Below the pieces are notes generated by a model. It had not been told where the DNA came from, did no database searches, and saw nothing but the letters and a program-made list of their open reading frames with translations. DNA of 47,492 nt from Ruminococcus flavefaciens (lineage in GTDB: Bacteria > Bacillota > Clostridia > Oscillospirales > Ruminococcaceae). A program made the position numbers and the translations under genes. The stretch covers positions 1-47,492 of the forward strand of contig CACYSQ010000016.1 of NCBI GenBank assembly GCA_902777125.1, given 5' to 3'. Positions 1 through 47,492 of the stretch are shown here, in pieces (position 1 is the first letter of the stretch; every line of letters begins with the position of its first letter).

Positions 1-4
1 GGCT

Positions 5-94
5 TGGCGCGGATTGAGAGATTTGAACTCTCGCGCCGGTTTCCCGACCTACTCCCTTAGCAGGGGAGCCCCTTCACCACTTGGGTAAATCCGC
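5..94 (-). tRNA. tRNA-Ser (anticodon GCT)
   Basis: On the minus strand the 7-bp acceptor stem GCGGATT/AATCCGC closes exactly (88-94 with 9-15). The anticodon stem CTCCC/GGGAG holds the loop CTGCTAA, so the anticodon is GCT, which reads AGC/AGU serine codons. A long variable arm lies between the anticodon and T arms, as class II serine tRNAs have. The discriminator is G and the 3' CCA is encoded (5-7). It is second in a two-tRNA unit, 24 bases after the tRNA-Ser(TGA) gene. Confidence 0.96.
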
Positions 95-118
95 AAACCG
101 GCGTAAAACCGGAAAATA

Positions 119-207
119 TGGCGGAGAGGGTGGGATTCGAACCCACGTGACCGTTAAGTCAAACGGTTTTCAAGACCGCCTCGTTATGACCGCTTCGATA
201 CCTCTCC
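119..207 (-). tRNA. tRNA-Ser (anticodon TGA)
   Basis: On the minus strand the acceptor stem GGAGAGG/CCTCTCC pairs fully (201-207 with 123-129). The anticodon stem GCGGT/ACCGT carries the loop CTTGAAA, giving anticodon TGA for UCN codons. The T arm GTGGG-TTCGAAT-CCCAC is canonical and the variable arm is long. Discriminator G and an encoded CCA (119-121) are present. It is the first gene of the tandem serine tRNA unit. Confidence 0.96.
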
Positions 208-247
208 ATTATGTACTGAACTGTACTCCGTATCAGTCAGCTTAATT

Positions 248-276
248 ATTATAACACAAAATCAAGGGAAAGTCAA
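248..276 (-). promoter_or_regulatory. Sigma-A promoter for the tRNA-Ser pair
   Basis: Read on the minus strand, TTGACT (271-276) is followed by a 17-bp spacer and TATAAT (248-253). Transcription would start about 30 bases upstream of the first tRNA. A near-consensus promoter suits stable RNA genes. Confidence 0.85.
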
Positions 277-309
277 TAAAATATTTCGGCAAAAATAAGA
301 TGATGATTT

Positions 310-356
310 GCGGCGGTTGTGTGTACTGTGCACAAAAATCGTACACAAAGGTTCCG
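310..356. repeat. Nested inverted repeat between divergent promoters
   Basis: TGTGTAC (320-326) is repeated inverted as GTACACA (341-347). The palindrome TGTGCACA (327-334) lies between them, and outer arms GCGG (310-313) and CCGC (353-356) can extend the stem. It sits between the minus-strand tRNA promoter and the plus-strand pyrH promoter, upstream of both start sites, so an operator for a DNA-binding protein is likelier than an RNA structure. No T tract follows it. No gene is seen in 208-473. Confidence 0.5.
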
Positions 357-413
357 CTAAAGTAAAAAGATATAAAGATATACCCGCGGATACCTTTTTT
401 TGTGAAAATATAC

Positions 414-442
414 TTTACATATCATTAATTATAGTGTAAAAT
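414..442 (+). promoter_or_regulatory. Promoter of the pyrH-polC operon
   Basis: TTTACA (414-419), 17 bp, then TAAAAT (437-442), about 32 bases upstream of the pyrH start. Several overlapping TATA-like hexamers follow at 442-450, so the exact -10 is uncertain. No other good promoter is visible before polC. Confidence 0.65.
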
Positions 443-473
443 ATACTATAGATATTTTTTTGTGAGGTGCGCT

Positions 474-1184
474 ATGGAACCAAAATTTAAAAGAATCCTA
501 CTCAAGGTCAGCGGCGAGGCTCTCGCAGGTGACAACAAGACCGGTCTCAACTATCCAGTTATCACTGAGATCTGCAAAAGCATAAAGAAATGCGTTGACG
601 CCGGAGTTCAGGTCGGCGTTGTTGTCGGCGGAGGCAACTTCTGGCGCGGCAGGTCAAGCGGCGCTATGGACAGGACCCGTGCCGACCACATCGGTATGCT
701 CGCAACTGCTATGAACGCTCTTGCTCTTGCCGACGTCCTCGAATCCCTCGGCTGCGATGTCAGAGTACAGACCGCTATCAGTATGCAGCAGGTCGCCGAG
801 CCCTATATCCGCAACAGAGCCGTTCGCCATCTTCAGAAGGGCAGGGTAGTGATATTCGGCTGCGGTACAGGAAATCCCTTCTTCTCCACTGATACGGCTG
901 CTTCACTCCGTGCTGTCGAGATCGAGGCTGATATCTTCCTCAAAGCCACTCTCGTTGACGGCGTCTATGACAAGGATCCCCACAAATACCCCGACGCCAA
1001 GAAGTATGACCAGCTCACATTCAGTCAGGTCATCGGCGAGGAGCTCGCTGTTATGGACAGCACTGCCGCTGCTATGTGCCGTGATAACAAGATGAAGATG
1101 CTCGTGTTTGATCTCAGCCGTCCCGACAATATATATGACGCTATAATGGGCGAAAACGTCGGAACTGTTGTTTACGAAGAATAA
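474..1184 (+). CDS. pyrH: UMP kinase
   Basis: Phosphorylates UMP to UDP with ATP, in cytoplasmic pyrimidine nucleotide synthesis. The 236-residue product is a standard amino-acid-kinase-fold PyrH: the N-terminal KVSGEAL (about 11-17), the glycine-rich GGGNFWRG (about 52-59), the central [20 protein letters not shown] stretch and an FFSTDTAA segment are all typical. The frame is open from a GTG at 462, but ATG 474 is preferred because the AGGTG at 465-469 then serves as its ribosome site and the protein begins at the family-typical [11 protein letters not shown]. First gene of the operon; frr follows after 22 bases, the usual Firmicutes order. Confidence 0.95.
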
Positions 1185-1206
1185 TTTCAGAAAGGAAATG
1201 ATCACA

Positions 1207-1761
1207 ATGAAGGAAACTATAAATTCCGCAAAGGAAAAAATGAACAAGAGCCTCAACGCTCTCGCTAATGAATACGCTGCTATCCGTGCAGGAAGAGCTA
1301 ACCCTGCCGTTCTCGACAAGGTCCTCGTTGACTACTACGGCTCTCCCACGCCCGTGAACCAGATGGCTGCTGTATCCGTATCTCAGGCTACTATCCTCGT
1401 TATCCAGCCGTGGGACAAGTCCACTCTCAAGCTCATCGAAAAGGCTATCCAGGCTTCTGATATCGGTATCAATCCCACCAACGACGGCAGCGTTATCCGT
1501 CTCGCTTTCCCGCAGCTCACTGAGGAAAGACGTAAGGAGCTCTGCAAGACCGTCAAGAAGTACGGCGAGGAGTGCAAGGTAACTATCCGTTCTATCCGCC
1601 GCGATACTATGGACAAGCTCAAGAAGATGCAGAAGAACTCTGAGATCACCGAGGACGATCTTAAGGACTGCGAAAAGAAGGTACAGGATATCACTGACAA
1701 GTGCTGTGCCGAGGCTGACAAGGCAGTTGCAGCAAAAGAAAAAGAGATTATGACAGTCTGA
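1207..1761 (+). CDS. frr: Ribosome recycling factor
   Basis: With EF-G, splits post-termination ribosomes so that subunits can be reused. The 184-residue length matches the family (about 185). Recognisable segments are the N-terminal INSAKEKMNKSLNALANEYA helix, AIRAGRANPAVLDKVLVDYYG and the coiled, lysine-rich C-terminal half (KKYGEECKVTIRSIRRD). ATG 1207 is chosen over 1198 because AAAGGA at 1191-1196 is ten bases from it but only one base from 1198. It lies between pyrH and uppS, with an 8-base gap to uppS. Confidence 0.95.
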   Translation: MKETINSAKEKMNKSLNALANEYAAIRAGRANPAVLDKVLVDYYGSPTPVNQMAAVSVSQATILVIQPWDKSTLKLIEKAIQASDIGINPTNDGSVIRLAFPQLTEERRKELCKTVKKYGEECKVTIRSIRRDTMDKLKKMQKNSEITEDDLKDCEKKVQDITDKCCAEADKAVAAKEKEIMTV

Positions 1762-1769
1762 GGTGAAAC

Positions 1770-2513
1770 ATGGCTATATTCGGTAAAAAGAAACCGGAGC
1801 TGCTCACTGAGCTGCCCGAACAGATGCCCTCCCACGTTGCTATCATCATGGACGGCAACGGCAGATGGGCTAAGAAGCGCGGTCTTCCGCGTCCCTTCGG
1901 TCACCGCGAGGGCGCAAAGACCTTCAAAAAGATAGTCCGCCACGCAAAGGACATCGGTATCAAGCACCTCTCATTCTATGCGTTCTCGACTGAAAACTGG
2001 CAGCGTCCCGATGACGAAGTCGCCGGTCTTATGAAGATATTCAGCGATTACCTCGATGACATCTCATGGCTCCACAAGGAAAAGACCCGTATGATATTCA
2101 TCGGAAGCAAGGACAGGTTCACTGAGGAGCTCCGCAACAAGATGATCCAGACCGAAAAGGTCACAGAGAATTACGACGAAATGGTGCTCTTTCTCGCCAT
2201 CAACTACGGCGGAAGAGACGATATCACCCACAGCACGCGCCGTATAGCCGAAATGGTGAAGAAGGGCGAGCTGAACCCCGAGGATATCACCGAGCAGACT
2301 GTCGCTGACGGACTTTACACAGCCGGCTTCCCGGACGTTGACCTCGTTATCCGTCCAAGCGGCGAGCAGCGCCTTTCAAACTTCCTGATATGGCAGTGTG
2401 CATACGCTGAATATTACTTCACCAATATCCTCTGGCCTGATTTCACAGGCGAAGATCTTGAAGCGGCTATAATCGAATTTGCGAACCGCAGCCGAAGGTT
2501 TGGTGGCGTCTGA
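1770..2513 (+). CDS. uppS: Isoprenyl transferase (undecaprenyl diphosphate synthase)
   Basis: A cis-prenyltransferase that condenses isopentenyl diphosphate with farnesyl diphosphate to make the C55 carrier lipid for cell-wall synthesis. The 247-residue protein has the catalytic motif IIMDGNGRWAKKRG (Asp28) and the substrate-binding segment IRPSGEQRLSNFLIWQ near the C terminus, then the TNILWPDF stretch. IRPSGE replaces the commoner IRTSGE, a mild change. AGGTGAAAC before ATG 1770 is the ribosome site. It overlaps cdsA by one base (TGATG), so the two are probably translationally coupled, and it belongs with dxr and ispG in the isoprenoid part of this operon. Confidence 0.95.
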   Translation: MAIFGKKKPELLTELPEQMPSHVAIIMDGNGRWAKKRGLPRPFGHREGAKTFKKIVRHAKDIGIKHLSFYAFSTENWQRPDDEVAGLMKIFSDYLDDISWLHKEKTRMIFIGSKDRFTEELRNKMIQTEKVTENYDEMVLFLAINYGGRDDITHSTRRIAEMVKKGELNPEDITEQTVADGLYTAGFPDVDLVIRPSGEQRLSNFLIWQCAYAEYYFTNILWPDFTGEDLEAAIIEFANRSRRFGGV

Positions 2514-3394
2514 TGCTGACCCGAATCATATCCGGAACTGTCGGTGCAGCTATAATGGCAGTGGTGCTGTATTTCCACGATACCATCGTGCTGCCTATAG
2601 CCGTTGGAGCTATGATCGTCGTTATGCTCTTTGAGCTGCTCCGTGCTGTCAAGCTGGAGAAGTGTCTTCCCATACTCATTGCAGTCGAGGGCTGCGGCAT
2701 AGTTATGCCCCAGCTTTATAGTTGCTATTACTATGCTGATAAGGTAAAGGGCGATAGGATCATCAAAATCGACGGTGCTGTAACGCTTGCTGCCTTTGCA
2801 GTAACACTTGCAGCCGCATTCATCGTGTTCGTGACATGGCTGAAAAAGCACAAGGAAATACGCTACGAGCAGGTATTCTTTGCACTTGCAGCAATGGTAC
2901 TCGTTCCGCAGGCTATGTCAACTATGGTGCGTATCGACCGCATGAACGAGGAGCACGGACTTTTCCTCCTCATAATGGGACTCTGCGGCGCGTGGATAGC
3001 TGATACAGGTGCATATTTCACCGGAGTTGCTTTCGGTAAGCACAAGCTCTGTCCTGAGATAAGCCCTAAGAAGACTATCGAGGGTTTCATCGGCGGTATC
3101 ACATTTACCGGTATCGCCTATGCTGCTGCATTCTCGCTCCGCTCCGGATTCACAGCAGAAAGAGCGATCATCGCATTTGTTATAGGAGCAGTATGCGCTG
3201 TCATCGGCACAGTCGGCGACCTTTCTGCGTCTATGGTAAAGCGTCAGATAGGCTTCAAGGACTACGGAAAGATAATGCCCGGTCACGGCGGACTTATGGA
3301 TCGCTTTGACAGCGTTCTTTTCGTGCTGCCCACATTTTATATCATGATCGCTGTTGTTCTTGAGGACCACAGCGTCGGAGGTCTTTTAGGATAA
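2513..3394 (+). CDS. cdsA: Phosphatidate cytidylyltransferase
   Basis: Makes CDP-diacylglycerol from phosphatidate and CTP, the branch point of phospholipid synthesis, in the membrane. The 293 residues contain several hydrophobic segments. Near the C terminus is the family signature, starting at SMVKRQIGFKDYGK and ending PGHGGLMDRFDS; an earlier IADTGAYFTGVAFGKHK loop is also typical. Start ATG 2513 shares its first base with the uppS stop. After the stop comes a 113-base interval to dxr, long for this operon, which holds a short ORF (see 3418-3492). Confidence 0.95.
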   Translation: MLTRIISGTVGAAIMAVVLYFHDTIVLPIAVGAMIVVMLFELLRAVKLEKCLPILIAVEGCGIVMPQLYSCYYYADKVKGDRIIKIDGAVTLAAFAVTLAAAFIVFVTWLKKHKEIRYEQVFFALAAMVLVPQAMSTMVRIDRMNEEHGLFLLIMGLCGAWIADTGAYFTGVAFGKHKLCPEISPKKTIEGFIGGITFTGIAYAAAFSLRSGFTAERAIIAFVIGAVCAVIGTVGDLSASMVKRQIGFKDYGKIMPGHGGLMDRFDSVLFVLPTFYIMIAVVLEDHSVGGLLG

Positions 3395-3417
3395 TAATAA
3401 CTTGAAAGGAGACTAAC

Positions 3418-3492
3418 GTGGATAATGCGTATAGTCCCTTTCGCATTTTATCAGACAGTATATCATATACTATTCGGGAAGGAATTCCCTGA
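3418..3492 (+). CDS. Putative 24-residue leader or small ORF upstream of dxr
   Basis: Not recognised. AAAGGAG at 3405-3411 lies six bases before a GTG (3418-3420), and the frame runs 24 codons to TGA at 3490-3492, ending 15 bases before dxr. The predicted peptide begins MDNAYSPFRILSDS and contains no clear amino-acid run of the attenuator type. The ORF contains a perfect 15-bp inverted repeat (3457-3471). It may be a translated leader, a coupling device or a chance frame with a fortuitous ribosome site. Translation is inference. Confidence 0.35.
   Translation: MDNAYSPFRILSDSISYTIREGIP
3457..3471. repeat. Perfect inverted repeat between cdsA and dxr
   Basis: AGTATAT-c-ATATACT, seven-base arms around a single central base, followed by a second palindromic motif GGAATTCC at 3480-3487. 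It could be an operator or a small RNA hairpin. No T tract follows, so it is not a terminator. Confidence 0.5.
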
Positions 3493-3507
3493 AATAAGGT
3501 GAACAAA

Positions 3508-4659
3508 ATGAAGAAAACTATATCCGTCCTCGGCTCGACAGGCTCGATCGGAACTCAGTCGCTCGAGGTCTGCGAAGTACATGACATAGGCGTTGCCGCT
3601 ATCGCAGCGCACAGCAGCGTGAAGCTGCTTGCGGAACAGGCAAGAAGATTCAGACCTGATTATGTCGGCATCTACAACGAGGAGAAGTACCCCGAGCTGA
3701 AAGCTGAGCTTGCAGACACGAATGTAAAGATAGTCTGCGGAATGGAGGGCCTGTGCGAGATTGCCTCGCTTCCTCAGTGCGATACCGTGCTCAATTCCGT
3801 AGTCGGAATGGTTGGACTTCTCCCCACTCTTACCGCGATTGATGCAGGCAAGGAGCTTGCTCTTGCAAACAAGGAGACCCTTGTCGCAGGCGGTGAGCTC
3901 GTAATGTCCGAGATCGCAAAAAAGGACGTAAAGCTCTACCCTGTGGACAGCGAGCATTCCGCTATATTCCAGTGCTTGCAGGGCAATAAGCGTTCACAGC
4001 TCAGCAAGGTGATACTTACTGCTTCCGGCGGACCTTTCTTTGGGAAGTCCTACGACGAGCTGCGTTCCGTCACAAAGGAACAGGCTCTCCACCACCCGAA
4101 CTGGGACATGGGCAATAAAATAACCATCGACTCTGCTACACTTATGAACAAGGGACTTGAATTCATCGAGGCGAAATGGCTTTTTGACCTTGTGCCTGAC
4201 CAGATAGAGATAGTCGTCCACAGACAGAGCGTGGTACATTCAGCGGTCGAGTACAATGACTATTCCGTTATCGCACAGCTCGGAGTTCCGGATATGAAGA
4301 TACCGATACAGTACGCCCTGCTCTATCCTGACAGAATGGAGTGTCCGACAGGAAGGCTCTCGCTGACGGATTACGGCAAGCTCACCTTTGAAAAACCGGA
4401 TATCGCAACCTTCAAGTGCCTCGGTGCTGCTATCGAGGCCATAAAGCGCGGCGGAGCTTATCCCTGCCTTGTAAATTCCGCAAACGAGGAGGCTGTACGC
4501 GCTTTCCTCAGCGACGAGATAAGCTTCATCGAGATAGGGGAGATAGTCTCCTCCGTTCTCGATAAATTCGGCACATCGGAGATAAACTGCTACGATGACG
4601 TTATGAAAGCTGACACGGCTGCCCGTGAGTACGTCCGTGCGGCAATTGCAGAAAGATAA
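3508..4659 (+). CDS. dxr: 1-deoxy-D-xylulose 5-phosphate reductoisomerase
   Basis: Rearranges and reduces DXP to 2-C-methyl-D-erythritol 4-phosphate with NADPH, the committed step of the MEP isoprenoid pathway. In the 383-residue product the NADPH loop LGSTGSIGTQS is at about 8-18. ALANKETLVAGG, the metal-site segment VDSEHSAIFQCL, LTASGGPF and HPNWDMGNKITIDSATLMNK follow in family order. ATG 3508 is chosen: the AAGGTG at 3496-3501 is its ribosome site, and the in-frame GTG at 3499 lies inside that site. rseP starts 28 bases downstream; ispG, two genes on, serves the same pathway. Confidence 0.96.
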   Translation: MKKTISVLGSTGSIGTQSLEVCEVHDIGVAAIAAHSSVKLLAEQARRFRPDYVGIYNEEKYPELKAELADTNVKIVCGMEGLCEIASLPQCDTVLNSVVGMVGLLPTLTAIDAGKELALANKETLVAGGELVMSEIAKKDVKLYPVDSEHSAIFQCLQGNKRSQLSKVILTASGGPFFGKSYDELRSVTKEQALHHPNWDMGNKITIDSATLMNKGLEFIEAKWLFDLVPDQIEIVVHRQSVVHSAVEYNDYSVIAQLGVPDMKIPIQYALLYPDRMECPTGRLSLTDYGKLTFEKPDIATFKCLGAAIEAIKRGGAYPCLVNSANEEAVRAFLSDEISFIEIGEIVSSVLDKFGTSEINCYDDVMKADTAAREYVRAAIAER

Positions 4660-4687
4660 GCTACAGCATTAGAAAGGATAATTGGCA

Positions 4688-5749
4688 ATGGGTATAATCA
4701 TAGCACTTCTGATATTCGGTCTTATCGTGACCGTCCATGAGTTCGGACACTTCATTGTCGCCAAGCTCAGCGGTATAAAGGTGCTGGAATTCTCGATAGG
4801 AATGGGGCCTAAGATAGTTCAGCGCAAATGGGGCGAGACCATGTACTCGCTGCGCTGGATACCAATGGGCGGCTACTGTGCAATGGAGGACGAGGACAAG
4901 GAATCGGACGATCCAAGGGGCTTCCGTAACGCAAAGCTTTGGAAAAGAGCGCTCGTTCTCTTTGCGGGACCCTTCATGAACTTTGTTCTCGGCTTCCTCC
5001 TGCTCATAGGAATGGTCTGCATGGCAGAGGGCGGTGTCGCGTCCACTAAGGTTGCCGGTTTTTACGGAAAGACCGAGGATAACGGCGAGATAACCTACTA
5101 CTCGAAGAGCTATGAATCGGGTCTGAGGCACGGCGACCGCTTCGTTGAGGTGGACGATATCCACATTTTCAGCTACCTCGACCTCAGCTACATCTTCTCA
5201 ACGACCAAGACACATACCCACGATGTGACAGTAATCCGTGACGGCAAAAAAATAGAGCTTGAAGATGTCGAGTTCCGTGATATCCGTGATAATGACATGG
5301 TCGATTTCGGACTTGTGTACAGAGACAAAAACCCGCTTACGGTCCTCAAAGGCTCGTCCGAGCTCTTCATGTCAATGGGACACATGGTCGGTATGTCGCT
5401 GAAGCAGCTCGCTACCGGAAAGGCTGACAAGGAGGAGGTCTCCGGACCTGTCGGTGTAGTATCGACTATCAGTGAGGCGACCGAAAAGAGTGAGGACAAA
5501 AAGGACGCACTTTTCCAGCTCTTCTATATGTCCGCCCTCATAAGCATAAACGTCGGAATATTCAATCTTCTACCGATACCAGGTCTCGACGGCGGAAGAC
5601 TTCTCTTCTGCCTTATCGAGCTTATCCGACGCAAGCCGGTAAAGCCTGAGCACGAGGGCTACGTTCACCTCGCCGGCATCGCCCTGCTTATCGGACTGAT
5701 GCTGCTCGTGACCTACAACGATATCGTAAGACTTATAACAGGAGGCTAA
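4688..5749 (+). CDS. rseP: RseP-type site-2 zinc metalloprotease (M50)
   Basis: An intramembrane protease that cleaves single-pass membrane proteins such as anti-sigma factors and remnant signal peptides. The 353-residue protein has HEFGH at residues 17-21 in its first membrane segment (zinc ligands and catalytic Glu), a following FAGPFMNFVLG segment, a central PDZ-like region (about 110-190) and the second active-site motif NLLPIPGLDGGRL near residue 300, then two hydrophobic stretches. ATG 4688 fits the AAAGGA at 4672-4677 (ten bases); TTG 4682 is the alternative. It is an obvious candidate to process the putative anti-sigma protein at 23936-25696, but that link is inference. Confidence 0.94.
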   Translation: MGIIIALLIFGLIVTVHEFGHFIVAKLSGIKVLEFSIGMGPKIVQRKWGETMYSLRWIPMGGYCAMEDEDKESDDPRGFRNAKLWKRALVLFAGPFMNFVLGFLLLIGMVCMAEGGVASTKVAGFYGKTEDNGEITYYSKSYESGLRHGDRFVEVDDIHIFSYLDLSYIFSTTKTHTHDVTVIRDGKKIELEDVEFRDIRDNDMVDFGLVYRDKNPLTVLKGSSELFMSMGHMVGMSLKQLATGKADKEEVSGPVGVVSTISEATEKSEDKKDALFQLFYMSALISINVGIFNLLPIPGLDGGRLLFCLIELIRRKPVKPEHEGYVHLAGIALLIGLMLLVTYNDIVRLITGG

Positions 5750-5752
5750 ACT

Positions 5753-6790
5753 ATGAGAAATGTCAGACCCGTAAAGGTCGGGGACTGTGTCCTCGACGGT
5801 AATCACATATATATCCAGTCGATGCTGAACGTCCGCTCTGATGATATCGAGGGCAGCGTAAAACAGGCAGTCGAGCTTGAAAAGGCTGGCTGTGAGATAA
5901 TCCGTGCGGCGATCCCGGATAAGGCTGCCGTAAGGCTGATCCCGGCTATCAAGGAGGCTGTGAAGATACCTCTCGTTGCGGATATCCATTTCGATTACCG
6001 CCTTGCAATCGAGGCAGCCGCAGCCGGTATCGACAAGATACGCATAAACCCCGGAAACATCGGCGGTATGGACAGGGTAAAGGCTGTCGTTGAAGCCTGC
6101 CGTTCAAGGAATATCCCTATCCGCATCGGCGTGAACTCCGGTTCTCTTGAAAAGGAGCTGCTCGCAAAGTACGGTTCTCCCACACCGGAAGCTCTCGTTG
6201 AGAGTGCACTGAACCATGCCGCGATGCTGGAGCATTTCGACTTTGAAGACATAGTTATCTCCATAAAATCCTCAGATGTAAACCGCATGATAGCGTCCTA
6301 CAGGCTTGCAGCCGAGAAGTGCAGCTATCCGCTCCATCTCGGCGTTACCGAGGCCGGTACCGAGAGAATGGGACTTATAAAGTCCGCAGTCGGCATAGGC
6401 TCGCTGCTCTGCGACGACATCGGCGAAACGATAAGGGTTTCCCTCACGGACGATCCAGTTAAGGAGATCGAAGCCGCAAAGGATATCCTCAAATGTATCG
6501 GTAAGCTCGGCGGCGTGAGAATGGTCTCATGTCCCACCTGCGGACGCACCCGAATCGACCTCATCGGTACCGCAAAGAAGGTCGAGGAGGCGCTGAAAAA
6601 CGTTGACAAGGACATAACCGTTGCCGTAATGGGCTGTATAGTTAACGGTCCCGGAGAGGCGAGGGAAGCCGATGTGGGCATCGCCGGAGGTGACGGCTGC
6701 GCTGTTATCTTCCGCAAGGACGGCACACAGCGAAAAATCAAAGAGGAGGACATTGTCTCCGAGCTTCTTGCTGAGGTGGACAAGCTTTAA
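5753..6790 (+). CDS. ispG: 4-hydroxy-3-methylbut-2-enyl diphosphate synthase (flavodoxin type)
   Basis: A [4Fe-4S] enzyme of the late MEP pathway that reduces MEcPP to HMBPP. The 345-residue bacterial-length protein has the TIM-barrel start (QSMLNVRSDDIEGSVKQA), PLVADIHFDYRLA and IRINPGNIGG. The cluster ligands are visible as Cys260 and Cys263 in SCPTCGRTRIDL and Cys295 in GCIVNGPGEA, with Glu302 of that motif as the probable fourth ligand. It starts three bases after the rseP stop, with AGGAGG ahead of it, and polC begins two bases after its own stop. Confidence 0.96.
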   Translation: MRNVRPVKVGDCVLDGNHIYIQSMLNVRSDDIEGSVKQAVELEKAGCEIIRAAIPDKAAVRLIPAIKEAVKIPLVADIHFDYRLAIEAAAAGIDKIRINPGNIGGMDRVKAVVEACRSRNIPIRIGVNSGSLEKELLAKYGSPTPEALVESALNHAAMLEHFDFEDIVISIKSSDVNRMIASYRLAAEKCSYPLHLGVTEAGTERMGLIKSAVGIGSLLCDDIGETIRVSLTDDPVKEIEAAKDILKCIGKLGGVRMVSCPTCGRTRIDLIGTAKKVEEALKNVDKDITVAVMGCIVNGPGEAREADVGIAGGDGCAVIFRKDGTQRKIKEEDIVSELLAEVDKL

Positions 6791-6792
6791 AC

Positions 6793-9700
6793 ATGAACAT
6801 AAACTTAGCTGAATTTCTGAAGGATTACGGTGCGGAGATCCCCGAGACCGTCCGCGGCGGAGAGATATACAAGCTTACATATTCCGACAAGCTCGACCAT
6901 ATCAATTTCTTTGCACATTTTTCAGATATCGTTCCGGCAGCGGACATCTTCGCCTTTGAAAAAGCCGTTGAGACCGTGATAAGGGTGGATAACGTCAGGC
7001 TTCACTGCCGCTATCCGGAGGAAAAATTCGGCGCGTACTGCTTCGGTGAGATAATCGCCCTGCTTAAACGCGACGTCCCGGTCGTGAACGGCTTCCTTGA
7101 CGGTGCTGATATCCGCTTTGGTGCGGAGGATATTGCGATATCCCTCACTCATGGCGGACTTGATATGCTCGAGGACGCACAGTTCCGCAGAAAGCTCTCG
7201 CAGCTCATATACAATCAGTTCGGCGTGAAAAGGAGCATTACCCTAGGCGGAAAAACAGCCGTTGCGGAGAACGACTACGACGAGATGATCGAGCGTATCG
7301 AGGCTGACCTGCCCGACTACAGCGACCAGCTCATTCCCGAAAAGACAGAGCAGGAAAAGCTTGAGGAGGCGAGACAGTCTGCGATACCGACTGCCTCGGT
7401 CGATGTTACCTCCCTTGATACCGGCTTTGACCCGGATTCCGCGGAGATCATCAAGGGCAGGGCTATCCGCGAGAAGCCTGTCCCGATAAACGAAGCCGTC
7501 CAGAGACTCGGCGAAAAGCTCACGGTAGTGGGCGACGTTTTCGCCTCGGAGATAAAGGAGCTTCGTAACGAGAAATGCGTTGTTACCTTCGATATCACCG
7601 ATTACAGCGGCTCGGTCAAGCTGAAGATCTTCGGCACGAACAAGGAGATCGAGGACATGAAGCTCGGCGGCATCAAGAACGGCACCGCACTTCTTGTCAG
7701 CGGAAAGATCGACTACGACCAGTTTGCGCGTGATATAGTCCTTTCACCGAATTCGCTGATAAAGGTAAAGCGCATACCCAAAATGGACACTTACCCGGAA
7801 AAGCGCGTTGAGCTCCACTGCCATACAAATATGTCGGCTATGGACGCCGTCACAGACCCGGTAACTCTCATCAGCCGTGCGGCTGCGTGGGGACATCAGG
7901 CAATGGCGATAACCGATCACGGCAACGTTCAGGCTTTCCCGGACTGTATGTACAATATGCCCAAGAACTTCAAGGTCATCTACGGCATGGAGGCTTACGT
8001 TGTGAATGACCTTGACGACGAGCGTGACCTCATAGTTTACGGCGATGACAGCCGCAGTTTTGACGATGAGATAATCGTTTTCGACGTTGAGTCAACGGGT
8101 CTGAGCTTTGCGAACGACCGTCTTACCGAGATAGGTGCGGTCAAGCTGAAAAACCTCCAGATAATCGACAGCTTTAATACAAAAGTAAACCCCGGATTCC
8201 ATATCCCGGAGAAGATAACCGAGCTTACCGGCATCAGCGATGCTGACGTTGCAGGCGCCCCCAATGAGGCAGATGCCCTCCGCAGCTTCATGGAATTCTG
8301 CGGGGACAAGCCGGTCCTCGTTGCCCACAACGCCCGCTACGATACCACGATGATAGATCAGGTCTGCAAGCGGAACGGTATTGATTTCCCCTATACATGG
8401 CTCGATACGCTCATACTCTGTCAGGTGATGCTCCCCGAAATGGGACGCTATAAGCTCGATCACGTTGCAAGGACGCTGAAGCTCGGCAAGTTCGACCACC
8501 ACCGTGCCTCGGACGATGCCGGAATGCTCGCAAAGATATACATTGAGCTGATAGGCAGGCTGAAAGGTGAGCGCGGCATGAAAGGCGTCGGCGAGCTGAA
8601 CTCCCTCCTGACCGACCTTGAGGTCAAGAAGCTGAAAAGCTACCACCACATCATACTCGTCCGCAACCAGACCGGCTTGAAGAACCTCTACAGGCTCGTT
8701 TCGTTCAGCAACCTCGACTACTTCTACAAGAAGCCGCTCATACCGAAATCCGTGCTGATGAAGTACCGCGAGGGACTTATTTTCGGAAGCGCCTGCGAAT
8801 CCGGCGAGCTCTTCCACGCAATGGTCAATATGCGTTCGGAGGAATACATCGAGAAGCTTGCTAAATTCTTCGATTACCTCGAAATACAGCCTATCGCCAA
8901 CAACGCCTTCATGATTCGCGAGGGCATTTCGCGTGACGAGGAGGAGCTCCGCGAATACAACCGCCGCATAGTCGCCCTAGGAGACAAGCTCGGCATACCG
9001 GTCTGTGCGACCTGCGACGTCCACTTCATCGACCCGAAGGACGCGGTTTTCCGCAAGATAATCCTTGCCACAATGGGCTTCAAGGACGCCGAAAATCAGG
9101 CGCCGCTCTATTTCAGAACGACCGAGGAGATGATGGGCGAATTCGAATATCTCGGTCACGACAAGGCTTACGAGGTCGTTATCACCAACACCAATGCTAT
9201 CGCCGACCAGATAGAGGTCGTCCGTCCGATACCAAAGGGAACGTTCACTCCGACCATTGACGGTGCAGAGGAGGAGCTTGTGAAGATCACCCACGACAAG
9301 GCTCATGAGATATACGGCGATCCGCTTCCGGAGATCGTGGACAAGCGACTGAACAGAGAGCTTTCGTCCATTATCAAGCACGGCTTCTCCGTGCTCTACA
9401 TCATCGCACAGAAACTTGTGTGGAACTCCGTTGACAACGGCTACCTTGTGGGATCACGAGGCTCGGTAGGCTCGTCCTTTGTGGCTTCAATGGCTGGTAT
9501 CTCCGAGGTAAATCCTCTTGTTCCGCACTATGTCTGCCCCAAGTGCAAGCACAGCGAGTTCCTCACTGACGGAAAATACGGCTCCGGCTTTGATCTCCCG
9601 CCCAAGAACTGTCCCGAGTGCGGCACTGATATGCACCGTGACGGCCACGATATACCGTTCGAGACCTTCCTCGGCTTCGACGGCGACAAAGCGCCTGATA

Positions 9701-11124
9701 TAGACCTGAACTTCTCCGATGAATACCAGTTCTGGGCGCACAGATATACCGAAAAACTCTTTGGAAAGGCAAACGTTTTCAAGGCGGGAACTATCTCCGT
9801 TGTAGCGGATAAGACCGCTTACGGCTACGTCAAGAAATACTGCGAGGAGAACGGCATCACGCTCAACGGTGCCGAGATGAACCGCCTTGCCATTGGCTGT
9901 ACCGGCATCAAGAGGACGACCGGTCAGCACCCCGGAGGAATGGTCGTTGTGCCTTCGGATTACGACGTCTACGACTTCACACCGGTACAGCACCCGGCTG
10001 ACATGGACGATTCCGAGATAATCACGACCCATTTCACATTCAACTCACTTCACGATACGATACTAAAGCTCGATGAGCTCGGTCACGTTGTCCCGACGCT
10101 CTACAAGCACCTCGAGGACCTCACCGGCATCAAGATAAAGGACGTTCCGACCTCTGATCCGGACGTTATCCGTATGTGTACAAACTGCGATGTTCTGGGC
10201 GTTACGCCGGAGGAGATCTACTGCCAGACAGGAAGTCTCGGCATACCCGAAATGGGTACGGGCTTCACGATACAGATGCTCCTCGACGCCAAGCCGACCA
10301 AGTTCAGCGATTTCTTACAGATATCGGGACTTTCCCACGGTACCGACGTATGGCTCGGCAACGCAAAGGACCTCATAGATCAGCATATATGCACCATTTC
10401 CGAGGTTATCGGAACCCGTGACAGCATCATGACCTACCTGCTCTACAAAAACGTTGAGCCGAAAATGGCATTCCAGATCATGGAGTGGACACGAAAGGGC
10501 AAAGCACCGAAGCAGTTCACGCCGGAGATAATACAGATGCTCCGCGACCATGACGTACCGGAGTGGTACATCGAGAGCTGTCTTAAAATAAAGTATATGT
10601 TCCCGAAGGCTCACGCTGCCGCCTACGTTATCGCCGCGATAAAGCTGGGCTGGTTCAAGCTGCACAGACCGCTCGAATACTACGCGACCTACTTCTCGGT
10701 AAGAGGCGAGGACTTCGACGCAGAGCTTGCCGTCAAGGGCAAGGCTGCCGTTCGTGCAAGGATAGACGAACTGAAAGCTCTCGGAAACGACCGTTCCAAG
10801 AAGGAGAGTGACCTCTACGATATACTGCTCATCACGAACGAGATGCTTTCGAGAGGGTACGAATTCCTGCCGATAGACCTGTTCAAGTCCCACGCGAAGG
10901 ACTACCTTGTTGAGGACGGCAAGCTGAGGATACCTTTCTCGGCAATGAGCGGCGTAGGAGAGAGCGCTGCAAAGGGCATTTACGATGCCGCACAGCAGGG
11001 CGGATTTATCTCGATAGAGGAATTCCAGCAGCAGAGCGGTGCGTCAAAAACAACAATTGATATGTTGAAAAGCATAGGAGCATTTGGTGATTTACCCGAT
11101 TCTGCACAGCTCTCGCTCTTTTGA
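6793..11124 (+). CDS. polC: DNA polymerase III alpha subunit, PolC type
   Basis: The replicative polymerase with built-in 3'-5' proofreading, found in low-GC Gram-positives. Its 1443 residues match the family (about 1440). In order: an N-terminal domain, an OB fold (about 235-325, beginning LTVVGDVFASEIKEL) and the PHP domain (His342 and His344 in ELHCHT). The DEDDh exonuclease is inserted into PHP (Asp431 and Glu433 in FDVESTG, about 425-590). Then come a zinc knuckle (Cys915/918 and Cys940/943), the catalytic DIDLNFS (Asp969, Asp971) and the fingers and helix-hairpin-helix region. It ends the core operon, and its stop overlaps a -35 element of the next promoter. Confidence 0.97.
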   Translation: MNINLAEFLKDYGAEIPETVRGGEIYKLTYSDKLDHINFFAHFSDIVPAADIFAFEKAVETVIRVDNVRLHCRYPEEKFGAYCFGEIIALLKRDVPVVNGFLDGADIRFGAEDIAISLTHGGLDMLEDAQFRRKLSQLIYNQFGVKRSITLGGKTAVAENDYDEMIERIEADLPDYSDQLIPEKTEQEKLEEARQSAIPTASVDVTSLDTGFDPDSAEIIKGRAIREKPVPINEAVQRLGEKLTVVGDVFASEIKELRNEKCVVTFDITDYSGSVKLKIFGTNKEIEDMKLGGIKNGTALLVSGKIDYDQFARDIVLSPNSLIKVKRIPKMDTYPEKRVELHCHTNMSAMDAVTDPVTLISRAAAWGHQAMAITDHGNVQAFPDCMYNMPKNFKVIYGMEAYVVNDLDDERDLIVYGDDSRSFDDEIIVFDVESTGLSFANDRLTEIGAVKLKNLQIIDSFNTKVNPGFHIPEKITELTGISDADVAGAPNEADALRSFMEFCGDKPVLVAHNARYDTTMIDQVCKRNGIDFPYTWLDTLILCQVMLPEMGRYKLDHVARTLKLGKFDHHRASDDAGMLAKIYIELIGRLKGERGMKGVGELNSLLTDLEVKKLKSYHHIILVRNQTGLKNLYRLVSFSNLDYFYKKPLIPKSVLMKYREGLIFGSACESGELFHAMVNMRSEEYIEKLAKFFDYLEIQPIANNAFMIREGISRDEEELREYNRRIVALGDKLGIPVCATCDVHFIDPKDAVFRKIILATMGFKDAENQAPLYFRTTEEMMGEFEYLGHDKAYEVVITNTNAIADQIEVVRPIPKGTFTPTIDGAEEELVKITHDKAHEIYGDPLPEIVDKRLNRELSSIIKHGFSVLYIIAQKLVWNSVDNGYLVGSRGSVGSSFVASMAGISEVNPLVPHYVCPKCKHSEFLTDGKYGSGFDLPPKNCPECGTDMHRDGHDIPFETFLGFDGDKAPDIDLNFSDEYQFWAHRYTEKLFGKANVFKAGTISVVADKTAYGYVKKYCEENGITLNGAEMNRLAIGCTGIKRTTGQHPGGMVVVPSDYDVYDFTPVQHPADMDDSEIITTHFTFNSLHDTILKLDELGHVVPTLYKHLEDLTGIKIKDVPTSDPDVIRMCTNCDVLGVTPEEIYCQTGSLGIPEMGTGFTIQMLLDAKPTKFSDFLQISGLSHGTDVWLGNAKDLIDQHICTISEVIGTRDSIMTYLLYKNVEPKMAFQIMEWTRKGKAPKQFTPEIIQMLRDHDVPEWYIESCLKIKYMFPKAHAAAYVIAAIKLGWFKLHRPLEYYATYFSVRGEDFDAELAVKGKAAVRARIDELKALGNDRSKKESDLYDILLITNEMLSRGYEFLPIDLFKSHAKDYLVEDGKLRIPFSAMSGVGESAAKGIYDAAQQGGFISIEEFQQQSGASKTTIDMLKSIGAFGDLPDSAQLSLF

Positions 11125-11154
11125 CTTGACTTTCTTTTAGTAATATGTTATCAT
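11121..11154 (+). promoter_or_regulatory. Two overlapping sigma-A promoters before the lipoprotein and his genes
   Basis: The direct repeat TTGACTTGACT gives two -35 hexamers. TTGACT 11121-11126 is 17 bp from TATGTT (11144-11149), and TTGACT 11126-11131 is 17 bp from TATCAT (11149-11154). Both lie over the end of polC, about 50-60 bases before the lipoprotein start. Both -10 elements fall in the palindrome 11140-11159. Confidence 0.7.
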
Positions 11155-11159
11155 ATTAC
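11140..11159. promoter_or_regulatory. Palindromic operator candidate covering the -10 region
   Basis: GTAATATG-ttat-CATATTAC: perfect eight-base arms around four bases, lying on both candidate -10 elements. The position suits a repressor. A hairpin from it would be too AU-rich and lacks a T tract, so it is not a polC terminator. Since no other promoter is obvious before hisZ, this may control the his transcript; a TrpR-like HisR (YerC) protein is one candidate regulator, by inference only. Confidence 0.55.
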
Positions 11160-11205
11160 CATAGTAACACATTAGCACACTAAAGCGAATTGATCGGAGG
11201 TCACA

Positions 11206-11883
11206 ATGAAATACAGGATAGCGTCTGTTTTACTCGCATCTGTTCTTATCGGTACAGTTTCAGGCTGCTCAGGCAGTTCATCGTCGGAGAGCGAAAGCTC
11301 AGTACCGGAGACCACTCAGGCTGAAACCACTGATAACATAATTTGGAATACAACGGCTGATAGCACTGAGGGAACTACGGCTGAAAATGAGAAAAAGCTC
11401 TATGATAACGGGGAGATATACAGTAATATCTACCTTCTCGGACACCAGCTCTCTTCTCCGCTGACAGTCGGTGATCTTGGCGATGATTTCGATTTCACCG
11501 ATACATGGGGCAGCGAATTTTCTTTTGAAGAATGGTTTTGTGTTGCAGATTACAAGGGTAAAAATTTAAACGTGTGTTCCTTTGTATTAGAAAACTGCTC
11601 CGGTCCGGAAGATATCAAGGACAGCACAAAAATCAATGAGATATACGTTGATTCAGACGACAAAGCTGATTATGATGAGCCGGTCATTTCTGTTTACGGC
11701 ATCACCATAGGCGATACGAGAGATGATGTCTGCCAGAAGATAGGTGCTCCGTCAAGAACTCTTGAAACCAGTTTGAGTCTTACTGATGATTATCGCGGAG
11801 ATTACGGCGAGACATTAGTCTCTTTTGAGTACAGCGAACCGGATTTTACACAGATAGAACAGATAACGGTGTATCTGCGCTGA
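11206..11883 (+). CDS. Secreted lipoprotein of unknown function
   Basis: The 225-residue product starts with a lipoprotein signal (MKYRIASVLLASVLIGTVSGC, lipobox Cys21), then a Ser/Glu/Thr-rich linker (about 22-65). The C-terminal domain (about 75-225) includes SVYGITIGDTRDDVCQKIGA, a phrase resembling the small repeats of BamE/SmpA-like and other surface lipoproteins; I do not assign a family. GGAGG at 11196-11200 precedes ATG 11206. Only 52 bases, without a terminator, separate it from hisZ, so it appears to be the first gene of the his transcript. Its role there is unknown. Codon use looks more AT-rich than in polC. Confidence 0.8.
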   Translation: MKYRIASVLLASVLIGTVSGCSGSSSSESESSVPETTQAETTDNIIWNTTADSTEGTTAENEKKLYDNGEIYSNIYLLGHQLSSPLTVGDLGDDFDFTDTWGSEFSFEEWFCVADYKGKNLNVCSFVLENCSGPEDIKDSTKINEIYVDSDDKADYDEPVISVYGITIGDTRDDVCQKIGAPSRTLETSLSLTDDYRGDYGETLVSFEYSEPDFTQIEQITVYLR

Positions 11884-11935
11884 GCTTTTCAATACGGAAA
11901 TCAAAATACTCTGAATATTTTAACAGGAGGTCAAT

Positions 11936-13129
11936 ATGCGAAATTACGATCTTATTACTCCCGAGGGCACAAAGGATCTGCTCTTTGGCGAGTGCATAGT
12001 AAGAAGGAACGTTGAGAATACTCTGCTCGGTCTTTTCAAGAGCCGCGGCTACAGCGAGATGATAACTCCCGGACTGGAATTTTTCGACGTTTTCAACCTC
12101 AATTCCAGCTATTTCCCGCAGGAAAATCTCTACAAGCTAACCGATACAAAGGGCAGACTGCTCGTTATGAGACCGGATTCGACTATGCCTATCGCAAGAG
12201 TGGTTGCGACCCGTCTGAAGGACGCTGTCCTGCCGCTGAAGCTCTGCTACGACCAGAAGGTCTACCGTACAGAGCCTGCACTCAAGGGACGCAGCGACGA
12301 GATAGTTCAGGCTGGCATTGAGCTTATCGGTTCACAGCTCCGCATCGCTGACCTCGAAGTCATATCAACAGCGGTGGATTCGCTGAAAGCTCTCGGTATG
12401 CCTTTCTCGCTTGAAATAGGTCATATCGGCATATTCAAGGCACTTGTCGGAAAGCTCGATGTTTCCGACCACATGAAAGAGAAGATCAGGAGCCGCATCG
12501 AGAACAAGAACTTCCCGGCGCTCAACGACCTGCTCGATTCTATCGGCAGCGGTCCGGTCATCGACGCACTGAAAAAGCTTCCCGCACTCTTCGGCGGCGA
12601 GGAGGTCTTTGAAAAGGCGGAGGAGCTTATCCACGATGACACGATAACAGGTCTTCTCGACGAGCTCCGCGAGATATACCGTGACGCTTCCGAGATATGC
12701 GGAAGTGACGGCGAGATAACAGTTGACCTCGGCATCGTTAACAAGACCGATTACTACACAGGTCTCATTATAAAGGGCTATTTGCAGGGACACGGTGAGG
12801 AGGTCCTCTCCGGCGGCCGCTACGACAAGCTCATTTCGGAGTTTGGCTATGACGTTCCGGCTGTAGGCTTCGCTGTGAATGTAAACGCTATCGAGAAGGT
12901 CATTGCAAAGAACGGCGAGCTCCCGAGCGTTCCCACAGCCGATGTTGTTGTATTTGCTGAACCCGGCTGCGAGGCGGAGGCTTTCAAGACCGCGAGAAAG
13001 CTCAGAGAGCAGGGACTTATCGTTGAGAATGCCCTTTTCGAGGAACTTGATTCCGTAAGAGAATACGCTATGGAGCGCAAAATACCAAAGGTAGTTGTCG
13101 TTGACGGCTCAGACAGGGAGGAAGAATAA
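11936..13129 (+). CDS. hisZ: ATP phosphoribosyltransferase regulatory subunit
   Basis: A histidyl-tRNA-synthetase-like protein that lacks tRNA charging and forms a hetero-octamer with short HisG, conferring activity and histidine feedback. The 397 residues begin with TPEGTKDLLFGE. Class II synthetase motif 2 is recognisable as MRPDSTMPIARVVATRL...YDQKVYR, and FSLEIGHIGIF and GLIIKGYLQGHGEEVLSGGRYD follow. Its C terminus (about 320-397) resembles an anticodon-binding-like fold. It begins the his genes proper after AGGAGG, and its TAA overlaps the hisG ATG by one base. Confidence 0.93.
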   Translation: MRNYDLITPEGTKDLLFGECIVRRNVENTLLGLFKSRGYSEMITPGLEFFDVFNLNSSYFPQENLYKLTDTKGRLLVMRPDSTMPIARVVATRLKDAVLPLKLCYDQKVYRTEPALKGRSDEIVQAGIELIGSQLRIADLEVISTAVDSLKALGMPFSLEIGHIGIFKALVGKLDVSDHMKEKIRSRIENKNFPALNDLLDSIGSGPVIDALKKLPALFGGEEVFEKAEELIHDDTITGLLDELREIYRDASEICGSDGEITVDLGIVNKTDYYTGLIIKGYLQGHGEEVLSGGRYDKLISEFGYDVPAVGFAVNVNAIEKVIAKNGELPSVPTADVVVFAEPGCEAEAFKTARKLREQGLIVENALFEELDSVREYAMERKIPKVVVVDGSDREEE

Positions 13130-13758
13130 TGAGCAGACCTATAAGAATGGCTCTCACAAAGGGCAGACTTGAAAAGGACACTGTCGGACTTCTCGAAAAG
13201 CTCGGCTTTGACTGCACAGCAGTCCGCGAAAAGGGCAGAAAGCTCATTCTTCCGGTGCCGGACGCTAACCTTGAAGTCGTTCTCGCAAAGGCAAACGACG
13301 TTATAACCTACGTCGAGCACGGCGTGTGCGACATGGGCGTTGTCGGCAAGGACACCATCATGGAGATGAACGGCAAATTCTACGAGCTCGTTGATCTCGG
13401 CTTCGGACGCTGCAAATTTGCACTTGCAACAAAGAAGGGCTACGATTTCTACGGAGGCTACGGCATCAAGACCATTGCCACAAAGTACCCGAATGTTTCA
13501 CGCCATTTCTTCGAGAAAAAGGGCATGGACACCGAGATAATCAAGATAGAGGGCTCAGTTGAGCTCGCACCGCTTCTCGAACTTGCGGACGGCATCGTCG
13601 ATATTGTTGAGACCGGAACGACACTGAAAGAAAACGGACTTGAAGTGATCGAAGACGTTGCACCTATCTCTGCAAGACTTATCGCGAATACAGTCAGCCT
13701 CAAAATGAGACAGGCTGAGATAGAGAAGCTTATCAAAATGATAGAGGAGAATCTGTGA
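13129..13758 (+). CDS. hisG: ATP phosphoribosyltransferase catalytic subunit, short form
   Basis: First step of histidine synthesis: ATP plus PRPP gives phosphoribosyl-ATP. At 209 residues it is the short form that needs HisZ, encoded just upstream. Typical segments are ALTKGRLEKDTVGLLEKLG at the N terminus, the VEHGVCDMGVVGKD substrate region, and the PRPP-binding loop in VDIVETGTTLKENGL (about 160-174). It overlaps hisZ (TAATG) and hisD by one base each, so translation of the three is coupled. Confidence 0.96.
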   Translation: MSRPIRMALTKGRLEKDTVGLLEKLGFDCTAVREKGRKLILPVPDANLEVVLAKANDVITYVEHGVCDMGVVGKDTIMEMNGKFYELVDLGFGRCKFALATKKGYDFYGGYGIKTIATKYPNVSRHFFEKKGMDTEIIKIEGSVELAPLLELADGIVDIVETGTTLKENGLEVIEDVAPISARLIANTVSLKMRQAEIEKLIKMIEENL

Positions 13759-15041
13759 TGAAGAAGATCTTTGCAAACGGCACAGACGAGATAAATTTCC
13801 TTGCCGATCTGGAAAAGCGCAGCGGCGAGACCAACAAGAAGGTAACGGAGGTCGTTACCGAGATAATCGAGAATGTCAGACAGAACGGTGACGAGGCTGT
13901 AAAGGGCTATACACTGAAGTTTGACGGCAATCTTCCCCAGTATTACGAAGTTCCCCGCGATGTCATCAATGACGCTCTCACTGAGGCTGACGAGGAGTTC
14001 GTCAACGCACTTCTCAATGCACAGGAGAACATTGCGGACTTCCACAGCAGACAGGTCCAGCAGAGCTTCATTGCGCCCAAGGAGAACGGCGTTATCCTCG
14101 GTCAGAGGGTGAGGGGACTCACAAGGGTAGGTCTTTACGTTCCCGGCGGCACAGCAGCCTATCCCTCGAGCGTTCTCATGAACGCTATCCCTGCAAAAAT
14201 TGCAGGCGTCAAGGAGATAATCATGGTGACTCCCCCCCTCAAGGACGGCACTCCCAACAAGGATATCCTCGTTGCGGCAGCCATCTGCGGCGTGGACAGA
14301 GTATTCCTTTCAGGCGGCGCACAGGCAATCGCAGCGCTTGCTTACGGCACTGAGGAGATACCCAAGTGCGACAAGATCGTAGGTCCCGGAAACATCTACG
14401 TTGCCACCGCGAAAAAGCTTCTTTATGGCGTAGTTGACATCGACATGATAGCAGGTCCGAGTGAGATTCTTGTTATCGCTGACGAGACCGCTGACCCGAA
14501 ATTCGCAGCCGCAGACCTCATGTCACAGGCTGAGCACGACAAGCTTGCCTCCGCAATAATGGTAACTACCAGCGAGAAGCTTGCCGATGAGACACTGAAA
14601 GAGATCGACCGCCAGAAGCAGTACCTCTCACGCCGCGAGATAATCGAAAAGTCGCTTGAGGACTACGGTGCGATAATCATTGCTGACAGCCGTGAGAAGT
14701 GCGTTGAGCTTGCAAACCGCATTGCTCCGGAGCACCTTGAAGTCCTCATGGAGAACCCGTTTGAGCTTCTCGGAAGCCTTGACAATGCCGGCTCTATATT
14801 CCTCGGACACTACGCATCAGAGCCTCTCGGAGACTACTACGCAGGTCCGAACCACGTTCTTCCCACAAGCGGTACAGCACGTTTCTTCTCGCCGCTCGGA
14901 GTTGCAAGCTTCACAAAGCGTACAGGCTATACCTACTACACTGAGGAGGCACTCAGGGCTGCAAAGGACGACATCGTTCTCATAGCTGAACGCGAGGGAC
15001 TTACCGCTCACGCCAACGCTATAAAAGTTAGATTTGAATAA
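13758..15041 (+). CDS. hisD: Histidinol dehydrogenase
   Basis: A zinc enzyme that oxidises histidinol to histidine in two NAD-dependent steps, the last of the pathway. In the 427-residue product GLYVPGGTAAYPSSVLMNAIPAK, the GPGNIYVATAKK loop, MIAGPSEILVIAD, LMSQAEHD and IAPEHLE (catalytic Glu-His) are in family order. ATG 13758 follows GAGGAG at 13744-13749; the in-frame GTG 13755 is less likely. The start overlaps the hisG stop by one base. The next gene, an unrelated membrane protein, starts on its last stop base. Confidence 0.97.
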   Translation: MKKIFANGTDEINFLADLEKRSGETNKKVTEVVTEIIENVRQNGDEAVKGYTLKFDGNLPQYYEVPRDVINDALTEADEEFVNALLNAQENIADFHSRQVQQSFIAPKENGVILGQRVRGLTRVGLYVPGGTAAYPSSVLMNAIPAKIAGVKEIIMVTPPLKDGTPNKDILVAAAICGVDRVFLSGGAQAIAALAYGTEEIPKCDKIVGPGNIYVATAKKLLYGVVDIDMIAGPSEILVIADETADPKFAAADLMSQAEHDKLASAIMVTTSEKLADETLKEIDRQKQYLSRREIIEKSLEDYGAIIIADSREKCVELANRIAPEHLEVLMENPFELLGSLDNAGSIFLGHYASEPLGDYYAGPNHVLPTSGTARFFSPLGVASFTKRTGYTYYTEEALRAAKDDIVLIAEREGLTAHANAIKVRFE

Positions 15042-15349
15042 TGAACGGCGCTAACCGGAAAGCACTGCTGTTTGCAAAGGCAGCTGCAATAATACCGATC
15101 GTGGATACACTGCTTACCGCAGTTATCAGTGATCTCAATAAAAGGACTGTGATATTCCTGATAATGGGCACAGTTTACTGCGTATTTGCAATCAGGAACT
15201 ATATCGACCTCAGAAACGGCATAAAAGAGAACAACGAACCGGTGATAGTGACTGTAACTGTTTTTCTGCTGCTGTTACTGCTGCTTATCGGAGCGGCACT
15301 GATTATCTCCCTTATCTCAGGAGAACCGGTAATCCCCGGACAGAGATAA
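15041..15349 (+). CDS. Small membrane protein of unknown function
   Basis: Not recognised. The 102 residues carry about three hydrophobic segments (roughly 8-26, 35-51 and 68-93, the last with a leucine run), short basic loops and a hydrophilic C terminus. The start codon shares its first base with the hisD stop (TAATG), which is the main support for its being a gene. It lies between hisD and hisC and has no evident role in histidine synthesis. Confidence 0.7.
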   Translation: MNGANRKALLFAKAAAIIPIVDTLLTAVISDLNKRTVIFLIMGTVYCVFAIRNYIDLRNGIKENNEPVIVTVTVFLLLLLLLIGAALIISLISGEPVIPGQR

Positions 15350-15363
15350 AACAATACGCAATG

Positions 15364-15396
15364 GGGCGGATATACACCGCCCTAAAAGCGTTTTTT
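15364..15396 (+). promoter_or_regulatory. Intra-operon hairpin before hisC
   Basis: GGGCGG (15364-15369) pairs with CCGCCC (15377-15382), loop ATATACA, and six T residues lie at 15391-15396, eight bases after the stem. The gap makes an efficient terminator doubtful. It could act as an attenuator or an mRNA-stability element separating hisZGD from the later his genes. Confidence 0.4.
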
Positions 15397-15409
15397 GAAA
15401 GGAAATACT

Positions 15410-16468
15410 ATGAGTTATAATCTGAATAAAAAGCTTGTTGATCTCGTTCCTTACGACCCGATAACAGGCAAATACAGTATAAGACTTGACGCTAACGAGA
15501 GCTGCTTTGAACTTCCGGAAAAGCTCAGGGACAAGATATGTGAAAGCATCAGGAAGGTAAGCTTCAACCGCTATCCCGACCCTCTTTCAACAAGACCGAT
15601 AAGGGCATTTTCGGAGCTTTACGGTGTTCCGGAGGAGCTTATCAGCGCCGGAAACGGTTCTGACGAGCTCATCAGCATAATCGAGGGCTGCTTCTTCGAG
15701 GCAGGAGACACTATCGTGAATGTCTCCCACGACTTCTCGATGTACCAGTTCTACGCCCAGCTCTACGAGGTGAACGTTGCCACCTATCAGAAGGAGCCGG
15801 ACCTCACTATCGACCCGGACAAGCTCATTGAGTTCTGCAAGGAGAACGGTGCAAAGGGACTTATCTTCTCCAATCCCTGCAACCCGACCTCTCTCGGACT
15901 GAAAAGGGAGGACGTAAGGAAGATAATCAGCAGTCTTGACGGCTGTCTTGTTATCCTTGATGAGGCTTACATGGATTTCTGGGATCAGTCGATACTCTCC
16001 GAGGTCAACGATCACGACAACCTCATTATACTGAAGACCTGCTCAAAGGCTATCGGAATGGCAGCCGTGAGATTTGGCTTTGCTATCGCGAACAAGACCA
16101 TAACGACCGCACTCAGAGCTGCAAAATCGCCGTATAACAACGATTCCGTCGCACAGACAATTGTCACGGAGATACTTGCCGAAAAGGAATATCTCGAAAA
16201 GTGCCGGGACACTATCGTTGCATCGACAAAGCAGCTTTACGCTGACATCAAGGCTCTCAACGACAAGCTCGGCTGTTTTGAAAAAGTCTATGAGCCATGC
16301 ACGAACTTCGTCCTCATCAGAACAGACGAGTTCCAGAAGATATATGAATATCTGCTTGAAAATTCAATAGCTATCCGCAAATTCAGCGGCTTCCTGCGTA
16401 TAACCGCAGGCACTCCCGAGGAGAACGCCGCCGTGATAAAAATGCTGGGGAGGTATTTTGGAAAATGA
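15410..16468 (+). CDS. hisC: Histidinol-phosphate aminotransferase
   Basis: A PLP enzyme that transaminates imidazole acetol phosphate to histidinol phosphate. The 352 residues show YSIRLDANESCFELPEKLR, the ISAGNGSDELI cofactor loop, FSNPCNPTSL, LDEAYMDFW and the PLP lysine (Lys213) in LKTCSKAIGMAAVRFGFA, with RITAGTPEEN at the C terminus. ATG 15410 follows AAAGGA; an upstream in-frame TTG at 15395 is unsupported. It overlaps hisB by four bases (ATGA). Confidence 0.96.
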   Translation: MSYNLNKKLVDLVPYDPITGKYSIRLDANESCFELPEKLRDKICESIRKVSFNRYPDPLSTRPIRAFSELYGVPEELISAGNGSDELISIIEGCFFEAGDTIVNVSHDFSMYQFYAQLYEVNVATYQKEPDLTIDPDKLIEFCKENGAKGLIFSNPCNPTSLGLKREDVRKIISSLDGCLVILDEAYMDFWDQSILSEVNDHDNLIILKTCSKAIGMAAVRFGFAIANKTITTALRAAKSPYNNDSVAQTIVTEILAEKEYLEKCRDTIVASTKQLYADIKALNDKLGCFEKVYEPCTNFVLIRTDEFQKIYEYLLENSIAIRKFSGFLRITAGTPEENAAVIKMLGRYFGK

Positions 16469-17064
16469 GCTTGGAAAATGCAGTGCGTTCCGCAAAGATA
16501 GAACGCTCGACAAAGGAAACACAGATAAAAATCGAAGTTGCCCTCGACGGAAAGGGCAATGCGGACATCAGTACAGGTATCGGCTTTTTTGACCATATGC
16601 TCACTGCACTGTCCGTACACAGCGGCATAAGCATGACGGTCATTGTCAAGGGTGACCTTGAGGTGGACTGTCACCACACCATTGAGGACACGGGTATCGC
16701 CCTCGGTCAGGCTCTCTATCAGGCACTCGGCACAAAGTCCGGCATCGTCCGCTATGGCACCGCTTATATCCCTATGGACGAGTCCCTTGCAATGGCGAGC
16801 CTTGACCTCAGCAACAGACCCTTCCTTGTATTCAACTGCGAATTCACAAATCAGAGCTGCGGCGATTACGACCTGTGCATGACGGAGGAATTTTTCCGTG
16901 CATTCGCCTTTAATTCGGGAATGACCCTGCACATCAATCTGCTCTACGGCAGCAACGACCACCACAAGGCTGAGGCTGTCTACAAGGCAGTCGCACACGC
17001 TCTGAAAACAGCCGTAAAGTACAATTCTGACGGAACTACGCTCTCAACGAAAGGAGTTCTGTGA
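16465..17064 (+). CDS. hisB: Imidazoleglycerol-phosphate dehydratase
   Basis: A manganese enzyme that dehydrates imidazole glycerol phosphate to imidazole acetol phosphate. It is the monofunctional 199-residue form, without the phosphatase domain of enterobacterial HisB. Metal-ligand motifs are GFFDHMLTALSVHSG, DCHHTIEDTGIALGQAL and NDHHKAEAVYKAVAHALK. GGGGAGG lies inside the end of hisC, ahead of ATG 16465. Junctions with hisC (4 bases) and hisH (1 base) overlap. No histidinol-phosphatase gene is evident in the window unless the HAD protein at 41445 or the PHP protein at 45246 does that job, which is conjecture. Confidence 0.96.
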   Translation: MSLENAVRSAKIERSTKETQIKIEVALDGKGNADISTGIGFFDHMLTALSVHSGISMTVIVKGDLEVDCHHTIEDTGIALGQALYQALGTKSGIVRYGTAYIPMDESLAMASLDLSNRPFLVFNCEFTNQSCGDYDLCMTEEFFRAFAFNSGMTLHINLLYGSNDHHKAEAVYKAVAHALKTAVKYNSDGTTLSTKGVL

Positions 17065-17666
17065 TGATAGCGATAATTGACTACGGTGCAGGCAATATTT
17101 TCAGCGTCAAGAACGCTCTCGATTACCTCGGACTGGAAAGCAGGCTCGTTTCCGACGAAAAATCGGTCAGGGACGCTGATGCTGTTATCCTCCCGGGCGT
17201 GGGGGCATTCCCGGCTGCAATGAAAAAGCTCGAAGCGACCGGTCTCATAGGAACTATCAAGGCTGAGGCTGCAAGGAAGCCTTTCCTCGGGATATGCCTC
17301 GGTATGCAGCTCATTTTCGAGAAGGGCTACGAGTTCGGCGAGTGCGACGGTCTCGGACTTATCCCGGGCAGCGTCCGCAAAATGGAAGCTCCGGGGCTTA
17401 TAATCCCGCACATGGGCTGGAACAAGCTCGAAAAGCTCAATGACTGTCCGCTTCTCGAAAACGTCGGCGACGATGAATACGTCTACTTCGTCCACTCCTA
17501 CAAGGCTGAATGCGCTGACGCAAATATCGCAGCATACAGCGAATACGGCGGCAGAGTTCCTGCACTTGTGTACGACGGGAATTACGTTTACGGAGCACAG
17601 TTCCACCCGGAAAAATCAGGCGAAACAGGACTGAAAATACTCCGCAGCTTCGCCGGACTCATATGA
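17064..17666 (+). CDS. hisH: Imidazole glycerol phosphate synthase, glutaminase subunit
   Basis: Class I glutamine amidotransferase that supplies ammonia to HisF. The 200 residues open with IAIIDYGAGNIFSVKNAL; the nucleophile is Cys78 in LGICLGMQL, and the His-Glu pair lies in QFHPEKSG near the C terminus. ATG 17064 follows AAAGGAG by a normal distance; GTG 17061 is the alternative. hisF lies 3.7 kb downstream, unusually far, with hisA and six other reading frames between. Confidence 0.96.
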   Translation: MIAIIDYGAGNIFSVKNALDYLGLESRLVSDEKSVRDADAVILPGVGAFPAAMKKLEATGLIGTIKAEAARKPFLGICLGMQLIFEKGYEFGECDGLGLIPGSVRKMEAPGLIIPHMGWNKLEKLNDCPLLENVGDDEYVYFVHSYKAECADANIAAYSEYGGRVPALVYDGNYVYGAQFHPEKSGETGLKILRSFAGLI

Positions 17667-18352
17667 CATACAAGAGCCTGCTGTCGTGCTCCTGCAATAC
17701 GCGGGAGCTCGGCGGTATAATGACCGCTGACGGCAAGATAACTAAAAACGGCGTTTTCTGGCGCAGTGACGTTCCGGTAGGACCGTCAGCCGAGGACGTT
17801 GAAAAGCTGCTTGCTGCCCATATCACGACAATAATTGATATGCGTACAGACGAGGAGACGCTGCGGAAGCCCTGCGGACTTGCTGAAAGATCCTGATTTG
17901 ATTATTTCCGTTTTCCCGTTACCGAGGGCAGCGGCGTTCCCGAGAGCCTTGAAGCAGTTCCGCAGTCATACATGGAGATTGCGCTCGCGGAAAATATGCC
18001 GAAAATCTGGCGAACTATCGCGGAGGCTGAAAGCGGAGTGCTTTTCCACTGCTCGGCAGGCAAGGACAGAACGGGCGTTGTTGCTGCGGTGATACTGCTT
18101 ATCTGCGGTGCTGAACGTGAAGCAATAGTCGAGAACTACGTCATCAGCCGCGAGTACAATCGTCCAAATTTAGAGGCATTCCTGAGCGCTCACCCTGAAG
18201 TTGACAGGGACATCGTCCTTGCAAATCCAAAGAGCATGAACAGATTTATTGAGCTGTTCACGGAACGCTTCGGCACTGCTGAACGCTACTTTGAAGCGCT
18301 CGGACTTCCGGCGGAATATGCCGGTCTTATCAGAAAAAAGCTTATGAGGTGA
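17663..18352 (+). pseudogene. Tyrosine-phosphatase-like gene interrupted by an in-frame TGA
   Basis: The frame starting at ATG 17663 (overlapping hisH by four bases) encodes LSCSCNTRELGGI and SDVPVGPS, features of IphP/Y_phosphatase3-type protein phosphatases, and stops at TGA 17894-17896 (codon 78). The same frame then continues without any shift to 18352 and contains the active-site loop HCSAGKDRTG (Cys130) and a typical C-terminal helix region. Without the TGA it would be a normal 229-residue phosphatase. The catalytic half has an ATG at 17972 but no ribosome site, so it is probably not made. A nonsense mutation, sequencing error or readthrough would explain it; the otherwise clean frame suggests a recent change. 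Confidence 0.8.
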
Positions 18353-18355
18353 AAT

Positions 18356-18868
18356 ATGAAAGGTGCACTGCTTGTTATTGATATGCAGAACGACTACCTC
18401 TGGGAAAAGAGGATGTCTAAGTTCTCCTATGATACCGAAGTGCTTGTAAAAGCCGTAAACAAGGCAATTGCCGACTACCGTGAACTCGGATACGATATCA
18501 TCTACATCGCGCAGATGTTCCCGAATATCTTCACGAACAAGTGGTTCATCGGCTTTTCGATAAAAGGCACTCCGGGCGCGAATCTTTACAGCGGCATGGA
18601 CATTGCTTCTGACCTGTACTTCGAGAAAAATCTGCCGGATACATATACATCACGGGATTTCCGCGAATTCATGGCGAAAGCAGGCTACAGTGAGGTCGTG
18701 CTGTGCGGACTGGACGAATGCGGCTGCGTCGGAGCAACTGCAAAAGGTGCCGTAAAAACAGGCGTAAAGGTGAAGATGCTCAAGGACTGCATCGGCAGTC
18801 GTTTCACCGAGAAAAAGGTTCAGAAAATGCGGTCGAAGCTCGCGGCACTTGGCGTTGAATACATCTGA
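18356..18868 (+). CDS. Isochorismatase-like cysteine hydrolase
   Basis: A 170-residue member of the isochorismatase/nicotinamidase fold. The triad is visible: Asp9 in LLVIDMQNDY, a Lys in LYFEKNLPDTYTS and the Cys in LCGLDECGCVGATAKGA, followed by VKMLKDCIGSR. Hydrolysis of an amide such as nicotinamide is possible, but the substrate cannot be told from the sequence. GAGGTG precedes ATG 18356, and the gap to the phosphatase pseudogene is three bases. It sits between hisH and hisA with other non-histidine genes. Confidence 0.85.
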   Translation: MKGALLVIDMQNDYLWEKRMSKFSYDTEVLVKAVNKAIADYRELGYDIIYIAQMFPNIFTNKWFIGFSIKGTPGANLYSGMDIASDLYFEKNLPDTYTSRDFREFMAKAGYSEVVLCGLDECGCVGATAKGAVKTGVKVKMLKDCIGSRFTEKKVQKMRSKLAALGVEYI

Positions 18869-18882
18869 AAATGAGGTAAAAA

Positions 18883-19410
18883 ATGAGCGGAATAATACTC
18901 TGCCAGTCCAAATACGGCGCATCAAAAAAGTACGCCGAATGGATATCTCAGGAGACTGGCTTTAAAATTGTTGAGACGAAAAAAGCTGACATTAAAGATG
19001 TTGAAAAATATGATACAGTGATACTCGGCGGTGGAGTTTACGCCTCCGCTATCGCAGGGATATCCTTTCTGAAAAAGAATATCGACGCCCTCAAAGGCAA
19101 GAAAATAGCGGTATTCTGCTGCGGAGCCGCTCCCTATGACGACGAGATACTGGATATACTCAAAAAGAAGAATATGAAGGACAAGCTCGCCGGTATACCC
19201 TGCTTCTATTATCAGGGAATGTGGGACCTCGAGGGCATGAAATTCGGCGATAAAACAATTTGCAAGATGTATGTGAAAATGCTCTCGCGCAAGGATCCCT
19301 CCGAGGTCAAGGCGTGGGAGAGACCGTTCCTTGAAGCCAAGGACAAAAAGTGCGACTGGACCGACAAGAAATACATAGAGCCTCTTGTTAAAATGATAAA
19401 GGAGGAATAA
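18883..19410 (+). CDS. Flavodoxin-domain protein
   Basis: The 175-residue protein begins with an FMN-binding loop of flavodoxin type (CQSKYGASKKYAEWI), followed by the VILGGGVYASAIAGISFLKK second loop and IAVFCCGAAPYDD, which resemble HemG/flavodoxin-like domains rather than electron-carrier flavodoxins. The C terminus is rich in lysine. A role in redox signalling or flavin-linked reduction is possible; no substrate can be given. GAGGT precedes ATG 18883, and the next gene starts one base after its stop. Confidence 0.8.
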   Translation: MSGIILCQSKYGASKKYAEWISQETGFKIVETKKADIKDVEKYDTVILGGGVYASAIAGISFLKKNIDALKGKKIAVFCCGAAPYDDEILDILKKKNMKDKLAGIPCFYYQGMWDLEGMKFGDKTICKMYVKMLSRKDPSEVKAWERPFLEAKDKKCDWTDKKYIEPLVKMIKEE

Positions 19411-19411
19411 A

Positions 19412-20203
19412 TTGGGAAAGCTAATTATAGTCGAAGGATTGCCCTGCTCAGGAAAAAGTTCAACCGCTAAATACATAGCGGAGAAGTTAGGGTACAGCTT
19501 TGTTGATGAGGGAACAGGCTCTCATCCGGCAGATTATGAGTTCCATGCTTTTCTTACTGAAAATGACCTGATGACCTTTGCACCTGATGAGCGCGGGAAG
19601 ATTCTTTCATTATCTGAAAGAAGATCCGGCGGATATATCGTCAGGCTTGGAGACTTTACAGGCAAGCTGTTTGAAAAATTATTGCAGTATAAGATCTATG
19701 ATTCCCTGCCATGGGAAACTGAAAAGCCTGTAATGCTCGATAAATGGCGCGAATTTGTTGAAAACTGCAATAGTGATATTGTATTCAACTGTGTATTGCT
19801 TCAAAATCCTATGTGTGAGACTATGATGCGATTCGGATTTGAAGAAAGCATTTCAAAGGCTTATATCCGGGAGATATGTACTATTATCGAGCCGCTTTCG
19901 CCGTCAGTAGTCTACCTCAGAAACAGCGATGTTTACAACAGCGTTAAAAAAGCTTCCGCAGAACGCGGTGATGAATGGCTGAATTCCGTTATTGATTATC
20001 ACTGCAATGGTGAGTATGGAAAACGATGCGGACTTACCGGATTTGAAGGCTATATTTCAGCACTTGAAGAACGTCAGCGCCGGGAGGTCTCTATACTCAG
20101 CAGCCTCGGCATTGATTATATCATCGTTGATGATCCCCAGAAAGACTGGGATAAGGCATATATTGAAATAATGACCAAATTAAATAAGGGAGAACAGATA
20201 TGA
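19412..20203 (+). CDS. P-loop kinase-like protein with TTG start
   Basis: The 263-residue protein has a Walker A motif at its N terminus (IIVEGLPCSGKSSTAKYIAEKLG) and then no motif that fixes a substrate. The fold resembles small nucleoside or thymidylate-type kinases and other P-loop phosphotransferases. The start is TTG 19412: AAAGGAGG at 19397-19404 is correctly spaced for it, and no ATG precedes the P-loop. Base composition is visibly more AT-rich than in the flanking his genes. It ends in an ATGA overlap with hisA, so expression is coupled to the operon. Confidence 0.75.
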   Translation: MGKLIIVEGLPCSGKSSTAKYIAEKLGYSFVDEGTGSHPADYEFHAFLTENDLMTFAPDERGKILSLSERRSGGYIVRLGDFTGKLFEKLLQYKIYDSLPWETEKPVMLDKWREFVENCNSDIVFNCVLLQNPMCETMMRFGFEESISKAYIREICTIIEPLSPSVVYLRNSDVYNSVKKASAERGDEWLNSVIDYHCNGEYGKRCGLTGFEGYISALEERQRREVSILSSLGIDYIIVDDPQKDWDKAYIEIMTKLNKGEQI

Positions 20204-20928
20204 TTATTTTTCCTGCAATAGACATCAAGGACGGCAACTGCGTCCGCCTTTTCAAGGGAGATTTCAACACTGTTGAAAAAGTAGCCTCCGACTATCTTGA
20301 AACTGCAAAAAGTTTCGAGGCTGCCGGTGCCGAGTGGATACACATGGTCGATCTCGACGGCGCAAAAGAGGGCAGACCTGTCAACACGAAAATATACACT
20401 GACGTTGCCGGAAAGACCTCTCTCAAGGTCGAGGTCGGCGGCGGCATACGCAGTCTTGAAACTATCCGCGAGTACCTTGAAATGGGCATAACAAGGGTAA
20501 TTCTTGGCTCCGTTGCGCTGAAAAATCCCAAGCTCGTATGCGATGCCGTTGAGAGGTTCGGCAGCGAGAAGATAGTCGTTGGGATAGACGCAATGAACGA
20601 AATGGTCGCAACTGAGGGCTGGCTCGAATCATCAAATGTACACTACATCGACCTTGCAGACAAGATGATCGAGAACGGCGTAAACACGTTCATTTTCACC
20701 GATATATCGAAGGACGGCACACTCTCCGGAGTCAACCGTGAACAGCTCAGAAAGCTTGCGGACGCTACCGAGGGCAGGGCTGATATAGTGGCTTCCGGCG
20801 GAGTCCACACAATGGACGACATCGTTGCCTGCAAGGAAATGGGGCTTTACGGCACTATCTGCGGAAAGTCGATATACAAGGGAACACTAAACCTTAAAGG
20901 AGCTATAGAATACGCAAATGTGGAATGA
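20200..20928 (+). CDS. hisA: ProFAR isomerase (phosphoribosylformimino-AICAR-P isomerase)
   Basis: A (beta/alpha)8 enzyme performing the Amadori isomerisation of ProFAR to PRFAR, the substrate of HisF. In its 242 residues the catalytic Asp8 is in FPAIDIKDGNCVRLFKG, and VEVGGGIRSLETI, FTDISKDGTLSG (second catalytic Asp) and DIVASGGVHTMDDI follow. Its ATG overlaps the P-loop gene by four bases. The following unknown ORF overlaps its 3' end by 11 bases. Confidence 0.96.
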   Translation: MIIFPAIDIKDGNCVRLFKGDFNTVEKVASDYLETAKSFEAAGAEWIHMVDLDGAKEGRPVNTKIYTDVAGKTSLKVEVGGGIRSLETIREYLEMGITRVILGSVALKNPKLVCDAVERFGSEKIVVGIDAMNEMVATEGWLESSNVHYIDLADKMIENGVNTFIFTDISKDGTLSGVNREQLRKLADATEGRADIVASGGVHTMDDIVACKEMGLYGTICGKSIYKGTLNLKGAIEYANVE

Positions 20929-21358
20929 AATAGAAACGGACAAGGAAATTGAAGATTTTTTAAATATAACGTATAGTCTGCATGATTCGGTAGTTGTTTC
21001 GGTTAATTATCAAAGCGGCAATGATAAAAATAAATCGGGAGGGATTCATTTTTCACCCTATGACAAGCATACTCTTTCGCTTGTTATTTACAGCAGTTGG
21101 AGCGGATATATTGAAATGCTTTTCGGTGGTGTCAGAAAGTTTTCTGTTACTTGCTTTGATGACTTTTATCTGCATGAGATAATTAGTTGTTATCTTAAAT
21201 TTCATACAGACCTGTACGGAAAACGTCGTGACGACAGATTAATTGTATGGGCGGACGGACATTTTGAACCGCTTGAAAAGACAAGTGTTTCACTGAATGA
21301 AAAAAGTTCGACATATATTATAGCCGAAACGCTGAAATGGCGTTATGTTGAAGATTAA
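20918..21358 (+). CDS. Protein of unknown function between hisA and hisF
   Basis: Not recognised. The 146 residues look like a single soluble domain with alternating beta-strand and aromatic patterns and no signal peptide or membrane segment. A stretch with [12 protein letters not shown] resembles small cytoplasmic proteins often annotated as hypothetical or immunity-like. The gene starts inside hisA (11-base overlap) with AAAGGAG 15 bases upstream, long spacing that suggests coupling to hisA translation. The sequence is visibly AT-rich against hisA and hisF, a sign of recent gain. Confidence 0.65.
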
Positions 21359-21371
21359 AGGAGATGAATAA

Positions 21372-22127
21372 ATGCTTGCAAAGAGAATAATCCCGTGCCT
21401 TGATGTAAGAAACGGCAAGGTCGTAAAGGGCGTGAATTTTGAGGGAGTGCGTGACGTAGGCGATCCTGTTGAGTGTGCGGAGGAGTACAACAAGCAAGGT
21501 GCTGACGAGATCGTATTCTATGATATTACAGCTTCATTTGAGGGACGCGGAGTGTTCCTCGATGTTGTGAGAGATACCGCTAAAAAGGTATTCGTGCCGC
21601 TGACAGTCGGCGGAGGTATCAAGACCGTTGACGATATACGCGAAGCGCTCAGAGCCGGAGCTGACAAGGTTTCCGTGAACTCACAGGCAGTTCAGAATCC
21701 GCAGCTCATCAAGGACGGCGCGGACATTTTCGGAAGCCAGTGCATATGTGTCGGAATTGACGCAAAAAAGATCGCCGACAACAAGTGGACGGTCTACATC
21801 AACGGCGGCAGAGTTGATATGAAGCTCGACCTCATCGACTGGGTACACACTATCGAAAAGCTCGGGGCAGGGGAGATATGTCTCAACTCCATTGACGCTG
21901 ACGGCACTAAGGAGGGCTTTGACATTCCAATGCTGAAGGCAGTATGTGACAACTGCTCTATTCCTGTTATCGCAAGCGGCGGTGCCGGCAAGATAAACGA
22001 TTTCTATGAGGTTTTCGAGAAGACCGGCGCAACTGCTGCACTTGCGGCTTCGCTTTTCCACTTCAAGGAGCTCACTGTCGGACAGGTCAAGGACTACTGC
22101 CGCGGCAAGGGCGTTATCGTGAGGTAA
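21372..22127 (+). CDS. hisF: Imidazole glycerol phosphate synthase, cyclase subunit
   Basis: Uses ammonia from HisH to convert PRFAR to imidazole glycerol phosphate and AICAR, the branch to purine synthesis. The 251-residue barrel has the catalytic Asp11 in [39 protein letters not shown], the second Asp in [14 protein letters not shown] and [20 protein letters not shown] precedes ATG 21372. Confidence 0.97.
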
Positions 22128-22130
22128 GCC

Positions 22131-22529
22131 GTGGACAAGATTTGGGAAGAAATGTATGAAGCGGCAAAGGCGGTGCTTAAACCGCGTACCATATCGGGAT
22201 ATGTCACAGCGGGAGAAGTCTCCGCGGCAGTGCTGAGCAAGTCCGGAAAGATCTACACGGGCGTATGTATCGACACCTGTTCTACTCTCGGCATATGTGC
22301 TGAGAGAAACGCCATATTCAACATGATCACCAACGGCGAGAACGAGATAGCGAGGGTACTGTGCATCGCACCTATCGAGGGCAAGGGAGCACCGTGCGGA
22401 GCCTGCCGTGAACTCATGGTGCAGCTCATGCCGACAAGCTACAAGGACATTGAGATAATGCTCGACTATCGCACTTGCAAAACGACAACTCTCGGGGAAA
22501 TAACGCCTGAGTGGTGGATAGATTACTGA
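22131..22529 (+). CDS. Cytidine deaminase family protein, GTG start
   Basis: The 132-residue zinc deaminase has CAERNA (Cys and catalytic Glu) and PCGACREL (two further Cys ligands), with an N-terminal half containing SGYVTAGEVSAAVLSKSGKIYTGVCIDTC. The Asn/Glu substrate-binding segment of classical Cdd is altered, so a blasticidin-deaminase-like or other nucleoside substrate is equally possible. GTG 22131 is used because no nearer ATG retains the N terminus; it starts four bases after the hisF stop. It is a non-histidine passenger between hisF and hisI. Confidence 0.8.
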   Translation: MDKIWEEMYEAAKAVLKPRTISGYVTAGEVSAAVLSKSGKIYTGVCIDTCSTLGICAERNAIFNMITNGENEIARVLCIAPIEGKGAPCGACRELMVQLMPTSYKDIEIMLDYRTCKTTTLGEITPEWWIDY

Positions 22530-22547
22530 TACGGAAGGAAAAATACA

Positions 22548-22892
22548 ATGATAAAGATCGACATGAACGACCTCGACAAATTCTTCGTCAAGAGTGAGCT
22601 TATCCCTGCGATATGCTATGAGGTCAACACAAAAACCGTTCTTATGCTTGCTTACATGAACAAGGAGAGCCTGAAAAAGACCTTAGAGACCGGCTATACA
22701 TGGTTCTGGAGCAGGTCAAGACAGGAATACTGGAACAAGGGAGCTACCTCCGGACACGTTCAGAAGGTGGTTTCGATATACGGCGACTGCGACAATGATA
22801 CTCTGCTCGTCAACGTTGAGCAGACCGGAGCCGCCTGTCACACCGGAAGCTACAGCTGCTTCTTCAATGAAATTTACAATACGGAGGAATGA
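22548..22892 (+). CDS. hisI: Phosphoribosyl-AMP cyclohydrolase
   Basis: Opens the purine ring of PR-AMP, third step of the pathway, with zinc. The 114 residues carry [27 protein letters not shown], the [13 protein letters not shown] segment, metal-binding DCDNDTLL and the C-terminal cysteines of [19 protein letters not shown] is the ribosome site. HisI and HisE are encoded separately here, not fused as in enterobacteria. Confidence 0.96.
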
Positions 22893-22894
22893 AA

Positions 22895-23233
22895 ATGAAC
22901 GTTTACCACGAGATATTTGAGGTTTTAAAGGAGAGAAAAAAGCAGTTCGACAGCGGCAATGCCCCTGAGAAGTCCTACACCTGCTACCTGTACGACAAGG
23001 GCGTAGACAAGATCTGCAAGAAGATTGGCGAGGAGGCTACCGAGACCGTAATTGCAGCAAAAAACGGTGACAACAACGAGCTCATGAACGAGATAAACGA
23101 CCTTCTCTATCACGTTATGGTGCTCTGCGTAAATCAGGGACTTGAATGGACTGACGTCGAAAAGGTACTTGACGAGCGCAACGAAAAGATCGGCAACCTC
23201 AAGCAGTTCCACACTGTTGATAAAAACACCTGA
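22895..23233 (+). CDS. hisE: Phosphoribosyl-ATP pyrophosphohydrolase
   Basis: Removes pyrophosphate from PR-ATP, second step of the pathway. It is an all-helical MazG-like protein of 112 residues with KKIGEEATETVIAAKNG and the metal-binding helix NELMNEINDLLYHVMVLC. ATG 22895 is preferred, since GGAGG at 22883-22887 is seven bases away; ATG 22889, overlapping hisI, is only one base from it. Last gene of the his operon; a terminator follows. Confidence 0.94.
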   Translation: MNVYHEIFEVLKERKKQFDSGNAPEKSYTCYLYDKGVDKICKKIGEEATETVIAAKNGDNNELMNEINDLLYHVMVLCVNQGLEWTDVEKVLDERNEKIGNLKQFHTVDKNT

Positions 23234-23240
23234 AAACTGA

Positions 23241-23266
23241 GACCGCACACACCGTGCGGTCTTTTG
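23241..23266 (+). terminator. Rho-independent terminator of the his operon
   Basis: GACCGCAC (23241-23248) pairs perfectly with GTGCGGTC (23254-23261) around ACACC, followed by TTTTGCTT. It begins eight bases after hisE and ends the only long transcript expected from 11121. Confidence 0.9.
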
Positions 23267-23302
23267 CTTAAAATAAAAAAATAATTCTTCCGGTGCTGCA
23301 TT

Positions 23303-23330
23303 TTGGCTCTCAGAATGCAATGTATATAGT
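23303..23330 (+). promoter_or_regulatory. Candidate promoter of the ECF sigma gene
   Basis: TTGGCT (23303-23308) is 16 bp from TATAGT (23325-23330). The hexamers are moderate; an ECF-type autoregulated promoter cannot be excluded. The cre-like palindrome begins on the last base of the -10 element. Confidence 0.45.
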
Positions 23331-23343
23331 GAAAACGTTTTCA
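23330..23343. promoter_or_regulatory. cre-like palindrome (CcpA/LacI-family operator candidate)
   Basis: TGAAAACGTTTTCA is a perfect 14-bp palindrome and fits the catabolite-response element consensus TGWAARCGYTWWCA at every position. It lies between the candidate -10 and the ribosome site of the sigma gene, the position expected for repression by roadblock or promoter occlusion. Whether CcpA or another LacI-family protein binds is inference. Confidence 0.7.
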
Positions 23344-23358
23344 GGAGGGAGGGAAGCT

Positions 23359-23922
23359 ATGACACACAGCGAATACAGGGACAGTCTGAAAAAGGACCGT
23401 CAGGCTGCTCAGCGGAGGCTTTTTGACGTCTACCTCAACTATGTCTACACGGTAGTCTACAGCCGTCTGAGGAGCTGCGGAAGCCGTGAGGACATTGACG
23501 AATGCGTCAGCGATGTTTTTGCTGAGGTCTTTTCCTCATACGACGATACCGCGGCGGTATCAGGCGATATGAAGGGCTTTATCGGCACGGTTGCTGCGAG
23601 AAGAGCCGCCCTGTTCTACCGCAGACTATCCCGTGTCAACAGCGAGGTACGGCTCGATGATGAGCTTTCGGAGGCTGTCAAAGCCGACGATGACGTTTCC
23701 TCCGAGGCTGAAAAGAACGAGCAGCGGCGAGCTCTGCTTGAAGCTGTCGAAAGTCTCGGCGAGCCGGATTCCGTGATAATCATGCAGAAGTATTTCTACA
23801 GACGCAGATCGTCGGAAATAGCAAAAGCCGTTCACTTGTCACCGGCAATGGTGAGGGTAAGGAGCAGCCGTGCGCTGAAAAAGCTGAGAAAGCTTCTCGA
23901 AGAAAAGGATATTTCACTGTAA
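23359..23922 (+). CDS. ECF-type RNA polymerase sigma factor
   Basis: The 187-residue protein has sigma region 2 (about 22-95: RLFDVYLNYVYTVVYSRLR, EDIDECVSDVFAEVF, MKGFIGTVAARRAALFYRR). A short acidic linker follows, then sigma region 4 with a helix-turn-helix (about 130-180: RRRSSEIAKAVHLSPAMVRVRSSRALKKLRKLL). It lacks regions 1 and 3, as ECF factors do. ATG 23359 follows GGAGGGAGGG. The gene downstream starts 13 bases after its stop and encodes a membrane protein with an anti-sigma layout, so the pair is expected to sense an envelope signal and redirect RNA polymerase. The ECF group cannot be named from the sequence alone. Confidence 0.9.
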   Translation: MTHSEYRDSLKKDRQAAQRRLFDVYLNYVYTVVYSRLRSCGSREDIDECVSDVFAEVFSSYDDTAAVSGDMKGFIGTVAARRAALFYRRLSRVNSEVRLDDELSEAVKADDDVSSEAEKNEQRRALLEAVESLGEPDSVIIMQKYFYRRRSSEIAKAVHLSPAMVRVRSSRALKKLRKLLEEKDISL

Positions 23923-23935
23923 AGGAGAGAGCACT

Positions 23936-25696
23936 ATGAAGAGACCTGATCTAAAAATACTGGAAAACGCTGACAAGGAAACGATAGAGAAAATGTCAGA
24001 GCGTTACTGCAACGTAGACGAAAAGGAAGCTGAAAAAATATACCGCCGGAGCATCGAAAAATGTACCGGCATCATTGAGGAAGATGCTGCCGAAACAATC
24101 AGCGGAGTTGAAGTTATAACAAGGCGCAGACGTTCAGTGGCTGTCCGCGTAGCTGCTGCTGCCGCTGCGGTGGCGGTGTGCGTTACCGGAACTGTTTACG
24201 CTATAGGCAGGACAAAGTTCAAGCCAGAAAAGGAAACTCTTGCGACATCGGACGAAGCTCCTGCACTGTTGGATAATACTGCCTCTGCAACAGAAGGCAC
24301 TGTGCCTGACACCAAGGGAGAAGCTCCTGACAATGAGGTCAACGAGTACCTGAAATGCTGGAAGCCCTTTGAGCTCGACGGCTGGACTTTCAGGGTAGAT
24401 ATGCTCCATATCACAAAAAGCAGCCGCGGAATGACATTCCGGCAGAATGAGTATTATCCCTGCGACGAGAAAGGCGTTTTCACCTGCGATCAATCCTACA
24501 TCGTTGCGGACATGACTGTCACCAACAACAGCGGTGAGGACAGGGAATACTACACCAATTCCTCTGCATTCTACTGCTTTGACAGGAGAGAGGACGGCAG
24601 TATCAACTGGGAAACGGCTGTCTGTGCGGACGTCTACGATTTCAACGGCGAAAAATCCGTTCAGGACGCTGACTTTTTCAGGACAACTATCAAAGCCGGC
24701 GAGACGAAATACTTCCGCATCGGCTACAGGATTGCGGACAGTGAACTCGACCGAAAATTCGACTATGTCTGCATCGACTTCGGAACCTACCTCGTTGACA
24801 GTGACCCTGATAAAGGCAAAATGGCTGTTGGCGGCAATATGAAGCTCAGCGAGATACCGCCGATAAAAGAGTACGATATGTCCACTCAGGAGGGCGTCTA
24901 CTACAAGATGCTCAACAGCGTCAAGTATTTCAGCAGAGCACAGGGAGCATATATCGTCAACGACGGTCTCGGCAACAAGCTGCATATTGATTTCTGGACA
25001 GATTTCCCCTCATCAAAGGCTATAACAATGATAAACAACTGCAATATAGATATCGTGAAATGGGAAGACGACAGCAAACCGGAGGTCAATGATGCAAGCA
25101 TTCCCGGAGTGCCTGTAGATTATACGAATGACGATACAAAGCCAAATGTTATCAATTTGGAGATACTTGATAAGGAGCGTACGGTTTATTACAGTGACGG
25201 AATCAAGATATATAATTATAGATACGAAGATGAAGCTCTTGTTGAAAACAAAATAAGCGGATCTTCTCACAGGTGGGAGAGCTATAGTGACGCTCCTGAT
25301 GAAAGCAGGCATTATGTGATCGATGGCATCGACAACTGGAAATATGTGAATGATTACACAAATCTTGTCTATGCGAGAACTTACCTTTCCCCGCAGGAAA
25401 TGACATACGGCTATCTTACCGATTTCAGCAATTGGGAAATTGTCGGAACAGAGAGCTATAACGAAAGAGAGTGCATGGTCATACGCGGAAAAATCAGCGG
25501 TGAATACAGCCAGAAGCATAATGTGACGGATTTCACTTTCTTCGTTGACAAGGAGACCGGAGTTCTGCTGAGATATATCGGCAGAGACGCAAACGGCGAA
25601 ATATCGGAGAGTGTTATGTGCCGCTTTATAGCCTTTGACGATAAGGCTGCTGAGGGATATGACTTCTCACCGGAAACCGGAGCCCGTGCATATTGA
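23936..25696 (+). CDS. Membrane-anchored putative anti-sigma protein with two external domains
   Basis: The 586-residue product has a charged cytoplasmic N-terminal part (1-64, helical, ending RRRR), one membrane segment rich in Ala/Val (about 67-91), a Ser/Thr/Glu-rich linker to about 135 and a large exterior. The first external part (about 140-305) looks like a beta-sandwich of DUF4352 type (VADMTVTNNSGEDREYY, TIKAGETKYFRIGYRI). The second (about 320-586) has strand patterns such as NWEIVGTESYNERECMVIRG and DFTFFVDKETGVLLRYIG that recall the RseB/MucB-LolA fold. The 5' partner is an ECF sigma gene, 13 bases away. The anti-sigma role and the fold names are inferences; no recognised ZAS zinc motif is visible in the N-terminal part. 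Ribosome site GGAGAG. Confidence 0.75.
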   Translation: MKRPDLKILENADKETIEKMSERYCNVDEKEAEKIYRRSIEKCTGIIEEDAAETISGVEVITRRRRSVAVRVAAAAAAVAVCVTGTVYAIGRTKFKPEKETLATSDEAPALLDNTASATEGTVPDTKGEAPDNEVNEYLKCWKPFELDGWTFRVDMLHITKSSRGMTFRQNEYYPCDEKGVFTCDQSYIVADMTVTNNSGEDREYYTNSSAFYCFDRREDGSINWETAVCADVYDFNGEKSVQDADFFRTTIKAGETKYFRIGYRIADSELDRKFDYVCIDFGTYLVDSDPDKGKMAVGGNMKLSEIPPIKEYDMSTQEGVYYKMLNSVKYFSRAQGAYIVNDGLGNKLHIDFWTDFPSSKAITMINNCNIDIVKWEDDSKPEVNDASIPGVPVDYTNDDTKPNVINLEILDKERTVYYSDGIKIYNYRYEDEALVENKISGSSHRWESYSDAPDESRHYVIDGIDNWKYVNDYTNLVYARTYLSPQEMTYGYLTDFSNWEIVGTESYNERECMVIRGKISGEYSQKHNVTDFTFFVDKETGVLLRYIGRDANGEISESVMCRFIAFDDKAAEGYDFSPETGARAY

Positions 25697-25707
25697 ACAT
25701 TATCACT

Positions 25708-25746
25708 AAAGCCGAAGGGAGGCAAATGCTTTCCTGCGGCTTTTTT
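25708..25746 (+). terminator. Terminator after the sigma/anti-sigma pair
   Basis: GCCG (25711-25714) and CGGC (25737-25740) close a stem that also contains GGGAGG and CTTTCC around a short loop, with AAA before and TTTTTT (25741-25746) after. A strong T tract supports intrinsic termination 12 bases after the stop codon. Confidence 0.85.
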
Positions 25747-25797
25747 CTGCTGATTCCGCCCAAACTTCCGTATAGATGTTAGCCTGTAATAAAATCC

Positions 25798-25826
25798 TTG
25801 ACAGTCAGCCGCAGATATGATATAAT
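25798..25826 (+). promoter_or_regulatory. Consensus sigma-A promoter of the aro operon
   Basis: TTGACA (25798-25803), exactly 17 bp, then TATAAT (25821-25826). Both hexamers are perfect consensus, about 58 bases before the aroA start, so basal expression should be high unless repressed. Confidence 0.92.
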
Positions 25827-25840
25827 GTTAATAGATTTTG

Positions 25841-25855
25841 CCGGGTCAAACCCGG
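25841..25855 (+). promoter_or_regulatory. Leader hairpin upstream of aroA
   Basis: CCGGGT (25841-25846) pairs with ACCCGG (25850-25855) around three bases. It should lie in the 5' untranslated RNA some 7 bases after the likely start site. No T tract follows, so it is not a terminator; a stability stem or a duplex operator at +8 to +22 are the options. Confidence 0.5.
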
Positions 25856-25883
25856 TCTTACCAAGCCCAACGGAGGAATTTCA

Positions 25884-27110
25884 GTGGATATTTTAACAGG
25901 AGGCTCGCTGCTCAGAGGCGAGCTCAGTATACCGGCTTCAAAAAGCTGTGCTCACAGAGCGCTGATTTGCGCTTCACTTGCGGAGGGACGCTCCGTTATA
26001 AGCGGAGTTACCATGTCCAAGGACATCGAGGCTACGATAGGCGCTATGACAGCCCTCGGCGCTTCATTTTCCGTGGAGGAAAGCACCATAACTGTTGACG
26101 GTATCTCCGAGGTCCCGGAAAAAGCCCTCATCGACTGCTGCGAAAGCGGCTCCACGCTGAGATTTGTGCTCCCGATAGCAGCAGCTCTCGGCATTGAGAG
26201 CGTATTTTCAGGCAGGGGAAGGCTCCCGCAGAGGCCCATAGATATCTACTTCCGCGAGCTCGGAAGAAACGGTGCGGATTTTCACAGCAGGACGATGCCG
26301 TATATCATCAGCGGAAAGCTCAGGGGCGAACGCTATGAGGTTGAGGGCAATGTCTCCTCGCAGTTCGTGACAGGACTGCTTTTCGCGCTGCCGCTTCTCG
26401 GGGAGGACTCAGAGATAATACTGACCTCGCACCTCGAATCTCGTCCGTATGTGGAGATAACGCTCGATATGCTCAGCCGCTTCGGGATCTCGATCGAGAA
26501 GACCTACAACAGCTTCCGCATAAAGGGCGGACAGAAGTACAAGCCGCATGACGAGACTATAGAGGGCGACTATTCGCAGGCGGCATTCTTCTTCGTCGCC
26601 AACGCTCTCGGCTCTGACGTCAAGATAAACAATCTCCTGCCCGACAGCGTTCAGGGCGACAGGAGGATAACCGATATCATCGCATCTGCCAGCAAAAACG
26701 GTACAGTTTCCGGTTTCAGGGCAGACTGCTCGGATATTCCCGACCTTGTGCCGATACTTGCAGTTCTCGGCGCTTTCGGTGCGGAGGAATCAGTGATATA
26801 CAATGCCGAAAGGCTAAGGATAAAGGAAAGCGACCGTCTTTCCGCGACCGCTGATATGCTCAACGCTCTCGGCGGCGATGTTACCGTAACACAGGACGGT
26901 CTCGTGATACGTCCAACCGGCAGTATGCACGGCGGTAGTATCGACAGCGTGGGCGACCACCGTATCGCTATGGCTGCCGCAATTGCTGCGACCCGCATCT
27001 CGGAAGATGTCGTCATAAAGGGCGCAGAGGCTGTTGAAAAATCATATCCCGGATTTTTCAGGGATTACGCAAAGCTCGGAGGTAAGGCAAATGTCATCGT
27101 TCTGGAATAA
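25884..27110 (+). CDS. aroA: 3-phosphoshikimate 1-carboxyvinyltransferase (EPSP synthase)
   Basis: Joins PEP to shikimate 3-phosphate in the shikimate pathway for aromatic amino acids. The 408-residue product has the N-terminal IPASKSCAHRALICASLAEG (the substrate Lys-Ser pair), CESGSTLRFVLPIAAALG, GRLPQRPI, SSQFVTGLLFALPLL, RIKESDRL and GDHRIAMAAAIAA. The start is GTG 25884, seven bases after CGGAGGA; it gives the usual N-terminal length. The CESGSTLRF loop differs from the common GNSGTTMRL/GNAGTAMR, placing it outside the plain class I pattern. It overlaps aroC by 20 bases. Confidence 0.94.
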   Translation: MDILTGGSLLRGELSIPASKSCAHRALICASLAEGRSVISGVTMSKDIEATIGAMTALGASFSVEESTITVDGISEVPEKALIDCCESGSTLRFVLPIAAALGIESVFSGRGRLPQRPIDIYFRELGRNGADFHSRTMPYIISGKLRGERYEVEGNVSSQFVTGLLFALPLLGEDSEIILTSHLESRPYVEITLDMLSRFGISIEKTYNSFRIKGGQKYKPHDETIEGDYSQAAFFFVANALGSDVKINNLLPDSVQGDRRITDIIASASKNGTVSGFRADCSDIPDLVPILAVLGAFGAEESVIYNAERLRIKESDRLSATADMLNALGGDVTVTQDGLVIRPTGSMHGGSIDSVGDHRIAMAAAIAATRISEDVVIKGAEAVEKSYPGFFRDYAKLGGKANVIVLE

Positions 27111-28119
27111 CAGGATCTCAATTTCTATTTTCGGAGAGTCAGACGGACCTGCCATAGGCGTTACCATCGACGATCTTCCCTCCGGAGAATACATAGATGT
27201 GGACGAGCTTTCAAAGTTCATGGCAAGGCGTACTATAGGCATTCGTTCGGCATCGGGCAATGCTGTCCCGCACATTCTTTCAGGAATATCAAATAACAGG
27301 ACCACCGGTGCGCCGCTGTGTGCGTTTGTCCAGAATGCACCGTCCAAGCCCGCAAAGCCCGTTCATACAGACCCAACCGCAAGGATAGGTCACGCAGACT
27401 ATACCGGTGCTGTTCAGTACCGCGATTTCAGCGACTTCAAGGACAGGGGCAACTTCTCGCAGAAGATGACCATTCCGCTTTGCTTTGCAGGTGCGGTATG
27501 CGCTCAGATACTCGAACGCAGAGGCATATATACCGGCGCACATATCGCGAGCATACACGGCTTCAAGGACAATCCCTTTGACCCTGTCAATATCACCCGC
27601 GACGGCGTAAGGAGCATAAGGATAAAGCGCTTCCCGGTCATCAACGACAGACGCGGCTGGACTATGCTCGAGGATATCCGCAGAGCTGAGGTTGCAGGCG
27701 AGACCCTCGGAGGCGTTGTTGAGTGCGCCTGTGTGAACGTTCCTGCCGGAGTTGGCTCGCCAGTATTCAACGGTCTTGAGAACAATATCGCACAGCTCGT
27801 TTTTGGCATTCCCGGAGCAGCCGGCATCGAGTTCGGCATGGGATTCCGTTCGGCATCAATGGTCGGAAGCCAGAGCAGCGATCGTTTCTACATGAACGAA
27901 AGGGGCTATCTTGCCTCACATACGAATAATCACGGCGGTATCTTAGGCGGTATATCCTCCGGTATGCCTGTGACCCTGAAGGTCGCATTCAGCCCTGCCG
28001 TAAGCGGAGTTGATGAGGAGCGCGAGACCTGTACGGTACCCGCAGCGGTAGCTTCTGTTGAAGCCGCTGTAAATATCGCACTGCTCTCGCAGATGATAGA
28101 CTACCCGAATTTCTGTTAA
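27091..28119 (+). CDS. aroC: Chorismate synthase
   Basis: An FMN-dependent lyase that makes chorismate from EPSP, the last shared step towards aromatic compounds. The 342 residues begin SSFWNNRISISIFGESDGPAIGV, a diverged form of the family GESHG start in which His is replaced by Asp. RRTIGIRSASGNAVPHILSGI, GHADYTGAVQYR, SQSSDRFY and NNHGGILGGISSGMPV follow. ATG 27091 is chosen because GGAGG lies at 27078-27082, although the frame is open further upstream inside aroA. The 20-base overlap with aroA implies coupling. Confidence 0.93.
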   Translation: MSSFWNNRISISIFGESDGPAIGVTIDDLPSGEYIDVDELSKFMARRTIGIRSASGNAVPHILSGISNNRTTGAPLCAFVQNAPSKPAKPVHTDPTARIGHADYTGAVQYRDFSDFKDRGNFSQKMTIPLCFAGAVCAQILERRGIYTGAHIASIHGFKDNPFDPVNITRDGVRSIRIKRFPVINDRRGWTMLEDIRRAEVAGETLGGVVECACVNVPAGVGSPVFNGLENNIAQLVFGIPGAAGIEFGMGFRSASMVGSQSSDRFYMNERGYLASHTNNHGGILGGISSGMPVTLKVAFSPAVSGVDEERETCTVPAAVASVEAAVNIALLSQMIDYPNFC

Positions 28120-28128
28120 GGTGAAAAA

Positions 28129-28722
28129 ATGCAGGAAGAAAATATCAGAAAAATGACAGAGCTGGCTGATACGGAGGTCAAGGATCTTCCCACGCTGAAT
28201 ATCCTTATCTGCTACCTTCTCTACAAGATAGACAAGCCCGTTGAGGCGGAACAGCTCTATGAAATAGCGATCGGAACAGGGATAATCAATTATTTCATGT
28301 ATCAGGATTCCATCGGATATCTCATTGAAAACGGTCTTATCGAAGCCTCCGCGGACGATTCCGGAAAGGAGCAGTACAAGCTCTGCCGCAAGGGCATTGA
28401 ATGTGCCAAGCAGCTTAAAAAGTATGCCCCGAAATCCTACCGGGACAAGCTCGTTCTTGCCGCACTCAGGTACTTTGCAAGGCGAAAGGCTGAAAAGGCA
28501 GTCAAGGTCGAGTATATCCCTGCGGATAACGGCTGCTATGTCCGGGCGAGGTGTCCCGATATCGAGGGCGACCTCCTCGACCTGAAACTGTTTGCACCTG
28601 ACATGACACAGGCAAAGGTCATCGGCGAGAGGATACTAGCAAATCCCTCCGGCTTCTACGGCAAGCTCATCGAGCTGGCGCTTTCCAACGAAGAACCGAC
28701 GTATGACCTTACGGATAACTGA
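28129..28722 (+). CDS. DUF4364 family protein
   Basis: The 197 residues resemble the DUF4364 proteins of Clostridia: an N-terminal winged-helix-like part (about 15-95, LPTLNILICYLLYKIDKPVEAEQLYEI followed by a YQDSIGYLIENGLIE strand-helix) and a C-terminal sheet domain. A DNA-binding role is plausible from the fold but unproven. It follows aroC by nine bases with AAGGTG as ribosome site, and a terminator ends the unit. Confidence 0.8.
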   Translation: MQEENIRKMTELADTEVKDLPTLNILICYLLYKIDKPVEAEQLYEIAIGTGIINYFMYQDSIGYLIENGLIEASADDSGKEQYKLCRKGIECAKQLKKYAPKSYRDKLVLAALRYFARRKAEKAVKVEYIPADNGCYVRARCPDIEGDLLDLKLFAPDMTQAKVIGERILANPSGFYGKLIELALSNEEPTYDLTDN

Positions 28723-28729
28723 ACAATGG

Positions 28730-28759
28730 AACCGTACTCTTGCGAGTACGGTTTTTTTA
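28730..28759 (+). terminator. Terminator of the aroA-aroC-DUF4364 unit
   Basis: ACCGTACTC (28731-28739) and GAGTACGGT (28744-28752) form a perfect nine-base stem with a TTGC loop, then seven T residues. It starts nine bases after the stop codon. Confidence 0.93.
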
Positions 28760-28805
28760 TTAGGCAAGCCTTCCTTATACGACAATTTCCGCGAAAAAAA
28801 CGTGA

Positions 28806-28817
28806 TATAATTATAAT
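28806..28817 (+). promoter_or_regulatory. Possible -10 region upstream of spoIIE
   Basis: Two tandem TATAAT hexamers (28806-28811 and 28812-28817) lie about 50 bases before spoIIE. No good -35 sits 16-18 bp upstream of either, as expected for a promoter that needs an activator. A one-mismatch match to the Spo0A box on the minus strand (TGTCGTA, 28777-28783) is close by. Confidence 0.4.
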
Positions 28818-28863
28818 CGTTCCGCTTGGAACAGGAATAAAAACAAAAGAAAAGGTGATAGCA

Positions 28864-31104
28864 ATGATAAGGACGGGAAGGCTTACTGAAAACGGTACGG
28901 CGGAGGTGATAGGCGGCTTCATGCTGTCGCTTGCGGCAGGGTATCTGCTTGCGGACTCGGTACTTGCGGGAGTGGCTTCGTTTGCGGATATATCGCTTGC
29001 TGGAGCACTGAGCCTGCCTTTTGCGCCGGCAGTTCTGACCGGCAGTCTGATACACTGCATAACAGGCGGAACAGTGGGGAGAAACATCGTCAAGATATCG
29101 TCAATGATAATAGTCCTGATAGTGAAGCTTTTCTTCGATAGTGCTGATGAGCCGCGAAACTGCGGTATAACGGTAAGCTCGGCGATCTTCATCTCGGGAG
29201 CAGCCGTATCTGTGCTCATAGGCGAGGTCCTGTACAAGCTGCTGTTCTACGTCTTCTACGGGGCAGTTTCGGGCTTCTGTGCATACTCGGCAGCGATAAT
29301 CCTCCGGGGACTTCAAAAGCGCTCGGTTATCGACCTTTCGGCAGGCGGAGGCGCGGCATATTCTGTGGTCTACACCATAGCTGTTGCTGCGCTTTGCTCG
29401 GCTGATATGCCTGCGATAAATTTAGGGATAACGATCGGGAGTGCCGTAACTCTTGGTGCGGCATATTTTTACCGGAGTGCAGGGGGAGTGCTGTGCGGCT
29501 CCCTGACAGCCTGCGGAGCATTTCTTGCTTCACCGGAAACAGGCATGAGCGTTGTGCTTCTTCCGGCGGCGGGACTTATAGCGGGCTATTTCAGCGGCAG
29601 GAGATACACATGGGCTGCGGCGGCATTTTCCGGAGTCGCGTTCATGCTGATGATACTGACCGGCACGACAAAAAACAGCATTTTCAGCATGATGAACATT
29701 GCGGCAGGTTCACTCCTATTCATCGCGGCAGCTCCGGCTTATTCAGACAAATGGATAATCACGGGCACGAATGATAACTCGGCACTGCCTGAACTTGTGA
29801 GTGCGAGGCTGAATTTCCTCTCGGACGCGATAGGCGAGGTTCGTGTTGAGTCCGGAAAGATCGCGGAAATGCTGTCCTACAGATCGGAGAATAAGAACGC
29901 GGTCAGCGAGATCAGCAGGCAGGTCTGCACGCGTTGTTTCAGGAGGCTGAACTGCTGGAAGAACAACTACGACCAGACCGTCCGTGGCTTCCGGAAGATG
30001 ATACTTTCTGCCGACAATGCCGTGTATGCGCTTCCGCAGGAGCTTGCAGGCTGCTTCAAGGCGGAGGAGCTTTCCCGGCTGAACGAGAGCCTTTCGCGTG
30101 AAAGAACGACTAAGCGTCTGCTCGAGATGAGGTTTTCGGAGAGCCGCGACCTGCTTTTCGAGCAGATAAGGGTCATCGAGGAAATGATAGGTGCGGCAGG
30201 CGACCGTCTTGACGTGCGGTATTCAGTGACAGCGAGCCGGCAGGTACAGGAAAAACTGCGGAAATTCGGCATTCTGCATAAAAATGCCGTTGCGTATTAC
30301 AATTCAGCTAACCGTCTGCTCATAGAGATATACTTTTCCGCAAGCGAGATGCCGGAAAGCGTTCCGCGTATCTGCGACCTTATCTCTGACGAGCTGAGGA
30401 TACCCTTGTCCGCGGCTGGACCGGTCGATTCCGGGAGGGAAGTGCGCGTGAGACTTTTTGAGAAGCCGGAGTATGAGCTCGAAGTCTTTTCGTCTACCCG
30501 GAGTGCCGGAGGGAACCCTGCGAACGGCGACACCTCAACGGTATTCTGTGACGGTACGGGAGTGAGCTATGTCATACTCTCCGACGGCATGGGAAGCGGC
30601 AAAAAAGCAGCGATAGAATCACAGCTTGTGGTGAGAATGTTCCGGAGGCTCGTCAGCAGCGGAGTGAACTACAATTCAGCGGTAAAGCTCATAAATTCGA
30701 TAATGGTCACAAAGTCGCAGGAGGAGAGCTTTGCGACACTTGACGCTGTCAGGATAGACCTTGACACCTGCGAGATGACGATAATAAAATCGGGTGCCGC
30801 ATCGACGATAATACGCCGCAGAGGAGGAGTGGTACGCATAGCAGCGCCGAGCTTTCCGATAGGGATATATGAGCGTTCGGAGGCATACTGTACAGAGGAG
30901 ACTCTCGATGACGGCGACATCGTGATAATGTGCTCGGACGGCATAAGCGAGAGCGAATATCCTTACATAAAGGAGCTGCTGAGAGAATGCAGTGACGTCC
31001 GGAAGATAGTAGATGATATAGCAGCAAAATCGGACGTTTTCAACCGCAGTTCCCGTCAGGACGATGTAACTGTTCTAGGACTTAAAATATCGAAGCAACA
31101 ATAA
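28864..31104 (+). CDS. spoIIE: Stage II sporulation protein E-like membrane phosphatase
   Basis: In sporulating Firmicutes SpoIIE dephosphorylates SpoIIAA to activate sigma-F in the forespore and takes part in polar division. This 746-residue protein has a long hydrophobic N-terminal half (about ten membrane segments within 15-340), a middle region (about 345-540) and a C-terminal PP2C domain (about 545-745). Metal-binding Asp574 is in ILSDGMGSG, Asp692 in MCSDGISESEY and Asp733/734 in RQDDVTVL. ATG 28864 is chosen, with AAAGGTGA ahead; the open frame upstream runs through the terminator and is not used. It stands alone, and no spoIIA genes are in the window. Confidence 0.88.
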   Translation: MIRTGRLTENGTAEVIGGFMLSLAAGYLLADSVLAGVASFADISLAGALSLPFAPAVLTGSLIHCITGGTVGRNIVKISSMIIVLIVKLFFDSADEPRNCGITVSSAIFISGAAVSVLIGEVLYKLLFYVFYGAVSGFCAYSAAIILRGLQKRSVIDLSAGGGAAYSVVYTIAVAALCSADMPAINLGITIGSAVTLGAAYFYRSAGGVLCGSLTACGAFLASPETGMSVVLLPAAGLIAGYFSGRRYTWAAAAFSGVAFMLMILTGTTKNSIFSMMNIAAGSLLFIAAAPAYSDKWIITGTNDNSALPELVSARLNFLSDAIGEVRVESGKIAEMLSYRSENKNAVSEISRQVCTRCFRRLNCWKNNYDQTVRGFRKMILSADNAVYALPQELAGCFKAEELSRLNESLSRERTTKRLLEMRFSESRDLLFEQIRVIEEMIGAAGDRLDVRYSVTASRQVQEKLRKFGILHKNAVAYYNSANRLLIEIYFSASEMPESVPRICDLISDELRIPLSAAGPVDSGREVRVRLFEKPEYELEVFSSTRSAGGNPANGDTSTVFCDGTGVSYVILSDGMGSGKKAAIESQLVVRMFRRLVSSGVNYNSAVKLINSIMVTKSQEESFATLDAVRIDLDTCEMTIIKSGAASTIIRRRGGVVRIAAPSFPIGIYERSEAYCTEETLDDGDIVIMCSDGISESEYPYIKELLRECSDVRKIVDDIAAKSDVFNRSSRQDDVTVLGLKISKQQ

Positions 31105-31114
31105 TACACCATGT

Positions 31115-31170
31115 GTGCATTTTAACAAAGGTCGTACAAATCAGCATTGAAAAAATATGTCAAAATGCAC
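31115..31170. repeat. Separated inverted repeat upstream of the glg operon
   Basis: GTGCATTTTAAC (31115-31126) and GTCAAAATGCAC (31159-31170) are inverted copies with 11 of 12 positions matching, 32 bases apart. They lie 60-115 bases upstream of the glgB -35 element. They could bind a dimer each or loop together, or form a weak long-loop stem after spoIIE. No T tract follows. No gene is seen in 31105-31284. Confidence 0.45.
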
Positions 31171-31230
31171 TAATAATTTGATTAAAAATTAGCGTATCGT
31201 CTGAAATTTTGACCCGATTTGCGAAAAAGC

Positions 31231-31259
31231 TTGAATAATTCCGGGTTTTCTGTTAAAAT
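31231..31259 (+). promoter_or_regulatory. Promoter of the glg operon
   Basis: TTGAAT (31231-31236), 17-bp spacer, TAAAAT (31254-31259), about 25 bases upstream of glgB. It is the only reasonable promoter seen before glgB. Confidence 0.7.
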
Positions 31260-31284
31260 GGTAAGTAGCAAAGGAGGTTGAATC

Positions 31285-33252
31285 ATGACAGCGAACAATG
31301 TACAAAACCCTAACGATTTTCCGCTTTACCTGTTCTATCAGGGAAAGAATTATGAAGCTTATAAATTCTTCGGTGTCCATTCAAGAAAAAGGGGAAGGGG
31401 ACATTATTTCACCTTCCGCGTATGGGCGCCTAATGCCGTCAGCGTCTCTGTAGTCGGTGATTTCAATAACTGGGACAGATTCGCAAACAAAATGGAACTG
31501 ATCTCCGAAGGTGTGTGGGAGACCGAGATCTCCGGTCTTGCACAGTTTGACGCATATAAGTACAGCATAGAGACAAAGGACGGCAGGATACTGCTCAAAG
31601 CCGATCCCTATGCCACCCATTTCGAGACCCGTCCGGGTACTGCTTCCAAGATCTTTGAGAGCAGCTTCAAATGGACAGATTCAGCATGGTATGAGACAAA
31701 GAACAACAAGAGCATCTACAAGAGCCCTGTGAACATCTACGAGGTCCACCTCAGCTCTTGGAAGAATTACGGTGATGCTGTTTTCCTTGACTATATCACC
31801 TTTGCAAAGGAGATAATCCCTTATCTCAAGAAGATGTCCTATACCCACGTTGAGTTCATGCCGCTTACGGAGTATCCGTTCGACGGTTCATGGGGCTATC
31901 AGGTCACAGGCTATTTTGCGCCGACCTCACGCTACGGAACTCCTGACGATTTCAGGAAGATGGTGGATATGTTCCACGAAAACGGCATAGGCGTTATCCT
32001 CGACTGGGTACCCGCACACTTCCCGAAGGACGAGGCTGGACTTTATGAGTTCGACGGCACCTGCTGCTATGAATATACAGACGACCGCAAGAAGGAACAC
32101 AAGGCTTGGGGCACACGCGTCTTTGACTACGGCAAGGCTGAGGTCTGCTCGTTCCTCATTTCAAGCGCTAACTACTGGTTCGACGAGTTCCACGTTGACG
32201 GTCTGCGCGTTGACGCGGTCGCTTCAATGCTCTACCTCGACTACGACAGGCGTGACGGCGAATGGGCTGCAAACATCTACGGCGGCAATGAGAACCTTGA
32301 GGCTGTTGAGTTCCTCAAGCGCCTCAACGAGGCTGTTTTCCTCAAGCACCCGGACGCTCTTATGATCGCGGAGGAATCCACCGCATGGCCTCTTGTTACA
32401 AAGCCAACCGATATCGGAGGCCTCGGATTCAACTTCAAGTGGAACATGGGCTGGATGAACGATATGCTCAGCTATATGTCCCTTGACCCGATATACCGTG
32501 CTTTCAACCACGATAAACTCACATTCTCGTTCTTTTATGCGTTTTCCGAGAACTATATACTCCCGATCTCACACGACGAGGTAGTATACGGAAAATGCTC
32601 GATGATAAACAAAATGCCCGGCGATTACGACCAGAAATTCGCCTCCTACCGTGCATTCCTTGCGTACATGATGGCTCACCCCGGAAAGAAGCTCCTCTTT
32701 ATGGGTCAGGAATTCGGTCAGATGAACGAGTGGAATTACAAAACGCAGCTCGACTGGAATCTCATGGAATTTGATTCGCACAGGAATCTCCTGAAATTCT
32801 CCGAAAAGCTCAACAAATTCTACGCTGACAATTCACCGTTCTGGCAGAACGACGATTCATGGAGCGGTTTCAGCTGGATATCCAACGACGACTACAAACA
32901 GAGCATCATCGCATTCAGACGTATCGACGATAACGGCGAGGAGCTGATCGCAGTATGCAATTTCGTCCCTGTTGAGCGCCGCGATTACCGTATCGGCGTC
33001 CCCTTCAAGGGCAAGTACAAGCTCGTTTTCAACACTGATGCAGTCGAATTCGGCGGCTCCGGCATAACGGAGAAGTCCTTCAAATCCGAGAGCATCGGTA
33101 TGCACGGCTTTGACGAAAGCATTTCCATGACCCTTGCACCGCTGTCTGTCATCTATCTGAAATATTCTCCCGTAAAAAAGAGAACTCCCAAGACAGAGAC
33201 CGAGCCTGCGGCTGAAAAGAAAACAAGAAGGAAAAGTTCCGAAAAGGCTTGA
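31285..33252 (+). CDS. glgB: 1,4-alpha-glucan branching enzyme
   Basis: Introduces alpha-1,6 branches into glycogen. The 655 residues comprise an N-terminal CBM48-like domain (about 25-120; [34 protein letters not shown]) and a GH13 barrel: [19 protein letters not shown], the nucleophile Asp310 in [11 protein letters not shown], the acid/base Glu363 in MIAEEST and [14 protein letters not shown] beta C-terminal domain and a charged Lys/Glu/Thr-rich tail (about 627-655) of unknown purpose follow. AAAGGAGG precedes ATG 31285. First gene of glgB-C-D-A. Confidence 0.96.
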
Positions 33253-33284
33253 TACGACTTCACAAACATCATAGGAGGAATTAT

Positions 33285-34511
33285 ATGTATACTAAGAAAA
33301 GAGTCGTTGCAATGCTCCTTGCCGGCGGACAGGGAAGCAGACTTTATGCACTGACTAAAAATGTAGCCAAGCCTGCCGTACCCTACGGCGGCAAGTACAG
33401 GCTCATAGATTTTCCGCTGTCAAACTGCACCAATTCCGGTATCGACACAGTCGGCGTTCTCACACAGTATCAGCCCCTTGTGCTCAATGAGTATATCGGA
33501 AACGGTCAGCCGTGGGATCTCGATAAAATGAACGGAGGCGTTCATGTTCTTCCGCCTTACGAAACACAGGCAGGCGCTTCATGGTACGAGGGCACAGCGA
33601 ATGCTATCTACCAGAATATGCGCTTTATCGAGAGATATGACCCAGAGTACGTTGTGGTTCTCGGCGGCGACCATATCTATAAAATGGACTACTCAAAAAT
33701 GGTGGATTTCCACGTTGCCAACAACGCCGACTGCACTATCTCGGTCATCGACGTTCCAAAAGCTGAGGCTTCACGCTTCGGCATCATGATCTGCGATGAG
33801 CAGAATCAGGTCATCGACTTTGTCGAGAAGCCCAAGGAGCCCAAGTCAACCCTCGCATCAATGGGTATCTATGTGTTCAGCTGGGATAAGCTCCGCAAGT
33901 ACCTCATCGAGAACGAGAACGATGCCAACGCAAAGCGCGAAAAGGGCGAGCCTTGGTCGAAGGACTTCGGCAAGGACATCATAACCTCCATGCTCCGCGA
34001 TCAGCAGAGGCTTTTCGCATACGAGTTCGAGGGCTACTGGAAGGACGTCGGAACTCTCGACTCCCTCTGGGAGGCAAATATGGACCTTCTCAGTCCGAGC
34101 GTTCCGCTTGATCTCTACGATCCGAGCTGGAAGATATACTCCCGCAACAACAATAAGCCTCCGCAGTACATCGGAGATAACGCAAACATCGAAAACTCCA
34201 TGATCTCTGAGGGCAGCACTATCGACGGAACGGTTGACTTCTCGATAGTATTCTCAGGCGTTACGATCGAGGAGGGCGCAACTGTCAACTACAGTATCAT
34301 CATGCCGGGTACGGTCATCAAGTCCGGAGCCCTAGTGGAATATGCCATTGTGGGCGAGGACTGCATCGTTGAGAGCGGTGCCAAGATAGGCGCAAGTCCT
34401 GAGACGATCGAAAACCGCGACGACTGGGGAATAGCTGTAGTAGGCCATAATGTAACTGTTTCCGAGAACAAGATGGTTGAGCCCAAGAAGATCATCGGAG
34501 AAAATATCTGA
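33285..34511 (+). CDS. glgC: Glucose-1-phosphate adenylyltransferase (catalytic)
   Basis: Forms ADP-glucose from glucose 1-phosphate and ATP, the regulated step of glycogen synthesis. The 408-residue protein has the nucleotide loop [29 protein letters not shown] (about 9-37), [21 protein letters not shown] and [18 protein letters not shown], and a C-terminal left-handed beta-helix (about 300-395). ATG 33285 follows AGGAGG; an upstream in-frame start in glgB is unsupported. It is followed 16 bases later by its non-catalytic partner glgD. Confidence 0.96.
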
Positions 34512-34527
34512 TCGGAGGAGTTGTAGT

Positions 34528-35649
34528 ATGAGCGTAAATTATAATGTTTTAGGACTTATCTTTGCAAGTATGCACGATTCATATGTCAGCGAGCTCACAA
34601 AGCAGCGGACTATGGGTTCAATACCTTTCGGGGGACGTTACAGACTTATCGACTTCCCGCTGTCGAATATGGTAAATTCAAGCGTTGCAGAGGTCGGAGT
34701 TATCACTAAGTCTAATTACGGTTCGCTCCTCGATCATCTCGGATCAGGACGCGATTGGGATCTTTCCCGTAAGAAGGGCGGTCTGCACCTTCTTCCGCCT
34801 TACAGTCAGACCGGCGGCATCTACAAGGGAAGGCTCGATGCTCTCAACAATGTCTGGAGCTTCGTTGAGCATTCCTCAGCAAAGTATGTGATAATGTCCA
34901 ACTGCGACATCATCACAACTATAGATTTCAACCCGATCTTGAAGCAGCATATGGCTAATGAAGCCGATATCACGCTGATCTACAGCAAGGGTCTCTACGA
35001 CTGCGAGAAGAATTCCTGCGCTACCATGCTCGAATTCTCCGAGGATAACCGCCTCAAGGACGTTCTCGTAAATCCGCAGATATCCGGCGAATGCAATATG
35101 TGGCTCGAGAGCTTCATCATCAGCAAGGACTTCCTCAAGAAGATAGTTTTCGAGGCTGCAAGCCGCAATCAGTACAGCTTCACCCGCGAGATCTTGCAGG
35201 GCAAAAAGGACGAGTACAAGATAATGGGTTATGAGCACAAGGACTTCTTCACAAGGATAGACAGTGTTCAGAACTACTATCAGGCAAATATGCTCCTCCT
35301 TGATTCCAAAAAGAGGAATGCGCTGTTCAAGCCCAATCTTCCGGTATATACCAAGATAGGCGACAACGGTCCTGTTAAGTACGGCCTTGAATCCAACGTC
35401 AAGAACTCCCTCATTGCAGACGGCTGCATCATCGAGGGTACTGTCGAGAACTCCATACTCTTCAGAGGCGTTAAGGTCGGAAAGGGTACTGTTGTGAAGA
35501 ACTGTGTTCTCCTTCAGAGCACAAAAATAGGAAACAAGTGCAATATCTCATATGTTATAACCGATAAGAATGTTGAGATAAGCAGCGATAAGGTTCTGAC
35601 AGGTTCGGAGACCTATCCGCTGTACATCGGTAAGGACGGAAAAATTTAA
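34528..35649 (+). CDS. glgD: ADP-glucose pyrophosphorylase GlgD (regulatory) subunit
   Basis: The 373 residues are homologous to GlgC through the phosphate-binding [40 protein letters not shown] and the C-terminal beta-helix, but the GGxGxRL nucleotidyl-transfer loop is absent; the N terminus reads LGLIFASMHDSYVSELTKQRTM instead. In Firmicutes such GlgD proteins form heteromers with GlgC and raise its activity, and that role is inferred here. ATG 34528 follows CGGAGGAG. It lies between glgC and glgA. Confidence 0.94.
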   Translation: MSVNYNVLGLIFASMHDSYVSELTKQRTMGSIPFGGRYRLIDFPLSNMVNSSVAEVGVITKSNYGSLLDHLGSGRDWDLSRKKGGLHLLPPYSQTGGIYKGRLDALNNVWSFVEHSSAKYVIMSNCDIITTIDFNPILKQHMANEADITLIYSKGLYDCEKNSCATMLEFSEDNRLKDVLVNPQISGECNMWLESFIISKDFLKKIVFEAASRNQYSFTREILQGKKDEYKIMGYEHKDFFTRIDSVQNYYQANMLLLDSKKRNALFKPNLPVYTKIGDNGPVKYGLESNVKNSLIADGCIIEGTVENSILFRGVKVGKGTVVKNCVLLQSTKIGNKCNISYVITDKNVEISSDKVLTGSETYPLYIGKDGKI

Positions 35650-35665
35650 ACGGCGGTGATCGGCT

Positions 35666-37087
35666 ATGAAAGTATTATTTGCTTCAAGTGAAGCTGTACC
35701 GTTCGCAGCCTCGGGCGGACTCGCAGACGTTGTAGGCTCTCTGCCGAAAACAATAAGCGCTGCCGGACATGAGTGCTGTATCGTGATACCGCTTTACAAG
35801 AGCATAAGCCCGGAATTCCGCGAAAAAATGACGTTTGTCAAGAATATCACTGTTGACGTCTCATGGCGCAAGCAGTACTGCGGAATATTTGAATCCGAGT
35901 GGAACGGCATAACCTACTACTTCATTGATAATGAATACTATTTCTCGCGTGACGGTCTGTACGGCTTCTATGACGACTGCGAAAGATTTGTATTTTTCGA
36001 CAGGGCAGTTCTTGAAATGCTGAAATATATCGACTTCAAGCCTGATATAATTCATTCAAACGACTGGCAGACCGCACTGATACCTGTTTACTACAACGTT
36101 TACTATAAGTATCAGCAGGGCTATGACGGCATAAAGAACGTCTTTACTATCCATAACATCGAGTATCAGGGCAAATACGGCAAGGAGATACTCAATGAGG
36201 TCATGGGTATTCCGATGTATAACGCGAATATCCTCGAATATGACGGCTACATCAATATGATGAAGGGCGCTATCGAGGCTGCCGACCGCATAACAACGGT
36301 AAGTCCGAGCTATGCGTGGGAGATACTCGACCCGTGGTACGCACACGGTCTCGACCGCATTCTTGTGACAAAGCAGTATAAGCTCCGCGGCATACTCAAC
36401 GGCATCGACACTGAGCTTTATTCGCCTGAGAGCGATCCGGTCATCGCGGGACACTATTCCGCGTCAGACCATTCCGGAAAGGCTCTCTGCAAGAAGGCTC
36501 TCTGTGCCGAGCTTGGTCTTGAGGAGGGCGATGAGCCGATAATCGGTATCGTTTCACGTTTTGTAAATCACAAGGGCATCGACCTCATACGCTGCGTTCT
36601 CGAGGAGATAGTGGCAATGGGCATGAAATTTGCAGTTCTCGGTGCGGGTGAGAAGATCTATGAGGACTTCTTCCGCGAAATGGCTGCACGTTATCCCGGA
36701 AAAGTATCAGTAACGCTCGGCTTCGTACCGGAACTTTCGCGCAAGATATATGCCGGCTCGGATATGTTCCTGATGCCTTCACAGAGCGAGCCCTGCGGAC
36801 TTGCACAGCTTATCGCAATGAGGTACGGAACAATACCGATAGTCCGTGAGACCGGCGGTCTCCGTGATACCGTCCGCGACAACGGCGGTGCAAACGGCAA
36901 CGGCTTCTCGTTCAAGACCTACAACGCAAACGATATGCTCGACGCGATCCGCCGTGCAAAGCGTGACTATGAGAACAAGCCGGTGTGGGAGGCTCTTATG
37001 ACCAATGCGATGAACTGCGACTATAGCTGGAAGGCTTCCGCTGACATCTACATTGAGAATTATAATGAGCTTATAAGTCAGAGATAA
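35666..37087 (+). CDS. glgA: Glycogen synthase (GT5)
   Basis: Transfers glucose from ADP-glucose to the growing alpha-1,4 chain. The 473-residue protein begins MKVLFASSEAVPF and has HSNDWQTALIP, VFTIHNIEYQGKYG, TVSPSYAWEI, NGIDTELYSPESD, the VSRFVNHKG segment and the retaining-GT E-x7-E region around PSQSEPCGLAQLIAMRYG. The N-terminal K-x-G-G-L motif reads A-S-G-G-L, so the usual lysine at about position 15 is alanine. Last gene of the glg operon, followed at once by a terminator. No glgP phosphorylase is in the window. Confidence 0.95.
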   Translation: MKVLFASSEAVPFAASGGLADVVGSLPKTISAAGHECCIVIPLYKSISPEFREKMTFVKNITVDVSWRKQYCGIFESEWNGITYYFIDNEYYFSRDGLYGFYDDCERFVFFDRAVLEMLKYIDFKPDIIHSNDWQTALIPVYYNVYYKYQQGYDGIKNVFTIHNIEYQGKYGKEILNEVMGIPMYNANILEYDGYINMMKGAIEAADRITTVSPSYAWEILDPWYAHGLDRILVTKQYKLRGILNGIDTELYSPESDPVIAGHYSASDHSGKALCKKALCAELGLEEGDEPIIGIVSRFVNHKGIDLIRCVLEEIVAMGMKFAVLGAGEKIYEDFFREMAARYPGKVSVTLGFVPELSRKIYAGSDMFLMPSQSEPCGLAQLIAMRYGTIPIVRETGGLRDTVRDNGGANGNGFSFKTYNANDMLDAIRRAKRDYENKPVWEALMTNAMNCDYSWKASADIYIENYNELISQR

Positions 37088-37091
37088 AAGC

Positions 37092-37119
37092 AAGGGCGTG
37101 ATGAACTCACGCCCTTTTT
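37092..37119 (+). terminator. Terminator of the glg operon
   Basis: GGGCGTGA (37094-37101) pairs perfectly with TCACGCCC (37107-37114), loop TGAAC, followed by TTTTT (37115-37119). It starts seven bases after glgA. Confidence 0.93.
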
Positions 37120-37122
37120 GCT

Positions 37123-37154
37123 GCAAAAAAACACCTCCCATAAGGGAGGCGTGT
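37123..37154 (-). terminator. Terminator of the copper-chaperone unit
   Basis: Read on the minus strand, CCTCCC-TTAT-GGGAGG with flanking ACAC/GTGT pairs ends in a run of T (the A tract at 37124-37131 on the plus strand). It lies ten bases after the minus-strand gene ending at 37164 and back to back with the glg terminator. Confidence 0.85.
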
Positions 37155-37163
37155 CTTTTGTTC

Positions 37164-37421
37164 TTATTTCTTTCTGAAAAGTGAGAAGCCTTTCTTCTCA
37201 TAAGGCTCAGAGGTGATACCGAGAACCTTGTAGCCGGTTTTTTCGACTGCCTCGCGGAGCTTTGCTTCGTCGGGAACATCATCTGTAACGATAACTGATT
37301 CGCCGGATCTGTGGGAGGAGCTGACCTTTTTGACCTTTACAGCATTGCGTACAGCGTCATTCACATGAGCCTCGCACATTCCGCACATCATACCGTCGAT
37401 CTTCATTACAGTTTTAGTCAT
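37164..37421 (-). CDS. Heavy-metal-associated (copper chaperone-like) protein
   Basis: An 85-residue HMA-fold protein with the metal-binding M-x-C-x-x-C motif in KIDGMMCGMCEAHVNDAVR (about 8-26) and the typical KVSSSHRSGESVIV and LREAVEKTGYKV continuation; the tail FSLFRKK is basic. It probably binds and passes Cu(I), like CopZ; the metal is inferred from the family. ATG 37421 is chosen over longer in-frame starts because the family fold starts there and GGGAGA lies upstream. It overlaps the preceding small ORF by eight bases. No copper ATPase gene is visible nearby. Confidence 0.88.
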   Translation of the reverse strand: MTKTVMKIDGMMCGMCEAHVNDAVRNAVKVKKVSSSHRSGESVIVTDDVPDEAKLREAVEKTGYKVLGITSEPYEKKGFSLFRKK

Positions 37422-37566
37422 TTTTATCTTTGTCTCCCTTCTTGCAGTTCCTTTTGCGTGAACTGCCCTTGAAAGCCGATTTACCGATCCTGCCGTTTGT
37501 TGCGGCAACGGCAATTACAGCGGAAACTGCGAGCCAGAAATCGGTAGAATAGACAACACCGTCCAT
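37414..37566 (-). CDS. 50-residue small membrane peptide upstream of the metal-binding gene
   Basis: Not recognised. The frame starts at ATG 37566, codes for an N-terminal hydrophobic helix (about 9-23, FWLAVSAVIAVAATN) and then a strongly basic tail with one cysteine (KRNCKKGDKDKND), and stops at 37414, eight bases inside the next gene. The layout is like the short FeoB-associated and similar membrane peptides that sit beside metal genes. Support comes from a promoter at 37621-37649 that transcribes it first and from the overlapping stop/start; the ribosome site (AAGG, about 12 bases away) is weak. Confidence 0.6.
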   Translation of the reverse strand: MDGVVYSTDFWLAVSAVIAVAATNGRIGKSAFKGSSRKRNCKKGDKDKND

Positions 37567-37620
37567 TGAAAAAAATTCCCTTCTTCCGAAAAAACGATAA
37601 GGTCATAGTCTGACAAAATT

Positions 37621-37649
37621 ATTTTATACCTTTTTAACAGCAAAGTCAA
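37621..37649 (-). promoter_or_regulatory. Promoter of the small peptide and metal-binding genes
   Basis: On the minus strand TTGACT (37644-37649) is 17 bp from TAAAAT (37621-37626). Transcription would start near 37614, at the edge of a small palindrome, GTCA-tagtc-TGAC (37602-37614), that may be an operator. Between here and the ackA terminator (37650-37750) no gene is seen. Confidence 0.75.
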
Positions 37650-37750
37650 TGAATTATGCTAAATTATTTCCAATAAGCCGTAAAATCAGCAATTTATGAT
37701 AATTTAACAGAAAAACCGTTCTATTTTTGTGCAACAAGTATATGCAATGT

Positions 37751-37780
37751 AAAAAAGCTCCGGAGCAATTTCCGGAGCTT
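37751..37780 (-). terminator. Terminator of ackA
   Basis: AAGCTCCGGA and TCCGGAGCTT (37755-37764 with 37771-37780) form a ten-base perfect stem around six bases. On the minus strand it runs into six T residues. It starts about 30 bases after the ackA stop. Confidence 0.9.
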
Positions 37781-37810
37781 TCTTGATTTAAGCGTAAAAA
37801 TGTGCTATAA

Positions 37811-39010
37811 TTACTTTGAGATGAGCTCGAGGGTATCTCTTGCGATGAGGAGCTCCTCATTTGTGGGAACGACCCATACCTCAACCTTGGAATCAGGAGT
37901 TGAGAGCTTGATGAGCTTGCCTCTTGTTGATCTGTTGAGTTCCTTGTCGATCTTGATGCCGAAGTAGTCCATATCTGTGCAGGCACCCTCACGGACCTCC
38001 CATGAGTTCTCACCGATACCGCCTGTAAAGAGGATAGCATCGAGACCGTTCATAGCAGCAGCGTAGGAACCGATGTACTTCCTGATCTCGTAAACGAGCA
38101 TATCGGAAACGAGCTGAGCTCTCTTGTTGCCCTCGTTAGCAGCGGACTGAACGTCACGGTTGTCAGAGCCAACGCCGGAAACTCCGAGGAAGCCTGACTT
38201 CTTGTTCATGTACTCGCTCATCTCGGAGGGAGTGAAGTGGTGCTTGTCAGCTACGAATGTAACAGCGGAGGGGTCAACGGCACCGGTTCTTGTACCCATA
38301 ACGACACCGTCAAGGGGAGTGAAGCCCATAGATGTATCAACGGACTTTCCGCCGTCAACAGCAGTGATGGAGGAACCGTTTCCGAGGTGGCAGGAAACGA
38401 TCTTGAGGTCCTTGACGTCCTTGCCCATAGCCTCAGCGAGAGCCTTTGAAACGAAGCGGTGAGAAGTGCCGTGGAAGCCGTACTTTCTTACATGGTAGTT
38501 CTCATAGTCATCGTAGGGGAGACCGAACATGAAAGCCTTGGGAGGCATTGTCTGGTGGAAAGCAGTGTCGAAAACGACTACCTGCGGAACGTTTGCAGGG
38601 ATAACGCTCTTGCAGGCACGGAGTGCGAGTGCGTGAGCGTGGTTATGTACGGGAGCAAGCTCACGGAGCTCGTCGATCTTGTCGATGACCTCGTCTGTAA
38701 CGAGAACGGACTTATCGAAAACGTCAGCGCCCTGTACTATACGGTGACCAACAGCGGAGATCTCGTCCATGCTGTCGATAACCTTTGCATCGCCTGTGGT
38801 AAGAGCCTCAACGAGCTTCATGAAAGCCTCTGTGTGGGTGGGGAAGGGGCAGTCCTGATCGAGAGTTCTGCCGTCGCTTGTCTTGTGAGCGATATGACCG
38901 TCGATACCGATACGGTCGCAGTTGCCCTTTGCGATAACGCTCTCATCGTCCATGTTGATGAGCTGATACTTCAGCGAGGAGCTGCCTGCGTTTACAACTA
39001 AGATTATCAT
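37811..39010 (-). CDS. ackA: Acetate kinase
   Basis: Interconverts acetyl phosphate plus ADP and acetate plus ATP, the ATP-forming end of acetate fermentation. The 399-residue ASKHA-fold protein opens with ILVVNAGSSSLKYQLI, and VGHRIVQGAD, FDTAFHQTMP, YGFHGTSHRFVS, SCHLGNGSSITAV, GTRTGAVDPS and FTGGIGENS follow. GAAAGGAA lies ahead of ATG 39010 on the minus strand. It has its own promoter and terminator; no phosphotransacetylase gene adjoins it. The divergent neighbour tmcAL uses acetate. Confidence 0.97.
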   Translation of the reverse strand: MIILVVNAGSSSLKYQLINMDDESVIAKGNCDRIGIDGHIAHKTSDGRTLDQDCPFPTHTEAFMKLVEALTTGDAKVIDSMDEISAVGHRIVQGADVFDKSVLVTDEVIDKIDELRELAPVHNHAHALALRACKSVIPANVPQVVVFDTAFHQTMPPKAFMFGLPYDDYENYHVRKYGFHGTSHRFVSKALAEAMGKDVKDLKIVSCHLGNGSSITAVDGGKSVDTSMGFTPLDGVVMGTRTGAVDPSAVTFVADKHHFTPSEMSEYMNKKSGFLGVSGVGSDNRDVQSAANEGNKRAQLVSDMLVYEIRKYIGSYAAAMNGLDAILFTGGIGENSWEVREGACTDMDYFGIKIDKELNRSTRGKLIKLSTPDSKVEVWVVPTNEELLIARDTLELISK

Positions 39011-39048
39011 ATATGCAAATTCCTTTCAAAAAAATTATTGCATATATA

Positions 39049-39076
39049 ATTATATACCATTTTCGGAAAATTGCAA
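39049..39076 (-). promoter_or_regulatory. Promoter of ackA
   Basis: On the minus strand TTGCAA (39071-39076) is 16 bp from TATAAT (39049-39054), about 40 bases before the ackA start. The -35 is moderate. The remaining sequence up to 39235 shows no gene and no clear plus-strand promoter for tmcAL. Confidence 0.65.
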
Positions 39077-39235
39077 GTCTTTTTTGCAAATTTTCCCTTT
39101 CCCGAAGCCGGAATGATTTAAAATCCGGCAAATGGGACAAAATATAGCCTGATTTTTTCATTCTGTTGATTATAAAGCTCAAAGTTGATGAAATATTCAT
39201 GAAATCCATTGATTATTTTAAGGAGAGGTAGTAAA

Positions 39236-40438
39236 ATGAAAGTAAGCGGCATTATCTGCGAATACAACCCATTTCACAACGGTCACCTCTATCACATCAG
39301 GGAGACAAGGCGGAACGGTGCCACACACATCGCTGCTGTAATGAGCGGGAGCTTCGTCCAGAGGGGCGATACCGCGCTCATGGACAAGCTCGAACGCGCA
39401 AGGCTCGCGGTACGTTCGGGAGCAGACCTCGTTATCGAGCTCCCGGTACAGTATTGCCTTTCGTCGGCAGAGTATTTCGCCGCAGGTGCAGTGTACCTGC
39501 TGAACAGCCTCGGAGCAGTCGATGAGCTGTCGTTCGGAAGCGAATGCGGAAGCACAGAAATGCTGTCCCGTGCGCTTGAAGCCGTGGAGAAAACGGCTGA
39601 TGAACACGCAGATGATATACGCTTGATAATGGAAAAGGGCTACACCTACCCGAGAGCCCTTACCTCTGTGATAAATGGCTGCGACCCGGGGATAGGCGCA
39701 GTGATATCAGAGCCGAACAATCTTCTTGCGATCGAATATATGAAGGCGCTGAAAAGGTTTTCGTCAAAGATGCAGCCCTTCACAGTGAAGCGTGTGAACG
39801 CCTCCCACGACAGTGATGAACCGGAGGGCGTTTTTGCAAGCGCTTCCTATATCCGCGAACAGCTTGCCGGCGGGAAGGACGTTTCCGCAGTAAGCAGTTA
39901 CACAACTCCGATGTGGGCAGAGGCTATAGCCGATGCGATGAGCAGGGGAGAGACAGCTTCTATCCAGCGTCTTGAAAGAGTAATGCTGTACAAGCTGCGG
40001 ACCTCCTCGCCGGAGGAAATAGCTGCCCTCAACGATGTCGGGCAGGGTCTCGAACACAGGATATACGGTGCAAGAATGGCAGGCTCGCTCGATGAGCTTC
40101 TGTTTACTGTTAAAACAAAGAGATATACAATGTCAAGGATAAGACGGATAATGCTTTCCCTCCTCATAGGGATAACGAGGGAGGACATGAAGCAGCTCCC
40201 GCCATACGGACGCATACTCGCGTTCAACGACCGCGGCAGGGAGATACTCGCCCGTGCAAAGGACAATGCGGCGATACCCTATGCTTCGTCTATTGCAAAG
40301 CTCTCACAGCTCGGCGATACAGCCAAACGCTTTGCGGAGCTTGAGATAAGAGCCTCCGACGTCTATGGACTTGCAATGGAGACAGTAAGCTCGGCACAGA
40401 AGGATTACAGGGCAAAAATCATGTTAGATATGGAGTAA
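39236..40438 (+). CDS. tmcAL: tRNA(Met) cytidine acetate ligase
   Basis: Makes N4-acetylcytidine at the wobble base of elongator tRNA-Met, activating acetate directly with ATP (formerly the YlbM family). The 400 residues have the nucleotidyltransferase start GIICEYNPFHNGHLYHI with the HNGH motif. VMSGSFVQRGD, KLERARLAVRSGADLVIELP, LSFGSECG and EPNNLLAIEY follow, and the C-terminal half ends in a helical tRNA-binding region. AAGGAGAGG precedes ATG 39236. It heads a group with other RNA-modification genes and is divergent from ackA. Confidence 0.93.
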   Translation: MKVSGIICEYNPFHNGHLYHIRETRRNGATHIAAVMSGSFVQRGDTALMDKLERARLAVRSGADLVIELPVQYCLSSAEYFAAGAVYLLNSLGAVDELSFGSECGSTEMLSRALEAVEKTADEHADDIRLIMEKGYTYPRALTSVINGCDPGIGAVISEPNNLLAIEYMKALKRFSSKMQPFTVKRVNASHDSDEPEGVFASASYIREQLAGGKDVSAVSSYTTPMWAEAIADAMSRGETASIQRLERVMLYKLRTSSPEEIAALNDVGQGLEHRIYGARMAGSLDELLFTVKTKRYTMSRIRRIMLSLLIGITREDMKQLPPYGRILAFNDRGREILARAKDNAAIPYASSIAKLSQLGDTAKRFAELEIRASDVYGLAMETVSSAQKDYRAKIMLDME

Positions 40439-40443
40439 ACTTA

Positions 40444-41448
40444 ATGAAAGGAAATTTCCTGAAAACAACAGCGGCAGCGGCTATGGCAGCTGCGCTTCTC
40501 TCATCATGCTCACAGGTCATAGGCAATACCGCAGGTCAGAGCTATACCGGCGGCGGCAATTCCTCCGGAGAGGCTGCTGATACGCCGGACACAACAGATA
40601 CAACGGATACAGAGAAAAGAAGCGTTCCGGCTTCGGAAAACGAAGCTGAGCCTGTTACCGAACCCTTCTCGCTCGATGTAAGCGTACCGGAGGTTTACAA
40701 GCTCAAAGGCAGTACCGTTATCGAGGGCTTTGAAGCTGTGATGCAGGAGCCGGAGCTTCCTACAGGCTGTGAGGTCACTTCGCTGACCGCTCTGCTCAAT
40801 TACCTCGGCTTTGACATCGACAAGCTCACGCTTTGCGATAATTTCATGCCAATTTCGCTTTCCGGCGAGGTGGTCATGAACGAGGCTTATGTCGGAAATC
40901 CACGCTATGACGGCTTCGGCTGCAATGCGAACGTCATGGTACAGACAGCGGACAAGTTCTTTGCATCGGTGGATTCGCCCTGCTATGCAGTTGACCTCAC
41001 AGGCTTGGAGCTGAATGCACTTTTATGGCAGATTGACAACGGCAGACCTGTCATGGCATGGTCAACTATCGACCTCACTGTCTCCTATCCGGAATTTGTC
41101 TGGAAAGCAGGCAACGGTCAAGACCTCATCTTCGACTGGTATCAGCACTGCATTGTGATCTACGGCTATGATCTGAGCAAGAACGAGATCTACGTTGCGG
41201 ATCCGTTAAAGGGCAACACCAGCTATTCTCTCGATCAGTTCGAGAATATATACGGTATAATGGGCAAACAGGCTGTGCTCATCTGCGGCGATTCCGAAAC
41301 AAAGGGACACCACATCACCACTGATGCGGAACGCGAAGTCACCATGAAGTCCCTCAATGAAATGGCCGAGAACGCGATACCCGGATATGTGTACGAGGAA
41401 GGCATGGAAGCTTACGAACAGCCTCTCCCAGAGGAAAAAAGTGAATGA
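40444..41448 (+). CDS. Lipoprotein with C39-like cysteine peptidase domain
   Basis: A signal peptide with lipobox LLSSC (Cys22) is followed by a Gly/Ser/Thr/Asp-rich linker with a PDTTDTTDTE run (to about 75) and a domain of the peptidase C39-like type (Peptidase_C39_2). The domain carries Cys109 in PTGCEVTSLTALLNYLG, His235 in WYQHCIVIYGYD and Asp253 in VADPLKG, a full Cys-His-Asp set. It is thus probably an active surface cysteine peptidase or amidase, not the ABC-coupled bacteriocin-processing kind; the substrate is unknown. It begins five bases after tmcAL and overlaps the HAD gene (ATGA). Confidence 0.82.
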   Translation: MKGNFLKTTAAAAMAAALLSSCSQVIGNTAGQSYTGGGNSSGEAADTPDTTDTTDTEKRSVPASENEAEPVTEPFSLDVSVPEVYKLKGSTVIEGFEAVMQEPELPTGCEVTSLTALLNYLGFDIDKLTLCDNFMPISLSGEVVMNEAYVGNPRYDGFGCNANVMVQTADKFFASVDSPCYAVDLTGLELNALLWQIDNGRPVMAWSTIDLTVSYPEFVWKAGNGQDLIFDWYQHCIVIYGYDLSKNEIYVADPLKGNTSYSLDQFENIYGIMGKQAVLICGDSETKGHHITTDAEREVTMKSLNEMAENAIPGYVYEEGMEAYEQPLPEEKSE

Positions 41449-42110
41449 TACGCGGAGTGATTTTCGATCTTGACGGCACTCTTATAGATTCAATGTCGGT
41501 ATGGAGCGATATCGACAGGAAATTTCTCGCCGAAAACGGCGTAGAGCCGCCGTCCTCCTATGACGTCACCGATGTTGTCCGCAAGATGACTATAGAACAG
41601 GCAGCACAGTTTTTCATCAACGAGTTCGGTATAGACCTGACGCCGGAACAGATAATCCGGCGTATCGGTGAGCTGGTCCGGATAGAGTATGAGGAGAATA
41701 TCCCGCTGAAGCCCGGCGTCAGGGAGCTTCTCGGAACGCTCGACAGCATGGGCATTCCCTGCGGCATCGCAACGGCTACCTACAGGGAGCTCGCGGAGGC
41801 TATTCTCCGCAGATGCGGCATATACGAAAGCTTCCGCTTCCTGCTGACGGACGCGGATTATCCGCGCGGAAAGAGCTGTCCCGAGATATACCTCGGAGCT
41901 TCAAGGCTCCTCGGAACTTCTCCGGAGGATACCCTCGTTGTCGAGGACTCCCTCCACTGCATAACCACAGCGGCAGGTGCAGGCTTTGTGACTGCGGCAG
42001 TATACGATGAGGCTTCCTCGGCTGAAAGCGGCGAGATACGCAGGAAAGCCGATCACTATGCCGGAAGTCTTTACGAAATAAAGGATATGATCGCTGCAAT
42101 GCGGTCGTGA
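41445..42110 (+). CDS. HAD-superfamily phosphatase, beta-phosphoglucomutase-like
   Basis: The 221 residues show the HAD motif I FDLDGTLIDSMSVW (Asp9 and Asp11), a helical cap like that of beta-phosphoglucomutase, motif II ATATY, the motif III lysine region YPRGKSCPEIYLGASRLLG, and motif IV VVEDSLHCITTAAGAG. Substrate unknown; sugar phosphates are usual for this clade. It overlaps the upstream peptidase gene by four bases and abuts mnmA. Confidence 0.88.
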   Translation: MIRGVIFDLDGTLIDSMSVWSDIDRKFLAENGVEPPSSYDVTDVVRKMTIEQAAQFFINEFGIDLTPEQIIRRIGELVRIEYEENIPLKPGVRELLGTLDSMGIPCGIATATYRELAEAILRRCGIYESFRFLLTDADYPRGKSCPEIYLGASRLLGTSPEDTLVVEDSLHCITTAAGAGFVTAAVYDEASSAESGEIRRKADHYAGSLYEIKDMIAAMRS

Positions 42111-42118
42111 GGTCAGAT

Positions 42119-43195
42119 ATGAAAAAGGTCATGGTAGGCATGAGCGGCGGCGTTGACAGCTCTGTTGCGGCAATGCTCCTCCGGGAGCAGGGCTATGAGG
42201 TAATGGGGGTTACGCTGAAGCTCTTTTCAGATGAAGATATTTCGGAGGCGCAGAAGGAGGGAAAGACCTGCTGCGCCCTTTCGGACGTTATGGACGCAAG
42301 AAGCGTTGCTTACCGTCTGGGCTTTGAGCATATAGTTTTCAATTTCAGGGACAACTTCCGCGAGCACGTTATGAAGCAGTTCGCGGAAAGCTACCTCTGC
42401 GGCAGAACGCCCAATCCCTGCATCGAGTGCAACTGCCATGTCAAGTTCGACAAGATGCTCCGGAGGGCTTTGGAGCTTGAATACGACTATATCGCCACGG
42501 GACACTATGCCGTGAACGAATACGATGAAGCCTCCGGACGCTGGCTGCTGAAACGTCCGGCAGACCGCAGCAAGGATCAGACCTATGTGCTGTATTCGCT
42601 CACTCAGGAGCAGCTCTCGCATACGCTTTTCCCACTCGGCGGACTGGAGAAGTCACAGGTGCGTGAGCTTGCGGAAAGGGCAGGTCTCGTCAACTCGGAC
42701 AAGCCCGACAGTCAGGACATCTGCTTCGTTCCGGACGGCGACTATGCCGGATTTATACGCCGCTTTACAGGCACGGACGTTCCGGGAGGCGATTTCGTTG
42801 ACACCGAGGGAAAAGTCCTCGGCAAGCACAAGGGAATCATCAATTACACGGTCGGTCAGCGCAAGCACCTCGGGATTTCGCTCGGAAAGCCGGCTTACGT
42901 TGTCCGCAAGGACGTTATGAGCAATACAGTGACCCTCGGCGACGAGGCTGACCTTTACACGAAAACTCTCATTGCCGATGACTTCAACCTTATCTCAGTG
43001 CCGGAGCTTACCGAGCCTATGAGGGTGACTGCCAAGACACGCTACAGTCAGAAGGAACAGCCTGCGGTCGTGTCCTATCTCGGTGACGGCAGATATATGG
43101 TCGAATTCGACGAGCCGCAGAGGGCTGTGACAAGCGGTCAGGCGGTAGTCCTCTATGACGGTGACGTTGTTGTCGGCGGAGGTACGATAATATGA
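42119..43195 (+). CDS. mnmA: tRNA-specific 2-thiouridylase
   Basis: Makes the 2-thio group of wobble uridine in tRNA for Glu, Gln and Lys. The 358 residues hold the PP-loop GMSGGVDSSVAAMLL (about 6-20), RTPNPCIECNCHVKF with a catalytic cysteine, TGHYA, KDQTYVLYSL, DSQDICFV with the second cysteine, and GQRKHLGIS with a C-terminal beta-barrel. ATG 42119 is chosen, with GAGG ahead; the GTG at 42107 is less typical. It overlaps the next small gene by four bases. Confidence 0.95.
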   Translation: MKKVMVGMSGGVDSSVAAMLLREQGYEVMGVTLKLFSDEDISEAQKEGKTCCALSDVMDARSVAYRLGFEHIVFNFRDNFREHVMKQFAESYLCGRTPNPCIECNCHVKFDKMLRRALELEYDYIATGHYAVNEYDEASGRWLLKRPADRSKDQTYVLYSLTQEQLSHTLFPLGGLEKSQVRELAERAGLVNSDKPDSQDICFVPDGDYAGFIRRFTGTDVPGGDFVDTEGKVLGKHKGIINYTVGQRKHLGISLGKPAYVVRKDVMSNTVTLGDEADLYTKTLIADDFNLISVPELTEPMRVTAKTRYSQKEQPAVVSYLGDGRYMVEFDEPQRAVTSGQAVVLYDGDVVVGGGTII

Positions 43196-43536
43196 TACTT
43201 TACCGACCAGTTGGTACTGCTGAGCTGGAATTGATAAAACAGAGCGGGTATAAGGGTTTTCCGCCGCGTTTGTCGGAACAACCAATATTCTATCCCGTAC
43301 TGAATGAAAAATATGCCCGTGAGATAGCTGAAAAGTGGAACGTGAACTCAACACCGGACCGAAAAGGATATGTAACAAAGTTTGAGGTAGATGATGCGTA
43401 TATTTCACAGTTTGAAATACAGACTGTCGGGAAGAGTTATCATCAGGAACTCTGGATACCGGCTGAGGAGCTTGAAGATTTAAACAAGCATATTGTCGGC
43501 AGTATAACAGTTATAAGCACATATACCGGAGAATAA
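43192..43536 (+). CDS. Small protein of the kind annotated ADP-ribosylation/crystallin J1
   Basis: A 114-residue soluble protein with ELIKQSGYKGFPPRLSEQPIFYPVLNEKYA and YHQELWIPAEELEDLNKHI, phrases I recall from a small conserved family that databases often label ADP-ribosylation/crystallin J1. That label is from memory and its biochemical basis is weak. No signal or membrane segment. Base use looks more AT-rich than in mnmA and trmN6, between which it lies in an ATGA overlap with mnmA; it may be a later insertion. Function unknown. Confidence 0.7.
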   Translation: MILYRPVGTAELELIKQSGYKGFPPRLSEQPIFYPVLNEKYAREIAEKWNVNSTPDRKGYVTKFEVDDAYISQFEIQTVGKSYHQELWIPAEELEDLNKHIVGSITVISTYTGE

Positions 43537-43539
43537 ACT

Positions 43540-44262
43540 ATGGAATACAAATACGAAAAACTCACGGATAAGATATACGTCTGTGCCAGCAGCGACCACC
43601 GCTTCGGCACGGACGCTTTTCTGCTCGCACACTTCTCCCAGTACCGCCGCAAGGACAAGGTCTGCGACCTCGGTACGGGCTGCGGCATCATACCGCTTAT
43701 CATGCAGAAGCATATGCCGCCGCAGGTGACATACGCCGTGGATATTCAGGAGGGCGCGATAGAGCAGCTCCGGCTCGGAATTGAGCACAGCGAAACTGAG
43801 GGGATAATCCCGGTATGTGCCGACCTGAAAGTTCTGTGGGACGGCGCACCTCTCAGTCAGCTCGACCTTGTGACCTGCAATCCGCCGTATAAGGCGGACA
43901 ACTCCGGGTTCCAGAGTGTGATAACCGCTCAGAGGATAGCCCGGCATGAGATAATGTGCAACATTGACGATGTGTGTGCGGCGGCAGAAAAGCTGCTGAA
44001 ATTCGGGGGAAGGCTCTGCGTCTGCAACCGTCCCGAACGTCTCAGCGACGTCATATTCGCGATGAAGTCCCACAATATCGAGCCGAAACGCCTGAGAATG
44101 GTGTCGAAATCCCCGGAGGAAGCGCCGTGGCTGTTCCTCATCGAAGGCAAGAAGGGCTCGAAGCCATTCATGAAGATAGAACCTCAGCTCTATATCCGAA
44201 GCGGAGACGGTTTCTCGGAGGAGCTGCAAAGCATCTACAACACCGGAAAGGAGCAGCTATGA
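43540..44262 (+). CDS. trmN6: tRNA1(Val) (adenine37-N6)-methyltransferase-like protein
   Basis: The 240-residue Rossmann-fold methyltransferase has SAM motif I KVCDLGTGCGIIPLIM (about 46-61), VDIQEGAIEQ and the adenine N6-methyltransferase motif NPPY (about 117-120) followed by KADNSGFQSV, as in YfiC/TrmN6. The start HRFGTDAFLLAHFS segment is also typical. Modification of tRNA is the family role; the exact tRNA is inferred. It is four bases from its upstream neighbour and overlaps rsmI by four bases. Confidence 0.88.
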   Translation: MEYKYEKLTDKIYVCASSDHRFGTDAFLLAHFSQYRRKDKVCDLGTGCGIIPLIMQKHMPPQVTYAVDIQEGAIEQLRLGIEHSETEGIIPVCADLKVLWDGAPLSQLDLVTCNPPYKADNSGFQSVITAQRIARHEIMCNIDDVCAAAEKLLKFGGRLCVCNRPERLSDVIFAMKSHNIEPKRLRMVSKSPEEAPWLFLIEGKKGSKPFMKIEPQLYIRSGDGFSEELQSIYNTGKEQL

Positions 44263-45095
44263 GCGGTACACTTTACATAATCGGTACGCCTATCGGCAAC
44301 ATGGAGGACATCACTCTCCGTCAGCTCCGAATGCTGGAGGAGGTGGACTTTCTCTGCGCCGAGGACACCCGTGTCACATTGAAGCTCCTGAACCGCTACG
44401 AAATAAAGAAGCAGCTTGTGAGCTTTCACGAACACAGCTCGCAGGCGGAAGCTCAGCGCATAATCGAACGTCTTGCAGCCGGAGAGTGCTGCGGAGTTGT
44501 CACCGATGCGGGAATGCCGTGCATATCCGATCCCGGCGAGGTGCTTGTGAAAATGTGTGCAGAGCAGGGGATAGACGTCAAAGTCGTTCCCGGACCGAGT
44601 GCGGTCGTGTCGGCGGCAGCGGTATCCGGTCTGAACACAAGGAGGTTCACGTTCGAGGGCTTTCTGCCTGTTCCAAAAAAGGAACGCAGCGAGCGGCTTG
44701 AGCTTCTCAGGAACGAGACAGGCGCGATGATCTTTTATGAGGCGCCGCATAAGCTTAGGGCGACACTCAGCGATATGGCGGGATTTTTCGGCGGAGAGCG
44801 CCGTATATCGCTCTGCCGTGAGCTCACAAAGATACATGAGGAAGTCCTCCGCATGACGCTTGCGGAGGCAGTTACTTACTATGCCGGCAATGAACCTCGC
44901 GGGGAGTTCGTGCTTGTCGTTGAGGGGGCAGACCTTTCCGCTGGGGAGGCTGTCACTATTGAGCAGGCGCTCGCACAGGTGAAGAAGCTAGTTGAAATGG
45001 GTGAACGTCCTACAGACGCCTGCAAAGCAATCGCAAAGGAGTGCGGATTCAGGAAAAGTGAGCTGTATTCGGCATTCTGCGGAGAAGAAATGTGA
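44259..45095 (+). CDS. rsmI: 16S rRNA (cytidine1402-2'-O)-methyltransferase
   Basis: Methylates the ribose of C1402 in the 16S rRNA decoding centre. In the 278 residues the tetrapyrrole-methylase-fold signature is LYIIGTPIGNMEDITLRQLRMLEEV, then CAEDTRVTLKLLNRYEI, VTDAGMPCISDPGEVLV, VVPGPSAVVSAAAVSGL and YEAPHKL. ATG 44259 follows AAAGGAG and overlaps the trmN6 stop; the frame is open further upstream inside trmN6 but is not needed. No terminator is visible after it. Confidence 0.95.
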   Translation: MSGTLYIIGTPIGNMEDITLRQLRMLEEVDFLCAEDTRVTLKLLNRYEIKKQLVSFHEHSSQAEAQRIIERLAAGECCGVVTDAGMPCISDPGEVLVKMCAEQGIDVKVVPGPSAVVSAAAVSGLNTRRFTFEGFLPVPKKERSERLELLRNETGAMIFYEAPHKLRATLSDMAGFFGGERRISLCRELTKIHEEVLRMTLAEAVTYYAGNEPRGEFVLVVEGADLSAGEAVTIEQALAQVKKLVEMGERPTDACKAIAKECGFRKSELYSAFCGEEM

Positions 45096-45122
45096 TAAAC
45101 GTGTGAAAATTTGATAAAAACC

Positions 45123-45151
45123 TTGCAATTTTCTCTTGTTTGTAGTATAAT
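45123..45151 (+). promoter_or_regulatory. Promoter of the PHP/YdcF unit
   Basis: TTGCAA (45123-45128), exactly 17 bp, then TATAAT (45146-45151). The predicted start near 45158 leaves an untranslated leader of about 85 bases in which no further element is recognised. Confidence 0.82.
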
Positions 45152-45245
45152 TATTTGTGGCTTTTGTATATAGTGTTATCAGCACATAAGATGAACGCTT
45201 CACAGAAGCCGTGTTAATAATTCTGTGCATATCAGGAGGTATTCT

Positions 45246-46079
45246 ATGATCTGCGATTTACACTGCCATACCAAGCTTTCCGACGGCTCGCTCGGTATCG
45301 AGGATATTATAGATCAGGCGAAACGTACAAATATCGACTGGCTCTCAATAACCGACCATGACACGATGGCTTCCTTTTCGAGAGCGGACGTTCTTGCACA
45401 AAGGGCAGGGATAAAGATACTCCATGGAGTTGAGCTTTCCGCATGGGACAAGGAACGCAGCAGCAAGGTACATATCCTTTGCTATGCTCCGCAGAAGCCC
45501 GACAGGCTCGAGGGACTCTGTCTCAAATGCTGTGAGATCAGAAAAGAATGCTCAAAGGAAATGATCGAAAAGGTAATGAAAAAGTATCCCATAACCCTTG
45601 AAAGCGTGCTGAAGCATACGACCTCCTCCAAGAGCATCTTCAAACAGCACATCATGAGGGCTCTCATAAGCTACGGCTACGCTCTTGAATTCTACGGCGA
45701 CCTCGACCGCGAGCTTTTCAATCCGCAGACAGGAAGCTGCTACGTTGAGCGCGAGTACCCGGACGTTAACTTTGTAATCGACCTTATCCATACTGCAAAG
45801 GGCGTTGCTGTTATGGCTCACCCGGCTCAGTATAACAATATAGAGCTTCTCGAGGAGCTCGCCAAGAACGGCAAGATCGACGGTGTTGAGGTAGGTCATC
45901 ACTCCGCTGATGCCGCTTACCGCAAGGAGCTTGATGCTATCGCTGAGAAGTACGGTCTTATCCGCACAGGCGGTTCGGACTTCCACGGTCTCTATAACGC
46001 CGTCCCGACACATCTCGGCAGCGAGTCCACCTCAAAGGAAGACCTCGACAGGATAATCAAGCTTGCCACAAAGCGCTGA
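45246..46079 (+). CDS. PHP-domain phosphoesterase, TrpH/RNase AM-like
   Basis: The 277-residue protein has the four PHP metal motifs: DLHCHTKLSDGS (about 4-15), ITDHDTMASF, VAVMAHPAQYN and GGSDFHGLYNA, with an inserted helical region (about 90-170) typical of TrpH. In enterobacteria this family acts on 3',5'-bisphosphate nucleotides and RNA 5' ends; related PHP proteins are histidinol phosphatases. ATG 45246 is chosen, with AGGAGG at 45235-45240, over the in-frame upstream ATG 45225. It is followed by ydcF-like with ATG 46087. Confidence 0.88.
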   Translation: MICDLHCHTKLSDGSLGIEDIIDQAKRTNIDWLSITDHDTMASFSRADVLAQRAGIKILHGVELSAWDKERSSKVHILCYAPQKPDRLEGLCLKCCEIRKECSKEMIEKVMKKYPITLESVLKHTTSSKSIFKQHIMRALISYGYALEFYGDLDRELFNPQTGSCYVEREYPDVNFVIDLIHTAKGVAVMAHPAQYNNIELLEELAKNGKIDGVEVGHHSADAAYRKELDAIAEKYGLIRTGGSDFHGLYNAVPTHLGSESTSKEDLDRIIKLATKR

Positions 46080-46086
46080 ACAGGTG

Positions 46087-46845
46087 ATGCTTTTACCGGC
46101 ACTGCTGTTCCTTGCACTGTTCATACTGTTCATTTTACCGTTTTTCCGCGGTATATTCAACCTCGGAGGCTTCTTCGGAGCAGCCGTGAGCGGGACACTT
46201 TCCGTTGCATTTTTCCTGTGGGAGAAAACGTCCCGGCTTCTTAACAGCCTATGGGATAATCCCGGAGGAAGGCTCCTTCTGTTCGCAGCGGCAGTCCTTG
46301 CCTGCATTTTTGCAGTGTACGCTGTCGTTGTAAGTGTGCTTATGATAAGAGCCGCAGGAAATTCCTCTCCGGACGAGAACACCACGCTCGTCGTTCTCGG
46401 CTGCAAGGTTAAAAACGGCAGACCGAGCAGAATGCTTGCAAGACGCATCAGCACCGCAAACTCTTTTCTTTCCGCACACAGCAATGTCAAAGCCGTTGTT
46501 TCCGGCGGAAAAGGCGACGACGAGGCGATAAGCGAGGCACAGTGCATGAGGGACGTTCTTGCTGCAAGAGGGATATCTCCCGACCGTATCTACATGGAGG
46601 AACGCTCTGTCAATACCGCGCAGAACCTCAGCTTTACCATGCAGCTCATCAGGAAATGCGGCTTGTGCGAAAACATTACGATAGTCACGGACGGCTATCA
46701 CCAGCTCAGAGCTTCTATTATAGCCAAGCGGCACGGTATAAACAGCCGCAGGATCTCAGCAGTTACTTCATGGTGGCTTCTCCCGACGTACTGGGTAAGG
46801 GAGTGGCTGGCTGTAGCCTGCTGTATTCTCAGGAAGGGTGACTGA
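46087..46845 (+). CDS. YdcF/SanA-like membrane protein (DUF218)
   Basis: About 252 residues: an N-terminal hydrophobic pair of segments (about 2-20 and 65-90, with a shorter stretch between) and a DUF218 domain (about 95-225) with VVLGCKVKNGRPSRMLARRI, VVSGGKGDDEAISEAQ, IYMEERSVNTAQNL and VTDGYHQLRASIIAKRHG. The family is linked to envelope or precursor metabolism, and no reaction can be given. The frame is open from TTG 46063; ATG 46087 is used, since no ribosome site supports TTG, but the AGG just before it is closely spaced, so the start is uncertain. Confidence 0.82.
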   Translation: MLLPALLFLALFILFILPFFRGIFNLGGFFGAAVSGTLSVAFFLWEKTSRLLNSLWDNPGGRLLLFAAAVLACIFAVYAVVVSVLMIRAAGNSSPDENTTLVVLGCKVKNGRPSRMLARRISTANSFLSAHSNVKAVVSGGKGDDEAISEAQCMRDVLAARGISPDRIYMEERSVNTAQNLSFTMQLIRKCGLCENITIVTDGYHQLRASIIAKRHGINSRRISAVTSWWLLPTYWVREWLAVACCILRKGD

Positions 46846-47028
46846 ATGTACTATCTGATAAAGGAAAAAAATTCCGGTCTGTATCTATGTTCGACCCGTA
46901 TAAAGGTCATTTACGAATGCTATGCAAGGCGTTTCAATTCTGTTAAGCAGGCCAACGCCTATATTCACACTTCCGGTCTCGATCAGGACGATTACAGTAT
47001 CGAGGAAAGGGAAGATGAGAAAGAATAG
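46846..47028 (+). CDS. Small hypothetical protein
   Basis: Not recognised. Sixty residues, no membrane segment, N-terminal MYYLIKEKNSGLYLC, a central FNSVKQANAYIHTSG and an acidic tail. It starts directly after the YdcF-like stop (TGAATG) with GAAGGGTG ahead, and the compositional bias is that of a real short gene. Function unknown. Confidence 0.65.
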   Translation: MYYLIKEKNSGLYLCSTRIKVIYECYARRFNSVKQANAYIHTSGLDQDDYSIEEREDEKE

Positions 47029-47096
47029 AATTGGAAGCTACCCTGAAAAGGGGCTATTATCCTCTCTCTAAGCCTTTTTTGTGACGATATAAAATT

Positions 47097-47125
47097 AGCG
47101 CTACTTTTTAAAGTAGCGCTTTTTT
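47097..47125 (+). terminator. Strong terminator between convergent genes
   Basis: AGCGCTACTTT (47097-47107) pairs with AAAGTAGCGCT (47110-47120) apart from a few loop bases, followed by TTTTT. It ends the plus-strand unit and, with a weaker T tract on the other strand, may also serve the minus-strand synthetase. 47029-47096 shows no gene. Confidence 0.88.
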
Positions 47126-47164
47126 ATTTGCATTGAACCTTATACTTAGTGTATTAGTAGACTT

Positions 47165-47492
47165 TTATGCAGTAACGATGCTGTTCGCCTTGTGGAGACC
47201 GAGCTTTTCGACAGCCTGCTCTCTCATCTTGTATTTGAGGATCTTGCCGGCGGCGTTCATCGGGAAGCTGTCAACGAAGTCCACATATCTTGGACACTTG
47301 TGCTTAGCCATGCGGTCAAGACAGAACTGCTTGATCTCGTCCTCGGTAGCGGTCTCGCCCTCCTGGAGGATTATGCACGCCATTATTTCCTCACCGTAGT
47401 CCTCACTTGGAACGCCGATGACCTGAACGTCCTTTACCTTGGGGTAGGTGTAGAGGAAGTCCTCTATCTCCTTGGGGTAGATGTTTTCGCCT
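47165..47492 (-). CDS. Acyl-CoA synthetase / AMP-binding enzyme, C-terminal part (partial)
   Basis: The frame is open to the window edge and so is missing its N-terminal catalytic domain. The 108 visible residues are the C-terminal domain of an ANL-type adenylate-forming enzyme: GENIYPKEIEDFLYTYPKVKD at the hinge region, VIGVPSEDYGEE, KHKCPRYVDFVDSFPMNAAGKILK with the catalytic lysine, and a C-terminal stretch ending NSIVTA. Fatty or short-chain acyl activation is likely; the substrate cannot be told. It is convergent with the preceding genes. Confidence 0.9.
   Translation of the reverse strand, partial: GENIYPKEIEDFLYTYPKVKDVQVIGVPSEDYGEEIMACIILQEGETATEDEIKQFCLDRMAKHKCPRYVDFVDSFPMNAAGKILKYKMREQAVEKLGLHKANSIVTA

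Follow-up and report, generated by a model that had tools for sequence, protein, structure and literature searches.

Proteobacteria make RseB as a protein of its own, which shields RseA and docks onto it through its small domain. The class I anti-sigma domain comprises four helices, of which helices 1–3 form a bundle, and the published dual interface between ECF and anti-sigma factors places the first helix on sigma4 and the last on sigma2, also in the two-helix class II protein CnrY, in the passages of PMC7406223 drawn on here. In Acetivibrio (Clostridium) thermocellum and its kin, SigI-RsgI suites number 7–14 pairs per species, and the portion of PMC11557425 cited here presents a dedicated RsgI suite as used only by Acetivibrio-type cellulosome bacteria. 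ECF262, which has a Ruminococcus albus example, stands among the non-canonical groups in the table consulted from PMC8999054.

Our study examined a window of 47,492 nt, the whole stretch of Ruminococcus flavefaciens DNA that was analysed, in which an ECF sigma factor gene is followed by the gene for a membrane protein. We consider it likely that the two form an autoregulated cassette, in which a single-pass anti-sigma factor clasps its sigma factor, carries a built-in RseB-like sensor and releases the sigma factor upon proteolysis. The pair belongs to a family, of which no description was found in the open-access literature searched.

The sigma factor gene and its membrane partner

The sigma ORF matched the curated TIGR02937 model (sigma70-ECF; E 2.4e-20, 72.8 bits against a cut-off of 42.9) and Pfam Sigma70_r4_2 (3.3e-7), with Sigma70_r2 slightly under its Pfam threshold (21.6 bits, cut-off 24), and it comprises regions 2 and 4 but lacks region 3, as ECF factors do. 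A purine-rich ribosome site precedes its ATG at 23359, and an alternative GTG at 23329, in frame with this ATG, would give a product 10 codons longer. The partner ORF (23936–25696, 586 aa) begins 13 nt past the sigma stop. The two genes are an isolated pair amid housekeeping genes, with hisE, hisI and cytidine deaminase on the 5' side and aroA and aroC on the 3' side (Pfam); the his, aro and cytidine deaminase genes of the window were unmatched at 1e-5 in 13 relative loci. The features of the locus are collected in the table.

Table. Features of the sigma/partner locus, in positions of the window
Feature	Position	Strand	Basis
Predicted ECF-type promoter of the sigma gene	23294..23336	+	two-block family motif, window score 25.5
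Promoter -35, TGCTGCATTTT	23294-23304	+	
Promoter -10 region, GCAATGTATATA	23317-23328	+	
Initiation-region element, GTGAAAAC	23329-23336	+	
Perfect 14-bp palindrome TGAAAACGTTTTCA at predicted transcription start	23330..23343	.	sequence
Sigma factor of ECF type, 187 aa, with only regions 2 and 4	23359..23922	+	TIGR02937, Pfam, family alignment
Partner: cytosolic N-terminus, residues 1-66, two-helix, probably sigma-binding	23936..24133	+	family alignment, AF2, inter-protein couplings
Partner: single Ala-rich transmembrane helix, residues 67-92	24134..24211	+	AF2 helix, sequence
Partner: extracellular stalk, about residues 93-135, probably disordered	24212..24340	+	pLDDT < 50 over 92-140
Partner: beta-sandwich of YjhA type, residues 138-299	24347..24832	+	
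Partner: RseB/LolA-like domain, residues 317-580, equivalent to large domain of RseB	24884..25675	+	

At the cytosolic end of the partner, AlphaFold2 (AF2) modelled helices at residues 14–23 and 29–44, plus a four-residue turn, and gave low confidence to residues 45–66. The juxtamembrane family motif SGVExYxRPxW is degenerate in this protein (SGVEVITRRRR). The HxxxCxxC zinc motif was absent from the first 95 residues of all 197 paired family members, the window partner included. No Pfam match to RsgI or SigI was obtained for the window pair at E ≤ 1, and the probable sigma-binding part gave no above-cut-off match to Pfam or NCBIfam anti-sigma models in the scans made. An earlier note, made from the letters of the window, had described a sigma gene followed 13 bases on by a 586-residue protein with a single membrane segment and the rest outside, and had seen no zinc-binding (ZAS) motif. 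This description was borne out by the ORFs, by TIGR02937 and Pfam, by the modelled helix with residues 93–586 outside and by the family-wide absence of the zinc motif.

The note had further proposed a DUF4352-type sandwich followed by an RseB/MucB- or LolA-like domain. Both were supported as folds: the outer part of the partner has the DUF4352/YjhA-type sandwich and the large LolA-fold domain of RseB/MucB. The corresponding Pfam models, however, did not rise above cut-off in the window protein, neither PF11611 (DUF4352) nor PF03888 (MucB_RseB), the latter also having no match in its genome at 1e-3. PF03888 matched weakly in 7 of 23 relatives (best E 0.0012), DUF5027 gave a sub-threshold Pfam match in the window protein (E 2.6e-4), and a phmmer search against PDB sequences returned an unrelated best match at E 0.056. 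The structural matches to RseB end at RseB residues 204–207 and at model residues 580–581 of a 586-residue protein, which leaves no room for the small C-terminal RseB domain, and this domain is not present after the large one. RseB and MucB are also separate secreted proteins, whereas here one ORF with a membrane helix encodes the whole. It is possible, if doubtful, that the ectodomain is itself a carrier of lipids or lipoproteins, similar to LolA or LprG, and that the tether reports its occupancy without RseB-style shielding. We favour the RseB-like domain as a sensor built into the anti-sigma chain, which would shield that chain from proteolysis.

The RseP homologue that the note had placed in the window is present as an M50 protease ORF at 4682–5749 (Pfam E 1.8e-62). 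It sits within a uppS-cdsA-dxr-rseP-ispG cluster, and this gene order is commonplace. Because the gene is a member of a housekeeping cluster, finding it in the window cannot be counted as evidence of cleavage of the partner, although the protease may act on the partner, as the note had suggested.

A Ruminococcus family and its outer domains

A whole-protein search of 60 genomes gave matches in 27, all of them Ruminococcus, and a profile of the N-terminus matched 123 of 125 Ruminococcus genomes at E ≤ 1e-3, the number of matches per genome ranging from 1 to 29 when up to 33 candidates were scored in each; genomes with matches only around 1e-4 may represent chance matches. An order-wide sample gave N-terminal matches in 47 of 197 genomes, two of them Ruminococcus. 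Beyond the genus, almost all of these matches were weak, with E values of 3.8e-6 or worse, and fell for the most part on the membrane portion of the profile, the clear case being a genome with a match at E 2.3e-18 and a family sigma gene upstream (G314). Among the best 80 of 531 relatives in a sigma-profile scan of named genomes, most bore the name Ruminococcus or R. flavefaciens, while for some the title gave only higher taxa. The genome of the window itself held 14 N-terminal matches, of which 11 were checked as pairs with a family sigma gene upstream, window included, and one (L206) has a distant sigma factor. The window cassette is one of at least 11 in its genome. A scan of genome contigs with the whole partner found no relative.

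Of 199 distinct proteins scoring >50 bits with the N-terminal profile, a count that excludes weaker matches (L206, L211), 197 had a family sigma gene directly upstream, two lay at sequence edges and none was unpaired. The sigma–partner spacing was −8 to +20 nt in 170 of the 197 pairs, and 196 of the paired sigma factors scored >150 bits. The 80 loci that came from the sigma search are biased towards pairing, and further loci were chosen by the partner.

The cytosolic end and the membrane helix are common to the family and the outer domains differ. Our Pfam scan covered 98 of the 107 complete members (among 112) and matched 18 families at 0.01: PASTA in six members, Big_14 in four and the SecDF head in three, with two members each for two solute-binding models, DUF4367 and an IseA-type inhibitor. 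Weak matches in two members each were to DUF5027, PliI, LolA_like and a mucin model, and MucB_RseB, DUF4352 (at 3.5e-4) and five other families were matched by single members. No carbohydrate-binding module was among the 18 families in these 98 members; the solute-binding ectodomains may bind sugars. Ten proteins of the window's own genome included one solute-binding (E 1.1e-11) and one IseA-like ectodomain (E 4e-7), with eight giving no match at 0.01.

The RseB-like domain was found in 38 of the 197 paired members and the sandwich in five, and the window protein was the only one to join the two domains in series. Two members (L033, L067) have two RseB-like copies each, and the nearest sandwich relatives, L039 and L163 (311 aa), are without an RseB-like domain. 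By genome, the RseB-like profile matched 73 of 125 Ruminococcus genomes and 6 of 343 in a class sample, the window's own genome among the six, and the sandwich profile matched 8 of 125 Ruminococcus genomes, one of them weakly and with an internal stop. Three RseB-like proteins of 324–330 aa (L043:4945-5916, L047:1405-2394, L060:3810-4784) did not match the profile of the sigma-binding N-terminus and are possible free sensors. The RseB-like domain and the sandwich were also seen on proteins beside more distant ECF-type sigma factors (L207:5324-6547, L211:2362-4128), which suggests exchange of ectodomains between ECF groups.

Fusion of an anti-sigma factor with an RseB-like domain was also looked for beyond the family. 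PF03888 matched 52 of 249 genomes of a phylum sample, and in five of 20 loci fetched from these matches (L324, L328, L329, L331, L333) an ECF-like sigma gene, scoring 19–33 bits with the family profile, lay directly upstream of a fused membrane protein of 496–521 aa with its membrane segment before the RseB-like domain. One locus of the class sample (L307) has the same fused arrangement (558 aa; RseB-like profile match E 3.5e-5). Four further loci of the 20 (L314–L316, L323) have a sigma gene, a gap of about 525–625 nt and then an RseB-like protein whose domain lies close to the N-terminus, and in the other 11 a sigma gene occupied neither position within the stretch examined. Fused and separate designs are thus both found in the phylum, and what the earlier note had regarded as an unusual design recurs. 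The fusion it had proposed exists, but is no one-off, given the family members counted above and the six loci of other genomes, which rule out uniqueness.

Taken together, these computations suggest that the larger finding is a genus-wide expansion of putative sigma/anti-sigma cassettes, which would share their clamp and promoter and differ in an exchangeable outer sensor.

Predicted promoter elements and probable sigma binding

Of 115 distinct family sigma genes, 90 were preceded by a two-block motif of the form TGTTACACTTT-N18-nATATAATGAAAGC, compared to 2–4 of 115 in shuffles that were scored with the matrix fitted to the real sequences, without refitting. The gap was 18 nt in 70 of the 90. 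Across 196 sigma genes, the promoter score exceeded 8 in 145, of which 124 had the 18-nt gap. The position profile of the spacer has a conserved tail, CGAATA, which we take to fit an ECF -10. Within 1.007 Mb of loci, in which some places occur in overlapping copies, 102 promoter matches exceeded 12 bits; 13 matches of >13 bits lay away from family sigma genes, two of them >20 bits, and block-shuffled sequence gave none >10. Two matches that do not precede a family sigma gene, L128:2250 (+) at 30.0 bits and L100:1874 (−) at 20.9 bits, mark candidate regulon members. In the window's own genome (2.62 Mb), a degenerate pattern allowing up to three mismatches had four matches, three of them at family sigma genes (that of the window and two paralogues) and a fourth elsewhere, and the reversed control had none. 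The fourth (G000:C19:2665-2704, L202) lies about 400 nt upstream of an ORF that is PfkB-like by its translation.

Covariation between promoters and sigma factors was quantified over the 124 promoters. With sigma2 controlled for, distance in the -35 tracked sigma4 (partial r 0.294, p 0.002), and it tracked sigma2 more weakly with sigma4 controlled for (0.093, p 0.026). For the -10, the partial correlation was higher with sigma2 (0.231, sigma4 controlled for) than with sigma4 (0.156, sigma2 controlled for), each at p 0.002. This covariation suggests autoregulation, as it is the trace expected of sigma factors that read their own promoters, with a contribution from gene-linked descent.

An unlikely alternative to autoregulation is that a housekeeping sigma factor reads the promoter and a shared repressor binds at the start site. 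In its favour are a TATATA-like stretch past the predicted -10 and the perfect palindrome at the predicted start, whose sequence differs among some relatives (L041, L039, L031, L082) with palindromy kept. Against this stand the TGTTACACTTT form of the -35 with its prevailing fixed gap, and the separate covariation of the -35 with sigma4 and the -10 with sigma2, and we retain the autoregulated cassette as the preferred reading.

Two other roles for elements at the start site were considered and rejected. The palindrome TGAAAACGTTTTCA is, as we read it, cre-like, and was the basis for proposing a gene-specific catabolite operator; the idea was dropped because several relatives hold different palindromes, such as TGAATGCATTCA and TGAAAATGCATTTTCA, at the same place inside the shared promoter. 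The conserved RTGAAAGC element, which covers window positions 23329–23336 at the predicted start of the family sigma genes, offers ATG, GTG or TTG in 134 of 145 cases. It was rejected as the true sigma start codon because it falls in all three frames with respect to the sigma start, with 36 in frame and 49 and 60 in the two other frames.

Binding of the sigma factor by the partner was examined by mean-field direct coupling over the 196 pairs with a sigma score >150 bits (effective number 139 at 80 % identity). The mean z of the ten strongest couplings was 5.99 in real pairs, whereas none of 20 random pairings exceeded 2.38, and 20 of the 25 strongest inter-protein couplings fell in residues 1–46, although these account for 46 of the 101 columns (p 4.6e-4, binomial). 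Among the coupled positions are sigma residues 18, 58 and 128 and partner residues 40, 36 and 19. Among the top 50, couplings of helix 1 (6–24) with sigma4 and helix 2 (25–46) with sigma2 numbered 25, against seven crossed (Fisher p 0.002). Concordant and crossed couplings numbered 4–10 and 4–11 in ten random pairings, and 11–20 and 5–14 in ten within-clade shuffles, one of which (19:5) was better than the data. Within-clade shuffles, with clades cut at distance 0.40, also gave top couplings of 6.5–8.3 compared to 7.6 for the real pairs, and placed 64–92 % of the top 25 in residues 1–46 compared to 80 %. Coupling strength is in part ancestry. The pattern predicted from these alignments is that of the published anti-sigma binding mode.

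Furthermore, a model of the L041 sigma factor read through into the N-terminus, built on an alignment that also held 27 further chains of this read-through kind together with the sigma of the window, reached a pTM of 0.74 with ordered helices. The blocks holding the two helices had mean pLDDT values of 84, 91, 94 and 74, compared to 57–79 for residues 1–40 in the partner-alone model, a rise that is no more than suggestive, since the two models were built from different alignments. Foldseek returned nothing for the sigma plus N-terminus model at E ≤ 0.001, the best matches being sigma factors at 8.4e-3, and among the chains listed none was aligned past residue 191. The pairing, the coevolution and this model support the earlier note's proposal of an anti-sigma role, and the N-terminus probably binds the sigma factor. 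That the partner instead activates or delivers the sigma factor, or inhibits it with relief by conformational change and without proteolysis, is improbable. ECF anti-sigma factors are described as inhibiting through just such a coupling of two helices to regions 2 and 4, and in alignments over both domains the modelled sigma is nearer to anti-sigma-bound sigma factors (rmsd 9.8–14.1, still poor) than to RNA-polymerase-bound ones (22.8–26.9).

In the autoregulated cassette that we propose, two short cytosolic helices would clasp the sigma factor, the first contacting region 4 and the second region 2, and bar it from RNA polymerase. Further along this chain, a flexible stalk would bear the YjhA-type sandwich and the RseB-like domain with its LolA fold, and a lipid- or lipoprotein-like envelope ligand in the RseB-like domain would expose the stalk to a site-1 protease. 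A general M50 protease would then cut within the membrane, and the freed sigma factor would transcribe its own operon and a putative regulon.

Comparison with described systems

A wider reading, which we put forward tentatively, is that Ruminococcus has evolved a receptor platform of up to 29 autoregulated ECF cassettes per genome (as profile matches), in which the same two-helix clamp and membrane helix carry an exchangeable ectodomain (RseB-like, YjhA-type, solute-binding, PASTA, SecDF-head or IseA-like). Such a platform could fill the role of the RsgI suite of other cellulosome bacteria, largely by reading the state of the envelope. If this is true, a major fibre-degrading genus of the gut and rumen senses its surroundings via a large sigma-factor family. 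The natural swaps of ectodomain on one clamp and helix would offer a ready-made experiment on the transmembrane signal that releases a sigma factor, and the window protein a test of RseB-type sensing with the sensor built into the anti-sigma chain.

SigV-RsiV and SigP-RsiP of Bacillus differ from the window partner in ectodomain and N-terminus; to our knowledge they do not form families with dozens of paralogues per genome, and CnrY is without ectodomains of the kind seen here. As far as the descriptions drawn on here go, these Bacillus pairs are similar to the window pair in having an anti-sigma factor with an extracellular part and activation by its proteolysis. CnrH-CnrY of Cupriavidus has two cytosolic helices, the first directed to sigma4 and the second to sigma2 in the part of PMC7406223 cited, and the predicted helices and couplings of the present study agree with such an arrangement. 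The SigI-RsgI system of Acetivibrio (Clostridium) thermocellum shares with the family its many paralogous pairs of sigma factor and membrane anti-sigma factor with differing ectodomains; in contrast, the window family uses an ECF sigma factor, has no RsgI match and has no carbohydrate-binding module in the 98 members scanned.

The six fused loci elsewhere, examined as single loci, are like the window in having an ECF-like sigma gene directly upstream of a protein of 496–558 aa, with one predicted membrane segment starting near residues 68–95 and an RseB-like match from about 141–161; the N-termini of L324, L328, L329 and L333 do not match the family profile. The loci with a gap between the sigma gene and an RseB-like gene (L314–L316, L323) resemble the order rpoE-rseA-rseB, the RseB-like protein being secreted. 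RpoE-RseA-RseB of E. coli and AlgU-MucA-MucB of Pseudomonas share with the window an ECF sigma factor, a membrane anti-sigma factor (a probable one in the window), an outer RseB fold and an encoded M50 protease. The window differs from both in that the sensor and the putative anti-sigma factor are one chain holding the large RseB domain only, with a two-helix cytosolic region, an additional YjhA-type sandwich and a Gram-positive host.
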